Assembly (NCBI RefSeq): GCF_014836675.1 | Contig: NZ_JACSQK010000006.1 | Span: forward strand, 114,421 to 178,420 | Length of the DNA: 64,000 bases | Reading direction: 5' to 3' | Origin: Comamonas avium | GTDB lineage: Bacteria > Pseudomonadota > Gammaproteobacteria > Burkholderiales > Burkholderiaceae_C | Shown: piece by piece, positions 1 through 64,000 of the stretch | Position numbering within the stretch: position 1 is the stretch's first letter | How the letters are laid out: each line of letters starts with the position of its first letter | The notes under the pieces: model-generated | What the model was told of the DNA's origin: nothing | Database searches by the model: none | Seen by the model: only the letters and a program-made list of their open reading frames with translations | Position numbers and translations under genes: made by a program

Positions 1-76
1 GCGGGAATAGCTCAGTTGGTAGAGCGCAACCTTGCCAAGGTTGAGGTCGTCGGTTCGAACCCGATTTCCCGCTCCA
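1..76 (+). tRNA. tRNA-Gly (GCC)
   Basis: Complete cloverleaf. The acceptor arm GCGGGAA pairs with TTCCCGC, the CCA end is encoded, the anticodon loop reads CTTGCCAAG giving anticodon GCC, and the T-arm is GGTTCGAACCC. It is identical to the tRNA at 182-257 and heads a four-tRNA cluster that is probably co-transcribed. Confidence 0.97.
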
Positions 77-103
77 GTTTGAGGGGTAGTAACTCCTTAG
101 GAT

Positions 104-177
104 GGCGCGATAGCAAAGCGGTTATGCAACGGATTGCAAATCCGTCTAGCCCGGTTCGACTCCGGGTCGCGCCTCCA
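104..177 (+). tRNA. tRNA-Cys (GCA)
   Basis: Complete cloverleaf. The acceptor arm GGCGCGA pairs with TCGCGCC, followed by TCCA. The anticodon stem-loop reads CGGATTGCAAATCCG, giving anticodon GCA. It sits between the two identical tRNA-Gly genes, 4 nt before the second. Confidence 0.97.
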
Positions 178-181
178 TAAT

Positions 182-257
182 GCGGGAATAGCTCAGTTGG
201 TAGAGCGCAACCTTGCCAAGGTTGAGGTCGTCGGTTCGAACCCGATTTCCCGCTCCA
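182..257 (+). tRNA. tRNA-Gly (GCC), second identical copy
   Basis: Exact 76-nt repeat of the tRNA at 1-76, with the same GCC anticodon and encoded CCA. The Gly-Cys-Gly order suggests local duplication, which raises the dosage of this isoacceptor. A terminator-like hairpin follows within 10 nt. Confidence 0.97.
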
Positions 258-263
258 AATGTA

Positions 264-288
264 AAAGGAAGCCAAGGCTTCCTTTTTT
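264..288 (+). terminator. Rho-independent terminator after tRNA-Gly
   Basis: Inverted repeat AAGGAAGCC / GGCTTCCTT with a 3-nt loop, running into a T tract. It lies just downstream of the second tRNA-Gly, so the first three tRNAs may form one unit and tRNA-Leu another. Confidence 0.85.
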
Positions 289-385
289 CATAAGGAAACG
301 TTGCTGGCGCTTCATAAGACATGCGTTTTATGTTTGCCAACATCGGTTATGCTTTAAAGATTCAACACCATTGATTGGTGTTGAA

Positions 386-475
386 GCCCCGGTGGTGAAA
401 TTGGTAGACACATCAGACTTAAAATCTGCCGCCTATTAAACAGGCGTGCCGGTTCGATTCCGGCCCGGGGCACCA
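386..475 (+). tRNA. tRNA-Leu (UAA)
   Basis: Class II tRNA with a long variable arm. The acceptor arm GCCCCGG pairs with CCGGGGC, ACCA is encoded, and the anticodon loop CTTAAAA gives anticodon UAA. A T-rich terminator follows at 512-545. Confidence 0.97.
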
Positions 476-511
476 AGTATTTTGTATTTATAGTCTTCTG
501 TTCATAACAGT

Positions 512-545
512 AAACCCTAGGTTATCAGTGACTTAGGGTTTTTTT
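512..545 (+). terminator. Terminator after tRNA-Leu
   Basis: Near-perfect inverted repeat AAACCCTAG / CTTAGGGTTT followed by seven or more T residues. It closes the tRNA cluster. Confidence 0.85.
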
Positions 546-919
546 GTTTAAACCTCTCTGCGATTGCATCGTCATTAAAGTGGCCTGAGCCCAAAGAATT
601 TTTGATGATAGAAAAATTGCAGTTGTAAGGCATTGCCCATCGCGCTCTGATTGCGCAGCGTTGGGCGTTTTAATATCCATACAACTCAGAGTTGGCATTC
701 CTGTACAGCGGTTTGGCTGTTTTCCACTTGCTTGCTGTCGCATCTGCGCCTGGATTGTGTTTGGCTTTGTTTGTCCAAGTCTGGTTGTTGCGCTGTGCTC
801 ACTGTTTTGCTGCTTCTTAGCCGGTTTAATGTCACCTAATGTGTGGCGGACAATCCAAGAAAAGGGCAGAAGAGCAAGTGGCATGCGAAAATGTACAAGA
901 ATCTATCAACTGGAATCTC
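546..919. other. Intergenic stretch with no recognised gene
   Basis: Between the tRNA cluster and the gene at 957. Short ORFs exist on both strands, but none has a convincing start, family resemblance or codon bias. I see no integrase, direct repeat of a tRNA 3' end or other sign of an element integrated at the tRNA genes. Confidence 0.5.
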
Positions 920-942
920 ACACACATTGATTGTGTGTTTTT
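920..942 (+). promoter_or_regulatory. Hairpin with T tract just before the 957 start codon
   Basis: ACACACA, a 5-nt loop TTGAT, then TGTGTGT followed by TTTT. It ends 14 nt before the ATG at 957. The shape is that of an intrinsic terminator or attenuator, so it could end a short upstream transcript or control the downstream gene. The only ribosome-binding candidate is the weak GAAG at 947-950. Confidence 0.5.
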
Positions 943-956
943 AACTGAAGAAAACA

Positions 957-1583
957 ATGTCTAGCTACAACGCTCCATTTGAAATTCACGTTCACGGCCA
1001 AGTGCTGTTGCGCGCTGATGTGACCTTCGAGCAGTTGCAAGATGCACTTAAGCCGCTGTGGTCGTATGCTGGCGCGCGCTCGCTGGCTGCTGGCGCTGCC
1101 AGTGCTTATGAAGAAGAGCCAGGCATCCAGTTCAACGCCAAAGAGTCGATGCTGCAAATGTGCTGGACAGTATCTGGAGATGAGAACTTCCGCCAGGCAT
1201 TGGACGATGTCTGCATGGGACTCAACGAACTTGCACAAGAAGGCGCCGCTATTGAAGTGACGTTTTACGATGCTGAATTTGACGAAGAAGAGGGCGAGCG
1301 TTCAGACCAGGCACGTGATGACTTCATCATGCTGTTTGTGGGTCCCAACCCTGCTGCCATCATGAAAGTGCAGCGCGATATGCTGGTTCAAGATGTGATT
1401 CAAATGATGGAGCGTCACTTTGAGGCCTCGGAGCTGACCGGTGTGGTTTCCGAGATTGATAAGCTGTTTATGCAGCGCTTTGACAGCTTGCTGAGCTCGC
1501 TTGAGATTGGAAAGTTACCTCCCAGTGGAGGCAGTGGTCCCCGAGGTGGTGGCAATGGTCATCGGCCCCGCCATTTGCACTAG
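957..1583 (+). CDS. Conserved hypothetical protein, acidic, 208 aa
   Basis: Soluble 208-residue protein with no signal peptide or membrane segment. The body (residues 1-180) is rich in acidic residues, with a run around FDEEEGERSDQARDD near 105-120 and the hydrophobic stretch DFIMLFVGPNPAAI after it. The C-terminal 25 residues are a Gly/Pro/Arg/His-rich tail. I do not recognise a characterised family, and similar proteins may be conserved among Burkholderiales. The ATG at 957 has only a weak ribosome-binding site and follows a hairpin with a T tract. A terminator at 1604 closes a single-gene unit. Confidence 0.75.
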   Translation: MSSYNAPFEIHVHGQVLLRADVTFEQLQDALKPLWSYAGARSLAAGAASAYEEEPGIQFNAKESMLQMCWTVSGDENFRQALDDVCMGLNELAQEGAAIEVTFYDAEFDEEEGERSDQARDDFIMLFVGPNPAAIMKVQRDMLVQDVIQMMERHFEASELTGVVSEIDKLFMQRFDSLLSSLEIGKLPPSGGSGPRGGGNGHRPRHLH

Positions 1584-1603
1584 CAGATAACGCTTCATGC
1601 ATG

Positions 1604-1627
1604 ACCGGCTAAATAGCCGGTTTTTTT
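1604..1627 (+). terminator. Rho-independent terminator
   Basis: CCGGCT-AAAT-AGCCGG stem-loop followed by a seven-T run, 20 nt after the stop of the gene at 957-1583. The 240 bases from here to 1868 hold nothing else I recognise. Confidence 0.9.
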
Positions 1628-1867
1628 ATTTGTTGGCGTGTGTAATGGATGCCGCTGCAGTCGCAAAGGTATTGTTTGGGCACAGGTCGCACATGTCTTT
1701 CATATGACGTGTTGCATGTCGTTTGTTGTGCTCAACCCTGCAATAAAGCGGTATCCAGAAAATCTAGAGGCTGCTTTTTCTTGCTGCATTGGCTTTGTCG
1801 CTGCCATCCTTCCTTTGCTCAAGAATGGGAATCTACGCAGCACTCTCCGTTTAAGTGGCATGCATTC

Positions 1868-4120
1868 CTAGCTGAAGGCAGGCGATGGGGGCGGGCTCCA
1901 TGGCTGGTAGGCACAGAGTAACTCGCTGATTTGCTCTGCGGGAACAGGTCTGCTGAATAGATACCCTTGTGCCTCATCGCAGCCTTGCTCACGTAAAAAG
2001 TCCAGCTGCTCTTGTGTTTCCACGCCTTCTGCAGTCGTTTGTATTCCTAGAGCCTGAGCCATGCGAATGATAGCGCTGACGATTGCCCGATCATTGCTGT
2101 CATGGTCGAGGTCATGTACAAAAGACTGATCAATTTTGAGTTTGTAAATTTGGAATCGCTTGAGCTGGCTGAGCGATGAGTAACCGGTTCCGAAATCATC
2201 GATGGATAACCAAACGCCACTTTTGCGCAGGGCGTCCATGGTCAGAGTTGCTGCTTTGGGATCGTGCACGGCAACGCCTTCTGTCAGCTCCAATTCAAGT
2301 GCTGTAGGTGGAATATCCGATTCCAGCAAGATGCGGCTGATTAGCTCGGGCAGCTGCGGCTGGTGAAACTGAATGGCCGATAGGTTGACTGCAACTTTTA
2401 ACTGCCCAAAACCTGCTTGATGCCAAGTCTGCAGTTGTGCGACAGCTTTGCGCAGTACCCATTCACCAATTTGCAAAATTTGGCCGCTGTCTTCTGCGAC
2501 TGGAATGAATTCACCTGGTGACACAGACCCAAGCTCGGGCTGATTCCAGCGCAGCAACGCTTCTACGCTGCGGATTTCTCCAGTGTGCAGACAGATCTGC
2601 GGCTGATAATGCAGCGTGAATTCGTTGCGTTCTAAAGCGCGCCGCATGGCATTTTCAAGCTGCAATGCACGCACCGACTTGGCGTGCATCTGGGGCGTGA
2701 AGAAACGGTAAGTGTTGCGGCCTTCCAGTTTTGCGTGGTACATCGCCACATCTGCCGACTGGGTCAAACTGTCAATGTCTTCCCCGTCTTGCGGGAAAAG
2801 TGCAATACCCATTGAAGGGGCCATGCTGAGCTCGTGGTGACCAATTTGATAAGGCCGTAACGACGCCTCTTGCAACTTTCCGGCGACACGCGCAGCACCT
2901 TGGGCATTGGCCCCGGGTAAGAGCAAGACAAACTCATCTCCGCCCAGGCGTGCCACCGTGTCTTTCTCGCGGACCACCGCGCGCAGTCGCTTGGCAATTT
3001 GCTGAAGTAAAGCATCACCTACCTTGTGGCCCAGGGAATCGTTGACGTGTTTAAAACGGTCTAAATCCAAAAAGATCACGGCCAGAGGGCTGGCATTGTT
3101 GCGTGCTTGTGTAATGGCTTCTTGGCTGCGATCTGCCATGAACGTTCGATTGGGAAGACCCGTGAGTGGGTCATAGTGCGCCATCCAATGAATTCGTTCC
3201 TGAACACGTTTTCGATCCTCAACTTCCTGGTGCAAGGTTTGGATCGTCGCACTGAGTTCATTGGTGCGTTCATGGACTTGGCGTTCTAGCTCGGCCTGTG
3301 CTTTGGTGAGCATGGCCTGAATGTTCTTTCGCTCAGTGATGTCCACCAAAATCCAGACCTCACCTTGTGAACGATCCAGCGGGTCTACCCAGCGGCTACG
3401 TGCTTCACATTCGATGCGGTGCCCTTGCTGGTGGGCCAGGGTCAGCTCGCCTTCAAAATTGCCGGAACTGCTTGCACTCATCTGCGAAAGCACATTCAGT
3501 GGCGATATGTTCGCAAGCAATGATGTGGGTACGTTGGTGAGGTTGAGTAAGGTTTCAGGCTCGTAGCCCAGCATAGTGCCAAGGTGCGGGTTGCATCGTG
3601 TTAAGGCACCTTGGCGAAAGTACGCAATACCCACTGCAGCGGTTTCAAATAGCAGCTGTTTTTCACGGATCGCCGAAGACAGCAATGCTTTGCGATGACG
3701 CTGCTCATCAATGTCATCCACGATCCATATGGCCCCTTCATGCGGGGCCTTGGCATTGATGAGATGGCCTGTCAGGCTGGCCCAGAAAAGGTGGCCGCTG
3801 TTGCGACGCAGTCGACGCTCTGTTTTGAATGTCTTTCCCTGAATCATGCTTGGGTAAGCGGAGCGTCCCAGTGCCTTGAACTCTTCACGGGAAGGGTGCA
3901 GGCTGGCGCTGCGAATGCCTACGACTTGATCGCGATGGCTAAAGCCAAAAATCTTTGCAAAGTGTGGATTGCAGCGCACGACCACCCGATTTTTGATGAA
4001 TGCAATGCCCACACCTGCGCTATCAAGCAACGCTTGCTGTTCACGTGACAGGCGTTCAAGGTCGACGTGGGCAGTTACAAGTGCAGGGTCTTGTTCAACC
4101 GAACCAAGGGTCAGGGACAT
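1868..4120 (-). CDS. PAS-PAS-GGDEF-EAL cyclic-di-GMP signalling protein
   Basis: About 750 residues. Two PAS-like modules occupy roughly 30-145 and 155-265, each followed by a PAC-type stretch (IWIVDDIDE, VWILVDITE). A short coiled linker leads to a diguanylate cyclase domain (about 315-475) and a phosphodiesterase domain (about 490-740). The GGDEF signature is intact, preceded by RxxD (REKD) five residues upstream, the usual product-inhibition site. The EAL domain keeps EALLRW, ELTEG, DDFGTGYSSL and KIDQSF, so both activities look possible. No membrane segment, so probably a cytoplasmic sensor. I chose the ATG at 4120. An in-frame TTG at 4141 adds seven residues, and neither start has a clear Shine-Dalgarno sequence. 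Confidence 0.92.
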   Translation of the reverse strand: MSLTLGSVEQDPALVTAHVDLERLSREQQALLDSAGVGIAFIKNRVVVRCNPHFAKIFGFSHRDQVVGIRSASLHPSREEFKALGRSAYPSMIQGKTFKTERRLRRNSGHLFWASLTGHLINAKAPHEGAIWIVDDIDEQRHRKALLSSAIREKQLLFETAAVGIAYFRQGALTRCNPHLGTMLGYEPETLLNLTNVPTSLLANISPLNVLSQMSASSSGNFEGELTLAHQQGHRIECEARSRWVDPLDRSQGEVWILVDITERKNIQAMLTKAQAELERQVHERTNELSATIQTLHQEVEDRKRVQERIHWMAHYDPLTGLPNRTFMADRSQEAITQARNNASPLAVIFLDLDRFKHVNDSLGHKVGDALLQQIAKRLRAVVREKDTVARLGGDEFVLLLPGANAQGAARVAGKLQEASLRPYQIGHHELSMAPSMGIALFPQDGEDIDSLTQSADVAMYHAKLEGRNTYRFFTPQMHAKSVRALQLENAMRRALERNEFTLHYQPQICLHTGEIRSVEALLRWNQPELGSVSPGEFIPVAEDSGQILQIGEWVLRKAVAQLQTWHQAGFGQLKVAVNLSAIQFHQPQLPELISRILLESDIPPTALELELTEGVAVHDPKAATLTMDALRKSGVWLSIDDFGTGYSSLSQLKRFQIYKLKIDQSFVHDLDHDSNDRAIVSAIIRMAQALGIQTTAEGVETQEQLDFLREQGCDEAQGYLFSRPVPAEQISELLCAYQPWSPPPSPAFS

Positions 4121-4319
4121 GGGCAGATGCAATACTTGCAATAAAGGGCCAAGCGCTAGTTGTCTTGAGCTAGATGATTGATGGTGCAGTGCGAATTATT
4201 GCCAATGAGTGAATGCTACTTTTATGTGGGCACCTACTGTTCGAATACGGCGGGAAACGCAATTGCACATGCAAAGATTCAGTCTCTTCAATAGGATGAA
4301 TAAAAAAGGCTTGCGCTTT

Positions 4320-5012
4320 TTACATGCCTAGTGATTTCAACAGTGCTTCTGTTTCCGTATCGTTAGTGCTCGAGGCGGACGGTGTGGAGCGTGCGCCAGA
4401 TGTACCTGCCTGGGCAATGATGGCGTCAGGGTCGATAACTTCATCCGCATCGAACTCATGCAGTTTGATGAACTCGGTGCTGTCAACGGCCAGCTCCAAG
4501 TAAAAGATATTGTTGGCTGCCGTGTAGAAGGTCACTCGACGCGCTTCAGGATTGTCGAGATTGGCATCCACACTAAGTTGTACTTGCTTGTTGAGTACCA
4601 ACATCTTGGGCTGATTCTGGGTGATGTGCGTTTGTAGCTCGCGGCGCACTTTGCCAGTGAAATCCCCCACTACTTGGTTCATCAACTCGCCCATTACGTT
4701 GCTGACTTCGTCAGAGGTATGTGAGCTGGCCAAGTCGCTTTCTGACATACCCATGTTCAGCAGATAGCTGCGATACAGCTCCATAGCCGCCGCTGCAGAG
4801 AAGTTGATGATGACCAGCCCAGAAAACCCGCCATCAAACAGTACAAAGCAGCCGATTTCTGGTTTGAGATAGGTCTTTTTGATTCGCTGCACCATGCCGG
4901 AGTACTGAATCTGGCAAGTGGTCGCGACATTCAGCACGCGGGTGACAGAGTTGCAGAGGCTGACAAGCAGTTCGTCAGTACCTTGAACCGTGGAGATGGC
5001 TTTGTCACTCAT
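4320..5012 (-). CDS. DUF3334 family protein with CheX/CheC-like fold
   Basis: A 230-residue soluble protein resembling the DUF3334 family. Residues about 40-190 look like a CheX/CheC phosphatase-type domain, including a Gly-rich strand (FVLFDGGFSGLVIINF) and a helix with two adjacent E-x-x-N motifs (EVSN, ELMN), the type of motif that is catalytic in CheX. The C-terminal 40 residues are Ser/Thr/Ala-rich linker ending in a short helix (ETEALLKSLGM). Its neighbour on the same strand is the GGDEF-EAL protein, which fits a signalling role, but a 200-bp gap separates them. Phosphatase activity is inference only. Confidence 0.7.
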   Translation of the reverse strand: MSDKAISTVQGTDELLVSLCNSVTRVLNVATTCQIQYSGMVQRIKKTYLKPEIGCFVLFDGGFSGLVIINFSAAAAMELYRSYLLNMGMSESDLASSHTSDEVSNVMGELMNQVVGDFTGKVRRELQTHITQNQPKMLVLNKQVQLSVDANLDNPEARRVTFYTAANNIFYLELAVDSTEFIKLHEFDADEVIDPDAIIAQAGTSGARSTPSASSTNDTETEALLKSLGM

Positions 5013-5126
5013 GGGTAGTTAGTGCAATGAAACAGAATGTTGTTGATTATGGGTGCTTTCTGCAGGCCGTCGAATTGCTAACTTGCTTGAGTGAATTGGA
5101 GTTGCGCTGTGTCGGGCAAATGGCAC

Positions 5127-5158
5127 AAAAAAAGGAGGCTAAAGCCTCCTTTTTTTAT
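5127..5158. terminator. Bidirectional terminator at the end of proX
   Basis: AAAAAGGAGGCT-AA-AGCCTCCTTTTTT, A-rich on one side and T-rich on the other, so it can terminate on both strands. Its T tract overlaps the proX stop codon. It is the natural end of the proVWX transcript. Confidence 0.88.
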
Positions 5159-6171
5159 TTCACGGCAGCGCGAGCCTGGGCTAGCCAGCCATCGAAAGTT
5201 TTCTGGTGTGCTTTGATCCAGCTGTTGGTGTGGCGCTCAATGTCGGCAGGTTTGCCTTGGCCCTGGCTCATCATGTAATTTTGAGCATTGATGTCGGAGA
5301 CGGACAGTTGCATCACTTCAAACAATTTGGCCGCAGCCGGGTTCGCATCTGTCCATGCCTTGTTGGCCAGGATGTGCTGCTTGTTCACAACAAAACCGTA
5401 GTTCTTTCCGTTGGCCAGTTTGGTATCGACACCTTTTTGCTCACCGGGTGCTGAAGAAAAAGGCACTTCCAGCCACACCACATCTTTACCCGGCTTGAGT
5501 TCGTTGCTGACCCAGTAGGGGGTCCATGTGTAGTAAAGAACAGGTTTTCCAGATTTGTAGCGGGTGATAGTGTCTGCAATCAGCGCCGAATAGGTGCCTT
5601 GCTGGTGAGTGACCGTATCGCGCAGCTTGTAGGCGTCCAGGTGGTGCTCGATCATGGCTTCACAGCCCCAGCCGGGGTTGCAACCAGTCAAATCTGCCTT
5701 GCCGTCACCATCTGCATCAAACAGCTTGGCAATTTTTGGATCTTGCAACTGCGCAATGTTGGTGATCTTGTGGGCGTCGGCGGTTTTTTTGTCGATCAGA
5801 TAGCCTTGGGCTGCGTTGTCCGAGTACACACCCTTGCGGTAGAGCTTGGCCTCACCACCGGCATTCTTGTAGTAGTCAGCGTGCAGCGGGTTCCAGTGTG
5901 TTGCGATGAATGTGGCGTCACCATTACCGATGGCCAAGTGTGCGGTGGGGTACTCCACTTCTTTGAATGGCTGAACGTCGTAGCCCAGTTGCTCCAGCGC
6001 TTTCATGACCAGAAGTGTCTGGAATGATTCTTCAGCAATCGAGCTTTTCAAAGGGTGAACTTTGATGCCTTTGCCCGGCGTCTCGTTGGCATTGGCGCTC
6101 AAACAGGTTAAAGCCAGGGTGCTGGCGGCCACGGCGGCCAGGGTGCGGGTGGCATGGGTGATAGATGTCAT
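5155..6171 (-). CDS. proX: Glycine betaine/proline-betaine ABC transporter, periplasmic binding protein ProX
   Basis: 338 residues. An N-terminal Sec signal (hydrophobic 8-25, cleavage near SANA-NE) is followed by the OpuAC/ProX fold. It binds quaternary ammonium osmoprotectants and delivers them to ProW. Visible ProX features are the [12 protein letters not shown] region, the CNPGWGC pair of cysteines (likely disulfide) with an aromatic residue between them, and the TWTPYW stretch supplying aromatic cage residues. The ATG at 6171 has an AGGAGG ribosome-binding site. It is the last gene of proV-proW-proX, 80 nt after proW, and is followed by a strong terminator. Confidence 0.96.
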
Positions 6172-6251
6172 CTCTCGTCCTCCTGTTGAAAATGAATGGA
6201 ATGTGGCTGCGGCGCTTACTCAGTAAGTGCCGACAGCTACTGACTGGTTAA

Positions 6252-7352
6252 TTAAGAAGTTTTGCGGGGTTTGAGCAGCAAACCCAAGGGACCACGGTGC
6301 CACCAGCGCTCTCCACCGCGATGGGGCTGGCCCATGGCCTGGGTGATGCGGTCCAGCACAATCGCCAAGAGCACAATGCCCAAACCACCTACGGTGGCCA
6401 GGCCCATGTCCAGACGGCCAATGCCGCGCAGCACCATTTGTCCCAAACCGCCTACGGCGATCATGGAAGCGATCACCACCATGGACAGCGACAGCATCAG
6501 TGCCTGGTTGATGCCAGCCATGATGTTGGGCATGGCCAGCGGCAATTGCACTTTCCACAGCAGCTGCCAAGGCGAGGCACCATAGGCGCGGCTGGCTTCA
6601 ATCAAATCGGGGCGTACTTGGCGAATACCCAGGTTGGTCAGACGTACCAGCGGGGGCAGCGCAAAGATGATGGTCACGATCACGCCGGGGACATTGCCAA
6701 TACCAAACAGCATCACCACAGGGACCAGGTAGACAAAGGCTGGGGTGGTCTGCATGGCATCCAGCACTGGGCGCGTCCATCGCTGGGTGCGGTCGCTAGA
6801 GGCAATCAAAATGCCCAGCGGCAGCCCAATCACAATACAAAACGCCAACGAGGTCAGCACCAATGACAGGGTCACCATGGCTTCGGGCCAGATGCCCAGT
6901 GCCGCGACAGCCAGCAGTGACAATGCCGTGCCAATGGCGAGACCACGGCCCGCAAACTGCCAGGCAACCAACGCCACCAGTATGGTCAGTACAGGCCAAG
7001 GCAGCGCCAGCATGAGCTGCTCAACGCCTGACAGGGTGGCGTCGATGGGAGCGCGTACGCTTTGGAAGAAAGGCCGGAAGTTATCGACCACCCAGCCAAG
7101 GCCTTGGTTGATCCAGGCTTCAATTGGCAGACCTTCGGTGCGCAGTTGATCCCATAGGCTCAGTGGGGCATCCGTAGAGGGGGTGCTGGCTGCCAGCCAA
7201 TCGGAACCTGCACCTGCATCCGGTGTGGTGGCTGTGGGCGATGCCCATGGATCTGCGGCTGTTTCTGCAGTTGTGCTTGCAGCCCATGGATCTACGGCTT
7301 CGGGCGCGCTGCTGGTGTTCCAGGGGTCGGTACTGTTCGTCACCTCACTCAT
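6252..7352 (-). CDS. proW: Glycine betaine ABC transporter, permease ProW
   Basis: 366-residue inner-membrane permease. Residues about 100-345 hold the binding-protein-dependent transport domain with the EAA-type loop ([27 protein letters not shown] region) that contacts ProV. The N-terminal 75 residues are low-complexity, Ser/Thr/Ala-rich and carry three DPW tripeptides at residues 9, 21 and 34, an unusual cytoplasmic extension. The ATG overlaps the proV stop by four nucleotides (ATGA), showing translational coupling. ProX lies downstream. Confidence 0.95.
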
Positions 7353-8686
7353 GCTTTTTCTCCTTGTTGCGTGGGCGTTGCGGCGCTGTCGGAATGCTCT
7401 TGCAGCATCGTGGGCGAGTCCGCGTCACCAGTGGAAAACAAGGGGTTGAGCGTGACCGGTGGCTGCACTGGCTGTGGTGGTGGGACTGGAGGCGTGTCGC
7501 GGTCCAAGAAGCGCAGCATGGTCGTGCGACTGATGACGCCCAGGAATTTGCGGCTCTCTCCCAATACAGGCAGGGGGCAGGGGGCCGTGGCCATGGGGCC
7601 ATAAAGATCAGCGACGGGGGTGGCTGCATCCAGTGGCAGCACGCCTTCGATAAACGCATGTTTCAAGCCCAGCGCGCCTTTATGTCCCTGCAGGGCATCG
7701 CGCAATGACTGGGCAGACACTACGCCCTGCAGGTGCTGGCGTGCATTGAGGACATAGGCGTGGTCGCGATCAGAGTCTTCGATGAGACGCAACGCTGCAC
7801 GGCAGCCTCGGTCGTTGTGCTCCGAGATGATGGTCAGTGCCTGGCGTGCAATGTCCGAGGCCTTGAATACGGCGGCGGCATCCACGCCTTTGATGAAGCT
7901 GCGTACATAGTCGTTGGCTGGACTGCGCAAAATATCATCAGGGGTGCCAACTTGAATGACTTGGCCGTCTTTCATGATGGCAATGCGGTCACCAATGCGC
8001 ATGGCTTCATCCAGATCGTGCGAGATGAACACAATGGTGCGGCGTTTGGTTTCCTGCAGGCGCAGCAGTTCAGACTGCATCTCGGTGCGGATGATGGGAT
8101 CCAGGGCAGAAAATGCTTCATCCATCAGCAAGATGGAGGGGTCGGATGCCAAAGCGCGTGCCAAGCCAACGCGCTGCTGCATGCCTCCAGAAAGCTCGTC
8201 AGGGTAGCTGGGTCCCCAGCCGGCCAGACCCACTTGCTCCAAGGCTTCTTGTGCGGCTTGCTGGCGCGCGGCGGGGGCAACGCCAGCCATCTCTAAACCA
8301 AAGGCAGTGTTGTCTTGTACGGTCATGTGCGGCATGAGAGCAAAAGACTGAAACACCATGGAGATGTCTTTGCGCCTCAGTGCGCGCAGGTCTTTGTCGC
8401 TGAGCTCGTTGATATCTTGCCCATCCACCACGATGCGGCCGCTGGTGGGCTCAATCAAGCGATTGAGCATGCGCACAAGGGTGGATTTGCCTGAGCCCGA
8501 TAGGCCCATGACGACGAAGATTTCACCGGCTTCGATGGTGAAGTTGGCATCGAATACACCGATGGATTGACCGGTGCGTTCGAGGATTTGTTGCTTGGAA
8601 AGCCCTTGGCGCACCAGGTCCAAGGCCTGCTTTGGCTGATCGCCAAAGACCTTGAAGACGTTTTCGATGCGAATTTGTTTGGCCAC
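7349..8686 (-). CDS. proV: Glycine betaine ABC transporter, ATP-binding protein ProV
   Basis: ATPase of about 445 residues that drives betaine uptake. It has Walker [10 protein letters not shown], signature LSGGMQQRV and Walker [13 protein letters not shown], then a C-terminal tandem CBS region (about 270-400) of the kind that senses ionic strength in OpuA/ProV transporters. A Pro-rich tail follows. I chose the GTG at 8686 (giving [14 protein letters not shown]) because GGGAGG sits 9 nt upstream. The longer open frame to 8725 would put that ribosome-binding site inside the gene. First gene of proVWX. Confidence 0.95.
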
Positions 8687-8725
8687 TGGTTGTCCTCCCT
8701 TAAGTTGTTCTTGGGGGTTACACAC

Positions 8726-9168
8726 AGTGCAGCCGCGTTACAAGCAGAGCTTGAACGGCCTACACGCGAAGCTGAAAGTCATGCCAACCGATGCACCGGC
8801 CGTGCCAAATACCTGACAAGGCCGCAATGAAGGGTGTGAGACTGGGCCCGAATGGCAGCGTGGTGTGCGCAAGGGCCGCAAGAGAGGGCAGAGGCAAAGC
8901 ACGGATGTGCGTTACATGATCCAAACATATCCGTGCATCAGTGCCAGAAATCCAGCGCTGTGGCACCAGCGTTCTGCAAGCGCAGGGCTGATGCCGGATG
9001 AATCCATGCCGTTAAAACATGGATTACCTGCATGGCAGGTTGTTAATGAGTCGATCATTGTAACTATTGGGTATATGGCTGTCAATGCTTAATTGTGGGG
9101 TGGCATTGGCTTCGTGTGACATCCGTCGGCATTGTGTCGTCAGGCGCTGTCAAAAGAGTGCAAAACGA
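8726..9168. promoter_or_regulatory. Region upstream of proV with two adjacent inverted repeats
   Basis: No gene recognised in this 440-bp stretch. At 9001-9025 there is a perfect AATCCATG / CATGGATT repeat with a 9-nt spacer, immediately followed at 9026-9040 by ACCTGC-ATG-GCAGGT. Two abutting dyads upstream of an osmoprotectant operon suggest operators for a repressor or activator of proVWX. The regulator cannot be named from sequence. Confidence 0.45.
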
Positions 9169-9196
9169 AAAAACCGGCGCATGGGCCGGTTTTTTC
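9168..9196. terminator. Bidirectional terminator
   Basis: AAAAAACCGGC / GCCGGTTTTTT stem with a short loop, lying just downstream of the gene at 9214-9840 (minus strand). It separates that gene from the proV upstream region. Confidence 0.88.
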
Positions 9197-9213
9197 GTTC
9201 AAGTGTTAGTTTT

Positions 9214-9840
9214 TTAGTGCGCAGTGGGGTGCTGGCTGTGAATTAACTTGTCGGTGTAGGCAATTGCCAGGGCACTGAGCAGGAACACGACATGAATGAT
9301 GGTTTGCCACATCAATACTTTGACGTCGTAATTGCCTGCGTTGATAAACGTTTTGAGCAAGTGAATCGAGCTGATGCCGATGATGGACAGGCCCAGTTTG
9401 ACTTTCAACACAGACGCATTGACGTGGTCGAGCCATTCGGGCTGGTCTGGATGGGTGTCCAGGCCGAGGCGACTGACGAAAGTTTCGTAGCCACCCACAA
9501 TCACCATGATCAGCAGGTTGGAGATCATGACCACGTCAATCAAGGCCAGGACCACCAGCATGATCACTGTTTCATTCAACCCGGTCAGTGGCGCATCGGG
9601 CTTGTAACCAATGCTGGTGACGAGGGCTTGCAGCGCTGTCTGGCTGCCAAAGGCCGCTTCAATCAAATGCCAAAGCTCGACCAGGAAGTGCCAGACGTAC
9701 ACGGCTTGGGCGGCAATCAGACCCAGGTACAAGGGCAGCTGCAGCCAACGGCTGGCAAAAATCAAACTGGGCAGTGGGCGCATGGGTGAGCGGGACATGG
9801 GCTGTGCGGGTGACTCGGAATGCGGGTCGACAGAGGGCAT
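9214..9840 (-). CDS. UPF0114/TIGR00645 inner-membrane protein, YqhA-like
   Basis: 208 residues with four predicted membrane segments (about 35-55, 90-120, 145-162, 178-195). The motif order ASRW...[31 protein letters not shown] and [14 protein letters not shown] matches the YqhA/UPF0114 family, of unknown function. The N-terminus is about 25 residues longer than typical. An internal ATG at 9798 is an alternative start, and neither start has a good Shine-Dalgarno sequence. Divergent from acs and ends at a strong terminator. Confidence 0.88.
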
Positions 9841-10039
9841 AAATTGAATTAGCGGTTGAAGTGAGCGAGAGACCGCGTTTTAAGGCGCGGGCTAGCGATT
9901 GTAGAGGCTCGAATTAGTGTTAACCCTTGCTAAGTCTTTAATTTTGCTCCAGTTTGTACGCTATGGAGTCAGTGGTATGTAAGTGCTGCACCCGACATTT
10001 GCGCGCAAACTATCCCTAAAAGAGTAAGGAGATAAATCC

Positions 10040-12040
<2,001 letters not shown>

Positions 12041-12155
12041 TTGGGCTGGAGCCCAGCTGCAGCGCGTGAGCGATGCAGCCCGCTGAAATGAGCAGCGCAG
12101 AGGCGCATAGCCGCTGATCTGCTGGATGTCAGCGTAATCTCTTGCCTGTGTTTAC

Positions 12156-12184
12156 AAATGCCACCTGAGGGTGGCATTTTTATT
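12156..12184 (+). terminator. Rho-independent terminator after acs
   Basis: AAATGCCACC-TGAG-GGTGGCATTTTT stem-loop with T tract, about 115 nt after the acs stop. No gene is seen between acs and this hairpin. Confidence 0.88.
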
Positions 12185-12294
12185 TTCAGTTGTAGGAGAT
12201 GATGCAGAGCGAGAATGCGCGTGCCACTGGCTTGTGGATGGTGTCTCTTGGGGTAAAACTCTGACCTATACAAATAGAGCTAAAGGAAACCGGT

Positions 12295-12819
12295 ATGAAG
12301 TCGCGTATTGCATTGTTGGTTCTGATCATCGCAGTGATCGGTGTTCTCGCCTTTTTCAACTTTCCTTATTTGGCGCAGGAAGTGCCGATGTCTCTGGGCA
12401 TCACCACGGTGCAGGCTCCGCTGGGCTTGATTCTTGTCGCGCTGACTGCCTTGATGGCGATTGTGTTCATTGCCTATGTGATTGCCATGCAAGGAGCTTG
12501 GCTGCTGGAAGCGCGTGCACACTCCAAGGAAATGGCAGCACAGCGTGAGCTGGCAGACAAGGCTGAAGCTTCACGCTTCACTGAACTGCGTATCGCCATT
12601 GAAAATTTGCACAAGGAAGAGGAGCGCCGCTTGCTCGATCGCATAGACACTCTGGAGGCGCATCTGCAAGCGCGTGCCCTGGAGAGTGATAACTCGACAG
12701 CCGCCTATGTCGGGCAGTTGGAGCAGCAACTGCGCTCCAGTCTGCATGCAGCGCCAGCCCGCGTGGATGTTGTGAAACCAGATCCTATGGATGTGACGCC
12801 GCGCGATACACGGCTGTGA
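12295..12819 (+). CDS. LapA-like two-TM membrane protein with coiled coil
   Basis: 174 residues. Two hydrophobic helices (about 4-24 and 42-66) flank a short periplasmic loop. A charged coiled-coil helix (about 72-150) then points into the cytoplasm. The layout is that of LapA/DUF1049 proteins, which in enterics work with LapB in envelope biogenesis, but the sequence match is weak and no lapB is adjacent. AAAGGA lies 8 nt before the ATG. Confidence 0.65.
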   Translation: MKSRIALLVLIIAVIGVLAFFNFPYLAQEVPMSLGITTVQAPLGLILVALTALMAIVFIAYVIAMQGAWLLEARAHSKEMAAQRELADKAEASRFTELRIAIENLHKEEERRLLDRIDTLEAHLQARALESDNSTAAYVGQLEQQLRSSLHAAPARVDVVKPDPMDVTPRDTRL

Positions 12820-12834
12820 TGCTATTTAAAAAAA

Positions 12835-12913
12835 GAGCACTCAGCGCTTGCTCAGTATTGTTTTTGAAGTGTTTTATATCTGAAACAACCAGCCTGTAAG
12901 CGCTAGCAGCTAT
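12835..12913. repeat. Intergenic palindromic repeat, long form
   Basis: Starts AGCACTCAGCGCTTG and ends GTAAGCGCTAGCAGCTAT, so the ends are inverted copies of AGCTGCTAGCGCTTAC. It lies between the gene at 12295 and its terminator. The same family recurs at 18326, 21351, 38696, 45503, 50739 and 63265. Confidence 0.6.
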
Positions 12914-12914
12914 G

Positions 12915-12943
12915 AAAAAAGCCACCATGAGGTGGCTTTTTTT
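12915..12943. terminator. Bidirectional terminator
   Basis: AAAAAAGCCACC-ATGA-GGTGGCTTTTTTT. It serves the plus-strand gene ending at 12819 and the minus-strand cytochrome gene ending at 12966. Confidence 0.9.
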
Positions 12944-12965
12944 CCTAGACGCAGTGAGATATGGC

Positions 12966-13271
12966 TTACTTGAGCGACAGCACCCAGGCAGCCAGTTTCT
13001 TGGCATCGGCTTCACTGACCTGGCTGTTGGCAGGCATGGGCACGGGCCCCCAGACGCCACTGCCACCTTTCACGATTTTGGCAGCCAGCTTGTTGACGGC
13101 GTCACCTTGGCCCGCATATTTGTTGGCAACGTCCTTGAATGAAGGGCCAACCAGTTTCTTCTCCACTGCGTGGCAAGCCATGCAGTTCTTGGAAGATGCC
13201 AAGGCTTGGTCGGCCATGGCTGGTGTGATTGCGCTCAGGGCCAGCGCAAAGGTGATCATGAAACGTTTCAT
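12966..13271 (-). CDS. Small periplasmic c-type cytochrome (c551/c552 class)
   Basis: 101-residue precursor. A Sec signal (MKRFMITFALALSAITPAMA) is followed by the CMACH heme-attachment motif near 34-38 and a VPMPAN segment carrying the likely axial Met. The size and the GPVPMP motif fit class I cytochrome c551-type electron carriers. I chose the ATG at 13271 because AGAGGAAA precedes it. The open frame to 13355 would place the signal peptide internally. The electron partner cannot be told from the neighbours. Confidence 0.93.
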   Translation of the reverse strand: MKRFMITFALALSAITPAMADQALASSKNCMACHAVEKKLVGPSFKDVANKYAGQGDAVNKLAAKIVKGGSGVWGPVPMPANSQVSEADAKKLAAWVLSLK

Positions 13272-13378
13272 CGTTACACTTTCCTCTAGTGGGGGAGATG
13301 TTGGCAGCCATTGTAGGGTGCGGTGCGTGAACGCTGCTTGTCTCTGTGTGAACAAACTGTGAATAGGGTGACAAGCTT

Positions 13379-13633
13379 ATGTGGTTGCTGATGGCTGCGG
13401 TGGTATTGGCCGTACTCAAGGCGCTGGTGCATCTGGAGGTGGTGGATGTGGCTGGCATTGCCGCCATGTCCTGGTGGTGGGTGCTAGGTGGATTTGCGGT
13501 GACGATGGCCTGGTTCACTTACGCCGATCAATCAGGCCTGACCAAGCGCAAAGCCATGGAAAAGATGGACAAGCGCAAGCAAGAGCGCCTCGACAAACAA
13601 CGTGAACTGCTGACAGGCCGGCGCAAGCGTTGA
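13379..13633 (+). CDS. Small Trp-rich membrane protein (TIGR04438-like)
   Basis: 84 residues. Two hydrophobic segments (2-18 and about 30-47) are followed by a strongly basic, charged C-terminal helix. The WWWVLGGFAVTMAWF stretch and overall shape match the small Trp-rich protein family TIGR04438, which I associate with Burkholderiales. Function is unknown. It lies 107 nt after and divergent from the cytochrome gene. Confidence 0.8.
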   Translation: MWLLMAAVVLAVLKALVHLEVVDVAGIAAMSWWWVLGGFAVTMAWFTYADQSGLTKRKAMEKMDKRKQERLDKQRELLTGRRKR

Positions 13634-13776
13634 GGGCAGCTTTCGCCAATCGCGAGACCGCTTGCCTTGGTGTGCGGGGTGTCACGTACCCGCAGGGTGA
13701 ACATGGTGGGACATAATGTTTGAATTGGCTTTTGCGAGCCTTGAGACATTTTTGCAAACCAACAATTAGCTCCACC

Positions 13777-15636
13777 ATGCCTGTTTACCGTTCCAAAACC
13801 TCCACCGGTGGCCGCAATATGGCCGGTGCCCGTGCCTTGTGGCGTGCCACTGGCATGAAAGATGGCGACTTTGACAAGCCCATCATCGCCATTGCTAACT
13901 CCTTCACACAGTTTGTGCCCGGCCACGTGCACTTGAAGGATATGGGCCAGCTGGTGGCGCGCGAGATTGAAAAAGCCGGCGGCGTGGCCAAAGAATTCAA
14001 CACCATTGCGGTGGACGACGGCATTGCCATGGGCCACGACGGCATGCTGTATTCGCTGCCCAGCCGTGATTTGATTGCTGACTCTGTGGAGTACATGGTC
14101 AATGCCCACTGCGCGGACGCGCTGGTGTGCATCTCCAACTGCGACAAGATCACTCCGGGCATGCTGATGGCCGCCATGCGCCTGAACATCCCGGTGATCT
14201 TTGTCTCCGGTGGCCCCATGGAAGCGGGCAAGACCAAATTGGCCAATCCCACCACCAACGTGATCGAGTTCAAGAAGCTGGACTTGGTGGATGCGATGGT
14301 GATTGCCGCCGATGACCGCTACTCCGATGAAGAAGTGGCGCAGGTGGAGCGCTCGGCTTGCCCCACCTGCGGTTCTTGCTCAGGCATGTTCACAGCGAAC
14401 TCCATGAACTGCCTGACCGAGGCGCTGGGACTGTCCCTGCCGGGCAATGGCACGGTAGTGGCGACGCACTCGGATCGTGAAGAGCTGTTCCTGACTGCCG
14501 GGCGTCGCATTGTTGAGCTGGCCCGCGATTACTACGAGAACGACAACGACCGCGTGCTGCCCCGCTCGGTGGGCTTTAAGGCGTTTGAAAATGCCATCAC
14601 GCTGGATATCGCCATGGGCGGCTCCACCAACACCATCTTGCACCTGCTGGCGATTGCCAAAGAGGCCGAGATCGACTTCACGATGGCCGACATCGACCGT
14701 CTCTCGCGCGTGGTGCCCCAGTTGTGCAAGGTGGCACCCAATACGCAGAAATATCACATTGAAGATGTGCACCGCGCAGGCGGCATCATGGCCATCCTGG
14801 GTGAGCTGGCGCGCGCTGGCAAGCTGCACACCGATGTGCCCACGGTCTACGGCGACAGCATGGCCGAGGCACTGGCCAAGTGGGACATCGCCGTGTCACA
14901 GGACGAGGCGGTCAAGCATTTCTACCTGGCGGGCCCCGCAGGCATTCCCACACAAACCGCATTCAGCCAGAGCACCCGCTGGCCCAGCCTGGATCTGGAC
15001 CGTGCCGAAGGCTGCATCCGCTCATACGAACACGCATTCAGCAAAGAAGGCGGTCTGGCTGTACTGACAGGCAATATTGCCGTGGACGGCTGCGTGGTGA
15101 AGTCAGCCGGTGTGGATGAATCCATTTTGGTGTTCGAAGGCACAGCCCATGTGACCGAGTCGCAAGACGAGGCCGTAGCCAACATCCTGGCCGACAAGGT
15201 CAAGGCGGGTGACATCGTGATCGTGCGTTACGAAGGCCCCAAGGGCGGCCCCGGCATGCAAGAGATGCTGTATCCCACCAGCTACATCAAATCCAAGGGC
15301 CTGGGCAAGGCCTGTGCGCTGCTGACCGATGGCCGTTTCTCGGGCGGCACGTCGGGCTTGTCGATTGGTCACTGCTCGCCCGAGGCAGCAGCTGGCGGCG
15401 CGATTGGCCTGGTGCAAAACGGTGATCGCATCCGCATTGACATTCCCAACCGCTCCATCAACGTACTGGTCAGTGATGAAGAATTGGCCAAACGCCGTGA
15501 AGTGCAAAACGCCAAGGGCTGGAAGCCCGCGAACCCCCGCCCACGCAAAGTGTCTGCGGCACTCAAGGCCTACGCCTTGCTGGTGACCTCGGCCGATACG
15601 GGCGCGGTGCGCGATTTGTCCAAGCTGGGTGACTGA
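13777..15636 (+). CDS. ilvD: Dihydroxy-acid dehydratase
   Basis: 619 residues. It converts 2,3-dihydroxy-isovalerate and -methylvalerate to the 2-oxo acids, the third common step of valine/isoleucine synthesis. The start [20 protein letters not shown] aligns with the enteric IlvD start, so the ATG at 13777 is preferred over the longer frame from 13720. The iron-sulfur cluster cysteines are visible in [12 protein letters not shown] and [19 protein letters not shown]. The C-terminus has [14 protein letters not shown]. Monocistronic, with a strong terminator 25 nt downstream. Confidence 0.97.
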
Positions 15637-15659
15637 TGGAGTAGGCCTGCACAGCATGC

Positions 15660-15687
15660 AAACCGCCCTTTGGGGCGGTTTTTTTAT
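15660..15687 (+). terminator. Rho-independent terminator after ilvD
   Basis: AAACCGCCC-TTTG-GGGCGGTTTTTTT stem-loop directly after ilvD. It separates ilvD from the MlaE-like unit. Confidence 0.92.
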
Positions 15688-15823
15688 GCGTGCCTGCAAG
15701 GCGGCAGTGTCGTCACTGGCGCGGTGCCGGCTGCAGGCCTGTGCGCACCACCCAGATCGCCGCGCAGGGGTGCAAGGGCGCTGCGCTGGTAAAACCACAA
15801 GCTTTTTGCCTATGATGCCAAGC

Positions 15824-16624
15824 ATGCGCTCCATCCAACGTTCCTTATCCCTGCGCATCTGGCATGCGGCACGCGACATTGCACTGGCGTGGGGGCGCAT
15901 CTTTTATCTGGCTGCCATGGTATGGGTGCTGCTGCTTTCACCTTCGACATACCGATGGCAATCTTTGCGCCCCATTTTGCAGCGCATGTACAAGGATACG
16001 GCGTCCATTCTCCTGGGCTTTACGATTTTGGCGGCCTTGATTTGCCTGGTCATCACGCGCATTGTGGTGGTGACGGCCATCAGCTATGGGCTGTCGCGTT
16101 ATGCGCTGGAGATGGTCATTCGGGTGCTGGTGCTGGAGCTGATTCCGCTGACAGCTGCCTTGTTTGTGGCGATGCGCTGCACCATTCCGAATGCGACAGA
16201 GCTGGCGTTGATACGCCAGTCTGGTGAGTGGGACGCCAGGCAAAGCCGTGGCGAAGCACTGATGCGCCTCGAGGTATTGCCACGGGTGATTTCAGGCCTG
16301 TACGCCTGCGTGACACTGGCGGCGCTGTCGTGCGTGGTGGCGCTGGTCACCGCGTATATTGGTGTTTATGGATTTACGCTGGCCGGTTTGCCTGGCTATA
16401 CCCGCATGTTTGGGCACGTGTTTAACCCCTCAGTGACTTTGGTGTTTGTGCTCAAGACGTGGCTGTCAAGCTGGGCCGTTGCCATCATTCCGGTAGCCAC
16501 GGGCCTTTATGCCCATCGTACGCATCGTCAAATGCGGCCCGGTGAAGAACTCAGCGGTCTGGCGCGCATGTTTGCTGTGCTGTTAATGATTGAGCTGGCA
16601 TCGCTCATGGGTAACTATTACTGA
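15824..16624 (+). CDS. MlaE-like ABC permease (divergent)
   Basis: 266 residues with five or six membrane helices. The segment VLELIPLTAALFVAMRC...ATELALIR resembles the MlaE signature L.REL.P..AAL..A.R...AE..L.R, and the C-terminus ends in a hydrophobic ASLMGN like MlaE. In Mla-type systems this subunit moves lipid between membranes with an ATPase and an MCE protein. RELGP is degenerate here (LELIP). I chose the ATG at 15824 because TATGAT ends exactly 7 nt before it, suggesting a leaderless start. In-frame ATGs at 15812 and 15815 overlap that hexamer. No ATPase gene lies in the operon. Confidence 0.8.
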   Translation: MRSIQRSLSLRIWHAARDIALAWGRIFYLAAMVWVLLLSPSTYRWQSLRPILQRMYKDTASILLGFTILAALICLVITRIVVVTAISYGLSRYALEMVIRVLVLELIPLTAALFVAMRCTIPNATELALIRQSGEWDARQSRGEALMRLEVLPRVISGLYACVTLAALSCVVALVTAYIGVYGFTLAGLPGYTRMFGHVFNPSVTLVFVLKTWLSSWAVAIIPVATGLYAHRTHRQMRPGEELSGLARMFAVLLMIELASLMGNYY

Positions 16625-16644
16625 ACGAGAAGGGTAAGCGCATC

Positions 16645-17637
16645 TTGTCTGATACACGAATGCAGTCTTCTGCGGCACCACAGCCAGAAGCCACGCCATC
16701 ACTGCGGCCCGTGGCCCATTTGGAGCGCAAAGCGGCAGCGTTGCTGCTGTTCACGATCGCGTTGATCGTGGGGTCTGGTCTGTACCTGCTGTATGCACGC
16801 GGTGCTTTTGAGCCCACTCAGACTCTGGTGCTGACTTCGGATGATTCGGAAGGCGTGTCCGTGGGCATGGACATGACGTTCTCTGGTTTTCCCATTGGCC
16901 GGGTAAGCAAGCTGGAGCTGGCCAACGATGGGAACGTGCGCATTGTGGTGGCCGTGCCTCGCAAAGATGCCCATTGGCTGCGAGAGTCGAGCGTATTCAC
17001 CCTGGTCAAAGGCATTGTGGGTGGCACCACCATCAAGGCCTATAGCGGGATATTGCAGGACCCTCCCTTGCACGATGGCGCAGAGCGTCCGGTGCTGCGT
17101 GGCGATGCTACTGCCGAGATTCCGCAGATTGTGGCTATGGCCAAAGACTTGCTCAACAACCTGAGTCTGATGACTGCGCAAGACTCTGCCCTGGGCAAAT
17201 CGATGGATCAAATACGCCAGCTGGGCGAAAAACTCAATGGCAAAAGCGGGGCGATGGAGGTGTTGCTGGGCACCCCAGAGAATGCGCAAAAAACGGTGGA
17301 GATGCTGGAGCGTACCAACCAGTTGCTGGCGCGCATGGACCATGTGGTGCAGCGTGCAGACCAGCAGGTGTTTGATGCCAACGGCGTCATGCCGCAAGTG
17401 CGAGCCACCGTGGAGACACTCAACCAATTGCTGAAAGAAACGCGTGGCAGCTTGAAGAGGCTCGATGCAGTGTTGGTGAATGCCGAATCCATCAGCACCA
17501 ATGTGAACGATGCGAGCAGCGATATTGGGCAACTGCGCAATGAGGTGGAAAGCAATCTGCGCAAGATCGAAGACATGCTGGCCGATTTGCAGCGCAAATG
17601 GCCGTTTGCCAAAGAAGCCGAGGTCAAGCTGCCATGA
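16645..17637 (+). CDS. MCE-domain (MlaD-like) lipid transport protein
   Basis: 330 residues. A cytoplasmic N-terminus and one membrane anchor (about 29-53) are followed by an MCE domain (about 57-140: GVSVGMDMTFSGFPIGRVSKLELAND and VGGTTIKAYSG). A long helical coiled-coil region (about 155-325) follows, as in MCE proteins that form periplasmic hexamers or tunnels. The start is a TTG at 16645 with AGAAGGG 10 nt upstream. An ATG at 16660 is the alternative. It sits between the MlaE-like permease and a lipoprotein gene whose ATG overlaps its stop. Confidence 0.9.
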   Translation: MSDTRMQSSAAPQPEATPSLRPVAHLERKAAALLLFTIALIVGSGLYLLYARGAFEPTQTLVLTSDDSEGVSVGMDMTFSGFPIGRVSKLELANDGNVRIVVAVPRKDAHWLRESSVFTLVKGIVGGTTIKAYSGILQDPPLHDGAERPVLRGDATAEIPQIVAMAKDLLNNLSLMTAQDSALGKSMDQIRQLGEKLNGKSGAMEVLLGTPENAQKTVEMLERTNQLLARMDHVVQRADQQVFDANGVMPQVRATVETLNQLLKETRGSLKRLDAVLVNAESISTNVNDASSDIGQLRNEVESNLRKIEDMLADLQRKWPFAKEAEVKLP

Positions 17638-18326
17638 AAAATACTTTGCGATGGCCCATTGCACTGGGCTTGGTCAGTGTCTGGCTGGCCGCATGTGGCA
17701 GCAAACCTCCAGCCCCGAAATGGGCGCTGGAGGCGCAATCTGCCTCAGAGCGCGCTGTGCAGGCGTATTTGAAGGGCCAGACGCGCGTGGCCGATGTGGA
17801 GTGGAGCAAAGCCTTTAACGAAGTGGCCGCCACCGGCCTGCCCAGCCAGATGGCACGCATGGCCTTGCTGGAATGCGCAGCGCAAACTGCAGCGCTGGAG
17901 CTGACGGACTGTCCACGCTACGAGCGCTACGGCGCTGGCGCTGAACCTGCGGAGCAGGCTTACGCCCGTTATCTGAAAGGAGCGCACACCGCTGCCGATG
18001 TGCCGTTGCTGCCGCAGGCACAGCAAGCCATGGCTGCACAGTTGTTGGGGGGTGCACCAGTGGCTGCGGGCCTGCCTGCGGGGCAGGCACTGTCGCAACT
18101 GACGGCAGCCGGTGTGGCACTGCGCGCCGGGGCCATTACCCCCATGCAGGTGCAACTGGCGGTGGATGTGGCCTCACAGCAAGGCTGGCGCAGGGCGGCC
18201 ATGGCGTGGCTGCTGGTAGAGCGGCGCTGGGCGCAGGAAGCGGGTGATGCAGCGCTATTGCAAGCAGTGGATTTGCGCCTGCAGGTGCTGCAGGAAGGGC
18301 AACGTAAGGATGCACTGAAAAAGTGA
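17634..18326 (+). CDS. Outer-membrane-type lipoprotein of the MCE operon
   Basis: 230 residues. The lipoprotein signal MKNTLRWPIALGLVSVWLAAC has an LAAC lipobox with Cys21, and residues +2/+3 (Gly, Ser) do not suggest inner-membrane retention. The rest is Ala/Gln/Leu-rich and helical. It does not look like the PqiC/DUF330 auxiliary lipoproteins of other MCE operons. The ATG overlaps the MCE gene stop (ATGA), so they are translationally coupled. Likely the outer-membrane partner of the MCE protein. Confidence 0.82.
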   Translation: MKNTLRWPIALGLVSVWLAACGSKPPAPKWALEAQSASERAVQAYLKGQTRVADVEWSKAFNEVAATGLPSQMARMALLECAAQTAALELTDCPRYERYGAGAEPAEQAYARYLKGAHTAADVPLLPQAQQAMAAQLLGGAPVAAGLPAGQALSQLTAAGVALRAGAITPMQVQLAVDVASQQGWRRAAMAWLLVERRWAQEAGDAALLQAVDLRLQVLQEGQRKDALKK

Positions 18327-18403
18327 GCTGTTAGCGCTGATGAATAAAGCGATTCAGATAGATAAGTATCTGAAATCATTGTGTGGAAAGCGTTGAAAGC
18401 TAT
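18326..18403. repeat. Intergenic palindromic repeat, long form
   Basis: Begins AGCTGTTAGCGCTGATG and ends AAAGCGTTGAAAGCTAT, with inverted ends of the same family as 12835-12913. It lies between the lipoprotein stop and the terminator at 18424. Confidence 0.55.
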
Positions 18404-18423
18404 TAAATAAAGTTAAGAGACAC

Positions 18424-18452
18424 AAAAAAAGCCCCGAACTCGGGGCTTTTTT
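18424..18452. terminator. Bidirectional terminator
   Basis: AAAAAAAGCCCCGA-ACT-CGGGGCTTTTTT. It closes the MCE operon on the plus strand and the porin on the minus strand. Confidence 0.92.
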
Positions 18453-18467
18453 ACGTAGAGCACGGGC

Positions 18468-19487
18468 TTAGAAACGGTGGCGGATACCGACTGCCAGGCT
18501 GGTGCCGGACTTGTTGTCGATCAGTGCGCTGTTCTTGTCATACATGGCGGCTGCATAGGCGTCAGTGCGCTTGGACAGGAAGTGATCGTAGCCCACGGTG
18601 GCTGTCGTCCACTTGCCGGAGACAGAGTCTGTCTTGGTTTGTGCCATGGCCACTTTGACTGTGCCAGCCTTGGTCACAGGTACATCCAGGCCCAGAGAAT
18701 AGGTTTTCTTTTTGATGTCATCAGCACCCGTGCTGAAGTCTTGCGTGGCTTGGCCGTAAGTGGCGTACAGCTTGACCACGCTGAAGTCATAAGCTGCACC
18801 CACCATCCACTTGTCTTTGGAATAACCAAGGGCGTTGTAGTTGGCCAGCCCGGGGTTGCCGATGTCGGCTTGCTCATACACGGCGGTCAAAGCCAGGGGG
18901 CCTTGGTTGTAGAACACGTTGGCGCCAACGTTGTTGGTGCCAGATTTGTCGGCTTGTTCACCAAACTGGTACTGCAGATTGGCGCGCAGGCCCGCAAATG
19001 TGGGTGTGCTGTAGGTGATCTGGTTGCTCCAGCCTGTATCTGCAGCGTTGTTGCCTACGGAGTGCAGCACCAAAGGAGAGACGGTGAAAGAGTCACCGTA
19101 GGGATTGAACAGGATGGTTGGCAAGAAGTTAGGGGCCATGGAGCGGCCCAGCTTCAAAGTACCAAAACCGCCAGACAAAGACACGTTGGCATCGCGAGCA
19201 AAGAACGCATCCCCATTAAAGCGGCCAGGGGTGCCGGTGTCAGCGCGGAAGAAAGCGCCAAGTGCAAAGCCTACTTTCAGGCCATTGCCCAGGTCTTCTG
19301 TGCCGTTCATGCCCCACCAGGAGGTGGTCATGCCGCCAGAGCCGACTTCGCTGGTGCGCTCTTTGCCTGCGGTCTTCATCGAGCCCACATACATATCGAC
19401 CAAGCCAGTCAACTGCACATTGCTTTGCGCTTGTGCAGCACCCATGCATGCCAAGGCGGCACCAAAAGCGATCAGAGATTTTTTCAT
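18468..19487 (-). CDS. Gram-negative general porin (Burkholderiales type)
   Basis: 339-residue precursor. The Sec signal MKKSLIAFGAALACMGAAQAQ is followed by a 16-strand beta-barrel pattern starting SNVQLTGLVDMYVG and ending GIRHRF, with the C-terminal Phe used by the Bam machinery. Loop 3 probably corresponds to the region after PTILFNPYGDSF. It belongs to the Omp32/OpcP-like porin group. I chose the ATG at 19487, preceded by GGAGGG. The unit is monocistronic, and palindromes lie 80-110 nt upstream. Confidence 0.95.
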   Translation of the reverse strand: MKKSLIAFGAALACMGAAQAQSNVQLTGLVDMYVGSMKTAGKERTSEVGSGGMTTSWWGMNGTEDLGNGLKVGFALGAFFRADTGTPGRFNGDAFFARDANVSLSGGFGTLKLGRSMAPNFLPTILFNPYGDSFTVSPLVLHSVGNNAADTGWSNQITYSTPTFAGLRANLQYQFGEQADKSGTNNVGANVFYNQGPLALTAVYEQADIGNPGLANYNALGYSKDKWMVGAAYDFSVVKLYATYGQATQDFSTGADDIKKKTYSLGLDVPVTKAGTVKVAMAQTKTDSVSGKWTTATVGYDHFLSKRTDAYAAAMYDKNSALIDNKSGTSLAVGIRHRF

Positions 19488-19569
19488 GGTATTTCCCTCC
19501 ATAGATCAATTGAAAACGTTGCTCACCAGTTGCCCACTTCAGGTGCGTGGGGGCATCCTGCGTGCTGCT

Positions 19570-19594
19570 TTTGTATACAAAGCACAAGCTGTGC
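19570..19594 (-). promoter_or_regulatory. Two adjacent palindromes upstream of the porin
   Basis: TTTGTATACAAA (19570-19581, perfect 12-bp palindrome) abuts GCACA-AGC-TGTGC (19582-19594). They lie about 85-105 nt upstream of the porin ATG and between the porin and thiE 3' end. They may be an operator or part of the porin promoter. No regulator can be assigned. Confidence 0.35.
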
Positions 19595-19629
19595 CAGATT
19601 GGGTGATCTATGGAAAAGGCGGTGATCGC

Positions 19630-20544
19630 TTAGCGCATGCAGGCCAGCAAATGGTGGGCAGCAGCCTCAGGCTCGGGGGCGTTGACCAAGGCGCGCACAA
19701 CGGCCACAGAGCCGACGCCTGTGGCCAAAATGGCAGGAAACTGCTCTGCTGCAATGCCGCCAATGGCCACCAGCGGGTATTGCTGCATCAAGCGCACATA
19801 GGCTTGCAGGCGGGCCACACCTTGCGGTGCGGTTTCCATCTTTTTGAGGGTGGTGGGAAATACCGCGCCCAAAGCGATATAGCTGGGCTGCACGGCATGG
19901 GCACGCACCATTTCGGCGTAGCCATGGGTGCTGACACCCAGGCGCAGGCCGCTGGCGTGGATGGCGTTTAGCTGCGCGCCTTGCAGTGCATCCAGATCTT
20001 CCTGCCCAACGTGAATGCCGTAGGCCCCTGCGTCGATGGCGGCTTGCCAGTGGTCGTTGATGAACAGCAGGGCCTTGGTGCCCTGTACTGCTTGTACGGC
20101 GGCTGCAACTTCATTGCGAATGGCGTTCTGGTCGTCACTTTTAAAGCGCAGCTGTACTGTGGGTACACCGGCACGTGCCATGCGGCCTACCCATTCGGCG
20201 CTGGGCAGTACGCCGTACAGGCCCAGGGCACGTGGGCATTGCGGGAAGGCGAGCTGTGGGTCAGCGCCGGCCAGGCCAAAGTCTTGCGGCGCATCGGGCC
20301 AGTGCGCTGCATCAAACAGGCCTGTGCGCTGGCTCTGGTTTTGCCATGCCTGTGCCAGACATTGCGCATCGATGGCGATAAAGCCCAGCGCACTGCACGC
20401 TTGCAGTGCGGCCAGGTAGACGGGGTCTTGGCTAGTAGCCACAGGTGTGGGTTGCGCAGGCAAGCGGTTGCCTTCTGGTGCAAAGGTGCTTGCGTGGGCA
20501 GCAATGATGGCGGCAACCATGCCAGGGATGTGCTGCTCAGTCAT
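19630..20544 (-). CDS. thiE: Thiamine phosphate synthase with N-terminal extension
   Basis: 304 residues. The C-terminal 200 residues are the ThiE TIM barrel, which joins HMP-PP and thiazole phosphate to give thiamine phosphate. Seen are [52 protein letters not shown] and AIGGIA. The first 105 residues are an extension not found in enteric ThiE (about 210 aa). Core motifs deviate slightly: QLRFK where QLRDK or QLREK is usual, and NDH where NDR is usual. The ATG at 20544 overlaps the thiG stop by eight nucleotides. Last gene of thiO-thiS-thiG-thiE. Confidence 0.9.
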
Positions 20545-21343
20545 GGTGCCAAAACGGTGTGCCCAGAACGGGGGTGCTGGGCTGGGCTGCGGTTTGCTCG
20601 GCCATGGCACCAGCCAGATAGCCATCGCGGCCTGCTTGTGTGGCATCGGCAAAGGCACCGGCCATGCGCACGGGGTCTTCAGACAGGGCCACAGCGGTGT
20701 TCAGCAGCACGGCATCAAAACCCCACTCCATCACGGTGCAAGCGTGGCTGGGTCGTCCCAGGCCGGCATCCACAATCAGGGGCACCTTCAGGCGCTCGCG
20801 CAGCATTTGCATGGCGTAGGGGTTGGCGGGACCACGGCCCGTACCAATGGGCGCGGCCCATGGCATGACGGCCTGGCAGCCCACGTCTACCAGTCGCTGG
20901 CACAGCACCAAGTCTTCGGTGCAGTAAGGCAGCACCTGAAAACCCTCCTTGATCAGGATGGATGCGGCTTCCACCAGGTTCAGCGTATCGGGTTGCAGGG
21001 TGTAGTCATCGCCAATGAGCTCCAGCTTGATCCAGGGGGTGTCAAACACTTCACGCGCCATCTGCGCGGTGGTGATGGCTTCCTGTGTGGTCATGCAGCC
21101 TGCCGTATTGGGCAGCACGGGCACATTCAGCTTGCGCAGCAGCTCCCAGAAGCTGGCACCGGTTTCGGCCGCATTGCTGCCCTGGCGGCGCAACGAGGCC
21201 GTCACCATGGCAGGCTTGGCGCGGGCCACCGCTGCTTCCAGCACGGCGGGCGATGGATAGCGTGAAGTGCCAAGCAACAGGCGGCTGTGGAAGGTCTGGC
21301 CGTACAGCACCAAGCTGTCTGCGGGGGCGGTGTATTTGCTCAT
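20537..21343 (-). CDS. thiG: Thiazole synthase
   Basis: 268 residues, full length. It forms the thiazole phosphate ring from DXP, dehydroglycine and ThiS thiocarboxylate. Visible ThiG motifs are [11 protein letters not shown], the [11 protein letters not shown] block, [16 protein letters not shown] (with the Schiff-base Lys), [17 protein letters not shown] and the phosphate-binding [18 protein letters not shown] palindromic repeat (21351-21410) separates it from thiS. Confidence 0.97.
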
Positions 21344-21350
21344 GGCTGAA

Positions 21351-21410
21351 TTTGTGAGCTACCAGCGCTTTTGTGATAAGTGCTAGAGGCTGATATGACT
21401 GTATAAATTA
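21351..21410 (+). repeat. Intergenic palindromic repeat inside the thi operon, short form
   Basis: GAGCTACCAGCGCTT, a short spacer, then AAGTGCTAGAGGCTGATAT. It lies between thiS and thiG, so it would be transcribed within the operon mRNA as a hairpin (AGCGCTT / AAGTGCT). Confidence 0.55.
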
Positions 21411-21425
21411 TGTGCGGCAAGCAGT

Positions 21426-21623
21426 TTAGCCGCCGGTGACGGGAGCAATCACTTCCATGCGGTCACCTTCGGCGAGCAGGTGGATGGCATAGCGTGATTT
21501 AGGTACAAAGTTGGTGTTCACGGCCACCGCAAACGGCGGCTTGGCTTGCCAGTGCTCTATGGCGGCGGCCACTGAGGCGTTGGCAGGCAGTTGCACAGGT
21601 TGCTGGTTGATGGTGATGTTCAT
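21426..21623 (-). CDS. thiS: Sulfur carrier protein ThiS
   Basis: 65 residues with a ubiquitin-like fold, ending in the Gly-Gly tail (EVIAPVTGG) that is adenylated and thiocarboxylated to carry sulfur to ThiG. The size and the NITINQQPVQL start are typical. It lies 40 nt after thiO. Confidence 0.96.
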   Translation of the reverse strand: MNITINQQPVQLPANASVAAAIEHWQAKPPFAVAVNTNFVPKSRYAIHLLAEGDRMEVIAPVTGG

Positions 21624-21663
21624 GGGCGTTTAGGCAGGGGGCGCAGGCCCCCCGTTTCAAAAT

Positions 21664-22767
21664 TTAAGCGTCTGCCGTGTCATGCACGGCCACATCAAAA
21701 CTGGCCGCCAGTTCGGTGCTGCCGGTGCGCAAGATTTGCAGCGTGATGTCCAGCATGGCTGGCGAGATCATGTAGCCATGGCGGTACAGGCCGTTGACCT
21801 GCAAGATGCGCTCATCCAGCCAGCGCACGGCAGGCAGATTGTCAGGCAGTGTAGGGCGGCACTGGGTGGCAATTTCCAAAATGCGGGCTTCTGCAAAACC
21901 GGAGTGCACGGTGTAGAGGGCGCTGAGCAGCTCCATGACCGAGCGCAGGCTGGCCGGGCCCATGTCGTCTGATTCAATCTCGGTAGCACCAATGACAAAG
22001 ATGTGATCTTCCTTGGGCGCGATGTACAGGGGGTATCGCGGATGCACCAAGCGCGTGGGGCGTTGCAGTGTCACCTCGGGGGCGTGCACGCGCACCACTT
22101 CACCGCGAATGCCGCGCAGGTCCTGCCATTCAGTGCGGGCACCCAGGCCCCGGCAGTCAATCACAAGGTCAGGCTGGTGGGCGGTGCCAGGGGTGAAATC
22201 GGTGGTTTCGCGCGGGGTATGCCAATGGAAGGTGACGCCCAGGCGGGTCAGCGTTTTTTCCAGTGTGGCCAGCAACTGGCGATTGTCCAGCTGGCCTTCG
22301 CCGGGCAGATACACGCCTTGGTTAAAGCGGCCTTGCAAGGCTGGCTCTACTTCATTCAAGCGGTCGCTGGTCAGTGTTTCCAGTGCAGGCAGGCTGGGGT
22401 TGATGCGGCGGTTTTTCTCAAACAGGCCGCACAGGCGGTTGGCATCGGCGGCATCTTGGCGGTGCCACACCACCAGTGTGCCGTTTTGCTGGAAGTAGAC
22501 GTGATCGTCCAGCTGGGCAATCAATTGTGGCCAGCGGTTCAGGCCGTACTGACCCATGCGCACTACGCCGGGCTCGGTGATCGCAGATTCAGCCAAAGGC
22601 GCCAGCATGGCGGCAGCCACCCGTGCAGCGGCACCATCGGCCTCTGGCCCCTTGGCTTCAAAGACTTCCACGCGGTGCCCTTCGCGCGCCAGCTCCAAAG
22701 CCAGTAAACGGCCCATCAGGCCTGCGCCCAAAATAGCAATGTGAGAGGGTGCGGTGAGAGCGATCAT
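21664..22767 (-). CDS. thiO: FAD-dependent glycine oxidase ThiO
   Basis: 367 residues. It oxidises glycine to the imine used for thiazole synthesis, the aerobic alternative to ThiH. The N-terminal Rossmann FAD motif is AILGAGLMGRLLALELAREGHRVEVFE. Also seen are DCRGLGAR, GIRGEVVRV and a C-terminal LYRHGYMISPAML for FAD/substrate. The start is the ATG at 22767. The open frame to 22890 runs back through the riboswitch and is not expected to be translated. First gene of the TPP-riboswitch-controlled thi operon. Confidence 0.94.
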   Translation of the reverse strand: MIALTAPSHIAILGAGLMGRLLALELAREGHRVEVFEAKGPEADGAAARVAAAMLAPLAESAITEPGVVRMGQYGLNRWPQLIAQLDDHVYFQQNGTLVVWHRQDAADANRLCGLFEKNRRINPSLPALETLTSDRLNEVEPALQGRFNQGVYLPGEGQLDNRQLLATLEKTLTRLGVTFHWHTPRETTDFTPGTAHQPDLVIDCRGLGARTEWQDLRGIRGEVVRVHAPEVTLQRPTRLVHPRYPLYIAPKEDHIFVIGATEIESDDMGPASLRSVMELLSALYTVHSGFAEARILEIATQCRPTLPDNLPAVRWLDERILQVNGLYRHGYMISPAMLDITLQILRTGSTELAASFDVAVHDTADA

Positions 22768-22845
22768 GGTCAGTATTTCGTCCGTTGCTAGGTATCGCCA
22801 TGGACAAAACGGGCGTTGCAGCCGTCTCGGGCCGCCGCTCTGGTG

Positions 22846-22970
22846 AAACTCCCCACGCCAGCATGATCTGGATCGGGTAACGGGGCACATGCTGTGATGT
22901 CGATTGCCCCAGGGTGTTTCTCAGTCGCTTGCCGCGTAAGCGATAGGCTTGGCGCAGCAGGACACCCCTG
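22846..22970 (-). promoter_or_regulatory. TPP (THI-box) riboswitch upstream of thiO
   Basis: Read on the minus strand it has the conserved THI elements in order: CAGGGGTGTCC, an insert arm, CTGAGAAACACCCT, a second variable arm of about 30 nt, then ACCCGATCCAGATCATGCTGG and CGTGGGGAG. The P3 insert and the arm before ACCCGATC are long. It lies about 80 nt before the thiO ATG. The expression platform is not clear, and a GC-rich hairpin near 22811-22840 is a candidate. Confidence 0.93.
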
Positions 22971-23046
22971 TTTCGTCCGCAAGCGACAATTACATCATAT
23001 GGGGGGCAACTGCGAGGCCAGCATGTGAACAAGCCTTGGCTTGGGT

Positions 23047-23059
23047 CATAATTTTTGGC
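23047..23059 (+). promoter_or_regulatory. -10-like hexamer directly before thiD (leaderless candidate)
   Basis: CATAAT at 23047-23052, then exactly 7 nt, then the thiD ATG at 23060. There is no Shine-Dalgarno sequence. Transcription from this hexamer would start at or next to the ATG, so no room exists for a riboswitch. The -35 candidate around 23025 is weak. Confidence 0.5.
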
Positions 23060-23926
23060 ATGACTACGCAAATCCTGCCTTCAAGCAGTGCATCTACCCA
23101 GTTGCCGCGCTATCCCCGTGTGCTCTCTATCGCCGGCTCTGACAGTGGTGGCGGCGCAGGCATTCAGGCCGACCTTAAAACTTTCAGCGCTTTGGGCTGT
23201 TATGGCATGACCGCCATTACCGCCATCACGGCGCAAAACACATTGGGTGTTCGAGGCATTCATGGCATTCCGCCGGAAATGCTCAAGGCCCAGATCGACG
23301 CAGTGATGCAGGATATTGGTGTCGACGCCATCAAAATCGGCATGCTGCATGCCCCCGAAGTGGTGCACGTGGTGGCCGAGGCGATCCGCAGCTATGGCAT
23401 CACCAATGTAGTGCTTGACCCAGTGATGGTGGCGACCAGTGGCGACAGGCTGATTCATGACGAAACCGTAGATGTGCTGGTGCGCGAGCTGTTTCCACTG
23501 GCCACCGTGATTACGCCCAATTTGGATGAGGCAGGCTGGTTGATCGGCGGCAAGATTACGGCCATCAGTGACATGGAATCTGCAGCCCAGGCCCTGCTGG
23601 AGATGGGCGCACCCCATGTGTTGCTCAAAGGTGGTCACTTGCCTGGTGACTGGGTGATGGATTTGCTGGCAGGCGCTGGCGGCCTGCGCAAAGAACTGGG
23701 CTCGCAGCGCATTCACACGCACAACGGACACGGTACGGGTTGTACGCTGTCATCGGCGATTGCCGCGCACATGGCTCTGGGCTTTGATTTGGTGGCTGCT
23801 GTGGAAAGTGCGCGCACCTACATTGTCGGGGCCATTGCTTCCGGGGCGCAGGTGCACACAGGCAAAGGGCAGGGGCCACTGAACCATGGCTTTGCGCCGC
23901 TGCCACAAGTCATCTTCCGTAGCTAA
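23060..23926 (+). CDS. thiD: Hydroxymethylpyrimidine/phosphomethylpyrimidine kinase
   Basis: 288 residues. It phosphorylates HMP and HMP-P to HMP-PP for ThiE. Ribokinase-fold motifs are SIAGSDSGGGAGIQADLKTF, VLDPVMVATSGD, TPNLDEAGWLIG and the catalytic loop GHGTGCTLSSAIAAH. The ATG at 23060 fits the family start. The longer frame from 22949 crosses the promoter. Divergent from thiO-S-G-E, without its own TPP riboswitch. Confidence 0.96.
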   Translation: MTTQILPSSSASTQLPRYPRVLSIAGSDSGGGAGIQADLKTFSALGCYGMTAITAITAQNTLGVRGIHGIPPEMLKAQIDAVMQDIGVDAIKIGMLHAPEVVHVVAEAIRSYGITNVVLDPVMVATSGDRLIHDETVDVLVRELFPLATVITPNLDEAGWLIGGKITAISDMESAAQALLEMGAPHVLLKGGHLPGDWVMDLLAGAGGLRKELGSQRIHTHNGHGTGCTLSSAIAAHMALGFDLVAAVESARTYIVGAIASGAQVHTGKGQGPLNHGFAPLPQVIFRS

Positions 23927-23956
23927 GCGTTCTTCAGGGCGGGCACGTTAAAAATA

Positions 23957-23985
23957 CAAAACGGCGCTGAAAGCGCCGTTTTTCT
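23957..23985 (+). terminator. Rho-independent terminator after thiD
   Basis: AAACGGCGCT-GAA-AGCGCCGTTTTT. It lies between thiD (plus) and the SH3 protein (minus) and could serve both. Confidence 0.9.
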
Positions 23986-24014
23986 TTGGGTGGAGAGTTG
24001 CCACATTGCAGCTC

Positions 24015-24500
24015 TTACCAGCCCCAGCCCAGTTTTTCCAGCATCCACCCCTCCTGGCCTTCAGACGTTTGCACTTTGGCCCATTCGTCTTGCTTTTGAA
24101 TGGTTTTGACAATGTCGTATTTCTTCAGCTTGGTGACCACGCTGTGGCTGGTGCCAGGGCCCGAGCGCAGATTGACGGTGTCGGCTTTCACCAGAAAGTG
24201 AGGTTCGGTCGATGTCAGGGGTTTGTGCACCCAGCCCAATGCCCCCTCAAAGTCTTTGACCTTGACCCAATCGTCTTGCTTGGCGATCACTTCTACGGGG
24301 TAGCCGTTGATCAGCTCCCAGGCAATTTCGGATTGCGTGCTGGGTTTTGCACGGATGTTGACGGTTTTGCCCTTGATGCTCAAAAACTCTTGTGCGTGGG
24401 CCAACGTAGGGGCGGAGGCGAGAGCGCCTGTCAGCAACAGGGCAGCAATGCCGCCGCGGCGCAGGCGGCCGGTCAGGTGAAGGGCAAGTTGAGGCAGCAC
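24015..24500 (-). CDS. Secreted bacterial SH3-domain protein
   Basis: 161-residue precursor. A basic start and hydrophobic Sec signal end near LAHAQE. Two SH3b repeats follow (about 37-93 and 99-158), each with a V-N-x-R-x-x-P/G-S/T motif (VNIRAKPST, VNLRSGPGT) and a closing W-x-L/V (GALGWVHKPL, GQEGWMLEKL). Such proteins bind cell wall or act as periplasmic scaffolds. I chose the GTG at 24500 because CAGGAG lies 10 nt upstream. The frame extends to 24536. Confidence 0.85.
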   Translation of the reverse strand: MLPQLALHLTGRLRRGGIAALLLTGALASAPTLAHAQEFLSIKGKTVNIRAKPSTQSEIAWELINGYPVEVIAKQDDWVKVKDFEGALGWVHKPLTSTEPHFLVKADTVNLRSGPGTSHSVVTKLKKYDIVKTIQKQDEWAKVQTSEGQEGWMLEKLGWGW

Positions 24501-24702
24501 GCGGTAATAACTCCTGTGAATCAATGGTTGAGGCACTTACGTATAACGCGTTGCCTGCAATGGCATGAATCATGCCTTGGATGGCGCTTCTGATTTTGGA
24601 TTTGACACGCAAAAAGCAGAGCGAAATCCTGACGTCATCGCGTTGCGGCCGATATTAAGTGATGAAACGTCTAGACACAACTTGCAAATTGCCCTCACTT
24701 GA

Positions 24703-26007
24703 TCACACGCGGGATGCTGGTGTGCGCGGTAACCAGCGCGCCAAGACAAAGCAGACAATCAATGTTGGCACTGAGCGGCCAGCTTCTGCTGCAATCGAGG
24801 GCAGGAGATGGTAAAACGCCACGCCCGACAGCCACAGCAGCACTGCAGGCCAATGGGTATGGTGTGCATCTTGCAGCCACTGGGCAGCTTGGGACAGGCG
24901 CTGAGGTGCTGACTGCCATGCCAGACGGCCCAGGATGACACCAAACAAAGGCACAAACACGGAGCTGAGCATCAATAAAAATGGCTCAATGCTGTGCATG
25001 GGCAGTACCAGTGCAAGCAGAACGCACACCAGCGTCAGAGCCAGGCCCCAGCGGCGTAGAGTCCAGCGCGGCACGATGCTGTGCGCGGCCATGGCCCCTG
25101 AGTAGGTGTCGCCATATGCATTGTCTACTTCGTCAATCAAGATCAAGGTCAGTGCAATCAATCCACCCTGGGCCAGCAGCAAGGCGGTGACCAAGTCGGC
25201 GCTAGGCAGCGTCAGTGTCACCAGGACACCCAGACCGTAGCACCACATATTGGCTGCGGCATAGCCCAGCCATGTGCCGCGCAGGGCGCTACGGCCATCG
25301 CGGCCGTGGCGTGCATAGTCGGCCACGAGGGGGAGCCAGGAAATAGGCATGGCAATGACCAGATCCATGGCGGGTAACCAGCCCATGCCGCCCGTGCCTT
25401 CACGATGCCACAGACTGTGCCAGCCTTGCTCCATTGCCAGGCCCACAAAGTGCCATGTCAGCCATAGCAGTGAAGCGATCACCAGTGGCAGTGCCACACG
25501 TGCGATCAGCTGGCGCACCAGCTTGAGCATGGAGCCACTGATCAGCAGCGCAATCACGCCACCCCAGACCAGTGTCATCACCACAGGCCAGAACGTGGAC
25601 ACCATGCCACCTGCCTGACGTGCAATGGCAACGCTGGCATCGCGCATGACCACCAGTTCAAATGTGCCCCAGCCAATGAGCTGCACCAGATTCAGCAAAA
25701 TAGGCAGTTTGGCAAATTGACGACCGTACACATGCGTCATCAGTGCTGCGCTGGACAAGCCTGTATCGCAGGCAATTTTGGCCATCCAGCCCAAAAGGCC
25801 TGCACCTAAAGCTGAGCCTAAAACAATCGCCAATACGGCTTGCTGGGTAGACAGTGCCGGCAATAAATAGGCACCAACCTGCATGACCAGCAAGCCAACG
25901 CCCAGGCTGAACCACAGGGCCGCGTGGTCGCGCAAGGCAAACACCCGTTCAGACGGCAAAGTCTGTGACAGCGCCTGGTTAGCGGGTGTGGAAGAAGAGG
26001 GGCTCAT
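24703..26007 (-). CDS. cytX: Putative hydroxymethylpyrimidine transporter CytX (NCS1 family)
   Basis: 434 residues with about twelve membrane helices, of the nucleobase:cation symporter-1 family. Conserved stretches include GWGTFELVVMRDAS, PISWLPLVADYARHGRDG and LILIDEVDNAYGDTYSG. A TPP riboswitch sits directly upstream, which marks it as the HMP (thiamine pyrimidine) importer CytX rather than a cytosine permease. The ATG at 26007 has GGAG upstream. The frame to 26124 runs into the riboswitch. Confidence 0.9.
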   Translation of the reverse strand: MSPSSSTPANQALSQTLPSERVFALRDHAALWFSLGVGLLVMQVGAYLLPALSTQQAVLAIVLGSALGAGLLGWMAKIACDTGLSSAALMTHVYGRQFAKLPILLNLVQLIGWGTFELVVMRDASVAIARQAGGMVSTFWPVVMTLVWGGVIALLISGSMLKLVRQLIARVALPLVIASLLWLTWHFVGLAMEQGWHSLWHREGTGGMGWLPAMDLVIAMPISWLPLVADYARHGRDGRSALRGTWLGYAAANMWCYGLGVLVTLTLPSADLVTALLLAQGGLIALTLILIDEVDNAYGDTYSGAMAAHSIVPRWTLRRWGLALTLVCVLLALVLPMHSIEPFLLMLSSVFVPLFGVILGRLAWQSAPQRLSQAAQWLQDAHHTHWPAVLLWLSGVAFYHLLPSIAAEAGRSVPTLIVCFVLARWLPRTPASRV

Positions 26008-26096
26008 TAAATGCTCCGTATGCCAACGAAGCAGGGGCCGTGACAGGCGAGCACCCGGGCAGCGCTCAAAGCGTGCGGGTGCATAGGCCAGCTGAA

Positions 26097-26178
26097 CAGC
26101 TTCCCTGCGCGAGGATGATCTCAATCAGGTTCAAAGGGACTCTCTCAGCCCTCTGTCTGCGACACAGGGCACCCCTAG
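26097..26178 (-). promoter_or_regulatory. TPP (THI-box) riboswitch upstream of cytX
   Basis: On the minus strand: AGGGGTGCCC, CTGAGAGAGTCCCTTTGAACCTGAT and GATCATCCTCGCGCAGGGAAG, a compact canonical THI box. It ends about 90 nt before the cytX ATG. Together with the thiO copy it places HMP uptake and thiazole synthesis under the same ligand. Confidence 0.96.
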
Positions 26179-26320
26179 CGAATTGCTGCAGGAAAGCAGC
26201 GGGGCGATTGTGCCACGTTGTTCAGAGAAGTTGCGCAGGCGCAAATCTGCCGCAGATTGCACTGTCTTTGCTATTTGATCTGCGGTGCGCGCAGTCGCGC
26301 ATATTTGATAATGGGCGCCC

Positions 26321-26761
26321 ATGCTAGAGCAGCTGCGTCACAACCGTCGATTGCACACCATCGTTTTTATGGTGTTTACAGCGCTATGGCTGGTAGCGCT
26401 GCTTTCTGGTGCGCGCGTGCGTGGGCTGGCGACGAGCAGCGATTCGCTGGCTGTTGCGATGCACGAAAGCCTCTGTATTTCAGAGGCAGAGGGTGCGGCT
26501 AGCACCCTGGTTCAGATGCCGCTTTGGGTGGGGGCACAGGTCGATCAAGACCACAGCAGCAATCCACACAGCGATCACCAAGATCCGCAATGTTTGCTCT
26601 GTATTGCACTGAGTCCGCCGCCTGCGTGGTCATTGCAACTGGCTCAATACCCTGAGCCCGCCTACCTGGAAAACTGGCGGCGCCCGGCACATTTCCCTCC
26701 CTCCTTGCAGGTGGCGGCGCAATTGCCGCCCCGTGGACCTCCCGTTTCCGCGCGCGTTTGA
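26321..26761 (+). CDS. DUF2946-like protein next to copper receptor
   Basis: 146 residues. One N-terminal hydrophobic helix (about 13-30) is followed by a His/Asp-rich stretch leading into a C-x-x-C (HSDHQDPQCLLCIA). The helix plus H...CxxC arrangement matches DUF2946 proteins, often found beside copper-handling genes. The C-terminus is Pro-rich. GATAAT lies 8 nt before the ATG and there is no Shine-Dalgarno sequence, so it may be leaderless. It lies 128 nt before the TonB receptor, suggesting a shared role in metal uptake or sensing. Confidence 0.65.
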   Translation: MLEQLRHNRRLHTIVFMVFTALWLVALLSGARVRGLATSSDSLAVAMHESLCISEAEGAASTLVQMPLWVGAQVDQDHSSNPHSDHQDPQCLLCIALSPPPAWSLQLAQYPEPAYLENWRRPAHFPPSLQVAAQLPPRGPPVSARV

Positions 26762-26889
26762 AACGGGCGCATTCCTTGTGGATGCGCCGATCCCTCATTC
26801 AAATTTGCCTTGACCCGCATGCACGCAGGGCAGGCGTGCCTGCACGCTTGTGACTTTTGCAGCAGGGAAGGGGCGCGGATTTTTGCAAG

Positions 26890-28923
26890 ATGAATAAACA
26901 ATTTTGGGCACCGCGTGGCCCTTTGACCCCCGGCGTGTGTGTCTGGGCGTGTGCATCCGTGTTTTCAATGGCCTCTGTCAGCCGGGCTGCAATGCCTGTT
27001 GAGCAAGGTGAGCGACTGCCAGAAGTCGTTGTGACGGCGATTCACGATCACTCTTTCGCGCAGGTGGTCACCGACCCTAAACAGCCGCGGCAACCTATTC
27101 CTGCCAGTGATGCGGCGGATTACCTCAAGAGCATTCCTGGTTTTTCTGCCATCCGCAGTGGTGGATCGAACAGCGACCCCGTGTTTCGGGGGCAGTTTGG
27201 CTCACGGCTGCCGCTATTGACCAATGGCTCGCAGTTGATGGGCGCTTGTCCCTCGCGCATGGATGCGCCCAGTTCGTACATCTCCCCAGAGACCTATGAC
27301 CAGCTCACCTTGGTGAAAGGGCCGCAAACCGTGCTGTGGGGGCCTGGTGCATCGGCGGGGGTGGTGCGTTTTGATCGCCTGCCACCTGAATTTACCGAGC
27401 CTGGTGCGCGTGGTTCTGCCAGCGTGCTAGGTGCCAGCCATGGCCGCAATGACCAGCGTGTGGAGCTGGAGCTGGGGAATGCCAGCATGTTTGCTCGGAT
27501 GAGTGCCAACCGCGCGCACAGCCAGGATTACCAAGATGGTGCCGGGCGTCGCGTGCCTTCAGCCTATGAAAAATGGAACACGGACGTTGCGCTGGGCTGG
27601 ACCCCCGATGCCCAGACTTTGCTGGAGTTAAGCGCTGGCGCTGGAGATGGTGAGGCGCGGTATGGTGCGCGCGGTATGGACGGCACCCAGTTTCGTCGAG
27701 AAAGCTGGGGGCTGCGCTTTGAAAAGCGCCAAATCAACAGCTGGCTATCCAAAGTGGAGGCACAGCTTTACCACCACAACGCAGACCATGTGATGGATAA
27801 CTTCAAGCTGCGAACACCCCCAGCGTCAGGAATGATGGCGGGTGGCATGGCCAGCAATGTGCGCCGCATCACAACAGGAGGGCGCGTCGCAGCCACTGTG
27901 CAACCCGCGGCGCAATGGGAGCTGACCACAGGCATGGATATGTACACCAGCCCGCACGACAAGCGCACAGGAACGCCACTGCTGCCTTTCCAGACAAAAG
28001 AGCGTGTGCGCGATGCCAAGTTTTCTAACTGGGGATGGTTTGCAGAATTGGGCTGGCAGGCCAGTGTGCAGACACGCTGGGTAGGGGGCTTGCGTCTGGA
28101 TCAAGCCAAGGCGCAGCGCTATGGCACGGCACAGGTCGATACACGCAGTAGCTCGGCCATGCCCAGTGGCTTTCTGCGCTGGGAGCACGTGGCTGCGGAT
28201 GGCACAACGGTCTATGCAGGGGTTGGCCATGTTCAGCGCTTCCCTGATTACTGGGAGCTGATCTCGCCGGGCAATAGTGCGGTGGGCAAAGGCAATGCAT
28301 TCGTAACACTCAAGCCCGAAAAAACCACCCAGCTGGATGTGGGCGCGCAATGGAAAAGTGACAAGGCTCAGGCCTGGGTGTCTGCTTATATGGGCGTGGT
28401 GCAGGACTACATCTTGCTCAATTACCCGGGCATGACCTCCAGTGTGCGTAATGTAGATGCACGTACTGCGGGCTTGGAGCTGGGCGGCAGCTACCGCTTG
28501 ACGCAGTCATGGACAGGGCAGGCCACATTGGCAGGAACCTGGTCGGACAACCGTACTGATCACCGGCCCTTGCCTCAAATTCCACCTGCCGAACTGCGCT
28601 TAGGGCTGGATTACGCCCAAGATGCATGGACCGCCGGTGCTCTGTGGCGTCTGGTCCCGGGCCAGCACCGGTATAGCTTGGATGAGGGCAACATTGTGGG
28701 GCGTGATCTGGGGGCCAGCTCTGGTTTTGGCACCTTGGCCATCAATGCGAGCTATCGCGTGAATTCGCACCTCAAGTTGCTCGCGGGTGTTGATAACTTG
28801 TTTGACAAAGACTATGCAGAGCATTTGAACTTGGCAGGCAATGCAGGCTTTGGTTATCCCGGGTTCGCTCGCTTGCAAGAACCTGGCCGCACTGTCTGGG
28901 TGCGTGCAGATTTCCAGTTCTGA
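26890..28923 (+). CDS. oprC: TonB-dependent copper receptor (OprC/NosA family)
   Basis: 677-residue precursor with a signal peptide to about residue 35. A TonB-box-like LPEVVVTAI and a plug domain (about 55-165) follow. The plug contains GACPSRMDAPSSYISPETYD and LVKGPQTVLWGPGASAGVVRF, characteristic of the OprC/NosA copper receptors. A 22-strand barrel then ends in the aromatic VRADFQF. It imports copper across the outer membrane using TonB energy. The start is ATG at 26890; a TTG at 26857 is upstream in frame. Paired with the DUF2946-like gene. Confidence 0.92.
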   Translation: MNKQFWAPRGPLTPGVCVWACASVFSMASVSRAAMPVEQGERLPEVVVTAIHDHSFAQVVTDPKQPRQPIPASDAADYLKSIPGFSAIRSGGSNSDPVFRGQFGSRLPLLTNGSQLMGACPSRMDAPSSYISPETYDQLTLVKGPQTVLWGPGASAGVVRFDRLPPEFTEPGARGSASVLGASHGRNDQRVELELGNASMFARMSANRAHSQDYQDGAGRRVPSAYEKWNTDVALGWTPDAQTLLELSAGAGDGEARYGARGMDGTQFRRESWGLRFEKRQINSWLSKVEAQLYHHNADHVMDNFKLRTPPASGMMAGGMASNVRRITTGGRVAATVQPAAQWELTTGMDMYTSPHDKRTGTPLLPFQTKERVRDAKFSNWGWFAELGWQASVQTRWVGGLRLDQAKAQRYGTAQVDTRSSSAMPSGFLRWEHVAADGTTVYAGVGHVQRFPDYWELISPGNSAVGKGNAFVTLKPEKTTQLDVGAQWKSDKAQAWVSAYMGVVQDYILLNYPGMTSSVRNVDARTAGLELGGSYRLTQSWTGQATLAGTWSDNRTDHRPLPQIPPAELRLGLDYAQDAWTAGALWRLVPGQHRYSLDEGNIVGRDLGASSGFGTLAINASYRVNSHLKLLAGVDNLFDKDYAEHLNLAGNAGFGYPGFARLQEPGRTVWVRADFQF

Positions 28924-28956
28924 TGCAGTTCAGCGCAGCGACCAGGTAAAGGCATA

Positions 28957-28989
28957 AGCACACCCTTGCCGCACTGCGGTAAGGGTGCT
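28957..28989 (+). terminator. Strong hairpin after the copper receptor
   Basis: CACCCTTGCCGCA-C-TGCGGTAAGGGTG, a perfect 13-bp stem. It is followed by CTGTCCCTT rather than a clean T tract, so it may be a weak terminator or mRNA 3' stabiliser. Confidence 0.55.
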
Positions 28990-29008
28990 GTCCCTTAAAA
29001 TTAGTGCC

Positions 29009-29287
29009 ATGCCCAATCTCTATGACACCCTGATCGCTATCTTGCGCGAGCACTGGAAAACCCACAACAACGCGTATCCACAGCGCATTGAGTTAAGTGC
29101 GAGTGATATGCAATTGTTGAAGGGTGAGCGAACGCTGGTCAATGAAACGATGAACTTCAAACTCACTGACGGATGGGAAGCCAGCTTTCACGGCACCCCG
29201 GTGCAGATCGGTGATGTGTCCTGCGTGATTGATCTTCACGGTGCGCGCATTCCAGTGGTGCCAGTGCACACAGATAAGCAAGCGTAG
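29009..29287 (+). CDS. Conserved hypothetical protein, 92 aa
   Basis: Small soluble protein with no signal or membrane segment and no family that I recognise. It has mixed alpha-beta character, with a helix 3-17 followed by strands ending in GARIPVVPVHTDKQA. TAAAAT ends 7 nt before the ATG at 29009 and no Shine-Dalgarno sequence is present, so the mRNA may be leaderless. A strong terminator follows at 29341. Confidence 0.65.
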   Translation: MPNLYDTLIAILREHWKTHNNAYPQRIELSASDMQLLKGERTLVNETMNFKLTDGWEASFHGTPVQIGDVSCVIDLHGARIPVVPVHTDKQA

Positions 29288-29340
29288 CTGAACATCCGAA
29301 TGGCTTTTGGCGCTGATGACGTCAGCGCTGTTAGTCACCC

Positions 29341-29376
29341 AAAAAGCATGGCAGGTTTTCTTGCCATGCTTTTTTT
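29341..29376 (+). terminator. Rho-independent terminator
   Basis: AAAAAGCATGGCA, an 8-nt loop, then TGCCATGCTTTTTTT. A second dyad, GCGCTGA-TGACG-TCAGCGC, lies just upstream at about 29310-29328. Confidence 0.92.
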
Positions 29377-29744
29377 ATGGCCGCTGGCGCATGCAGTCTT
29401 GGTGGCGCAGATATGGGCTGTGGTCCGAATTACTTCGTGCTGTTTTTTGCATGCTGGGCCGCTGTTGGGCATGCCTGTCGGCTCATCGGCGGGGATAACC
29501 ATGTTCCGCACAGCGGAAATTTCGAATAAAAAAACCACATATTCGCGCTAAGCACGAATGCAGGCTTATTGAAAGAAGTCCTTTGAAGACAATAAGTTAA
29601 GGGTTAACCCTTTGTGTTTTGGCTTTGTAAAGCGAAAAGTGTCACTTTCTGGACAAATTGGCCATGTGAGGTCTGCTCAAGCGCGAAACGTGCTGGTCTC
29701 TGACGCGACAATGGTCTGGTTTTCAGTCACAGAAACGACAGGCT
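29377..29744 (+). promoter_or_regulatory. Regulatory region before the Crp/Fnr gene, with two dyads
   Basis: No gene recognised. TTCCG-CACAG-CGGAA lies at 29504-29518, an architecture seen in IclR-type operators. AAGGGTTAACCCTT, a perfect 14-bp palindrome, lies at 29599-29612. The first motif has the same form as 47074-47088 upstream of the beta-oxidation genes. Both could control the 29745-32943 unit. Confidence 0.45.
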
Positions 29745-30464
29745 ATGGACGATCCGATTCTTACTATCGAAGAACGTGAAGCGATCAACTCAGGTCGCTG
29801 GTTTTCATCCCTTTCACCTTCTCTCAGGCACGACATTCTGCGATGCGCTTACGTCAAACGATTCAAAGATGGTGCGTTAATTTGCGCCCGCGGCGAAGCG
29901 CCGGAAGAATGGTTTGCGTGCGCCAGGGGGGCGGTTCGCATCAGTTCCACATCGATCACGGGCAAGCAAATTACGCTGACCTATGTCGAACCTGGGCTGT
30001 GGTTTGGGGATACCTCCATTTTCGACGGGGATCGACGCACCCACGACGGGTATGCGCACGGCTCCACCACGCTGCTGTGCGTGGCCAAGGCAGATTTCAA
30101 ACGCATTTTGGCAACACACACAGAGTTTTACGAAGCCATGCTGTGGCTGGCGGCGCGCCGCATTCGGCAGCTCTATGGTTTGGTGGAAGACTTGAACACG
30201 TTGCCACTGCGGGCACGTCTGGCCAAGCAACTGCTGCATCTGGCTCGCAGCTATGGCATTCCCAGCCTTGCCAATGGCGAGGAGATTCGTATCGGCCTGC
30301 AACTGGCGCAGGAAGAGTTGGCCCAGCTGCTCGGGGCATCACGCCAGCGCGTGAACCAAGAGCTCAAGGGCATGGAGCGCGAGAACATCATCCGGATCGA
30401 GCCGGGTGGGTTGGTGGTGCGCGACCGCGATGGGCTTTTGCGCATCGTGGAAACTGACCTTTAA
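29745..30464 (+). CDS. Crp/Fnr-family transcriptional regulator
   Basis: 239 residues. A cyclic-nucleotide-binding-type beta-roll (about 20-140) is joined by a dimer helix (about 140-170) to a winged-helix HTH (about 175-235: LAQEELAQLLGASRQRVNQELKGM). The phosphate-binding cassette is not that of cAMP receptor proteins: the FGDTSIFDGDRRTHDG segment lacks the R-S-A pattern. There is no N-terminal FNR-type cysteine cluster. The ligand is therefore unknown. It starts 7 nt before the kinase gene's ATG, so it probably regulates its own operon of lipid genes. Confidence 0.88.
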   Translation: MDDPILTIEEREAINSGRWFSSLSPSLRHDILRCAYVKRFKDGALICARGEAPEEWFACARGAVRISSTSITGKQITLTYVEPGLWFGDTSIFDGDRRTHDGYAHGSTTLLCVAKADFKRILATHTEFYEAMLWLAARRIRQLYGLVEDLNTLPLRARLAKQLLHLARSYGIPSLANGEEIRIGLQLAQEELAQLLGASRQRVNQELKGMERENIIRIEPGGLVVRDRDGLLRIVETDL

Positions 30465-30470
30465 AGACGT

Positions 30471-31562
30471 ATGAGCAACTTTGACCATTTTGTAGGTACC
30501 AAACCCGTCTCTGAGGCACATGAATTTGATGTCCAAGTGCTGAGCACATGGATGGTGCAGCACGTTGCAGGCTTTGAGGGGCCAGTGACGGTAGAGATGT
30601 TCAAAGGGGGGCAGTCCAACCCTACCTACAAATTGATCACACCGGGGCGCAGCTACGTCATGCGTTCCAAGCCCGGCCCGGTAGCCAAGCTGTTGCCGTC
30701 TGCGCACGCCATTGAGCGTGAGTTCAAGGTCATGAGCGGCCTGGCGGGTACCGATGTCCCTGTGCCGCACATGTACGCATTGTGTGAGGACGAGTCCATC
30801 ATTGGCCGCGCCTTCTTCATCATGGAGTTCAAAGAGGGGCGCATTCTGTGGGACCAGTCTCTGCCCGCAATGACCAACGCGCAGCGCGGTGAAATTTACG
30901 ACGAGATGAACCGCGTGATAGCGGCGCTGCACACCGTGGATGTGCGCCAGCAGGGTCTGGCAGACTACGGCAAGCCCGGCAATTACTTTGAACGCCAAAT
31001 TGGACGCTGGAGCAAGCAGTACACAGCCTCCGTCACGCAGCCCATCCAAGAGATGGACCAGTTGATGGCGTGGCTGCCAGCGAACATGCCCGATAGCGCC
31101 AGGGACGAGCGCAAGGTCTCCATCGTGCATGGTGACTACCGGCTGGACAACGTCATGTTTGCTCCTGATGCTGGCAAGGTCATCGCCGTGCTCGACTGGG
31201 AGTTGTCCACACTGGGCCATCCCCTTGCAGACTTTAGCTACCACTGCATGGCCTGGCACATTCCTGTCAGCCTGGGGCGTGGCATCGGTGGGTTGGATAT
31301 TCAGGCGCTAGGCATTCCCAGCGAGGCGGAATATATGCGTCGCTACTGCGAGCGCACAGGTCTGGCAACGCCTGAGCAGCTCAAGGCAGACTGGAACTTT
31401 TATCTGGCCTACAACATGTTCCGCATTGCGGCCATCTTGCAGGGCATTGCCAAACGTGTGGAGGCCGGAACAGCTTCCAGCGCACAGGCCAAGGCAGCAG
31501 GCGATACGGCACGTCCGATGGCACAGCTGGCATGGTCGTACGCACAGAAACACGGCGCTTGA
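30471..31562 (+). CDS. APH-type phosphotransferase, ACAD10/11- or LvaA-like hydroxyacyl-CoA kinase
   Basis: 363 residues with the aminoglycoside-phosphotransferase kinase fold. The nucleotide loop is near FKGGQSNPTYKL, the catalytic loop is IVHGDYRLDNVMF and the metal motif is VLDWELSTLGHPLADF. This subgroup pairs with acyl-CoA dehydrogenases. In mammalian ACAD10/11 and Pseudomonas LvaA the kinase phosphorylates the hydroxyl of 4-hydroxyacyl-CoA. It directly follows the regulator and precedes an acyl-CoA dehydrogenase, so the same chemistry is inferred. An antibiotic-resistance role is unlikely. Confidence 0.85.
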   Translation: MSNFDHFVGTKPVSEAHEFDVQVLSTWMVQHVAGFEGPVTVEMFKGGQSNPTYKLITPGRSYVMRSKPGPVAKLLPSAHAIEREFKVMSGLAGTDVPVPHMYALCEDESIIGRAFFIMEFKEGRILWDQSLPAMTNAQRGEIYDEMNRVIAALHTVDVRQQGLADYGKPGNYFERQIGRWSKQYTASVTQPIQEMDQLMAWLPANMPDSARDERKVSIVHGDYRLDNVMFAPDAGKVIAVLDWELSTLGHPLADFSYHCMAWHIPVSLGRGIGGLDIQALGIPSEAEYMRRYCERTGLATPEQLKADWNFYLAYNMFRIAAILQGIAKRVEAGTASSAQAKAAGDTARPMAQLAWSYAQKHGA

Positions 31563-31668
31563 ACAGCGCCGGTCACAACCCCCCTTACCCCCTTGTGTGT
31601 TAGACGGCCTGTAGCTGCCGGGGGGCAGTGCATGCCCATGTTTGCTAGTTAACGAAAAGGAGCACTCC

Positions 31669-32943
31669 ATGGATTTTGATTACTCCCCTAAGACCAAGGA
31701 ATTGCAGGCACGCTTGCTGCGTTTCATGGAAGAGCACGTCTACCCTGCAGAAGAAACCTTTCACCATGAACTGGAAGCCAATACGCAGGCAGGCAAGCGC
31801 TGGACACCACTGAAAGTCATTGAAGGCCTGAAAGAAAAAGCCAAAGAGCAAGACTTGTGGAATCTGTTTTTGCCCAAAGACACGGCTGAAATCGCTGGTG
31901 TTCAGGGGGCGGGGCTGACCAACCAGGAGTACGCGCCACTGGCCGAGATCATGGGGCGTGTGGGCTGGGCATCCGAAGTGTTCAACTGCTCGGCGCCTGA
32001 CACCGGCAACATGGAAACCATTGCCCGATATGGTTCCCAGGAGCACCGCGACCAATGGCTGCAGCCACTGCTGCGCGGTGAGATTCGCTCCGCCTTCGCG
32101 ATGACCGAGCCTGAGGTCGCCTCCAGCGACGCCACCAACATCTGCACACGCATTGAGCGCCAGGGCGATGAATACGTCATCAATGGCCACAAATGGTGGA
32201 TCTCGGGAGCGGGTGACCCGCGCTGTGCAATCTACATCACCATGGGCAAGACCGATCCAGAGGCCGCCAAGCACTCACAGCAAAGCATGGTGCTGGTTCC
32301 TGCCGATACCCCGGGTGTGCGTGTAGTGCGCCCCTTGAGCGTGCTGGGATTTGACGATGCGCCGCACGGTCACATGGAGATGTACTTTGAGAATGTGCGC
32401 GTACCTGTCAGCAATGTGCTGCTGGGTGAAGGCCGTGGTTTTGAAATTGCCCAGGGCCGCCTTGGCCCTGGCCGTATTCACCACTGCATGCGCTTGATTG
32501 GCCAGGCAGAGCGTGCATTGGAGCTGATGTGCAAGCGCGCTTCCAGCCGCGTGGCGTTTGGCAAGACCATTGCCCAGCAAACGGTGACGCAAGAGCGCAT
32601 TGCTGAAGCGCGTTGCCGCATTGACATGGCCCGTCTGCTGACGCTCAAGGCGGCATGGATGATGGATACCGTGGGCAACAAGGTGGCACGTTCCGAGATT
32701 GCCATGATCAAGGTGGTTGCTCCGCAACTGGCCTGCGATGTGATCGACTGGGCCATGCAGGTGCACGGTGGTGGTGGCTTGTGCCAGGACTTCCCGCTGG
32801 CCCACGCCTACGCCACATCGCGCACGCTGCGCTTTGCAGATGGCCCGGATGAAGTGCACCGCAACGCGATTGCAAAGTGGGAGCTGGGCAAGTACGGCAC
32901 CTATGGACGCGACGCACAGGTGCCCATTACACGGGGTGCATAA
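31669..32943 (+). CDS. Acyl-CoA dehydrogenase, ACAD10/11-like
   Basis: 424 residues. The fold runs N-terminal helical, middle beta and C-terminal helical domains with FAD motifs [16 protein letters not shown] and [11 protein letters not shown]. The C-terminus shows [16 protein letters not shown] and [15 protein letters not shown], typical of the ACAD10/11-like group. With the neighbouring kinase it is inferred to turn phosphorylated 4-hydroxyacyl-CoA into an enoyl-CoA. AAAAGGAG lies 8 nt before the ATG at 31669. A long bidirectional terminator follows. Confidence 0.9.
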
Positions 32944-32958
32944 ACAGGCCGTGCAGAC

Positions 32959-32995
32959 CACAAAAAAAGCGACCTGAGGGTCGCTTTTTTTGTGG
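32959..32995. terminator. Bidirectional terminator, long stem
   Basis: CACAAAAAAAGCGACC-TGAG-GGTCGCTTTTTTTGTG, a 16-bp perfect inverted repeat serving the dehydrogenase (plus) and the parvulin gene (minus). Confidence 0.93.
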
Positions 32996-33011
32996 GTGCT
33001 GGCGCAGTGGC

Positions 33012-33797
33012 TTATTGCACCTTGGCCTTGGCGCGCAGCGCTTCTTGGAACTGCATCATCTTTTGCTGTTCCAGCTGCTCGGCGATCTGGGGCTTGATGT
33101 CTTCCAGACCAGGCAACTGGGCATCGCGCAGGTCGTCCACGCGAATGACGTGCCAGCCAAACTGGCTCTTCACGGGCGCATCAGACAGGCCGCCCTTTTG
33201 CAGCTTGACCATGGCTTCAGTGAACTCAGGCACATAGTTGGCAGGGCTGGCCCAGCCCAGATCACCGCCTTGCGCTCCCGATCCTGGGTCCTTGGATTCT
33301 TTCTTGGCGATGTCTTCAAACTTTTTGCCAGCCTTCACTTCTGCAATGATGGCCTTGGCGCGGTCTTCAGATTCCACCAGGATGTGGCTGGCGCGGTATT
33401 CCTTGCCTGCGTTGGCTTGTACGAATTTTTCGTATTCAGCCTTGATCTCGGCGTCGGTGACCGGGTTCTTCTTTTGGTAGTCGGTGAACAGGTCGCGGAT
33501 CAGGATGGTCTGGCGGGCCAGATCCATTTGCTGCTTGTACTCCGGTGTGGCGTCCAGACCGCGTTTGGATGCTTCTTGCATGAAGATTTCACGGGCAATG
33601 ACTTCTTCCTTGATCTGGGCGTCCATCTCAGGAGGCACTTGGCGGCCAGAGCGCTCAATTTGCTGCTTGAGCACAGTCACGCGCTCCAGGGGCACGGCCT
33701 TGCCGTTGACGATGGCCAAGTTTTGCGCAGAAGCCGAAAGGGCGACAGTGCCCAACACGGCGGCAGCCAAAAGGCTGGGCAAAAGCTGTTTTTTCAT
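33012..33797 (-). CDS. Periplasmic parvulin-type peptidyl-prolyl isomerase
   Basis: 261-residue precursor. The Sec signal ends near ALSASAQ. An N-terminal helical chaperone part (about 30-120) precedes a parvulin rotamase domain (about 135-230) with YRASHILVESEDRAKAI, DPGSGAQGGDLGWASPANYVPEF and SQFGWHVIRVDD. Single rotamase domain, PpiC/PrsA/SurA-like, acting on outer-membrane or secreted proteins. The ATG at 33797 begins MKKQLLPSLL. First or separate unit upstream of bolA-yciB reading leftward. Confidence 0.92.
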   Translation of the reverse strand: MKKQLLPSLLAAAVLGTVALSASAQNLAIVNGKAVPLERVTVLKQQIERSGRQVPPEMDAQIKEEVIAREIFMQEASKRGLDATPEYKQQMDLARQTILIRDLFTDYQKKNPVTDAEIKAEYEKFVQANAGKEYRASHILVESEDRAKAIIAEVKAGKKFEDIAKKESKDPGSGAQGGDLGWASPANYVPEFTEAMVKLQKGGLSDAPVKSQFGWHVIRVDDLRDAQLPGLEDIKPQIAEQLEQQKMMQFQEALRAKAKVQ

Positions 33798-33869
33798 GCG
33801 GAAATCCAAGAAAAAGATAAGTGGTTGGTGCCCGCCAACGACCGTTGGCAGGTCTAGCTAATCGTCTGC

Positions 33870-34136
33870 TTACAGCACTTCAATCGCCAGGGCGTGCAAT
33901 CCTTGGTCGATAAAGTGTTGCAAGGAATCATACACAACGCGGTGACGTGCAACACGGCTTTTGCCTTCAAAAGCAGGTGCAGCGATACGGACGCGAAAGT
34001 GCGTGCCAAAACCAGTGCCATTGGCCCCTGCATGGCCAGCGTGCGCTGCGCTTTCGTCAATCACTTGCAGTTGCGTGGGTGCAAGCTTGTCACGTAGCAT
34101 TTGCTCGATGGCTGCGGCGGTGATGCCTTCACTCAT
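33870..34136 (-). CDS. BolA family protein
   Basis: 88 residues. BolA fold with [41 protein letters not shown] and a C-terminal [10 protein letters not shown]. These proteins partner with monothiol glutaredoxins in iron-sulfur or regulatory roles. The start overlaps the yciB stop by 8 nt, so the two genes are coupled. Confidence 0.93.
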
Positions 34137-34692
34137 TGCCCGGCTCCTTGGCCGAAGTCTGCTCGGGTTCCTTGAGGTAGCGGCCCAAGTACAGGGCCTG
34201 GCCTACGACAAATACCAGCATCAGGCCAATACCGCCAAACATCTTGAAGTTGACCCAGGCATCGGTATCAAAGTTAAAGGCCACCCACAGATTCAGTACG
34301 CCCATGACCGCAAAGAAGATGGTCCAGGCCCAGTTCAACGTGGTCCATACGGACTCTGGTAATTGCAGCTGCGCGCCCATCAGACTCTTCAAGAAATTTT
34401 TCTTGAAGATCAGATGACCGACCAGCAATGCGCCACCCATCAGCCAGTACAGCACGGTGGGTTTCCATTTGATGAAGTTTTCATCGTGGGCCAGCAACGT
34501 AGCGCCACCAAACAAAACAATCACACCCAGACTGAGCCACTGCATGGTTTCTACCTTGCCAGTTTTGATGCGCAGATAGGCTATTTGGATGATGGTGGCC
34601 ACGATGGCAACGGCCGTGGCGGCGTAGATGCCCCAGACCTTGAAGGCCACGAAAAACAAAATAATGGGGAAAAAGTCGATCAGCAGTTTCAT
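34129..34692 (-). CDS. yciB: Inner-membrane-spanning protein YciB (septation protein A)
   Basis: 187 residues with five membrane helices. The start [23 protein letters not shown] and the middle segments [12 protein letters not shown] and [22 protein letters not shown] are diagnostic of YciB/IspZ, an envelope protein needed for normal septation and cell shape. I chose the ATG at 34692. The frame extends to 34752 without family support. Coupled to bolA. Confidence 0.95.
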
Positions 34693-34812
34693 GAAATGCA
34701 TTCGGACTGGGAGAAGCCCGCGGTCATGCGAAAAAGATGCCAAGCATGCCATAGCACTGCAGACATGCTGGCCCTAAAACCTTCAAGGCGCAGGCTTTCA
34801 GCGATGCAAAGG

Positions 34813-35307
34813 TCAATTGCTGCCATCACCACTGTCACCGCTGTCGGTGTGGGCGCTGTCCAGACTGTCTTCGTGCGGGGTGCAGGCGCTGCCCTGTGAG
34901 GCTGGGTCGTGAAAGTTCAGCGAGGCTGAATTCATGCAGTAGCGAAGCCCCGTTGGCTGGGGGCCGTCTTCAAACACATGACCCAAATGTGCGCCGCACT
35001 GGCTGCACACAGTTTCAGTGCGCACCATGTGGTGGCTGCGATCTACTATTTCGGTGATTGCCCCGGGAACGGCTTTGTAAAAACTGGGCCAGCCGCAACC
35101 GGCATCAAACTTGGTGTCGGAATGAAACAGCTGCGCACCACAGCAGACGCAGTGATAGCTGCCATCGGCCCAGTGCTGCTCGTACTTGCCCGTGAACGGG
35201 CGCTCTGTCGCCGCGTGGCGTGTGACCTGGTAGGCCACTGGTTCAGCACCCTGCGCTTGCAATGCTTCAAACCATTCGGTGTCGGTCTTTTGGATGGGGA
35301 ATGTCAT
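34813..35307 (-). CDS. msrB: Peptide methionine (R)-S-oxide reductase
   Basis: 164 residues. MsrB fold with zinc CxxC pairs ([24 protein letters not shown]), [13 protein letters not shown] and the catalytic [11 protein letters not shown]. It reduces R-methionine sulfoxide in the cytoplasm. The C-terminal 25 residues are an extra Ser/Asp/Thr/Gly-rich tail. The ATG overlaps the selO stop (ATGA), so the two redox genes are co-translated. Confidence 0.96.
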
Positions 35308-36794
35308 GACGAGCAACTGATCGCAATAGATGAGGCCCAGTCGGGCGGGAAATCAGCCCAGGCGCTGTGCGCTGGGTGATCGACAAAAGGCTGACTTAGC
35401 ACCTGCTGCAATGATTGCACCATGCTGAAATCACCGGCTTGTGCGGCCCGAATGGCCAATTCACCGACGTGGTTGCGCAGCACAAAGGCCGGATTGGTGC
35501 TGAGCATTGCATGGGCATCCGGCGCTTTGCCTGTTTGGGCTGACAGCTCTTGATAGGTGAGCAACCAGCGGTCAAACGCAGCGGTATCTAAAAACAGCTC
35601 GCGTGCGCGCTCGTAATCGTTGTCTTGGGCGGACAGGGACAGACGGCGCCAGAAGATGGTGTGATCGACCCGGCTGGCGGCCAGAATGTCCAGCAACTGC
35701 CCAATGACGGGCGTGACCGCTGCCTCATGGCTGTCGGCGGCCGATGGCAGGCCCAGCTTGTGGCACATCAGGCGGCGAAATGCGTGGCTGAACGTGGGGC
35801 GGTAGGCCTCCAGCGCCTGCACGGTGATGTCTTCGTCTTCAATCAGCGGCAGCAGGGCCTGACCCAGACAGAACAGGTTCCAGTAGGCAACTTGCGGCTG
35901 CTTGTTGAATGCGTAGCGGCCCTGATGGTCACTGTGGTTGCAGATGTGGCTGGGGTCAAAAGCATCCAGAAACTGAAAGGGGCCGTAGTCAATCGTGAGA
36001 CCCAAGATACTCATGTTGTCGGTGTTCATGACCCCATGGCAAAAGCCCACGGCCTGCCAGTGCGCCACCATCTGTGCGGTGCGCTGACCCACCTCATACA
36101 GCAGCGCTGCGTAGGCGTTGCCTGTGCTGGCGCTGCCACTTTGCCAGCCATTGCGGCAAGCGGGGTAGTAGCGGTCAATCACATAGTCGGCCAGCTGACG
36201 CAGCTCGTGGTGCATGTCGCGCGCGGCAAAGTGTTCAAAATGGCCAAAGCGCACAAAGCTGGGTGCCGCGCGGGTCACCACGGCGGCGGTCTCGGCTTCT
36301 TCGCGGTAGACGGGGCCATCTGACGCCGTCAGGCACAGTGCGCGTGTGGTGGGAATACCGAGCGCGTGCATGGCCTCACTGCATAAAAACTCGCGGATGC
36401 TCGAGCGCAGTACTGCCCGACCATCACCGCCACGTGAATAGGGCGTGCGGCCTGCGCCTTTGAGTTGCAGCTCCCAGCCTGCAGCGGTTTCACCCAGATG
36501 AATGGCCCGGCCATCACCCAGCTGGCCTGCCCACACGCCAAACTGGTGGCCGCTATAGACGCTTGCATAGGGCTGGCTGCCGGGCAATACGGTGTTGCCG
36601 GTGAAGGCTTGCAGGGCCGCATCGGTGTACAGAAACCCATCAGGCAAGCCTGCGAGACTGGCAACTTCAGGGCTGCGAGCCACCCATTGCGCATTGGGCA
36701 AGGGTGTGGGTTGTAAGTGGGTAAGGAAAGCGCTGCCAAGGCGGCCAAAGCCTTCTTGCCACGCTATGGCGCGAGAACCATCGGATGAATGCAT
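35304..36794 (-). CDS. selO: SelO family protein AMPylase (YdiU)
   Basis: 496 residues. Pseudokinase-fold AMPylase that attaches AMP to proteins in the oxidative-stress response. SelO motifs are [78 protein letters not shown] and the C-terminal SCSS, where eukaryotic SelO has selenocysteine. Here the codon is a normal Cys. I chose the ATG at 36794 ([16 protein letters not shown]). CACAAT lies 6 nt upstream without a Shine-Dalgarno sequence. Overlaps msrB. Confidence 0.95.
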
Positions 36795-37005
36795 GCAGCC
36801 ATTGTGGCCAAGCTGTGAAACCTTGTTGCGTGCAGGAAATGGGCTGTGAAAAGCCGTCCAACTGGCACATTGGCGACACATGCATGCTGGAAAGCCCGCA
36901 ATCGGCGCTGTGGGGGCTGCGCTTAGGATGCAGGATTAAAGTGTTGCCAGCCTGTGTGCTGGTGCAGCGCATGGTCTTTACTCGAACACCCAAGGAGCAA
37001 CATCC

Positions 37006-38643
37006 ATGCAAGGATTGATGCAAAACCAGCAGTTACTGATTTCGTCGTTGATTGAGTTTGCAGCACGGCACCACCATGATGCGCAGATCGTCTCTCGCCG
37101 TGTAGAAGGCGATATTCACCGTTATACCTATGCTGATCTGGGGGCGCGTGCCAAGCAGCTGGCCAATGCGCTGGATGGCCTGAAGCTGGCCCATGGTGAC
37201 CGCGTGGCATCGATTGCGTGGAATGGCTACCGGCATATGGAGATGTACTTTGGCGTCAGTGGCTCTGGCCGCGTGCTGCACACCATCAACCCGCGCCTGC
37301 ATCCGGAGCAGGTGGCCTGGATTGTGAACCACGCGGAAGATCAGGTGGTGTGCTTTGACATGACCTTCCTGCCTTTGGTGCAGGCGGTGCATGCCAAATG
37401 CCCCACCGTGCGCCAATGGGTGGCCTTGTGTGATGCCGACAAGCTGCCTGCGGACAGCGGCATTGCGGGGCTGATCAGCTATGAGGCGTGGATTGGCGGG
37501 CAGAGCAAAAACTACCGCTGGCCGCAGCTCGATGAAAACACCGCCTCCAGCATGTGCTACACCAGCGGCACTACAGGCAACCCCAAGGCGGCGCTGTACA
37601 GCCACCGCTCGACCGTATTGCATGCCTACGCTGCTGCACTGCCTGATGTGATGGGGCTGTCGGCGCGCGATGCGGTGCTGCCCGTGGTGCCCATGTTCCA
37701 CGTCAACGCCTGGGGCATTCCGTATTCAGCAGCGCTGACAGGGGCCAAGGTTGTGTTCCCCGGCCCGGCGATGGACGGCAAATCGTTGTACGAATTGATG
37801 GAAGCGGAAGGGGTCACCTACGCTGCGGGCGTGCCCACGGTCTGGCAGATGCTGTTGAGCCATGTGCAGGCCAGCAAGCTGGGCTTTAGCACATTGCGCC
37901 GCACGGTGATTGGTGGTGCAGCCTGCCCGCCTGCCATGATTACCGCGTTTGAAGAGGGCTTGAACGTGAAGGTGCTGCACGCCTGGGGCATGACCGAGAT
38001 GAGCCCGCTGGGCACGCTGTGCACGCTCAAGAACAAGCACTTGAAACTGTCCAAGGAAGACCAGTTCAAGATCAATCAAAAGCAAGGCCGCGCCATTTAT
38101 GGCGTGGAGATGAAGATTGTGGATGCCGAGGGCAATGAGCAGCCCTGGGATGGAAAAACCTACGGAGACCTGCTGGTACGCGGGCCGTGGATCATTGAGC
38201 GTTACTTCAAGGGCGACAGCCCGCTGGTGATGGACGAGCAGGGCTTGGGCTGGTTCCCCACGGGAGACGTGGCCACCATCGATGAAGACGGTTTCATGCA
38301 AATCACCGACCGCACCAAAGACGTGATCAAGTCTGGCGGGGAGTGGATCAGCTCGATCGACATTGAAAACATTGCGATGGGCCACCCCGCAGTGGCCATG
38401 GCGGCCTGCGTGGGCATGCCGCATCCCAAGTGGGACGAGCGCCCAATAGTGGTGGTCTCTAAAAAGCCCGGTGCTGAATTGAGCCGCGAAGAGCTGCTGG
38501 CTTTTTACGAAGGCAAGACTGCCAAGTGGCAAATCCCGGATGACGTGGTGTTTCTGGATGCCATTCCGCTGGGTGCTACGGGCAAGATGCTCAAGACCAA
38601 GCTGCGGGAACAGCTCAAGGATTACAAGCTGCCATCGGCGTAG
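37006..38643 (+). CDS. Medium/long-chain acyl-CoA synthetase (AlkK/FadD-like)
   Basis: 545 residues of the adenylate-forming family. The P-loop is [18 protein letters not shown], followed by [24 protein letters not shown] and [11 protein letters not shown], with a C-terminal [13 protein letters not shown] carrying the catalytic Lys. It is closest to AlkK-type medium-chain fatty-acyl-CoA ligases. CAAGGAG precedes the ATG. It stands upstream of a Liv-type ABC transporter and near other beta-oxidation genes, fitting fatty or aromatic acid activation. Confidence 0.92.
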
Positions 38644-38651
38644 CTGGCGGT

Positions 38652-38675
38652 ACAGCGGGGTTTGCTCCCCGCTGT
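38652..38675 (+). terminator. GC-rich hairpin after the acyl-CoA synthetase
   Basis: ACAGCGGGG-TTTGCT-CCCCGCTGT, a 9-bp stem just after the stop. The T tract is delayed (TTTTAAA about 10 nt later), so termination may be partial. Confidence 0.6.
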
Positions 38676-38695
38676 TGACGATCTTTTAAATAAAT

Positions 38696-38773
38696 GAGCG
38701 ACTGGCGCTTGCCCTGCTTAGTTTTGCATGCTGAATGTATGTAAAGGTAAGTATGCATAAGCGTTGGGTGCTC
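38696..38773. repeat. Intergenic palindromic repeat, long form
   Basis: Begins GAGCGACTGGCGCTTGCC and ends GCATAAGCGTTGGGTGCTC, with inverted GCGCTT/AAGCGT ends of the family listed at 12835. It lies between the acyl-CoA synthetase and the first binding-protein gene. Confidence 0.5.
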
Positions 38774-38918
38774 TTTTTTTATGCAGGTTCCTACGGAGGG
38801 GGATAGTCCCAAGAGTGAAACCACCATGCGGTTTTCTCGGTGTACTGACTACGCTTGCTGGGTGTTTCGGTGAGTTCCTACCAGCCCTCAATCTATTCCT
38901 ACAACGCAGGAGACAAGC

Positions 38919-40154
38919 ATGCAGTTTGTGTTGAAGACCGTGGCCGCTTCCGTATTGCTCAGCTGCGCCGGTGCCTCGATGGCCCAGCAAGGCGAGACCG
39001 TCAAGATCGCATGGTTAGACCCGCTGTCCGGCCTGATGGCGGCGCTGGGCACCAACCAGATGAAAAGCTGGCAGTACCTGGCTGAAGAGTTCAGCAAGAA
39101 CAACCCGGCCGGCGTGAAGTTTGAAATCATCGCCATCGACAACAAACTCAGCCCGCAGGAGACCACCAGCGCATTGCGCTCAGCCATGGATCAGGGCGTG
39201 CGCTACGTGGTGCAGGGCAATGGCTCTGGTCCGGCGCTGGCCATCATGGATGCGCTGGAAAAGCACAACGCCCGCAACAAGGGCAAGGAAGTGGTGTACC
39301 TGAACTACGCCGCAGTAGACCCTGACCTGACCAACAGCAAATGCAGCTACTGGCACTTCCGGCTGGATGCCGACACCTCCATGAAGATGGAGGCGCTGAC
39401 CTCGTACCTGAAAGACGTGCCCGAGGTCAAAAAGGTCTATCTGATCAACCAGAACTATGCGCACGGCCACCAGGTCAGCAAGTACGCCAAGGAGATGCTG
39501 CAGCGCAAACGCCCTGACGTTGAAATTGTGGGTGACGATATGGCACCTTTGGCACAGGTGCGTGACTTCGCACCCTACATTGCAAAGATCAAGCAGTCAG
39601 GTGCTGACAGCGTTATTACCGGCAACTGGGGCTCTGACCTGTCGCTGCTGATCAAGGCGGCCAACGATGCGGGGCTGAACAACGTCAAGTTCTACACCTA
39701 CTACGCGGTGGCCACTGGTTCGCCCACGGCCATGGGTGCAGGCGCTGCGGGCCGTGTGTATTCGGTGGGTTACTCGTACACCAACATGCCGGGGCCCATC
39801 AACAACGTCATCAAGGGCTTCAAGGCCAAATTCAACGATGACATGTACACCGGTGCGGTCTACCACGGCTTTGCCATCCTGACGGAGGCTTTCCAGCGCG
39901 CCAAGAGCACCGATCCCGTGAAGGTGGCCGCTGCCATGGAGGGCATGAAGTTCAAGAGCTTCAACGGTGATGTCGAAATGCGCAAGCAAGACCACCAGTT
40001 GCAGCAGGGCCTGTACATCAGCCGCTGGGAAAAAACCGATGCCCAGAACCCCATCGACATGGAAAACACCGGCTACACCTTCAAGCAGGTGAAGTACTTT
40101 GAGCCCTATGTGGCCAGCACGCCCACCTCGTGCCAGATGAAGCGACCCTCATGA
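38919..40154 (+). CDS. Branched-chain-type ABC substrate-binding protein, copy 1
   Basis: 411-residue precursor. The signal MQFVLKTVAASVLLSCAGASMAQ precedes a type I periplasmic binding fold of the LivK class (VKIAWLDPLSGLMAALG start). The true ligand of this subgroup may be an amino acid, a carboxylate or an aromatic acid. AGGAGA lies before the ATG. A close paralogue follows at 40397. The C-terminal 19 residues are identical in both. A terminator separates it from copy 2. Confidence 0.93.
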   Translation: MQFVLKTVAASVLLSCAGASMAQQGETVKIAWLDPLSGLMAALGTNQMKSWQYLAEEFSKNNPAGVKFEIIAIDNKLSPQETTSALRSAMDQGVRYVVQGNGSGPALAIMDALEKHNARNKGKEVVYLNYAAVDPDLTNSKCSYWHFRLDADTSMKMEALTSYLKDVPEVKKVYLINQNYAHGHQVSKYAKEMLQRKRPDVEIVGDDMAPLAQVRDFAPYIAKIKQSGADSVITGNWGSDLSLLIKAANDAGLNNVKFYTYYAVATGSPTAMGAGAAGRVYSVGYSYTNMPGPINNVIKGFKAKFNDDMYTGAVYHGFAILTEAFQRAKSTDPVKVAAAMEGMKFKSFNGDVEMRKQDHQLQQGLYISRWEKTDAQNPIDMENTGYTFKQVKYFEPYVASTPTSCQMKRPS

Positions 40155-40179
40155 CGGCATAACTGGCCAGTGAACTTCG

Positions 40180-40209
40180 CAAAGGGGCGCGAGGTGCCCC
40201 TTTTTTTTG
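40180..40209 (+). terminator. Terminator between the two binding-protein genes
   Basis: AAAGGGGC, a 7-nt loop and GCCCCTTTTTTTT. A second dyad, GCCTGA-AA-TCAGGC, follows directly (40209-40222) with A/T flanks, which could terminate in the other direction. Confidence 0.85.
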
Positions 40210-40396
40210 CCTGAAATCAGGCAAAACACGGTTTTTCGGTCTGATCGGTGGTTATTTGTTGTCAATGTGTCAAGGATTGCGGCCAAGTCGCATGCGCGAT
40301 AGTTTCTAAGGCATTCCCCGAGGAGGCGTTGTCATTCAGGCGTTAGTCTGGTGCCAATACAGATATCCGAATCAAGCGGAAAAAGGAGGCAGAGTC

Positions 40397-41635
40397 ATGA
40401 AGTGGATCGTGCATTCGGTGGCGGCAGCCTCGGCCATGCTAGTCTGTGCGTCGGGGGCCTGGGCGCAAAAGGGCGAGACCGTGAAGATCGGCTGGATCGA
40501 CCCGTTGTCAGGCCTGATGGCCGCCGTGGGCACGAACCAGCTCAAGACTTTCCAGCTGATGGCCGAGGACTTCAACAGGAAGAACGCCTCGGGCGTGAGG
40601 TTCGAGATCATCCCGCTGGACAACAAGCTCAGCCCGCAGGAAACCACGGCCGTGCTGCGCTCGGCCATGGATCAGGGCGCGCGCTACGTGGTGCAAGGCA
40701 ATGGCTCGGGTCCGGCGCTGGCCATCATGGATGCGCTGGATAAGCACAACGCGCGCAACAAGGGCAAGGAAGTCGTCTACCTGAACTACGCCGCAGTAGA
40801 CCCTGACCTGACTAACAGCAAGTGCAGCTACTGGCATTTTCGCCTGGATGCCGACACTTCCATGAAGATGGAGGCGCTGACGACCTATATGAAGGACGTG
40901 CCCGAGGTCAAGAAGGTCTACCTGATCAACCAGAACTACTCGCACGGTCAGCAGGTCTCCAAATACGCCAAGGAAATGCTCAAGGCCAAGCGGCCCGACG
41001 TGCAGGTGGTGGGTGACGATTTCGCGCCGCTGGCACAAGTGCGCGACTTTGCGCCCTACATCGCCAAGATCAAGCAGTCAGGCGCCGACACGGTGATCAC
41101 GGGCAACTGGGGCTCGGACCTGTCGCTGCTGCTCAAGGCCGCCAATGACGCGGGGCTGAACAACGTCAAGTTCTACACCTACTACGCCTTCGGTTCGGGC
41201 TCGCCCACGGCCATGGGCGCGGCCTCCGACGGCAAGGTTTACACCGTGGGTTACGGCCACTACAACATGGGCGGCCCCATCCAGCCTCTGATGGCCGAGT
41301 TCAAGAAAAAGATGAACGACGACCTCACGCAAAGCTCGATCTACCACGTGTTCACGCTGCTGGATGCGGCGTTTGCCAAGACCGGCGGCACCGATCCCGT
41401 CAAGGTGGCGGCGGCGCTGGAAGGCATCAAGGTCAAGAGCTTCAATGGCGAAGTGGAGATGCGCAAGAGCGACCACCAACTGCAGCAGGGCCTGTACATC
41501 ACGCGCTGGGAAAAGGCCGGCGGCAAGAACCCCTATGACGCCGAGAACACGGGCTACACCTTCGCTCCGGTGAAGTACTTCGAGCCCTATGTGGCCAGCA
41601 CGCCCACCTCGTGCCAGATGAAGCGCCCGTCCTGA
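40397..41635 (+). CDS. Branched-chain-type ABC substrate-binding protein, copy 2
   Basis: 412-residue precursor and close paralogue of the 38919 gene, alignable end to end with few gaps. The signal ends near ASGAWAQ. It uses visibly more G/C-ending codons than copy 1 and the following liv genes, so it may have been exchanged with DNA from a relative. A very strong GGAGG precedes the ATG. It leads the livHMGF genes (52-nt gap to livH), so it is probably the main receptor of this transporter. Confidence 0.93.
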   Translation: MKWIVHSVAAASAMLVCASGAWAQKGETVKIGWIDPLSGLMAAVGTNQLKTFQLMAEDFNRKNASGVRFEIIPLDNKLSPQETTAVLRSAMDQGARYVVQGNGSGPALAIMDALDKHNARNKGKEVVYLNYAAVDPDLTNSKCSYWHFRLDADTSMKMEALTTYMKDVPEVKKVYLINQNYSHGQQVSKYAKEMLKAKRPDVQVVGDDFAPLAQVRDFAPYIAKIKQSGADTVITGNWGSDLSLLLKAANDAGLNNVKFYTYYAFGSGSPTAMGAASDGKVYTVGYGHYNMGGPIQPLMAEFKKKMNDDLTQSSIYHVFTLLDAAFAKTGGTDPVKVAAALEGIKVKSFNGEVEMRKSDHQLQQGLYITRWEKAGGKNPYDAENTGYTFAPVKYFEPYVASTPTSCQMKRPS

Positions 41636-41687
41636 GTCGGATCCAAACCGCTCTCTGTCCCCAACGCTCCGAAACCAAGGCCTTTCG

Positions 41688-42641
41688 ATGACGCTTGAGT
41701 TCTTCACCATATCGCTGCTCAACGGCGTGAGCTATGGACTGCTGCTGTTCATGCTCAGCTCGGGGCTGACGCTGATCTTCAGCATGATGGGCGTTCTCAA
41801 TTTCGCCCACACCAGCTTCTACATGCTGGGCGCTTACTTTGGCTACATGCTCTCCGGGGTCATCGGTTTCTGGCCAGCGCTGCTCATTGCACCGTTGCTG
41901 GTGGGTGTGCTGGGCGCTGTGTTTGAGCGCTACAGCCTGCGCAAAGTGCACAAGTACGGCCACGTGCCCGAGCTGCTGGTGACGTTTGGCCTGTCATACC
42001 TGATTTTGGAAGTGGTGCAACTGGTCTGGGGCCGCAGTGCCGTGCCTTACGCCTTGCCCGCCGCGCTGCAGGGGCCGCTGTTTACGCTGTATGGCACGCA
42101 GTTCCCCAAATCGCGCTCGTTCATCATGCTGCTGGCGCTGCTCATGCTGCTGGCCGTGTGGCTGGTGCTGACCCGCACACGCATTGGGCTGGTCATTCAG
42201 GCGGCCCTGAAAAAACCTGAAATGGTGGAGGCGCTGGGCCACAACGTGCCGCGCGTTTTCATGCTGGTGTTTGGCGGTGGCTGTGCACTGGCCGGGCTGG
42301 CCGGTGTGATTGGCGGCAACACCTACATGACTGAGCCATCGATGGCCATGTCGGTAGGCTCCATCATCTTTGTGGTGGTGGTTGTGGGGGGGCTGGGCTC
42401 GCTGGCCGGCGCGTTTCTGGCCTCGCTGCTCATTGGCATTGTGCAGACCTTTGCGGTGGCGCTGGACTACTCCTGGGCTTCGCTGTTTAACAGCATGGGC
42501 ATGAACCTGACGCCCGACAGCTTTGGCTGGCCCGTGCTCAGCCTGACGATTTCGCAGATGGCGCCCATCCTGCCGTATCTGTTCCTGGTACTCATGCTCA
42601 TCTTCCGCCCCAAGGGCCTGATGGGTACGCGGGAGGACTGA
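41688..42641 (+). CDS. livH: Branched-chain-type ABC transporter permease LivH
   Basis: 317 residues with eight or so membrane helices. The family signature is GLTLIFSMMGVLNFAHTSFYMLGAY at the N-terminus, VVVVGGLGSLAGAFLASLLIG near 225-245 and a terminal FRPKGLMG. It is one half of the membrane channel with LivM. First permease gene, 3 nt before livM. Confidence 0.95.
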   Translation: MTLEFFTISLLNGVSYGLLLFMLSSGLTLIFSMMGVLNFAHTSFYMLGAYFGYMLSGVIGFWPALLIAPLLVGVLGAVFERYSLRKVHKYGHVPELLVTFGLSYLILEVVQLVWGRSAVPYALPAALQGPLFTLYGTQFPKSRSFIMLLALLMLLAVWLVLTRTRIGLVIQAALKKPEMVEALGHNVPRVFMLVFGGGCALAGLAGVIGGNTYMTEPSMAMSVGSIIFVVVVVGGLGSLAGAFLASLLIGIVQTFAVALDYSWASLFNSMGMNLTPDSFGWPVLSLTISQMAPILPYLFLVLMLIFRPKGLMGTRED

Positions 42642-42644
42642 GCC

Positions 42645-44006
42645 ATGTCCGCCATATTGCATCCGCAAATGCGCAACGAAACCATGCCTGTTGCCGGGCA
42701 AGCTGCCATGAATGTGCCTGACTACTACCGTTTTAAGCCCTTGAATGTGGGGCGCGTCATTGTCTGGGGCGTGTTCGCGCTGCTGCTGATTGCGGCCCCC
42801 CATGTATTTACCAGCTCGCTGGCGCTGACCATGCTCAGCCAGATGGGTTACGCCATCATCATTTGCCTGTCCTACAACATCTTGCTGGGGCAGGGCGGCA
42901 TGCTCAGCTTTGGGCATGCGGTGTATACGGGGCTGGGCTCGTTCATTGCCATTCATGCCATGAACCGCGCCGCTGGCGGGCATTTGCCCATTCCCGTGTG
43001 GTTGATTCCGATTGTGGGCGGCTTGGCCGGCATGTTCTTTGCCGCGCTGCTGGGCTGGGTGACCACCAGAAAATCAGGCACAACCTTCGCCATGATCACG
43101 CTCGGTGTGGGCGAGCTGGTGGCCTCGATGGCGCTGATGTTCCCCGGCTTTTTCGGGGGCGAAGGCGGCATCACCACCGACCGCGTGTACGGCCCCACAT
43201 TTTTTGGCGCAGATTTTGGCCCGGGCATACAGGTGTACTACCTGATCGCGTTTTACTGCTTTGTCTGCACGGCGCTGATGTTTGCCTTCACCGCCACACC
43301 GCTGGGCCGCATGCTCAACGCAGTGCGCGACAACCCCGAGCGCGTGGCCTTTGTGGGTTACAGCACGCAGCGTGTGCGCTATATGGGCTTCATCATTGCC
43401 GGCTTTTTTGCCGGTATTGGCGGGGGGCTGGCGGCCATCAACTTTGAGATCGTCACTGCCATGGACAGCGTGAGCATCATCCGCTCGGGCACCTATTTGC
43501 TGTTCACTTTTTTTGGGGGCGCCACCTTTTTCTTTGGCCCCATCATCGGCGGCGTGCTGCTGGTGCTGGCCACCGTGTTCCTGTCTGAAATTACCAAGGC
43601 CTGGATGCTGTACCTGGGGCTGGTGTTCCTGTTCATGGTGATGTATGCGCCCGGTGGCATTGCCGGCCTGATCATGATGAATCTGCGCCTTGCCAAATAC
43701 GGCAAGCTGGGCCGCATCTTTGGTGCGTATCTGGCGCTGCTGGGCACGGGGCTGGCCATGGTGGTGGGCTTTGCTGCGCTGGTGGAAATGCTCTACCACC
43801 TGCAGCTCAACAGCGGGCTGGGCAGTGAGCTGCGCTTCATGGGCACCACACTCAATGTGCACAGTGTGGACAGCTGGGTGGGCGCTGGTTTGATCTTTCT
43901 GACAGGGCTGGGCCTGTTTGAGCTGGTGCGCAGGCAGTACATGCGCCAGTGGGGAGAGATTCAGGAAGAAATTGAACATGACATCCAGCGTAGGGAGTCC
44001 GTCTGA
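42645..44006 (+). CDS. livM: Branched-chain-type ABC transporter permease LivM, extended
   Basis: 453 residues, longer than the usual 320-420. The core LivM domain (about 45-345) has YNILLGQGGMLSFGHAVYTGLG, a FMLVMYAPGGIAGLI-type end and the GGATFFFGPIIGG segment. A further 100 residues add about two membrane helices (near 360-385 and 415-430) and a charged tail. Its stop overlaps the livG start (TGATG). Confidence 0.93.
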   Translation: MSAILHPQMRNETMPVAGQAAMNVPDYYRFKPLNVGRVIVWGVFALLLIAAPHVFTSSLALTMLSQMGYAIIICLSYNILLGQGGMLSFGHAVYTGLGSFIAIHAMNRAAGGHLPIPVWLIPIVGGLAGMFFAALLGWVTTRKSGTTFAMITLGVGELVASMALMFPGFFGGEGGITTDRVYGPTFFGADFGPGIQVYYLIAFYCFVCTALMFAFTATPLGRMLNAVRDNPERVAFVGYSTQRVRYMGFIIAGFFAGIGGGLAAINFEIVTAMDSVSIIRSGTYLLFTFFGGATFFFGPIIGGVLLVLATVFLSEITKAWMLYLGLVFLFMVMYAPGGIAGLIMMNLRLAKYGKLGRIFGAYLALLGTGLAMVVGFAALVEMLYHLQLNSGLGSELRFMGTTLNVHSVDSWVGAGLIFLTGLGLFELVRRQYMRQWGEIQEEIEHDIQRRESV

Positions 44007-44788
44007 TGAGCGCCGCAACACCTTATGCGCTGGAGCTGCGCGATCTGCGCAAAAGCTTTGGCAAGACCGAAATCATCCGTGGTGCCAACCTGGCTGTGCA
44101 GGCCGGTGAGCGCGTGGCCATCATCGGCCCCAATGGCGCTGGCAAGAGCACCTTGTTCAACCTGATCAGCGGGCGCTTTGCCCCCACCAGCGGCGATGTA
44201 CTGCTGCACGGCCAGTCCATCAACGGCAAAGAGCCGTACGAGATCAACCGTCTGGGCCTGTCGCGCAGCTTTCAGATCACCAACATCTTTCCCAAGCTCA
44301 GCGTGTTTGAAAACCTGCGCTGCGGGGTGCTGTGGAGCATGGGTTACCGCTACACCTTTTTGCGGTTTCTGTCGCGCATGGATGCGGTCAATGAACGCGC
44401 CAAGCAGTTGATGGAGCAGATCGGGCTGCAGAAAAAACGCGATGAGCTGGCCGTGAACCTGACGTACGCCGAGCAGCGCGCGCTGGAGATCGGCATCACC
44501 ATTGCCGGCGGTGCCGATGTGATCTTGCTGGACGAGCCCACCGCGGGCATGAGCAACAGTGAAACGCGGCGCTTTATCCAGCTCATCCGCGAAGTGACCG
44601 AAGGCAAAACCTTGCTGACGGTAGAGCACGACATGGGTGTGGTGTTTGGGCTGGCCGACAAGATTGCCGTGGTGGTTTATGGCGAGGTGATTGCCTTTGA
44701 TACGCCCGAAAACGTGCGTGCCAATGCCCGCGTGCAAGAGGCGTATCTGGGCTCAGCGGTGGCCGATGAGCAAGCGGCTTTGCATTGA
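44006..44788 (+). CDS. livG: Branched-chain-type ABC transporter ATPase LivG
   Basis: 260 residues. Walker A GPNGAGKST, signature LTYAEQRALEIG, Walker B VILLDEPTAGMS and switch His in VEHDMGVVF are all present. It is the partner of LivF. All catalytic residues are intact, in contrast to LivF. Confidence 0.95.
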   Translation: MSAATPYALELRDLRKSFGKTEIIRGANLAVQAGERVAIIGPNGAGKSTLFNLISGRFAPTSGDVLLHGQSINGKEPYEINRLGLSRSFQITNIFPKLSVFENLRCGVLWSMGYRYTFLRFLSRMDAVNERAKQLMEQIGLQKKRDELAVNLTYAEQRALEIGITIAGGADVILLDEPTAGMSNSETRRFIQLIREVTEGKTLLTVEHDMGVVFGLADKIAVVVYGEVIAFDTPENVRANARVQEAYLGSAVADEQAALH

Positions 44789-44800
44789 GAGGAATGTGCC

Positions 44801-45496
44801 ATGTTGAAGATTAATAACTTGCACGCCTACTACGGCAAAAGCCATGTGCTGCACGGTGTAGATTTTGAGGTGCAGCCCGGTGAGATTGTGGCCCTGCTGG
44901 GGCGCAATGGATCGGGCCGCTCCACCACCGCCAAGGCCATCATGGGGCTGGTGGACTGGGAAGGTGATATCGAGTGGAAAACCCAGCGTCTGGATGGCAA
45001 GAAGGCGTTTGAGATTGCCCATCTGGGCCTGGGTTATGTGCCCGAAAGCCGCGACGTGTTCCCGAACCTGACCGTGCACCAGAACTTGCTGCTGGGCCAG
45101 AAAGGCCGCGGCAAAGGCAGCCGCTGGACTTTTGATGACATGTACGCCATGTTTCCGCGCCTCAAGGAGCGCCAGCACACCGAGGCGGGTGTCATGTCGG
45201 GGGGCGAGCAGCAAATGCTGACCCTGTGCCGCACCCTGATGGGAGATCCCGATCTCATCATCATCGATGAGCCCACCGAAGGCCTTGCGCCCAAAATTGT
45301 GGAACTGGTGGGCGAGTACCTCAAAAAGATCAAGGAGCGTGGCGTCTCAGTACTGCTGATTGAGCAAAAGCTCACCATTGCCATGCGCATCTCGGACCGT
45401 GCACTGGTCATGGGCCACGGGGCCATTGTGTTTGACGGCACACCCCAGTCGCTCAACAGCAATCAGCACATTCGCAAGGAATGGCTGGAGGTTTGA
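44801..45496 (+). CDS. livF: Branched-chain-type ABC transporter ATPase LivF with Arg in Walker A
   Basis: 231 residues. Signature MSGGEQQML, Walker B LIIIDEPTEGLAP and a Gln-containing LLIEQKL switch are normal for LivF. The Walker A motif reads GRNGSGRST: residue 40, the P-loop Lys that contacts ATP phosphate, is Arg (codon CGC at 44918-44920). One of the two ATP sites may therefore be inactive or altered. I think related Comamonadaceae carry the same change, but cannot verify it here. Confidence 0.94.
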   Translation: MLKINNLHAYYGKSHVLHGVDFEVQPGEIVALLGRNGSGRSTTAKAIMGLVDWEGDIEWKTQRLDGKKAFEIAHLGLGYVPESRDVFPNLTVHQNLLLGQKGRGKGSRWTFDDMYAMFPRLKERQHTEAGVMSGGEQQMLTLCRTLMGDPDLIIIDEPTEGLAPKIVELVGEYLKKIKERGVSVLLIEQKLTIAMRISDRALVMGHGAIVFDGTPQSLNSNQHIRKEWLEV

Positions 45497-45502
45497 AACT
45501 AT

Positions 45503-45583
45503 AGCTTTCAGCGCGCTTGTACATTGGTTTTCAGTATTAAAACTATTGGAAAACACCAGTAGGTAAGCGCTGGCAGCTCTTAT
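45503..45583. repeat. Intergenic palindromic repeat, long form
   Basis: Begins ATAGCTTTCAGCGCGCTTG and ends GTAAGCGCTGGCAGCT, an inverted pair of ends of the family described at 12835. It lies between livF and its terminator. Confidence 0.6.
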
Positions 45584-45612
45584 TTCTAATGTGCTCTGCA
45601 ATGGCGCATATA

Positions 45613-45641
45613 AAAAAAGGCACCGCAAGGTGCCCTTTTTG
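45613..45641. terminator. Bidirectional terminator
   Basis: AAAAAGGCACC-GCAA-GGTGCCCTTTTT. It serves livF (plus) and the third binding-protein gene (minus). Confidence 0.9.
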
Positions 45642-45661
45642 TGGGTGGGTTAAACACTCAA

Positions 45662-46789
45662 TCATTTCACCTGTGTGCGGCTGCCATCTTTGGCCAGCTT
45701 GAACACCACAAACTCGAAGTCCTTCAAATCGCCCTTGGCATCAAAGGCCACCTTGCCAATGGCGGTGTCAAAGGTGTTGGCGTGCATGTAGTCAGCCACT
45801 TTCTTGGCATCGGCGCCCACGGCCTTCATCGACTTGTCCAGCACTTGCAGGGCTGCGTAGGCAGGCATCTGGTAGGCACCGTTGGCAGAGCGGTTGGCCT
45901 TTTTGAAGGCCTCCACAATGCCCTTGTTCTCAGGGCGCTGGCTGAAGTCAGCCGGGAAGGTAAACATCATGCCTTCCACTGCCGGGCCGGCGATTTCAAT
46001 CAGGCCCTGGTTGAATGCACCTTCTGCGCCTACAAACTGTGTCTTCAGACCTTGCTCTTTGGCCTGGCGCAGCAGCAGGCCCATTTCTGGGTGGTAGCCA
46101 CCAAAGAACACCACGTCCACCTTGGCGCTCTTGAGCTTGGTGATGACGGCGGAGTAATCGCTGTCACCGGCGTTCAGGCCGTCATACATCACCACGGGGG
46201 CTTTGAGCTTGTCCAGCGTGTTTTTCACGTGCTGGGCCACACCGGCACCGTAGGTTTGCTTGTCGTGCAGCACGGCCACAGCCTTGGGCTTGAGCTTTTC
46301 TGCAATGAACTTGGCAGCGAAAGGCCCTTGCTGGTCATCGCGGCCAATGGTGCGAAAGAAGTAGTGGCCTTTGAGGCCGTCGGTCACCTGCGGGGCTGTG
46401 GCACCGGGGGTGATGGCCACAATGCCTTCTTCTTCATAAATCTTCGAGGCCGGAATAGTCACGCCCGAGCACACGTGGGCGACCGCAAATTTGGCCCCGG
46501 AGTTGAGCACACGGTTGGCAGCGGGTACGGCTTGCTTGGGTTCGCAGGCATCGTCCACAAACACGGGCTTGTACTCGCGGCCATTCATGCCGCCTGCGGC
46601 GTTCATGGTTTCTATAGCGGTCAGCAAACCGGCTTTCACTTCATCGCCGTACTGGGTGTTGGGGCCCGTCATGGGGATCGGAACACCGATCAAAATGGGT
46701 TCGGCCGCGTGGGCGCTGAGGGAGGCTGCGCCCATCAAGGTGGCGGCGGCCCAGGATGTGCTCAGGCGGATGAATGTTTTGCGTTGCAT
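45662..46789 (-). CDS. Branched-chain-type ABC substrate-binding protein, third
   Basis: 375-residue precursor. The signal is MQRKTFIRLSTSWAAATLMG, with cleavage near SAHA-AE. The type I periplasmic binding fold is of the LivJ/LivK class (ILIGVPIPMTGPNTQYGDEVKAG; GAKFAVAHVCSGVTIPASKIYEEEGI). It is more like classical Leu/Ile/Val-binding proteins than the two upstream paralogues. The ATG at 46789 is chosen over a longer open frame with no signal. Convergent with livF, so it may be an alternative receptor. Confidence 0.93.
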   Translation of the reverse strand: MQRKTFIRLSTSWAAATLMGAASLSAHAAEPILIGVPIPMTGPNTQYGDEVKAGLLTAIETMNAAGGMNGREYKPVFVDDACEPKQAVPAANRVLNSGAKFAVAHVCSGVTIPASKIYEEEGIVAITPGATAPQVTDGLKGHYFFRTIGRDDQQGPFAAKFIAEKLKPKAVAVLHDKQTYGAGVAQHVKNTLDKLKAPVVMYDGLNAGDSDYSAVITKLKSAKVDVVFFGGYHPEMGLLLRQAKEQGLKTQFVGAEGAFNQGLIEIAGPAVEGMMFTFPADFSQRPENKGIVEAFKKANRSANGAYQMPAYAALQVLDKSMKAVGADAKKVADYMHANTFDTAIGKVAFDAKGDLKDFEFVVFKLAKDGSRTQVK

Positions 46790-47217
46790 ATTGGAGTGAG
46801 CCTTCCGTAAATAGCTTGGGATTGCGTGTGCCCGCTGCACGCGCAATGCACATTGTTGGGGCGGCGCTTGGGCGCATGGGTATGGGTTTCCCCAGCGTTT
46901 TATTGCAGCCACACCCACAAGGCACGGCATGTGCAGTTGATGCAAACAAACTGTCGCAAGAAGTGAGCCACGCGTGAGCACATGGCATGCCGTTGATCGG
47001 ATTTATGGCGTCAGAAAGCAGGGTGGCACCCCGGTCTTTTCTGATAAAGAACAAACGCTGTGTGACTGCATAGTTCCGCTGTTCGGAACTTGCCTTTTGA
47101 GGCATGTCCCAATCGAGACAATTCGAGGGCAAAACGCGATAGCGCTCACTGGCATCCCTTCCTAGAATGAATTGCAGAACGCCCGTTCTTTTTTCATAGA
47201 ACTGAAGGAGACAAGCC
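46790..47217 (+). promoter_or_regulatory. Divergent promoter region with TTCCG-N5-CGGAA dyad
   Basis: No gene recognised in 428 bp. AGTTCCG-CTGTT-CGGAACT, a perfect 7-5-7 dyad, lies at 47072-47090, about 130 nt before the FadB-type gene. It has the same TTCCG-N5-CGGAA core as 29504-29518. A single common regulator of acyl-CoA catabolism is an inference. Confidence 0.5.
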
Positions 47218-49332
47218 ATGACGGCTGAATACAAGGTTCACGGCGCAGTGGCCGTGATCACGCTCAACAACCCGCCTGTCAATGGTCTGGGTTTGTCCAC
47301 CCGCCGTGCCGTGATTGAAGGCTTGAACAAGGCCAACGCCGATGCTGCGGTGCAAGCCATCGTGATCACGGGTGCAGGCAAGGCGTTCTCGGGCGGCGCT
47401 GACATCAAGGAATTTGGCAAAGAGTCGGCTTTGCAAGAACCCAACTTGCACACTGTGATTGCGCAGCTCGAGCATTCGAGCAAGCCCGTTGTGGCCGCCA
47501 TTCACTCCGTGTGCATGGGCGGTGGGCTGGAGCTGGCCCTGGGTTGTCACTACCGCATGGCGGCACCCGGCACCCTTGTTGCTTTGCCTGAAGTCAAGCT
47601 GGGTCTGCTGCCCGGCGCGGGTGGCACACAAAGGCTGCCACGCGCGATTGGGGTGGAGCCGGCGCTGAACATGATCGTCAGTGGTGAATCCATTCAGAGC
47701 GACATGCTGGCGCAAATTCCGGGGCAAAAGCTGTTTGACAAACTCTCGGGCAGCGCGCAGACGCTGGCGGCAGAGGTCTTGATCTTTGCACAGGAAGTAG
47801 GCGAGCGGCACGTGGCAGGCAACGAGCCTCTGCCCCTGGTGCGCGACCTCCAGTGCAAGCATCCCAAAGGCGATGCCTACTTTGGCTTTGTGCGCAACAT
47901 GGTCAAGGGCATGTCCAAGAATTACCCCGCACCACTCAAGTGTGTGGATGCGGTGCAAGCGGCCACCAAGCGCAAATTCCAGGATGGCCTGGACTTTGAG
48001 CGCGAGCTGTTCGTGAACCTGATGTGGACGCCCGAGTCGCGCGCACTGCGCCACCTGTTCATGGCCGAGCGCGCCACCACCAAGATTGCCGATATTCCAG
48101 CCGATACACCCGTGCGCAACATCCAGAAGGTGGGCGTGATTGGTGCGGGCACCATGGGTGGCGGCATCAGCATGAACTTCCTGAATGCCGGTATTCCGGT
48201 CACTATTTTGGAGACCAAAGCCGAAGCGCTGGAGCGCGGCGTGGCCACCATCAAGAAGAACTACGAAGCGCAGGTCAAGAAGGGCAAGCTCAAGGAAGAC
48301 AAGTACGCACAGCGCATGGCGCTGCTGAGCACCACGCTGAGCTATGACGACCTCAAAGACTGTGACCTGATCATTGAGGCCGTGTTTGAAGAGCTGGGCG
48401 TTAAGGAGATCGTGTTCAAGCAACTGGATGCAGTGGCCAAGCCCGGTGCCATTTTGGCCTCCAACACATCAACGCTGGACGTGGACAAGATTGCGGCTTT
48501 CACCAGCCGCCCACAAGACGTGGTGGGCATGCACTTCTTCAGTCCTGCCAACGTCATGAAACTGCTGGAAGTGGTGCGCGGCAAGGCCACCGCCAAAGAC
48601 GTGATGGCCACCGTCATGCAGATCGCCAAGAAGATCAAAAAGACCGCCGTGGTCTCGGGCGTGTGCGATGGTTTCATTGGCAACCGCATGATTGAGCAGT
48701 ACAGCCGCCAGGCTGGCTTTTTGCTGGATGAAGGTGCCACGCCCCAGCAAGTGGACAAAGCCGCAGAAAAATTTGGCTTTGCCATGGGGCCATTTCGCAT
48801 GGGCGACCTGGCGGGCAACGACATTGGCTGGGCCATCCGCAAGCGCCGCGTAGTCGAAAAACCCGGCATGAAGTACAGCGCCAGTGCTGACCGCCTGTGT
48901 GAGCTGGGCCGCTTTGGGCAGAAAACCGGCAAAGGCTGGTATGACTACCAGGCCGGCAAGCGCGATGCCATCCCCAGCCAGGAAGTGCTGGACATGATTG
49001 ATGCGCACCGCAAGGCCATCGGCATCACGCCGCGCAAGATTTCAGACGAAGAAATCGTGCAGCGCCTGGTGTTCTCGCTGGTCAACGAAGGCGCTCACAT
49101 TCTGGAAGACGGCATTGCCAGCAAGTCCGGTGACATCGACATGGTGTATCTGACTGGATACGGCTTTCCTATCTACCGCGGTGGCCCCATGCATTACGCC
49201 AGCGAGCTTGGCCTGATCAACGTGGTGCAAGCCATGCAGCGCTTTGCTCAGAACCCGCACGACGATGCCAAATTCTGGCAGCCCGCACCTTTGCTGGCGC
49301 GTCTGGCCGCTGAAGGCCAGCGCTTTGCGTAA
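47218..49332 (+). CDS. Bifunctional enoyl-CoA hydratase / 3-hydroxyacyl-CoA dehydrogenase (FadB/FadJ type)
   Basis: 704 residues. An N-terminal crotonase domain (about 1-190) has AFSGGADIKEF, GGGLELALGC and PEVKLGLLPGAGG with the two catalytic Glu positions. A Rossmann 3-hydroxyacyl-CoA dehydrogenase domain follows (about 300-480: VGVIGAGTMGGG, NTSTLDV, HFFSPANVMKLLEVV). Two C-terminal helical domains include CDGFIGNRM and a tail like GYGFPIYRGGPM. It carries out steps 2 and 3 of beta-oxidation with the thiolase 44 nt downstream. GAAGGAGA precedes the ATG. Confidence 0.95.
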   Translation: MTAEYKVHGAVAVITLNNPPVNGLGLSTRRAVIEGLNKANADAAVQAIVITGAGKAFSGGADIKEFGKESALQEPNLHTVIAQLEHSSKPVVAAIHSVCMGGGLELALGCHYRMAAPGTLVALPEVKLGLLPGAGGTQRLPRAIGVEPALNMIVSGESIQSDMLAQIPGQKLFDKLSGSAQTLAAEVLIFAQEVGERHVAGNEPLPLVRDLQCKHPKGDAYFGFVRNMVKGMSKNYPAPLKCVDAVQAATKRKFQDGLDFERELFVNLMWTPESRALRHLFMAERATTKIADIPADTPVRNIQKVGVIGAGTMGGGISMNFLNAGIPVTILETKAEALERGVATIKKNYEAQVKKGKLKEDKYAQRMALLSTTLSYDDLKDCDLIIEAVFEELGVKEIVFKQLDAVAKPGAILASNTSTLDVDKIAAFTSRPQDVVGMHFFSPANVMKLLEVVRGKATAKDVMATVMQIAKKIKKTAVVSGVCDGFIGNRMIEQYSRQAGFLLDEGATPQQVDKAAEKFGFAMGPFRMGDLAGNDIGWAIRKRRVVEKPGMKYSASADRLCELGRFGQKTGKGWYDYQAGKRDAIPSQEVLDMIDAHRKAIGITPRKISDEEIVQRLVFSLVNEGAHILEDGIASKSGDIDMVYLTGYGFPIYRGGPMHYASELGLINVVQAMQRFAQNPHDDAKFWQPAPLLARLAAEGQRFA

Positions 49333-49376
49333 GCGGTGTGTGCCGCTTGAACTGTACGAGTTAAAGGATTGAAGTT

Positions 49377-50552
49377 ATGACATCCGCTGTGATTGTTTCT
49401 ACCGCGCGCACCCCGCTGGCCAAGAGCTGGAAGGGTTCGTTCAATATGACGTATGGCCCCACGCTGGGTGGCCACGTCGTGCAACACGCTGTGCAGCGTG
49501 CAGGCATTGACGGTGCCGATGTGGAAGATGTGGTGATGGGCCTGTCGCTGCCCGAAGGCACGACGGGTGGCAACGTTGCCCGCCTGATTGCCGTGCGTGC
49601 AGGCCTGCCTGTGACGACGTCGGGCATGACCATCAACCGCTTTTGCTCTTCGGGCCTGCAGGCCATTGCCCTGGCTTCGCAACGCATCATTGCGGGTGAA
49701 AACGAGGTGCTGGTGGCCGGTGGCCTGGAAAGCATTTCCTGCGTGCAGCAGGAAGTGAACCAGCATATGGCGCATGACCCTGAGCTGACCAAGATGAAGC
49801 CCGAGATCTACTGGTCCATGCTGCAAACGGCCGAGCAAGTGGCCAAGCGCTACAACATCGGTCGCGAAGCCATGGACGAGTACGGCGCAGCCAGCCAGCA
49901 AAAAGCCTGCGCAGCGCAAGCTGCCGGGCTGTTTGATGCCGAAATTGCCCCCATCACCGTCACCATGGGTGTCGCCGACAAAGTCATGGGCCTGACCACC
50001 AAGCAAGTCACCGTCAGCAAAGACGAGGGCACCCGCGAAGGCACGACTGTGGAGGCTATTTCCGGCCTGCGCAGCGCCTTGCCCGGTGGCTTGATCACGG
50101 CGGGCAACGCCAGCCAGTTCTCTGACGGTGCCGGTGCCTGTGTGGTGGTGCACGAAGACTATGCCAGCAAGAAGGGCCTGCAACCCATTGGCCGCTTTCT
50201 GGGCTTTGCGGTGGCTGGCTGCGAGCCCGATGAAATGGGTATTGGCCCGGTGTTCGCCATTCCCAAGGTGCTCAAAAAGCTGGGTCTTAAGGTGCAGGAC
50301 ATTGACCTGTGGGAGCTCAACGAAGCATTTGCCGTACAGGTGATCTACTGCCGCGACAAGCTGGGCATTCCCAACGAAAAGCTCAATGTCAATGGTGGCG
50401 CAATTGCCTTGGGCCACCCCTATGGTGTCTCGGGCCAGCGCCTCACAGGCCATGCACTGATCGAAGGCAAGCGCCGTGGCGGCAAGCTGGTGTGCGTGAC
50501 CATGTGCATTGGCGGGGGCATGGGCGCTGCCGGTGTGTTTGAAGTCCTGTAA
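49377..50552 (+). CDS. Acetyl-CoA C-acyltransferase (3-ketoacyl-CoA thiolase)
   Basis: 391 residues. Thiolase with the nucleophilic Cys in [10 protein letters not shown], the His in [12 protein letters not shown] and the second Cys in [14 protein letters not shown]. It cleaves 3-ketoacyl-CoA in the last step of beta-oxidation. In operon with the FadB-type gene; a terminator follows at 50690. Confidence 0.95.
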
Positions 50553-50689
50553 GTCACGGCCTGGCGTCAGGAGTCGCCGTTGCCAAAGCCGGTCGTAGCG
50601 CTGCTGCTGACTGCGCTTTGGCGCCTGGTCTCCACCACCCATCTGCGATGGGCTGGCGCTACGACGTGCCTTGGGGCCGCAGGAATCTG

Positions 50690-50727
50690 AGCCGCCGCAC
50701 CTTGATGGCCGAGGAGGCGGCTTTTTT
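50690..50727 (+). terminator. Rho-independent terminator after thiolase
   Basis: AGCCGCC, a loop of about 19 nt, then GGCGGCT followed by six Ts. A palindromic repeat begins 12 nt further on. Confidence 0.8.
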
Positions 50728-50738
50728 ACCGCCTTGAA

Positions 50739-50800
50739 TTTTAAATAACCATAGCTGCTGGCGCTTTCTGCATAAGCGTTAGAGCCTGATTTTTATTAAA
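50739..50800 (+). repeat. Intergenic palindromic repeat, short form
   Basis: ATAGCTGCTGGCGCTTTC, then ATAAGCGTTAGAGCCTGATTTT. It ends 3 nt before the ATG of the acyl-CoA dehydrogenase at 50804, so its hairpin would occupy the ribosome-binding region. Same family as 21351 and 63265. Confidence 0.6.
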
Positions 50801-50803
50801 ACT

Positions 50804-52639
50804 ATGTCTCAGTTGCGATCTACCCTTGAATTCCTGGTGTACGACTGGCTGCAAGCCGAAAATCTGACCAGCCGTGACCGCTACGCCGACCACAGCCGCG
50901 AAACGTTCGATGCGGTCATGGACACCTGCGAGCGCATTGCACGCGAAAAATATGCTCCCTTCAATCGCACGGTAGACACGCAGGAACCCACGTTTGATGG
51001 CGAGAAAGTCAGCCAGCCACAGTGCACGCACGATGCCCGCAAAGCCTTTGCCGACAGTGGCATGCTCAGCGCCGCACAGCCGTATGAAAAAGGCGGCATG
51101 CAACTGCCCTATGTGGTGGAGGCTGCGGCCAACAGTTTCTTTGGCTGCGCCAGCATCAGCATTGGCTCCAACCTGCTGACCGTGGGCAACGCCAACTTGC
51201 TGCGCGTGCACGGCACGCCCATGCAGCAACAGGTGTTTGCCGACAATGAATTCAATGGCCGCTGGGCAGGCACCATGGCCTTGTCTGAGCCACAGGCTGG
51301 CTCCAGTCTAAGCGACATCCTCACGCGTGCTGAGCCCGACGGTGCCGATTTTGACAGCGATGCACTGGGGGCGCGCTACCGCCTCAAGGGCAACAAGATG
51401 TGGATCAGCTCGGGCGATCATGAGCTGACCGAAAACATCGTGCACCTGGTGCTGGCCAAGATTCCCGGGCCGGACGGAAAACTGATTGCGGGCGTGAAAG
51501 GTATCTCGCTGTTCATCGTGCCCAAAAAGCTGGTGGATACCGACGGCAATCTGACGGGTGAGCGCAACGATGTGGCGCTGGCAGGGTTAAACCACAAACT
51601 GGGATGGCGCGGCACCACCAACACGCTGCTCAATTTTGGTGAAGGCAAATACCCGGTGCGTGGCGGTGCAGGGGCGATTGGCTACTTGGTGGGCAAGCCG
51701 CACGAAGGCCTCAAATGCATGTTCCACATGATGAACGAGGCGCGCATCGGCATTGGCATGGCTGCCACCATGCTGGGCCTGGCAGGCTATTACGCCAGCC
51801 TGGAATATGCCAAGAACCGCCCGCAAGGCCGGCCCACGACAGAGGGCGGCAAAGACGCAGCCAGCGCCCAGGTAGCCATCATTGAACACACCGACGTCAA
51901 GCGCATGCTGCTGGCACAAAAGGCGTATTGCGAAGGCGCACTGGCGCTGAACATGTACTGTGCCCGTTTGGTGGACGAAGGACGCACCGGCGCTGCCGAG
52001 GAAGCGGTCCGCTCCAAGCTTTTGCTGGAGGTGCTGACGCCGATTGCCAAGAGCTGGCCCAGTGAGAATTGCCTGGAGGCCAACTCTCTGGCCATCCAGA
52101 TTCATGGTGGCTATGGCTATACGCGCGACTTCCCCGTGGAGCAGTACTGGCGCGACAACCGCCTGAACATGATTCATGAAGGTACGCACGGTATTCAGGC
52201 AGCTGACTTGCTGGGGCGCAAAGTACGCATGCAAGACGGTGCGGGTTTGCAACTGCTGGCTCAGACCATGCAAGCCACGATCAAGAAGGCAGCCGCCCGG
52301 CCCGAGCTTGCGCAGTATGCGCACGACTTGAACCAGGCCTTGCAAGACGTCAGCGCTGCTACGCAGGCCGCATGGCTGACAGGCAATCCGCAAGAAGCAC
52401 TGGCCAATGCCGTGCCCTATATGCAAGCCTTTGGCCACACCGTGCTGGCATGGGTATGGCTGGATGTGGCGTGCAAGGTGCTGGAGCAGGATGCTTCGCA
52501 GGCCTTAGCGGCTAACGCAGGCCGGATCAATGCAATCAGTTATTTTTACCGCTATGAATTGCCAAAAATTACTGCATGGCTGAACGTGGTGAACGCACGC
52601 GATATGACTTGTGCACAGATGCCGGTGGAAGCCTTTTAA
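50804..52639 (+). CDS. Acyl-CoA dehydrogenase, large (about 600 aa) class
   Basis: 611 residues. Acyl-CoA dehydrogenase fold with GTMALSEPQAGSSLSDI, GNKMWISSGDHE, NEARIGIGMAATMLGLAGY and IQIHGGYGYTRDFPVEQYWRDNRLNMIHEGTHGIQ, followed by a helical C-terminal domain (about 480-600). This large class carries out the first step of fatty acyl-CoA beta-oxidation. There is no Shine-Dalgarno sequence before the ATG; an intergenic repeat abuts it. Follows the FadB-thiolase genes and completes a beta-oxidation set. Confidence 0.92.
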   Translation: MSQLRSTLEFLVYDWLQAENLTSRDRYADHSRETFDAVMDTCERIAREKYAPFNRTVDTQEPTFDGEKVSQPQCTHDARKAFADSGMLSAAQPYEKGGMQLPYVVEAAANSFFGCASISIGSNLLTVGNANLLRVHGTPMQQQVFADNEFNGRWAGTMALSEPQAGSSLSDILTRAEPDGADFDSDALGARYRLKGNKMWISSGDHELTENIVHLVLAKIPGPDGKLIAGVKGISLFIVPKKLVDTDGNLTGERNDVALAGLNHKLGWRGTTNTLLNFGEGKYPVRGGAGAIGYLVGKPHEGLKCMFHMMNEARIGIGMAATMLGLAGYYASLEYAKNRPQGRPTTEGGKDAASAQVAIIEHTDVKRMLLAQKAYCEGALALNMYCARLVDEGRTGAAEEAVRSKLLLEVLTPIAKSWPSENCLEANSLAIQIHGGYGYTRDFPVEQYWRDNRLNMIHEGTHGIQAADLLGRKVRMQDGAGLQLLAQTMQATIKKAAARPELAQYAHDLNQALQDVSAATQAAWLTGNPQEALANAVPYMQAFGHTVLAWVWLDVACKVLEQDASQALAANAGRINAISYFYRYELPKITAWLNVVNARDMTCAQMPVEAF

Positions 52640-52843
52640 GCGCTGCCATCACCAAAGTAGCGCAATGATTTATGGGCCGGTTCATCCTGCACCGATCCAT
52701 GGGTGATGGAGGGAATGCGCCTTGCCACCCGTGAGCCAGCTTTGGCGCAGTTCAAGCACGGACTGCTGCCCAAGGTGGCTCCTGTTAAGTAATACTTCGT
52801 AGCATCTGGGTGCTTTGCTGCGGCCTTCGCTATCATCCCTCGC

Positions 52844-52930
52844 ATGCAAAAGTTTATGGATTCGGCCAACAGCGTTGGCTGCCCTGTGTGTGCGTATGTC
52901 TGCGATGTGTGGGGGCGCAGCGTCGCATGA
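52844..52930 (+). CDS. Candidate 28-aa Cys-containing leader ORF
   Basis: An ATG at 52844 opens a 28-codon frame. The peptide contains GCPVCAYVC, a CxxC followed by another Cys three residues on. Its TGA (52928-52930) overlaps the hydroxylase ATG (52927) as ATGA, so re-initiation coupling is possible. TATCAT ends 7 nt before the ATG, fitting a leaderless mRNA. It could be a coupling leader, a small metal-binding peptide or chance. No homology was available. Confidence 0.4.
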   Translation: MQKFMDSANSVGCPVCAYVCDVWGRSVA

Positions 52931-53676
52931 GCGCGGGGGAGTGGTTCACGCAATTGAGCGCCTGGCAGGTCATGCTGCTGGGGTTGGTCTTTTTTGGCAG
53001 CCTGTATCTGCTGGGCGGTGCAAGCATGCAGGCTTTGACACGCAGCCTCTCGCGCAAAGGTGTTGGTCATGTGCTGGATACGCGTCCTCTCAAGCCCGAT
53101 CAACTGCAGCGTGAATGGCGCCAGTCACTGCACTCGGTGCTGCTGTTTGGCATTGGCATGGTGGTGCCCTGGGGGCTGTTGCAACTGGGGTGGGCGCAAC
53201 TGGCGCCCAGTGCCAGCGCGGGGCGTGTGGCGCTGGAAATTGTGGTGCTGATGATCTGGAACGATGTGCACTTCTGGATCAATCACCGCTTGCTGCATAC
53301 CCGCCCGCTGGCGCGCTTTCATACTGACCACCATCGCTCCATCGTGACCACACCGTGGTCCACCTACAGTTTTCACCCGGTAGAGGCGCTGATGCTGGGC
53401 AACATCATCTTGTTGCCCATGCTGGTGCACGATTTTTATTTCTGGTCTTTGGCAGCAGTGCCGGTGCTCAGCCTGCTACTCAATCTCGTTGGTCACTCCA
53501 ACTACGATTTCTTTCCGCGTGTGTCTGACAACCACCCGCTGGCTGCCAGCCGCCGCCACTATTTGCACCACGCACGGCCCAAAGGCAACTATGGCTTTGC
53601 GTTGGCGTTCATGGATCGGTGGATGCGCACGCAGGCCGAGGCAGCACCGGCATCCAGCAGCCGTGGTACGCACTGA
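52927..53676 (+). CDS. Sterol desaturase/fatty acid hydroxylase family membrane protein
   Basis: 249 residues. Two N-terminal membrane helices (about 12-30, 68-90) and further hydrophobic segments follow the diiron His clusters NHRLLH (H120, H124), HTDHH (H132, H135, H136) and HYLHH (H211, H214, H215). This is the HxxxH-HxxHH-HxxHH pattern of membrane hydroxylases and desaturases. Such enzymes insert oxygen or a double bond in a lipid chain. The ATG overlaps the 28-codon leader ORF, and the next gene starts on the base after its stop, so it begins a tight operon with the desaturase and the KAS-HDO fusion. Confidence 0.88.
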   Translation: MSAGEWFTQLSAWQVMLLGLVFFGSLYLLGGASMQALTRSLSRKGVGHVLDTRPLKPDQLQREWRQSLHSVLLFGIGMVVPWGLLQLGWAQLAPSASAGRVALEIVVLMIWNDVHFWINHRLLHTRPLARFHTDHHRSIVTTPWSTYSFHPVEALMLGNIILLPMLVHDFYFWSLAAVPVLSLLLNLVGHSNYDFFPRVSDNHPLAASRRHYLHHARPKGNYGFALAFMDRWMRTQAEAAPASSSRGTH

Positions 53677-54612
53677 ATGGGACTGATGCAGCATGCGTTT
53701 GCAGGCTTGCCTGGCCTGCGCCATTGGCGTGATGTGCAGTCTCTGGCATATCTGGTAGCGCTGCCGCTGCTGGTGGCTTGGCAATGGCACAACGGATTTG
53801 TCTGGTGGCTGTATGCCGCACTGCTGTTTTTGACACTGGGCATTGGCGTAATTCACCACAACCACACGCACTTGCGCATGTGGCGCGGGCGTTGGGCCAA
53901 CCGGGTAACCGACTACGTGCTGACTGTGCTGCAAGGCCACCCCACCTTTGTTTTTTGGCCTGCGCATGTGGGCAATCACCACCGTTTTCGCCATGGCCCG
54001 CAAGATTTGGCACGCACCTACCAGCCTGCATTTGGAGGTGATACCAACAACCTTTGGGGCTACCTGGTGCACCCCTTGCAGGCGGCGTGGGTGCTGTACC
54101 CGCTGTTTGTGCGCTGGCTGCTGCGTTTGCGCCTGAGCGCACCGGGCGCATTTCGTTATTGCATGGGGCAGTACGTGCTGTGGGTGGGCAGCTGGGCTTT
54201 CTTTCTGGTGCTGGACTGGCAAAAAGCTTTGCTGTTTGTCATCGTGCCGCAGCTGCATGGTTTGCACTGGCTGCTGGCCACCAACTATCTGCAGCACGCC
54301 CATGCCGATGGTCGCCCCTTGAGCCGGGCGCAGCGCCAGTCCCCCCATGCCGTGTTGAATTACGCGCGCAATTTTCAGGGCTGGGTCAACCCCTTGCTGT
54401 TCAATATTGGGCTGCACACAGCGCACCATGAACACCCGCAGGCGCATTGGTCGGATTTGCAGCGCCTGCACTGTGAGCACTACCAGCACCGTGTGGCACC
54501 TGCATTGAACGAAGCGGGGCTGCTTGCCTACATGGGGCGCGTGTTTGTGCTGGGCCTCGTGTGGCCCAAGGCTCGTACCCAGTCTTTGCTGCCGCCCCAA
54601 GATATCTGTTAA
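53677..54612 (+). CDS. Membrane fatty acid desaturase family protein
   Basis: 311 residues with four or more hydrophobic helices (about 24-36, 42-58, 163-178, 184-200). His boxes are HHNHTH (60-65), HVGNHHRFRH (97-106), HAH (207-209) and HTAHHEHP (247-254), the diiron ligands of acyl desaturases. There is no acyl carrier nearby, so the substrate (free acid, phospholipid, CoA or a product of the KAS-HDO protein) is unknown. The ATG directly follows the hydroxylase TGA (TGA-ATG). Confidence 0.88.
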   Translation: MGLMQHAFAGLPGLRHWRDVQSLAYLVALPLLVAWQWHNGFVWWLYAALLFLTLGIGVIHHNHTHLRMWRGRWANRVTDYVLTVLQGHPTFVFWPAHVGNHHRFRHGPQDLARTYQPAFGGDTNNLWGYLVHPLQAAWVLYPLFVRWLLRLRLSAPGAFRYCMGQYVLWVGSWAFFLVLDWQKALLFVIVPQLHGLHWLLATNYLQHAHADGRPLSRAQRQSPHAVLNYARNFQGWVNPLLFNIGLHTAHHEHPQAHWSDLQRLHCEHYQHRVAPALNEAGLLAYMGRVFVLGLVWPKARTQSLLPPQDIC

Positions 54613-54629
54613 CCAGAACGACACTACCT

Positions 54630-56564
54630 ATGCCTGTTGCTTATTCCAATGTCTATCTGCAGTCTGCCGGCTGGTTCTTGCCGGGCTCTCCGGTGGATAA
54701 CGCCGGTATGGATGCTTTTGTTGCACCGCTGAACCGCTTGTCTGAACGCATCAAGCGCCGCATCCTGGGTGAAAACGGTATTCAGTTGCGCCATTACGCA
54801 CTGGATGCGCAGGGCCAGACAGTATTCAGCAATACACAGATGGCGGCTGCTGCGATTGCCGCATGCATGCAAGGTGCGGGACGTAAGCTGGATGAGGTGG
54901 GATTTTTGGCCAGCGGCTCATCGGGCGGCGATGCCCTGATGCCTGGTTTTGCCAGCATGATTCAAGGTGAGATGGCGGCACCACCCATGGAAACGCTGTC
55001 TGTACATGGTGTATGTGCGGCCAGTGTGGGTGCACTGCAAGCGGCTGCGCTGGCCATTGAGAGCGGGGCGCATGCACAGTCGCTGGCTGTGGCCAGTGAA
55101 ATGCCCTCGCGGCTGTTCAAGCGTTCGCGTTTCGCAGCACAAGGCTATGACACCGATTTCGATGCCCATTTTTTGCGCTGGATGCTTTCTGATGGTGCGG
55201 GCGCAGTGCTGCTGGGAGGGCCACAGGCACTGCCCCGGGCACCCGGCTTGCGCCTGAAGCTCAAGTGGACGCATTTGCGCAGTTTTGCGGGCGACTACCC
55301 AGTGTGCATGCAACTGGGGTTGACGCCAGACCGGGCCAAAAGCCACTTGGACTTTCCCGCGTGGGCAGATGCTGAAGCCGCAGGCGCTTTGGCGTTGCGC
55401 CAAGACATCCGCTTGCTGCCGCATCTGTTTGACGTCTGCATCCATGAATATGCCGATCTGGCCCACAAGGGCTGGGTGCCTGAGCGCGGGATTGACCACT
55501 TTCTGTGCCACTACTCCTCTGAGCGCTTCATGCCTGTGGTGCAAGAGTTGCTGGAGAAAGCGCAGCTGGGTATTCCTAAAGAGCGCTGGTGGAGCAATCT
55601 GGCATGGCGTGGCAATACTGGTGCGGCGTCCATTTTCATCATGCTGGCTGAGTTTCTGGACAAGGAGACGGCTCGCTTGAAGGCTGGCGATACGGTGCTG
55701 TGCTTTATCCCTGAGTCGGGGCGTTTCACGGCAGGTTACATGCTCTGGGAGGTTGAGCAGGATGCGCCAGTGGAAACTGAGCAAAAGCCTTTTTTTGCTC
55801 AGAAAGCAAGTGCAGTATCGCCTGCCAATGATGCACTGCCTGATGTGGCGGCCATTGCACCGCCGCATGACCCGGCCGCTGCGCCTGCAGCATTGGCTCC
55901 TTTGTTGACTGAGCTGGCCAGCGTGTGGCAAGACTACCGCTCTCAGGTCTGGCGCACACCGCTGCTGCAGCGAATGCGTACCCGCCAGTTGCACACCGCC
56001 GACTATGTGCGCTGGATGGAGCACTGGATTCCACAGGTGCGTGAAGGCAGTCTGTGGATGCGCGAAGGCGCAGCCTCGCTGACAGGGGATTACGCTGCAC
56101 TGGCGGCGCTGATTGATCTGCATGCCGACGACGAGCAGCACGACTTTAAAGTGCTGCACAGCGACTATCTGAAAGCCGGGGGGACGCAAGCCGACATCAG
56201 CCAGTTGCGGCGCAACCCCGGTGGTGAAGCGCTGAATGCCTACCTGCATGGCTTGGCGGCCACACCCAATCCGATCGGTTTGCTGGGGGCGATCTACATC
56301 ATTGAAGGCACGGGCCAGCGCATTGTGCCCAGCTTGCTGCCTTTGTTGCGTCAGGCCTTGCCGCTGCCACCTGATGCCTTCCGTTTTCTGGAATATCACG
56401 GTGCCAACGATGAGCACCATCTGGAGCGCTGGCTGATGGCGGTGCAGATGACGCTGGAGATGGACACCACGGGTACGGCGCAGCCAGCCATCATCCAGAC
56501 TGCCCGCCATACTGCTGCGATTTACCTGATGCAGTTTCAGCATGTGCTGACTGCGCAGGCTTGA
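54630..56564 (+). CDS. KAS III-HDO fusion: 3-oxoacyl synthase III-like domain plus heme-oxygenase-like diiron domain
   Basis: 644 residues. Residues 1-385 are a thiolase-fold KAS III-like domain with the triad Cys129 (VHGVCAASVG), His294 (FLCHYSS) and Asn329 (RGNTGAASI). An Ala/Pro-rich linker (385-425) leads to a heme-oxygenase-like diiron (HDO) domain (about 425-640). It carries LHADDEQHDF (D501/E502, H504), E559 in YIIEGTG and HGANDEHH, an HxxxDxxH helix (H590, D594, H597), matching metal ligands of UndA- and SznF-type enzymes. Known HDO members cleave or desaturate fatty acids and amines. The two halves could condense then oxidise an acyl chain. I chose the ATG at 54630. Product unknown. 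Confidence 0.85.
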   Translation: MPVAYSNVYLQSAGWFLPGSPVDNAGMDAFVAPLNRLSERIKRRILGENGIQLRHYALDAQGQTVFSNTQMAAAAIAACMQGAGRKLDEVGFLASGSSGGDALMPGFASMIQGEMAAPPMETLSVHGVCAASVGALQAAALAIESGAHAQSLAVASEMPSRLFKRSRFAAQGYDTDFDAHFLRWMLSDGAGAVLLGGPQALPRAPGLRLKLKWTHLRSFAGDYPVCMQLGLTPDRAKSHLDFPAWADAEAAGALALRQDIRLLPHLFDVCIHEYADLAHKGWVPERGIDHFLCHYSSERFMPVVQELLEKAQLGIPKERWWSNLAWRGNTGAASIFIMLAEFLDKETARLKAGDTVLCFIPESGRFTAGYMLWEVEQDAPVETEQKPFFAQKASAVSPANDALPDVAAIAPPHDPAAAPAALAPLLTELASVWQDYRSQVWRTPLLQRMRTRQLHTADYVRWMEHWIPQVREGSLWMREGAASLTGDYAALAALIDLHADDEQHDFKVLHSDYLKAGGTQADISQLRRNPGGEALNAYLHGLAATPNPIGLLGAIYIIEGTGQRIVPSLLPLLRQALPLPPDAFRFLEYHGANDEHHLERWLMAVQMTLEMDTTGTAQPAIIQTARHTAAIYLMQFQHVLTAQA

Positions 56565-56580
56565 GCATCAAGGAGCGGCT

Positions 56581-57534
56581 ATGAAGAAACACAATGATTT
56601 TCTGGAGCAGCCCTGGGATGAGCGCGACCCCAGCCCCTGGCTGGCGCTGTACCTGGACCAGAGCACCCCGCTGCCAGATGCGGTCAAAGCCGCATGGCTG
56701 CGTGACTGCAGCAGTGGTTCGCGCCAGTATTTACTGCCCTTTTTACGGCCTTTGGCACGCTTGAGCATCATCTTGATTCAGGTGCTCAAAGTGCTGCTGC
56801 CCAAGCGCTGGGCGCATTCAATCTTGCTGCACAAAGTGCTGGCGTTCAGCATGAAAACCTTTGTCTCGCCCGAGGCCAACTGGTTGATCATGCGCCACTT
56901 TCACCTGGGTTCGCACATCCTGGCTTTTGTGGCTGCGAATGCTCCGACAAAGGTTGCCACCTACCCGATTGCACCCACCACGCTGGACGATATCAAGGAC
57001 GAACTGTTTCTCAAGCATGACCTGAATCTGTTTAACTTCGTCATCCGGCTCAACAAGGCTTTGCGCAACGCAGGGCAGGACATTGGTCCGGTGCCAGAGC
57101 CTGATTTTTCGATGATTACAGAGCCAGCGATGGCATTGAGTGACATGCCCAGAGGCTGGCTGAACCGGCTGGATCTGCAAAGTGCCATTGAGGTCTACAC
57201 CCCCGTCTACCAACTGCTGCTGACCGACAACGACTTCTGGCGCGCCAGTAATTCTTTGCAGCTGGATGAAACCCTGGCCATTTATTGCGCCAAGATCTTG
57301 GGCTCACCCGAGCATCTGGTGATGCTCAATAACAAACACCCGCTGGTGCCGCTTTCGACCTTGCGGGCAGGTCACCGTCTGGTATTGCATGGCCTGTCGA
57401 CCGAAATGCTCCATTGCCTGCTGGCACGCATGGCCAGTGGAGAGCTGACGCTGCCATCGCGGGCCATGGCCAGCCTGCAGGCCGACCTGGCACGCGCAGT
57501 GGCTGGCAAGGATGGTGGCACAAGCGCTGCATAA
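56581..57534 (+). CDS. Unrecognised protein partner of the KAS-HDO fusion
   Basis: 317 residues, not recognised. It has amphipathic or hydrophobic segments near 49-75 and 82-96, then a His-rich block (MRHFHLGSHILAFV, about 101-115). The C-terminal half contains NKALRNAGQDIGPV and HRLVLHGLSTEMLHCLL and looks helical. No clear signal peptide. The His residues could bind metal, or the protein could be a peripheral membrane helper. AAGGAG lies 6 nt before the ATG, and it starts 16 nt after the fusion gene, so it belongs to that operon. No terminator is clear after it. Confidence 0.75.
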   Translation: MKKHNDFLEQPWDERDPSPWLALYLDQSTPLPDAVKAAWLRDCSSGSRQYLLPFLRPLARLSIILIQVLKVLLPKRWAHSILLHKVLAFSMKTFVSPEANWLIMRHFHLGSHILAFVAANAPTKVATYPIAPTTLDDIKDELFLKHDLNLFNFVIRLNKALRNAGQDIGPVPEPDFSMITEPAMALSDMPRGWLNRLDLQSAIEVYTPVYQLLLTDNDFWRASNSLQLDETLAIYCAKILGSPEHLVMLNNKHPLVPLSTLRAGHRLVLHGLSTEMLHCLLARMASGELTLPSRAMASLQADLARAVAGKDGGTSAA

Positions 57535-57723
57535 AACGCAAAAGACGCTGTGGTGGCAGTGATGCCTCTGGCGGTTGGTTTGGGCACTGGGGTGCGCTCC
57601 ATACTGTTTTGTGGCGGTGCTGAGGCGGCACAGCCAGGGCTAATCAGGTGCGATTGGCCCCCATGCCGTATGTGGGGTTGTTCCATCGCAGAACACGGTA
57701 AAAGGCCAGATTTGCCAAAATAC

Positions 57724-57735
57724 TTTGCATGCAAA
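57724..57735. promoter_or_regulatory. Palindrome spanning the MarR start codon
   Basis: TTTGCATGCAAA, a perfect 12-bp palindrome containing the MarR ATG at 57729. CAAAAT ends 7 nt before that ATG. Autoregulation by occlusion of a leaderless start is plausible. A palindrome of this size may also occur by chance. Confidence 0.4.
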
Positions 57736-58259
57736 CTAACTGTGCGGTGTCTGCGGATGAGGCCTCTGAACGTGTCTCGGCACGATCGCGTTTTGGCCTG
57801 TTGATTGGAAGCGTCTATCGCCAGTGGCGCAGGCAGGTGGATCTGAGTTTCAAAGATTTGGGCCTGTCAGATGCCACCCGCATGCCTTTGCTGGTGCTGC
57901 ATGCGGGCGGTGTGCCCATGCGCCAGAAAGATTTGGCTGAGGCACTGTATCTGGACACATCCTCCCTGGTGCGGGTGCTGTCGCAGCTGCGTGCAGAGGC
58001 GCTTGTGGACTGGTCTTGCGACCCCACCGATCGGCGCACCAAATACATTGAGTTGACGCAGCAAGGGCAGCGAGTGGCTTCACTCATCCTGCAAAAAAGC
58101 TTGCAAATTGAGCAAACCATTTTGGCCGGGCTGACCCCTGAAGAGCTGCAGATCACTCGCGCATCGTTACTCAAGATTTCTCAGCGCTTTGACCACATAA
58201 CGAGTCAGCCTTGCGGCGCAGAACCTGGGGATATGAGCCCCAGCCAGAACAAGAATTAA
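57729..58259 (+). CDS. MarR-family transcriptional regulator
   Basis: 176 residues. MarR winged helix (about 25-150) with the HTH PMRQKDLAEALYLDTSSLVRVLSQLRAEALVDW and a wing containing DPTDRRTKYIELTQQG. C-terminal dimer helix, then a polar tail. It has no Shine-Dalgarno sequence; the ATG lies in a palindrome. It precedes two MFS exporters by 15 nt and follows the lipid cluster by 195 bp, so it may respond to the cluster product or a related lipophilic acid. Confidence 0.9.
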   Translation: MQTNCAVSADEASERVSARSRFGLLIGSVYRQWRRQVDLSFKDLGLSDATRMPLLVLHAGGVPMRQKDLAEALYLDTSSLVRVLSQLRAEALVDWSCDPTDRRTKYIELTQQGQRVASLILQKSLQIEQTILAGLTPEELQITRASLLKISQRFDHITSQPCGAEPGDMSPSQNKN

Positions 58260-58274
58260 GTACACGGTGTTTCG

Positions 58275-59480
58275 ATGAAATTAAAAGGTTCTCCCTTCGT
58301 CTGGGTGAGTTTCGCCATGATTGTGGGTGTGATGGGCACTGCGCTTATCAGCCCGCTGTACGCGCTGTACAAAGAAGCTTGGCACCTGCAGGCCAGCGAC
58401 ATTTCGCTCATTTACGTGCTCTATATGGGCGGTGCGCTGTGCGGCCTGCTGTTTCTGGGGCGTATGCCCGACCGTGCCGGTTTTCGCCGCGTGATGCAGT
58501 GCGGGCTGGTGCTGGCCTTGATTGGTACGTTCATCAGCATGGTGGCCTGGAACATGGGCAGCTTGATCGTGGGCCGGATGATTGTGGGCGCGGCCTCCAG
58601 CATGTTGACGACCAGCGCTACGCTGGGGTTGTCGCAACTGTCTCGCGCTGGGCAGATGCAGCGCGTGGCCATGGTGACGGGGTTTTTGATGGCGCTGGGC
58701 TTTGGGCTAGGCCCACTGGTGGGTGGCATCATGGGTCAATGGGTGGCCTACCCCTTGGTGACCACCTATATCCCAACGCTGCTCTTGGGTAGCCTGGGCC
58801 TGTTTGCCCTGACCCGGCTGGAGCTGCCAGAGTCGACGCTGCCTGACAACGCGCAGCGCTTGCATTGGCGCGATGCTTTGCCCAAGTTGACGTGGCCTGA
58901 AACCAAGGACTCCATCGCGTTTGTGCTGACCAGTGCATTGCCGTTCATGGCATTTGGTGTGTTTGGTCTGTATGCCTCGATGTCGCCACTGTTTCTGGAC
59001 AAACTGGTGCCCTGGCATGGCCCGTTTGTCAGTGGCACAGCGATTGCCGTGATCCTGCTGGCATCGGCCTGTGTGCAAATCATGGCGGGGCGCTTGCCCA
59101 CGCACTGGTGTGGCTTTGGCGGTCTGTTGGGTTTGGCGTTGAGCAATGCCTTGCTGATGGTGAACCTGTGGGCCGGCTCGGCCATCTTGTTTGCCTTGGG
59201 TGTGACGCTGACTGCCATGGGCCACGGTATGAGCATGCTGGCCGGCATGGGCATGGTTAACCGCATTGCCAAGCCCAACAACCGCTCGGGTTTGCTGTCC
59301 ACGTACCTGGTGATTGGCTACATCGGTAGCATGCTGCCCATGATGGCGATTGGCTGGATTGCCGACCACTGGGGCATGAATGTGGCGGTGTGCACGTTTT
59401 GTATTTTTGTCATTGCGCTGGCGCTGACAGTGGCTTTCTTCTTTCAACGCCACCCCCGCATGCGCGCAGCAGGGCTTTAA
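58275..59480 (+). CDS. Major facilitator superfamily transporter 1
   Basis: 401 residues with twelve predicted membrane helices and a motif-A-type loop GRMPDRAGFRR after helix 2. The central cytoplasmic loop is near 190-215. Drug:proton antiporter-like; substrate unknown. 15 nt after marR and 3 nt before the second MFS gene. Confidence 0.9.
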   Translation: MKLKGSPFVWVSFAMIVGVMGTALISPLYALYKEAWHLQASDISLIYVLYMGGALCGLLFLGRMPDRAGFRRVMQCGLVLALIGTFISMVAWNMGSLIVGRMIVGAASSMLTTSATLGLSQLSRAGQMQRVAMVTGFLMALGFGLGPLVGGIMGQWVAYPLVTTYIPTLLLGSLGLFALTRLELPESTLPDNAQRLHWRDALPKLTWPETKDSIAFVLTSALPFMAFGVFGLYASMSPLFLDKLVPWHGPFVSGTAIAVILLASACVQIMAGRLPTHWCGFGGLLGLALSNALLMVNLWAGSAILFALGVTLTAMGHGMSMLAGMGMVNRIAKPNNRSGLLSTYLVIGYIGSMLPMMAIGWIADHWGMNVAVCTFCIFVIALALTVAFFFQRHPRMRAAGL

Positions 59481-59483
59481 GCC

Positions 59484-60689
59484 ATGCGTGAAGACAACAA
59501 CTCGGCCGTCATGCGGCCTGTGGCTCCCATGTGGTTGCTGGTGCTGGTCACGCTCAGTGGCACGATGGCCATGCACATTTTTGTGCCAGCACTACCGATT
59601 GCAGGTGCTGCACTGGGGGCTGCACCTGCAGGCATGCAGCAAACCATCACGTTGTATGTACTGGGCTTGGCGCTGGGGCAGTTGGTGTATGGCCCGCTGT
59701 CGGATACCTTGGGGCGACGGCCCACGCTGCTGGTGGGCCTGGGGCTGTATCTGAGTGCCAGCGTCTTGGCGCTGTGCGCGCCCAGCTTGCAATGGCTGGT
59801 AGTGGCCAGGCTGCTGCAGGCCCTGGGAGGTGCAGCAGGCATTACCTTGGGCCGGGCCATAGTGCGCGACACCTCGGCACCTGATCGGGTTACCAAGGAT
59901 CTGGCCTTGCTCAACTTGCTGACCTTGGTGGGCCCCGGTCTGGCTCCGGTGGTGGGCGCTTATCTGGCCGATCATTTTGGCTGGCGTGCTATTTATCTGT
60001 TTCTGGTGGGCATGGGCTGCATCATGCTCGGCTGTGCGTGGCGGCTGCTGCCCGAGACCCATGCGCTGCGCCGTCCTCTGGCGGTGAAAGCGATTGCGCT
60101 GGACTACCGCAGCTTGCTGGGGCAACCGCGTTTTGTAGCATTCATGCTGGGTGGTGCCTGTTCCAGCACCGCGCTGTACCCGTATCTGGCAACCTCGTCT
60201 TACATCGTGCATGAGCAGTTGGGGCTGCCTATCAGCGATGTGGGCTGGTTTGCGGCCAGTACCATTGTTGGGGCAAGTCTGGGTACGCTGGCAACGCGGC
60301 GTTTGGCGGGGCGCCTGCCCAACGTGTATTTCTTGTATGCGGGGGCTGGCTTGGGGCTGGCTATGGCAACGTTGCTGCTGCTGGTGCAGCTCATGGGGTG
60401 GCTGACTGCGCCTTGGCTGCTGGCGATCACCATCACGATGACTTTTGGCGCAGGGCTGGCCAGCCCTGCAGCCTTGTCGAGTGCCTTGTCGTGCACGCCT
60501 GGTCTGGTGGGCGCTGCAGCGGGCCTGTATGGATTTGGGCAGATGGCCATGGGGGCCATCGGTACCCAGCTGGTCGGTTACGGCAGTGTGCCTGCAGTGG
60601 CCTGTGCCGTAACCCAGATGTGCATCACGGGGCTGGCCTTGGGCAGCTACCGCTTTGCGGCTACGCGCCAGCAGAGCACATTGGTGTAA
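59484..60689 (+). CDS. Major facilitator superfamily transporter 2 (Bcr/CflA-like)
   Basis: 401 residues, twelve helices. GPLSDTLGRRPTLLVG is the motif A loop, followed by RAIVRDTSAPDRV, as in Bcr/CflA drug-resistance exporters. The stop of MFS 1 is 3 nt upstream, so marR-MFS1-MFS2 is one unit. Two exporters beside a candidate biosynthetic set suggest efflux of its product or self-protection. Confidence 0.9.
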   Translation: MREDNNSAVMRPVAPMWLLVLVTLSGTMAMHIFVPALPIAGAALGAAPAGMQQTITLYVLGLALGQLVYGPLSDTLGRRPTLLVGLGLYLSASVLALCAPSLQWLVVARLLQALGGAAGITLGRAIVRDTSAPDRVTKDLALLNLLTLVGPGLAPVVGAYLADHFGWRAIYLFLVGMGCIMLGCAWRLLPETHALRRPLAVKAIALDYRSLLGQPRFVAFMLGGACSSTALYPYLATSSYIVHEQLGLPISDVGWFAASTIVGASLGTLATRRLAGRLPNVYFLYAGAGLGLAMATLLLLVQLMGWLTAPWLLAITITMTFGAGLASPAALSSALSCTPGLVGAAAGLYGFGQMAMGAIGTQLVGYGSVPAVACAVTQMCITGLALGSYRFAATRQQSTLV

Positions 60690-60875
60690 GAGATCGGTGG
60701 GCGGGGCGCGCTGCCATGTGCGCATGCAAAGACAGGGTGTTTTTGCTGTGAGCAATGTGGTGCGCCGGTGCTCGAATGCCATGGACCAAGCTGCTGTCTG
60801 TATTGGTCGTAATTAACAGCAGCTATCGCCCGTACATATTCCGTTTACCGTTGATAACACTGAAATTCAGTTGTC

Positions 60876-61289
60876 TCAGGCAGCGACATCCAGCCACGGA
60901 GCCAGCCAGCGTTGCACCATGGCTGTATCCAGATTCATAGCGGCGCGGGCTGCTAGTTGCTCAACGGGCGGGTTGATCCAGTGTGCTGCAAGCAAGGGCT
61001 GGGGCAGCAGGTGTGCCCTGACCGATGTGGTGTAGTGCTTTTGAAGCGCCCCATTCACTGCGATAAAGACGCGGTGAAAGGGCAGCTGGCGCTGAGAGAC
61101 AGGGGCGCTGGAGATACGGGCTTGCAGTTGCTGGAGCAACTGTCTGGCGCTGGCACGGTCCGTGTCAGGCAGCGCTAAAGCTGCATTGCGGGCCCGCAGT
61201 AAAAAATCGCGGTCTGTGGTTTCAGCCCAGGCAGGCTGGCCTAAAGCCAGCAGGCAGGCTGCGGTAAGAACGGATAATGTGTAGCGCAT
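60876..61289 (-). CDS. Secreted hypothetical protein, 137 aa
   Basis: Sec signal MRYTLSVLTAACLLALGQ with cleavage near AWA-ET, then a mature 115-residue Leu/Ala/Gln-rich helical domain. No metal, heme or lipobox motif, and no family recognised. Divergent or unlinked to its neighbours. Confidence 0.7.
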   Translation of the reverse strand: MRYTLSVLTAACLLALGQPAWAETTDRDFLLRARNAALALPDTDRASARQLLQQLQARISSAPVSQRQLPFHRVFIAVNGALQKHYTTSVRAHLLPQPLLAAHWINPPVEQLAARAAMNLDTAMVQRWLAPWLDVAA

Positions 61290-61440
61290 AGCCAGTCAAG
61301 CTTTCTAGCAATGTCTTGCCCTTGTGGCCGGGCAAAACCAGACGCAAGATTAGGCATTTGTCGTCTTTGTTACAAGATTTTTTACAAGTTCTTTCAGTCT
61401 GTAGTGCTTGTCCAATAAGTATTCGTTGCTATGAAATGCT

Positions 61441-62028
61441 TTAACGGCTGACTGCACCACCCAGCCGCCATTCAGGCAGAGCGCGTGCAATGCTGTGCAC
61501 CACCAGAGCAGTCAGTGCACACTTGATCAGATCGCCCGGTACAAAAATGGCGTTGGCCCAGATGGCTTGTGTGAGTGGAATCTTGGCAATCCATACCAAG
61601 CCCGCAATCCCAAACAGATAGAGCACAGCAATGCAGCCAATGGCTGATGCCGCAAATGCACTGCCTGCAGCGCGCAGTGGTGTGGATTTGGGCAGGATGG
61701 ACATGAGCCAGCCGGTCACAAAGGCTGCAGCGGTCCAGCCCACCAGGTAGCCGGTAGTGGGAGACATGAAAACGCCCAGACCGCCTCGCCCTCCAGACAG
61801 CAGTGGCAGGCCTGCTGCCACGGCCACCAAGAACAGACCTATAGCTTGCAAGCCACGCCATGGGCCCAGCAGGCAACCTGCGAGCATGACACCCAGTGTC
61901 TGGATGGAGATGTGCACGCCCAGTGGTAAATCGATCTTGGGAATCAAGCCCATCACCCCCAGCAGTGCGGCAAACAAAGCCACCAGAGCTATTGATTCGG
62001 TGTTGCGGCGCGTGAGAGTGTGGTTCAT
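61441..62028 (-). CDS. bioY: Biotin transporter BioY
   Basis: 195 residues with six membrane helices. The ECF S-component signature is seen: GVHISIQTLGVMLAGCLLGPWRG, FLVAVAAGLPLLSGGRGGLGVF and SPTTGYLVGW. It binds and imports biotin. No bioM/bioN genes are adjacent. I chose the ATG at 62028 (MNHTLTRRN). The frame extends to 62088 with a poor N-terminus. Confidence 0.93.
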   Translation of the reverse strand: MNHTLTRRNTESIALVALFAALLGVMGLIPKIDLPLGVHISIQTLGVMLAGCLLGPWRGLQAIGLFLVAVAAGLPLLSGGRGGLGVFMSPTTGYLVGWTAAAFVTGWLMSILPKSTPLRAAGSAFAASAIGCIAVLYLFGIAGLVWIAKIPLTQAIWANAIFVPGDLIKCALTALVVHSIARALPEWRLGGAVSR

Positions 62029-62295
62029 GGCGTGCTTGTCAAAGTTGAACACCCGCCTGATGGCGAAATGTGCAGGCATTGTATGCACGCCAATTGCACT
62101 TAACGCAGCATGAATTTGAATTCATCTGCATTTAATTGTGGGCAATCCAGTGCGCGTAACGGCTGGTATTTGTGCCAGCAAATCACTGCCAAAGACTGGG
62201 TTTGCCCGCTGTTGGCAGCATGAAGAGGTGGCGGCGTGCAACACGCCATCATCTGGGCGCTAAATGCTGTGATCTGCTTGCAAGTTGCCTGTAGT

Positions 62296-63258
62296 TTATG
62301 CGCAGGTTGCGCGCACTTGCTCCAGAAGGCTGCACGCTGTTTGTACATGCTGGCGTGCAGCGGGGCTGCTGACCAAGATGCGTGCAAAGCCGTGCACCAT
62401 GCCTTCAGCGCGCTGCAGACACACGCGCGGGCCTTGGGGCAGGGCTTGCAACTGGTGTGCGAAATCTTCGGCTTCATCGCGCAGTACATCGTGGCTGGCC
62501 GTCATGATGACGGTAGGTGGCAGCAAGGGCAGGGCATCAAGGCACAGGCTGGGGGTGCGCAGGGCCTCGTCTGCACCACCCAAGACATCCCAGTACTGCT
62601 GCATGGCAGCGCCTGTCAGCCCAAACCCTTGGGCAAAGCGGCGCATGCTGTCGTTGTCTTGTGCTGGTTGAATGCAGGGGTAGAGCAGCAGCAGGGCTTG
62701 AATATGGGCATGCGCGTCTTGCGGTGTTTGCACGGCACGCACAGCAGTTGCCAAAGCCAGATGGCCGCCTGCGCTGTCACCACCCAGCAGCACTTTCTGG
62801 CTGGCAAAAGGCAGCACCCCCTGCATCTGATAGAGCCAGCGCAGCACGGCCTGGGCATCATCCACAGCGGCGGGAAAGGGGTTTTCAGGTGTGCGGCGGT
62901 AGTGCACGCTCAGCACGGTGTGGCCTGTGTAGTGGGCCAGGTGTTCACACAGATCGTCGTGGGTATCCAGGCTGCCCACCATCCAGCCGCCACCGTGCAG
63001 CCATACCAAGGTCTGTCCCGTGGCCTGCGCGGTGGGCATGTAGCTGCGCAAGGCAATTTCACGACCTTCTTCAGCCACGAAGTGGTTGTGCACGCTAATG
63101 CCGGGCAATGGCAGCGTGCGCAGCGTGCGGGCTTGCAGCTCGCTGAGCAAGCGGCGTCGCTGCACGTAGTCCAGATGCGGGGTTGGTGTGTTCGCATCCA
63201 GTTGCACAAAACGTTGCAGGCACGATGCCAGCGCGGGGTCAATCAAAGCAGTGTTCAT
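62296..63258 (-). CDS. Alpha/beta hydrolase, HSL-family esterase
   Basis: 320 residues. The oxyanion HGGGW and nucleophile GDSAGG identify the hormone-sensitive-lipase family. The catalytic Asp (TASHDVLRDEAE region) and His (GMVHGFAR) follow. Likely a cytoplasmic carboxylesterase for short or medium acyl esters. A palindromic repeat lies just upstream. Confidence 0.9.
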   Translation of the reverse strand: MNTALIDPALASCLQRFVQLDANTPTPHLDYVQRRRLLSELQARTLRTLPLPGISVHNHFVAEEGREIALRSYMPTAQATGQTLVWLHGGGWMVGSLDTHDDLCEHLAHYTGHTVLSVHYRRTPENPFPAAVDDAQAVLRWLYQMQGVLPFASQKVLLGGDSAGGHLALATAVRAVQTPQDAHAHIQALLLLYPCIQPAQDNDSMRRFAQGFGLTGAAMQQYWDVLGGADEALRTPSLCLDALPLLPPTVIMTASHDVLRDEAEDFAHQLQALPQGPRVCLQRAEGMVHGFARILVSSPAARQHVQTACSLLEQVRATCA

Positions 63259-63264
63259 ATTTTG

Positions 63265-63310
63265 ATAGCTGTAAGTGCTTTATTTACATGCGTTAAAGGT
63301 GCTTTTTTCT
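63265..63310 (+). repeat. Intergenic palindromic repeat, short form
   Basis: ATAGCTGTAAGTGCTTTATTT then ATGCGTTAAAGGTGCTTTTT, like 21351 and 50739 but more diverged. It lies between the methyltransferase and the esterase gene. Confidence 0.45.
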
Positions 63311-63316
63311 GGTAAT

Positions 63317-64000
63317 TTAGTGTGCCATGGCTTCGGTGCCGGGCGCACGGTAGACCAAGACTTTGAGGCTGCGCTCTTCATCTGTGTCAGCAAACGCGGC
63401 GGGGTTGGCGACACGCTCGACAAACTGCAGCGTGGGTGCGATCTCTGCCATTTGTTCTTTCAAAAATGCCGTGCCCAGCTCTGGTGCGTTCAGGCACAGC
63501 AGCACATGGCCACCGGGGCGCAGCAAGTCAGGTAGGCGGCGCATGAGCTTGGCGTAGTCTTTGGTGGCGATAAAACTGCCCTTCTGGTAGCTAGGGGGGT
63601 CGATAACGATCAAATGGTAGGGCCCGCTTCGAGTGATCTTGCCCCAGCTGCTAAAGATGTCGTGTGCCAAAAAGCTGGCACCGTTGAGTGCATTGAGCTG
63701 GTGATTTTGCTGGCCCGTCGCCAGCGCGCTCTGGGACATGTCCATATTCAGCACCTGGCGTGCGCCCGCATGCAGTGCTGCAACAGAGAAGGCACAGGTG
63801 TAGGCAAACAGGTTCAGTACTTTGATGCCGTGGCGGTGTTCAGGGTGCTGCGCCACATGTTCATGCACCCAGCGGCGGCCTTCGGCCATATCCAGAAACA
63901 GACCGTGGTTTTGCCCGCGCAGCACATGGGCGCGAAACTGAAGGCCAGACTCGGTCACGGTGTGGGGCTCTGGCACGCTGCCAGCCATCAAGCGTGTCTC
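63317..64000 (-). CDS. Class I SAM-dependent methyltransferase, RlmI/RlmK-like (partial)
   Basis: The reading frame is open to the window edge, so the N-terminus is missing. The visible 228 residues include VTESGLQFRAHVLRGQNHGLFLDMAEGRRW, the SAM-binding VLNLFAYTCAFSVAALHAGAR and the catalytic IDPPSYQKG of RlmI-type rRNA cytosine-5 methyltransferases. The stop is at 63317. The rRNA substrate is inferred from the family. Confidence 0.88.
   Translation of the reverse strand, partial: ETRLMAGSVPEPHTVTESGLQFRAHVLRGQNHGLFLDMAEGRRWVHEHVAQHPEHRHGIKVLNLFAYTCAFSVAALHAGARQVLNMDMSQSALATGQQNHQLNALNGASFLAHDIFSSWGKITRSGPYHLIVIDPPSYQKGSFIATKDYAKLMRRLPDLLRPGGHVLLCLNAPELGTAFLKEQMAEIAPTLQFVERVANPAAFADTDEERSLKVLVYRAPGTEAMAH

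Follow-up and report, generated by a model that had tools for sequence, protein, structure and literature searches.

A four-gene operon of Comamonas avium, found in numerous bacteria of soil and water, encodes a protein in which a StlD/DarB-like ketosynthase (KS) and a heme-oxygenase-like diiron (HDO) domain share one polypeptide. We tentatively propose that this fusion is at the center of a DarA-less relative of the DarA/DarB pathway, in which the KS would join two acyl chains to a carboxy-cyclohexanedione and the tethered HDO would oxidise that ring, probably by oxidative decarboxylation to a resorcinol. The four closely packed genes occupy positions 52927-57534 of the forward strand of the window, a 64,000-nucleotide stretch of contig NZ_JACSQK010000006.1 (Table 1).

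Four tight same-strand genes had been described in an earlier note on this DNA, and the open reading frames bear this out. The start of the hydroxylase was corrected: the ATG proposed at 52844 belongs to a different frame that ends at a TGA (52928-52930), while the true frame spans 52927-53676. Pfam supported the annotations of hydroxylase, desaturase and fusion, and placed the fourth protein, previously called unknown, in the DUF6999 family. The combination of a KAS III-like and an HDO domain in one protein was confirmed by matches above cut-off to both ACP_syn_III_C (34.5 bits, cut-off 26.6) and Haem_oxygenas_2 (PF14518; 36.9 bits, cut-off 28.9). At E<=1, no solved close relatives of the hydroxylase or desaturase were found by sequence, and no NCBIfam family was matched by the hydroxylase, the desaturase or DUF6999. 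Median intergenic gaps of -17, 6 and -4 bases in 77 four-gene operons, with start codons chosen by rule, are as expected of one transcript. Scans for promoters (1 promoter-like site vs a mean of 2.1 in shuffles) and terminators (10 terminator-like sites vs a mean of 6.3, sd 2.6) were uninformative.

Table 1. Genes, domains and helix-1 motif of the C. avium operon (window coordinates)
Feature	Coordinates	Strand	Evidence or residues
FAH, membrane fatty-acid hydroxylase/sterol-desaturase superfamily, PF04116	52927..53676	+	Pfam FA_hydroxylase 75 bits, cut-off 31, 8.7e-21
FAD, membrane fatty-acid desaturase, PF00487	53677..54612	+	Pfam FA_desaturase 70 bits, cut-off 29.7, 4.2e-19
KS-HDO fusion, whole gene	54630-56564	+	ACP_syn_III_C and Haem_oxygenas_2 in one protein
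KS domain, StlD/DarB-type KAS III fold, fusion residues 1-376	54630..55757	+	C129, H294, N329, E157
HDO domain (PF14518), fusion residues 411-644	55860..56564	+	invariant H498, E502, D505, E559, H590, D594, H597
HxxxExxD motif, helix 1, codons 498-505	56121..56144	+	replaces ExxH of other HDOs
DUF6999 protein, PF22523	56581..57534	+	Pfam 427 bits, cut-off 27

Scanning GTDB representatives with an alignment of DUF6999 yielded 460 relatives, of which the best 80 were examined; these are the loci closest to the C. avium DUF6999 and therefore speak for this lineage rather than for all 460. The order hydroxylase-desaturase-fusion-DUF6999 is kept in 77 of these best 80 loci. All 78 KS-HDO pairs found among them are encoded in a single frame; together with the conserved order, this is more than chance would give. 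The hydroxylase is present at 79 of the 80 loci, adjoining DUF6999 alone at two Variovorax loci (L114 and L119), and the desaturase at 77, the other three genomes carrying it elsewhere. The two Variovorax genomes hold desaturase and KS-HDO fusion at a second site, so that the hydroxylase-DUF6999 pairs were rejected as a separate system. The remaining exception, a Corticibacter locus with fusion and DUF6999 (L069), comes from a genome in which hydroxylase and desaturase stand side by side away from the fusion. Since the missing genes were found elsewhere in all three exceptions, all four genes stand behind each of the 80 loci (one genome per locus, as judged from record names). The genera represented include Comamonas, Delftia, Variovorax, Achromobacter, Bordetella, Alcaligenes and Advenella. 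In a set of 61 genomes of the same genus and its relatives, a full-length fusion was found in 28 of 37 genomes of the genus and in 2 of the 24 others (61-65% identity); some of the nine same-genus genomes that lack it are incomplete. Four-gene order was kept in all 19 other same-genus loci retrieved. The exporters that the earlier note had drawn into the locus did not hold up: relatives of the MarR and MFS genes lie downstream at only two of the 80 loci, L053 (with one gene between) and L054, in flanks that reached 8 kb at most and less in some loci, and both were rejected as members of the system.

Beyond this lineage, sequence comparison indicates that the wider core is KS, HDO and DUF6999. 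DUF6999 is sparse: it turned up in 6 of 274 genomes at class level, in 9 of 398 at phylum level and in 6 of 289 from the class to which genome G539 belongs, three sets that share some genomes. KS and HDO adjoin it in 16 of the 18 distinct DUF6999-bearing genomes from these searches, the exceptions being G134, which has DUF6999 alone and no StlD/DarB-like KS, and G112, with fragments only. At alphaproteobacterial loci (L051, L138-L142) and gammaproteobacterial loci (L023, L052, L040), KS and HDO are separate neighboring genes followed by DUF6999, an arrangement which suggests that the two halves of the fusion work together; the gammaproteobacterial HDO of L023 is unrecognised by PF14518 even at E<=10. 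Five genomes (G079, G137, G679, G539, G742) yielded no desaturase and, for the hydroxylase, distant matches (29-34%) or none, so both genes are additions of the Burkholderiales-type operon. DUF6999 was absent from the phage records searched, and plasmid records held one KS, HDO and DUF6999 cluster (Pseudoalteromonas).

The KS half resembles the StlD/DarB enzymes, which provide its closest solved structure: it has a KAS III fold with the Cys-His-Asn residues of that family, and its E157 aligns with StlD E154. The triad C129, H294 and N329, described earlier as intact, is indeed invariant in two alignments, of 10 and of 25 proteins. It differs from StlD/DarB in being fused to an HDO, in having no adjoining DarA and in scoring 309 bits against the family cut-off of 450 (NF005293). 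Three KS relatives encoded by separate genes also fall below this cut-off (322, 372 and 414 bits), and we treat the KS as a relative of StlD/DarB and do not file it as a member. In the KS tree the fusion proteins group in a single clade (100/100, 17 rows), separate from that of DarB (95/99, 9 rows); the KS of L040 and that of Streptomyces are of uncertain placement. This position, together with the low score, implies that the KS reaction may have changed. The fusion is the sole StlD/DarB-like KS above the FabH level (58 bits or less) in the seven genomes checked: two Delftia, one C. testosteroni, two Achromobacter, one B. hinzii and one Alcaligenes.

In Azoarcus, darA adjoins darB (PMC3949708). 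We therefore named a DarA query by its place, adjoining a DarB-like KS in 7 of 7 loci; it is one query sequence, with no family model, and no Pfam or NCBIfam model names the protein. This single-query search, which succeeded in 3 of 3 controls (the query's own source genome among them), did not find DarA in 15 of 16 carrier genomes, that is, in C. avium and 14 of the 15 others. A further set of 36 carriers picked from the 80 loci, partly overlapping the 16, gave no DarA in 27; it was present somewhere in the other nine (eight Variovorax and Parazoarcus), as in one of the 16. In the two positive genomes whose DarA was placed (G979, G980), it lies beside a second KS (587-592 bits) on a contig other than that of the fusion. 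The C. avium locus thus lacks the pairing of DarA and KS that marks the dialkylresorcinol pathway. Conversely, no HDO was matched at the seven DarB loci with the references used.

Assignment of the C-terminal half to the HDO superfamily (UndA, CADD, SznF; PMC13108848) is supported by PF14518 and by sequence and profile searches: a single-sequence search matched 3dde at 2.6e-7, and a profile of ten HDOs, including two outgroups, matched 3dde at 1.9e-22 and CADD at 4.5e-4 and 9.5e-4. In the fusion model (pLDDT 78.6, pTM 0.56), which does not fix the relative facing of the two halves, residues 420-637, the candidate seven-helix HDO fold, are predicted as helices in blocks of pLDDT 78-96, and a whole-chain fold search listed KS-type matches only. 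A variable linker spans about residues 378-410, with 382-404 under pLDDT 50. We aligned 83 fusion proteins and nine separate HDOs, from alpha-, beta- and gammaproteobacterial-type loci, with seven other HDOs. H498, E502, D505, E559, H590, D594 and H597 are each invariant in all 92. None of the helix 2 and 3 ligands is missing: E559 and the H590-x3-D594-x2-H597 pattern match the aligned HDOs, and helix 1 is where the fusion departs from them. The usual set of three histidines and three carboxylates has a helix-1 His after the ligand Glu; all 7 other HDOs have His there, against Asp (D505) in 92 of 92 here, and H498, a Tyr in 6 of the 7, is a possible substitute His for helix 1. Of the ligands listed in the earlier note, E502, E559, H590, D594 and H597 therefore stand, whereas H504 (a His in 5 of the 83 fusions and none of the nine separate HDOs) and D501 (which varies among D, E, A and T) were rejected. 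We predict a 2H/4C ligand set, which would become 3H/4C should H498 bind. Sets of 3H/3C and 3H/4C and a mononuclear variant have been described (PMC13108848), so an Asp in helix 1 does not by itself exclude membership.

The DUF6999 protein is a full-length member of PF22523, predicted to be all helical (AlphaFold2, pLDDT 83.2, pTM 0.83), and a PDB fold search of the model gave no convincing match. Alignment of 95 DUF6999 sequences revealed 17 invariant residues, mostly polar, which include H106, H146, H270, D147, D198, D229 and E275, along with D26. These three histidines and four acids besides D26 point to an enzyme. The PF22523 entry gives no function, and no paper on DUF6999 by name was found in the open-licence PMC literature.

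The model we tentatively favor starts from DarB, which is reported to make 4-carboxy-2,5-dialkylcyclohexane-1,3-diones (PMC5515871). The KS would take a beta-ketoacyl thioester and a 2-enoyl thioester from host fatty-acid metabolism and join them through a Michael addition and a Claisen ring closure, giving the same kind of dione. The tethered HDO would then oxidise the ring with O2, most likely decarboxylating it oxidatively to a dialkylresorcinol, in place of the aromatase DarA; removal of the carboxyl and aromatisation in one step would combine chemistry known from each of the two families and would explain the missing DarA. Fusion of the two domains would pass on an intermediate otherwise prone to spontaneous CO2 loss. 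Hydroxylase and desaturase would tailor the alkyl chains, DUF6999 would be a further core enzyme, perhaps metal-dependent, and the product, as a membrane-partitioning lipid, would need no dedicated exporter. In a more specific version, which we consider rather doubtful as a whole, a bifunctional cyclase-oxidase would build the carboxylated cyclohexanedione and aromatise it at a diiron centre with rearranged, carboxylate-richer helix-1 ligands (HxxxExxD), DUF6999 would be an undescribed family of helical metalloenzymes, and the product would be a resorcinol-type lipid. The earlier claim of a lipid-derived locus with a fusion and oxygenases is partly borne out: Pfam and synteny confirm the genes and the fusion, and the H504 and D501 ligands, the exporters and the 52844 start fall away.

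Fatty-acid synthesis already supplies 2-enoyl-ACP, which weighs against an order of events in which the HDO would act before the KS, desaturating an acyl thioester to form the 2-enoyl acceptor of a DarB-type KS and giving a cyclohexanedione, not a resorcinol. HDOs are able to desaturate (PMC13108848), the fusion would channel the enoyl acceptor, and the missing DarA fits a product that is never aromatised; the DarB loci without an HDO match speak against this order as well, and we think it distinctly unlikely. A linear product, as envisaged in the earlier note, is improbable to us. The KS would yield a beta-keto acid or long ketone, which an UndA-like HDO would convert to an alkene or oxidised ketone, later modified by hydroxylase and desaturase. 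OleA makes long beta-keto acids, and the KS also matched OleA in Foldseek and VIA searches; on structure comparison, an OleA-type KS was not preferred. The HDO domain found by Pfam and profile and the UndA precedent (PMC13108848) accord with such a product, but UndA-like chemistry is not assured, as the helix-1 ligands are unlike the sets described in the available text of that source.

The neighbors of the operon elsewhere raise another option, which we hold to be improbable: that the KS-HDO product becomes part of envelope lipids or is linked to them, with hydroxylase and desaturase acting on lipid-bound chains. Variovorax accounts for all of the 32 loci, out of 80, that have a PLD-domain gene directly upstream; a fused transporter-acyltransferase-AMP ligase adjoins the alphaproteobacterial locus L051, a diacylglycerol kinase adjoins L050, and a His-rich membrane protein is encoded upstream in the gammaproteobacterial loci L023 and L052. 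Each of these neighbors is confined to one lineage and thus reflects few independent events, and none lies within the 64-kb C. avium window. Loss of the usual helix-1 His and an interruption of that helix at residues 503-504 of the model would be compatible with an HDO that is a structural or regulatory metal-binding remnant; seven ligand-type residues invariant in 92 proteins would hardly be left by decay, and a non-catalytic domain is very unlikely.

The proposed DarA-less ring pathway would have a DarB-type ring-forming KS in common with the DarA/DarB dialkylresorcinol clusters, such as that for arcuflavin (Azoarcus BH72; PMC3949708), and differs from them in having HDO and DUF6999 in place of DarA and other dar genes. 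Compared with the HDO superfamily (PMC13108848), it has the KS fusion and H498-E502-D505 in helix 1 where others have E plus H. DtpC, an Acinetobacter HDO protein, has katE as gene neighbor, a different context (PMC13232832). antiSMASH surveys list 'resorcinol' regions in Delftia (PMC8248536, PMC9045143), which are probably the KS-HDO operon. One of these, BGC-4 of D. tsuruhatensis, was reported in all genomes surveyed, with no similarity to known clusters; in the available text of PMC9045143 it is a software flag, with no gene-level description or product. BGC-4 is probably this operon: in the one D. tsuruhatensis genome searched (G971), no StlD/DarB-like KS other than the fusion rises above FabH level, and DarA was not found. 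No paper on a KS-HDO fusion or on the four-gene operon was found in the open-licence PMC literature, which is no proof of absence from print. Judged by its sequence, the system is a StlD/DarB variant with a variant HDO, and we found no earlier description of a ring route with a KS-HDO.

If the proposed pathway is correct, StlD/DarB-type rings could also be completed by a diiron enzyme that depends on O2, the HDO superfamily would gain a new ligand pattern, and DUF6999 would have a role. A resorcinol-type lipid would then be widespread in the Burkholderiales (460 DUF6999 stretches in the GTDB scan, the best 80 of them examined) and would also occur in alpha- and gammaproteobacteria.

The genes preceding the window operon, which encodes a hydroxylase, a desaturase, a fusion of a ketosynthase (KS) with a heme-oxygenase-like diiron oxidase domain (HDO), and DUF6999, form a fatty-acid β-oxidation set with FadB-like, thiolase and acyl-CoA dehydrogenase members, separated from the operon by ~290 bases. 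Similar upstream genes are carried by locus L054. Directly 5' of the hydroxylase, a gene encoding a PLD-domain protein is found in 32 of the 80 loci (the best 80 of 460 DUF6999 relatives in GTDB representatives), all Variovorax, and it is present also at both loci in which the operon is split.

Features surrounding or resembling the window operon (L-numbers, retrieved loci with local coordinates)
Feature	Location	Remark
β-oxidation set	window 47218-52639	same strand as operon; named by eye from translations
PLD-domain protein	L076:2635-4317; corresponding positions in further Variovorax loci	directly upstream of hydroxylase
Broken KS and DUF6999 remnants	L041:1437-2356	genome G112
Streptomyces plasmid cluster with StlD/DarB-like KS	L024:9703-19279	
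Second HDO cassette	L163:3912-7515; L165:753-4288; L166:909-4583; L167:702-4535	
MFS transporter, acyltransferase and AMP-ligase domain fusion, 1133 aa	L051:5700-9098	
His-rich membrane-like protein, ~185 aa	L023:11439-11993; L052:11441-12007	upstream of KS-HDO-DUF6999

The KS and DUF6999 remnants in G112 are a decayed copy. The record behind L073 is probably mislabelled or mixed, since its KS groups within the Comamonadaceae in the KS tree despite a title reading Pantoea sp. 18069.

KS matches were found on three Streptomyces plasmids. The L024 cluster encodes two ACPs, the StlD/DarB-like KS (37% in comparison with that of the window fusion), a hypothetical protein, an FAD monooxygenase, an SCP2 protein, FabF, a P450, FabG and an F420-type oxidoreductase.

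Another HDO cassette is conserved and plasmid-borne in Vibrio, Pantoea, Variovorax and Alteromonas (four loci). Its genes, named from record annotations, run "thermostable hemolysin", AMP-binding protein, HDO and SDR, followed in three of the four by a TPR protein; the HDO has the usual ExxH motif.

At the alphaproteobacterial-type locus L051, the large fusion protein lies downstream of KS-HDO-DUF6999. In two gammaproteobacterial loci, these genes are preceded by a His-rich membrane-like protein, for which, in L023, no Pfam family was found; this protein may take the place of the window operon's membrane oxygenases.
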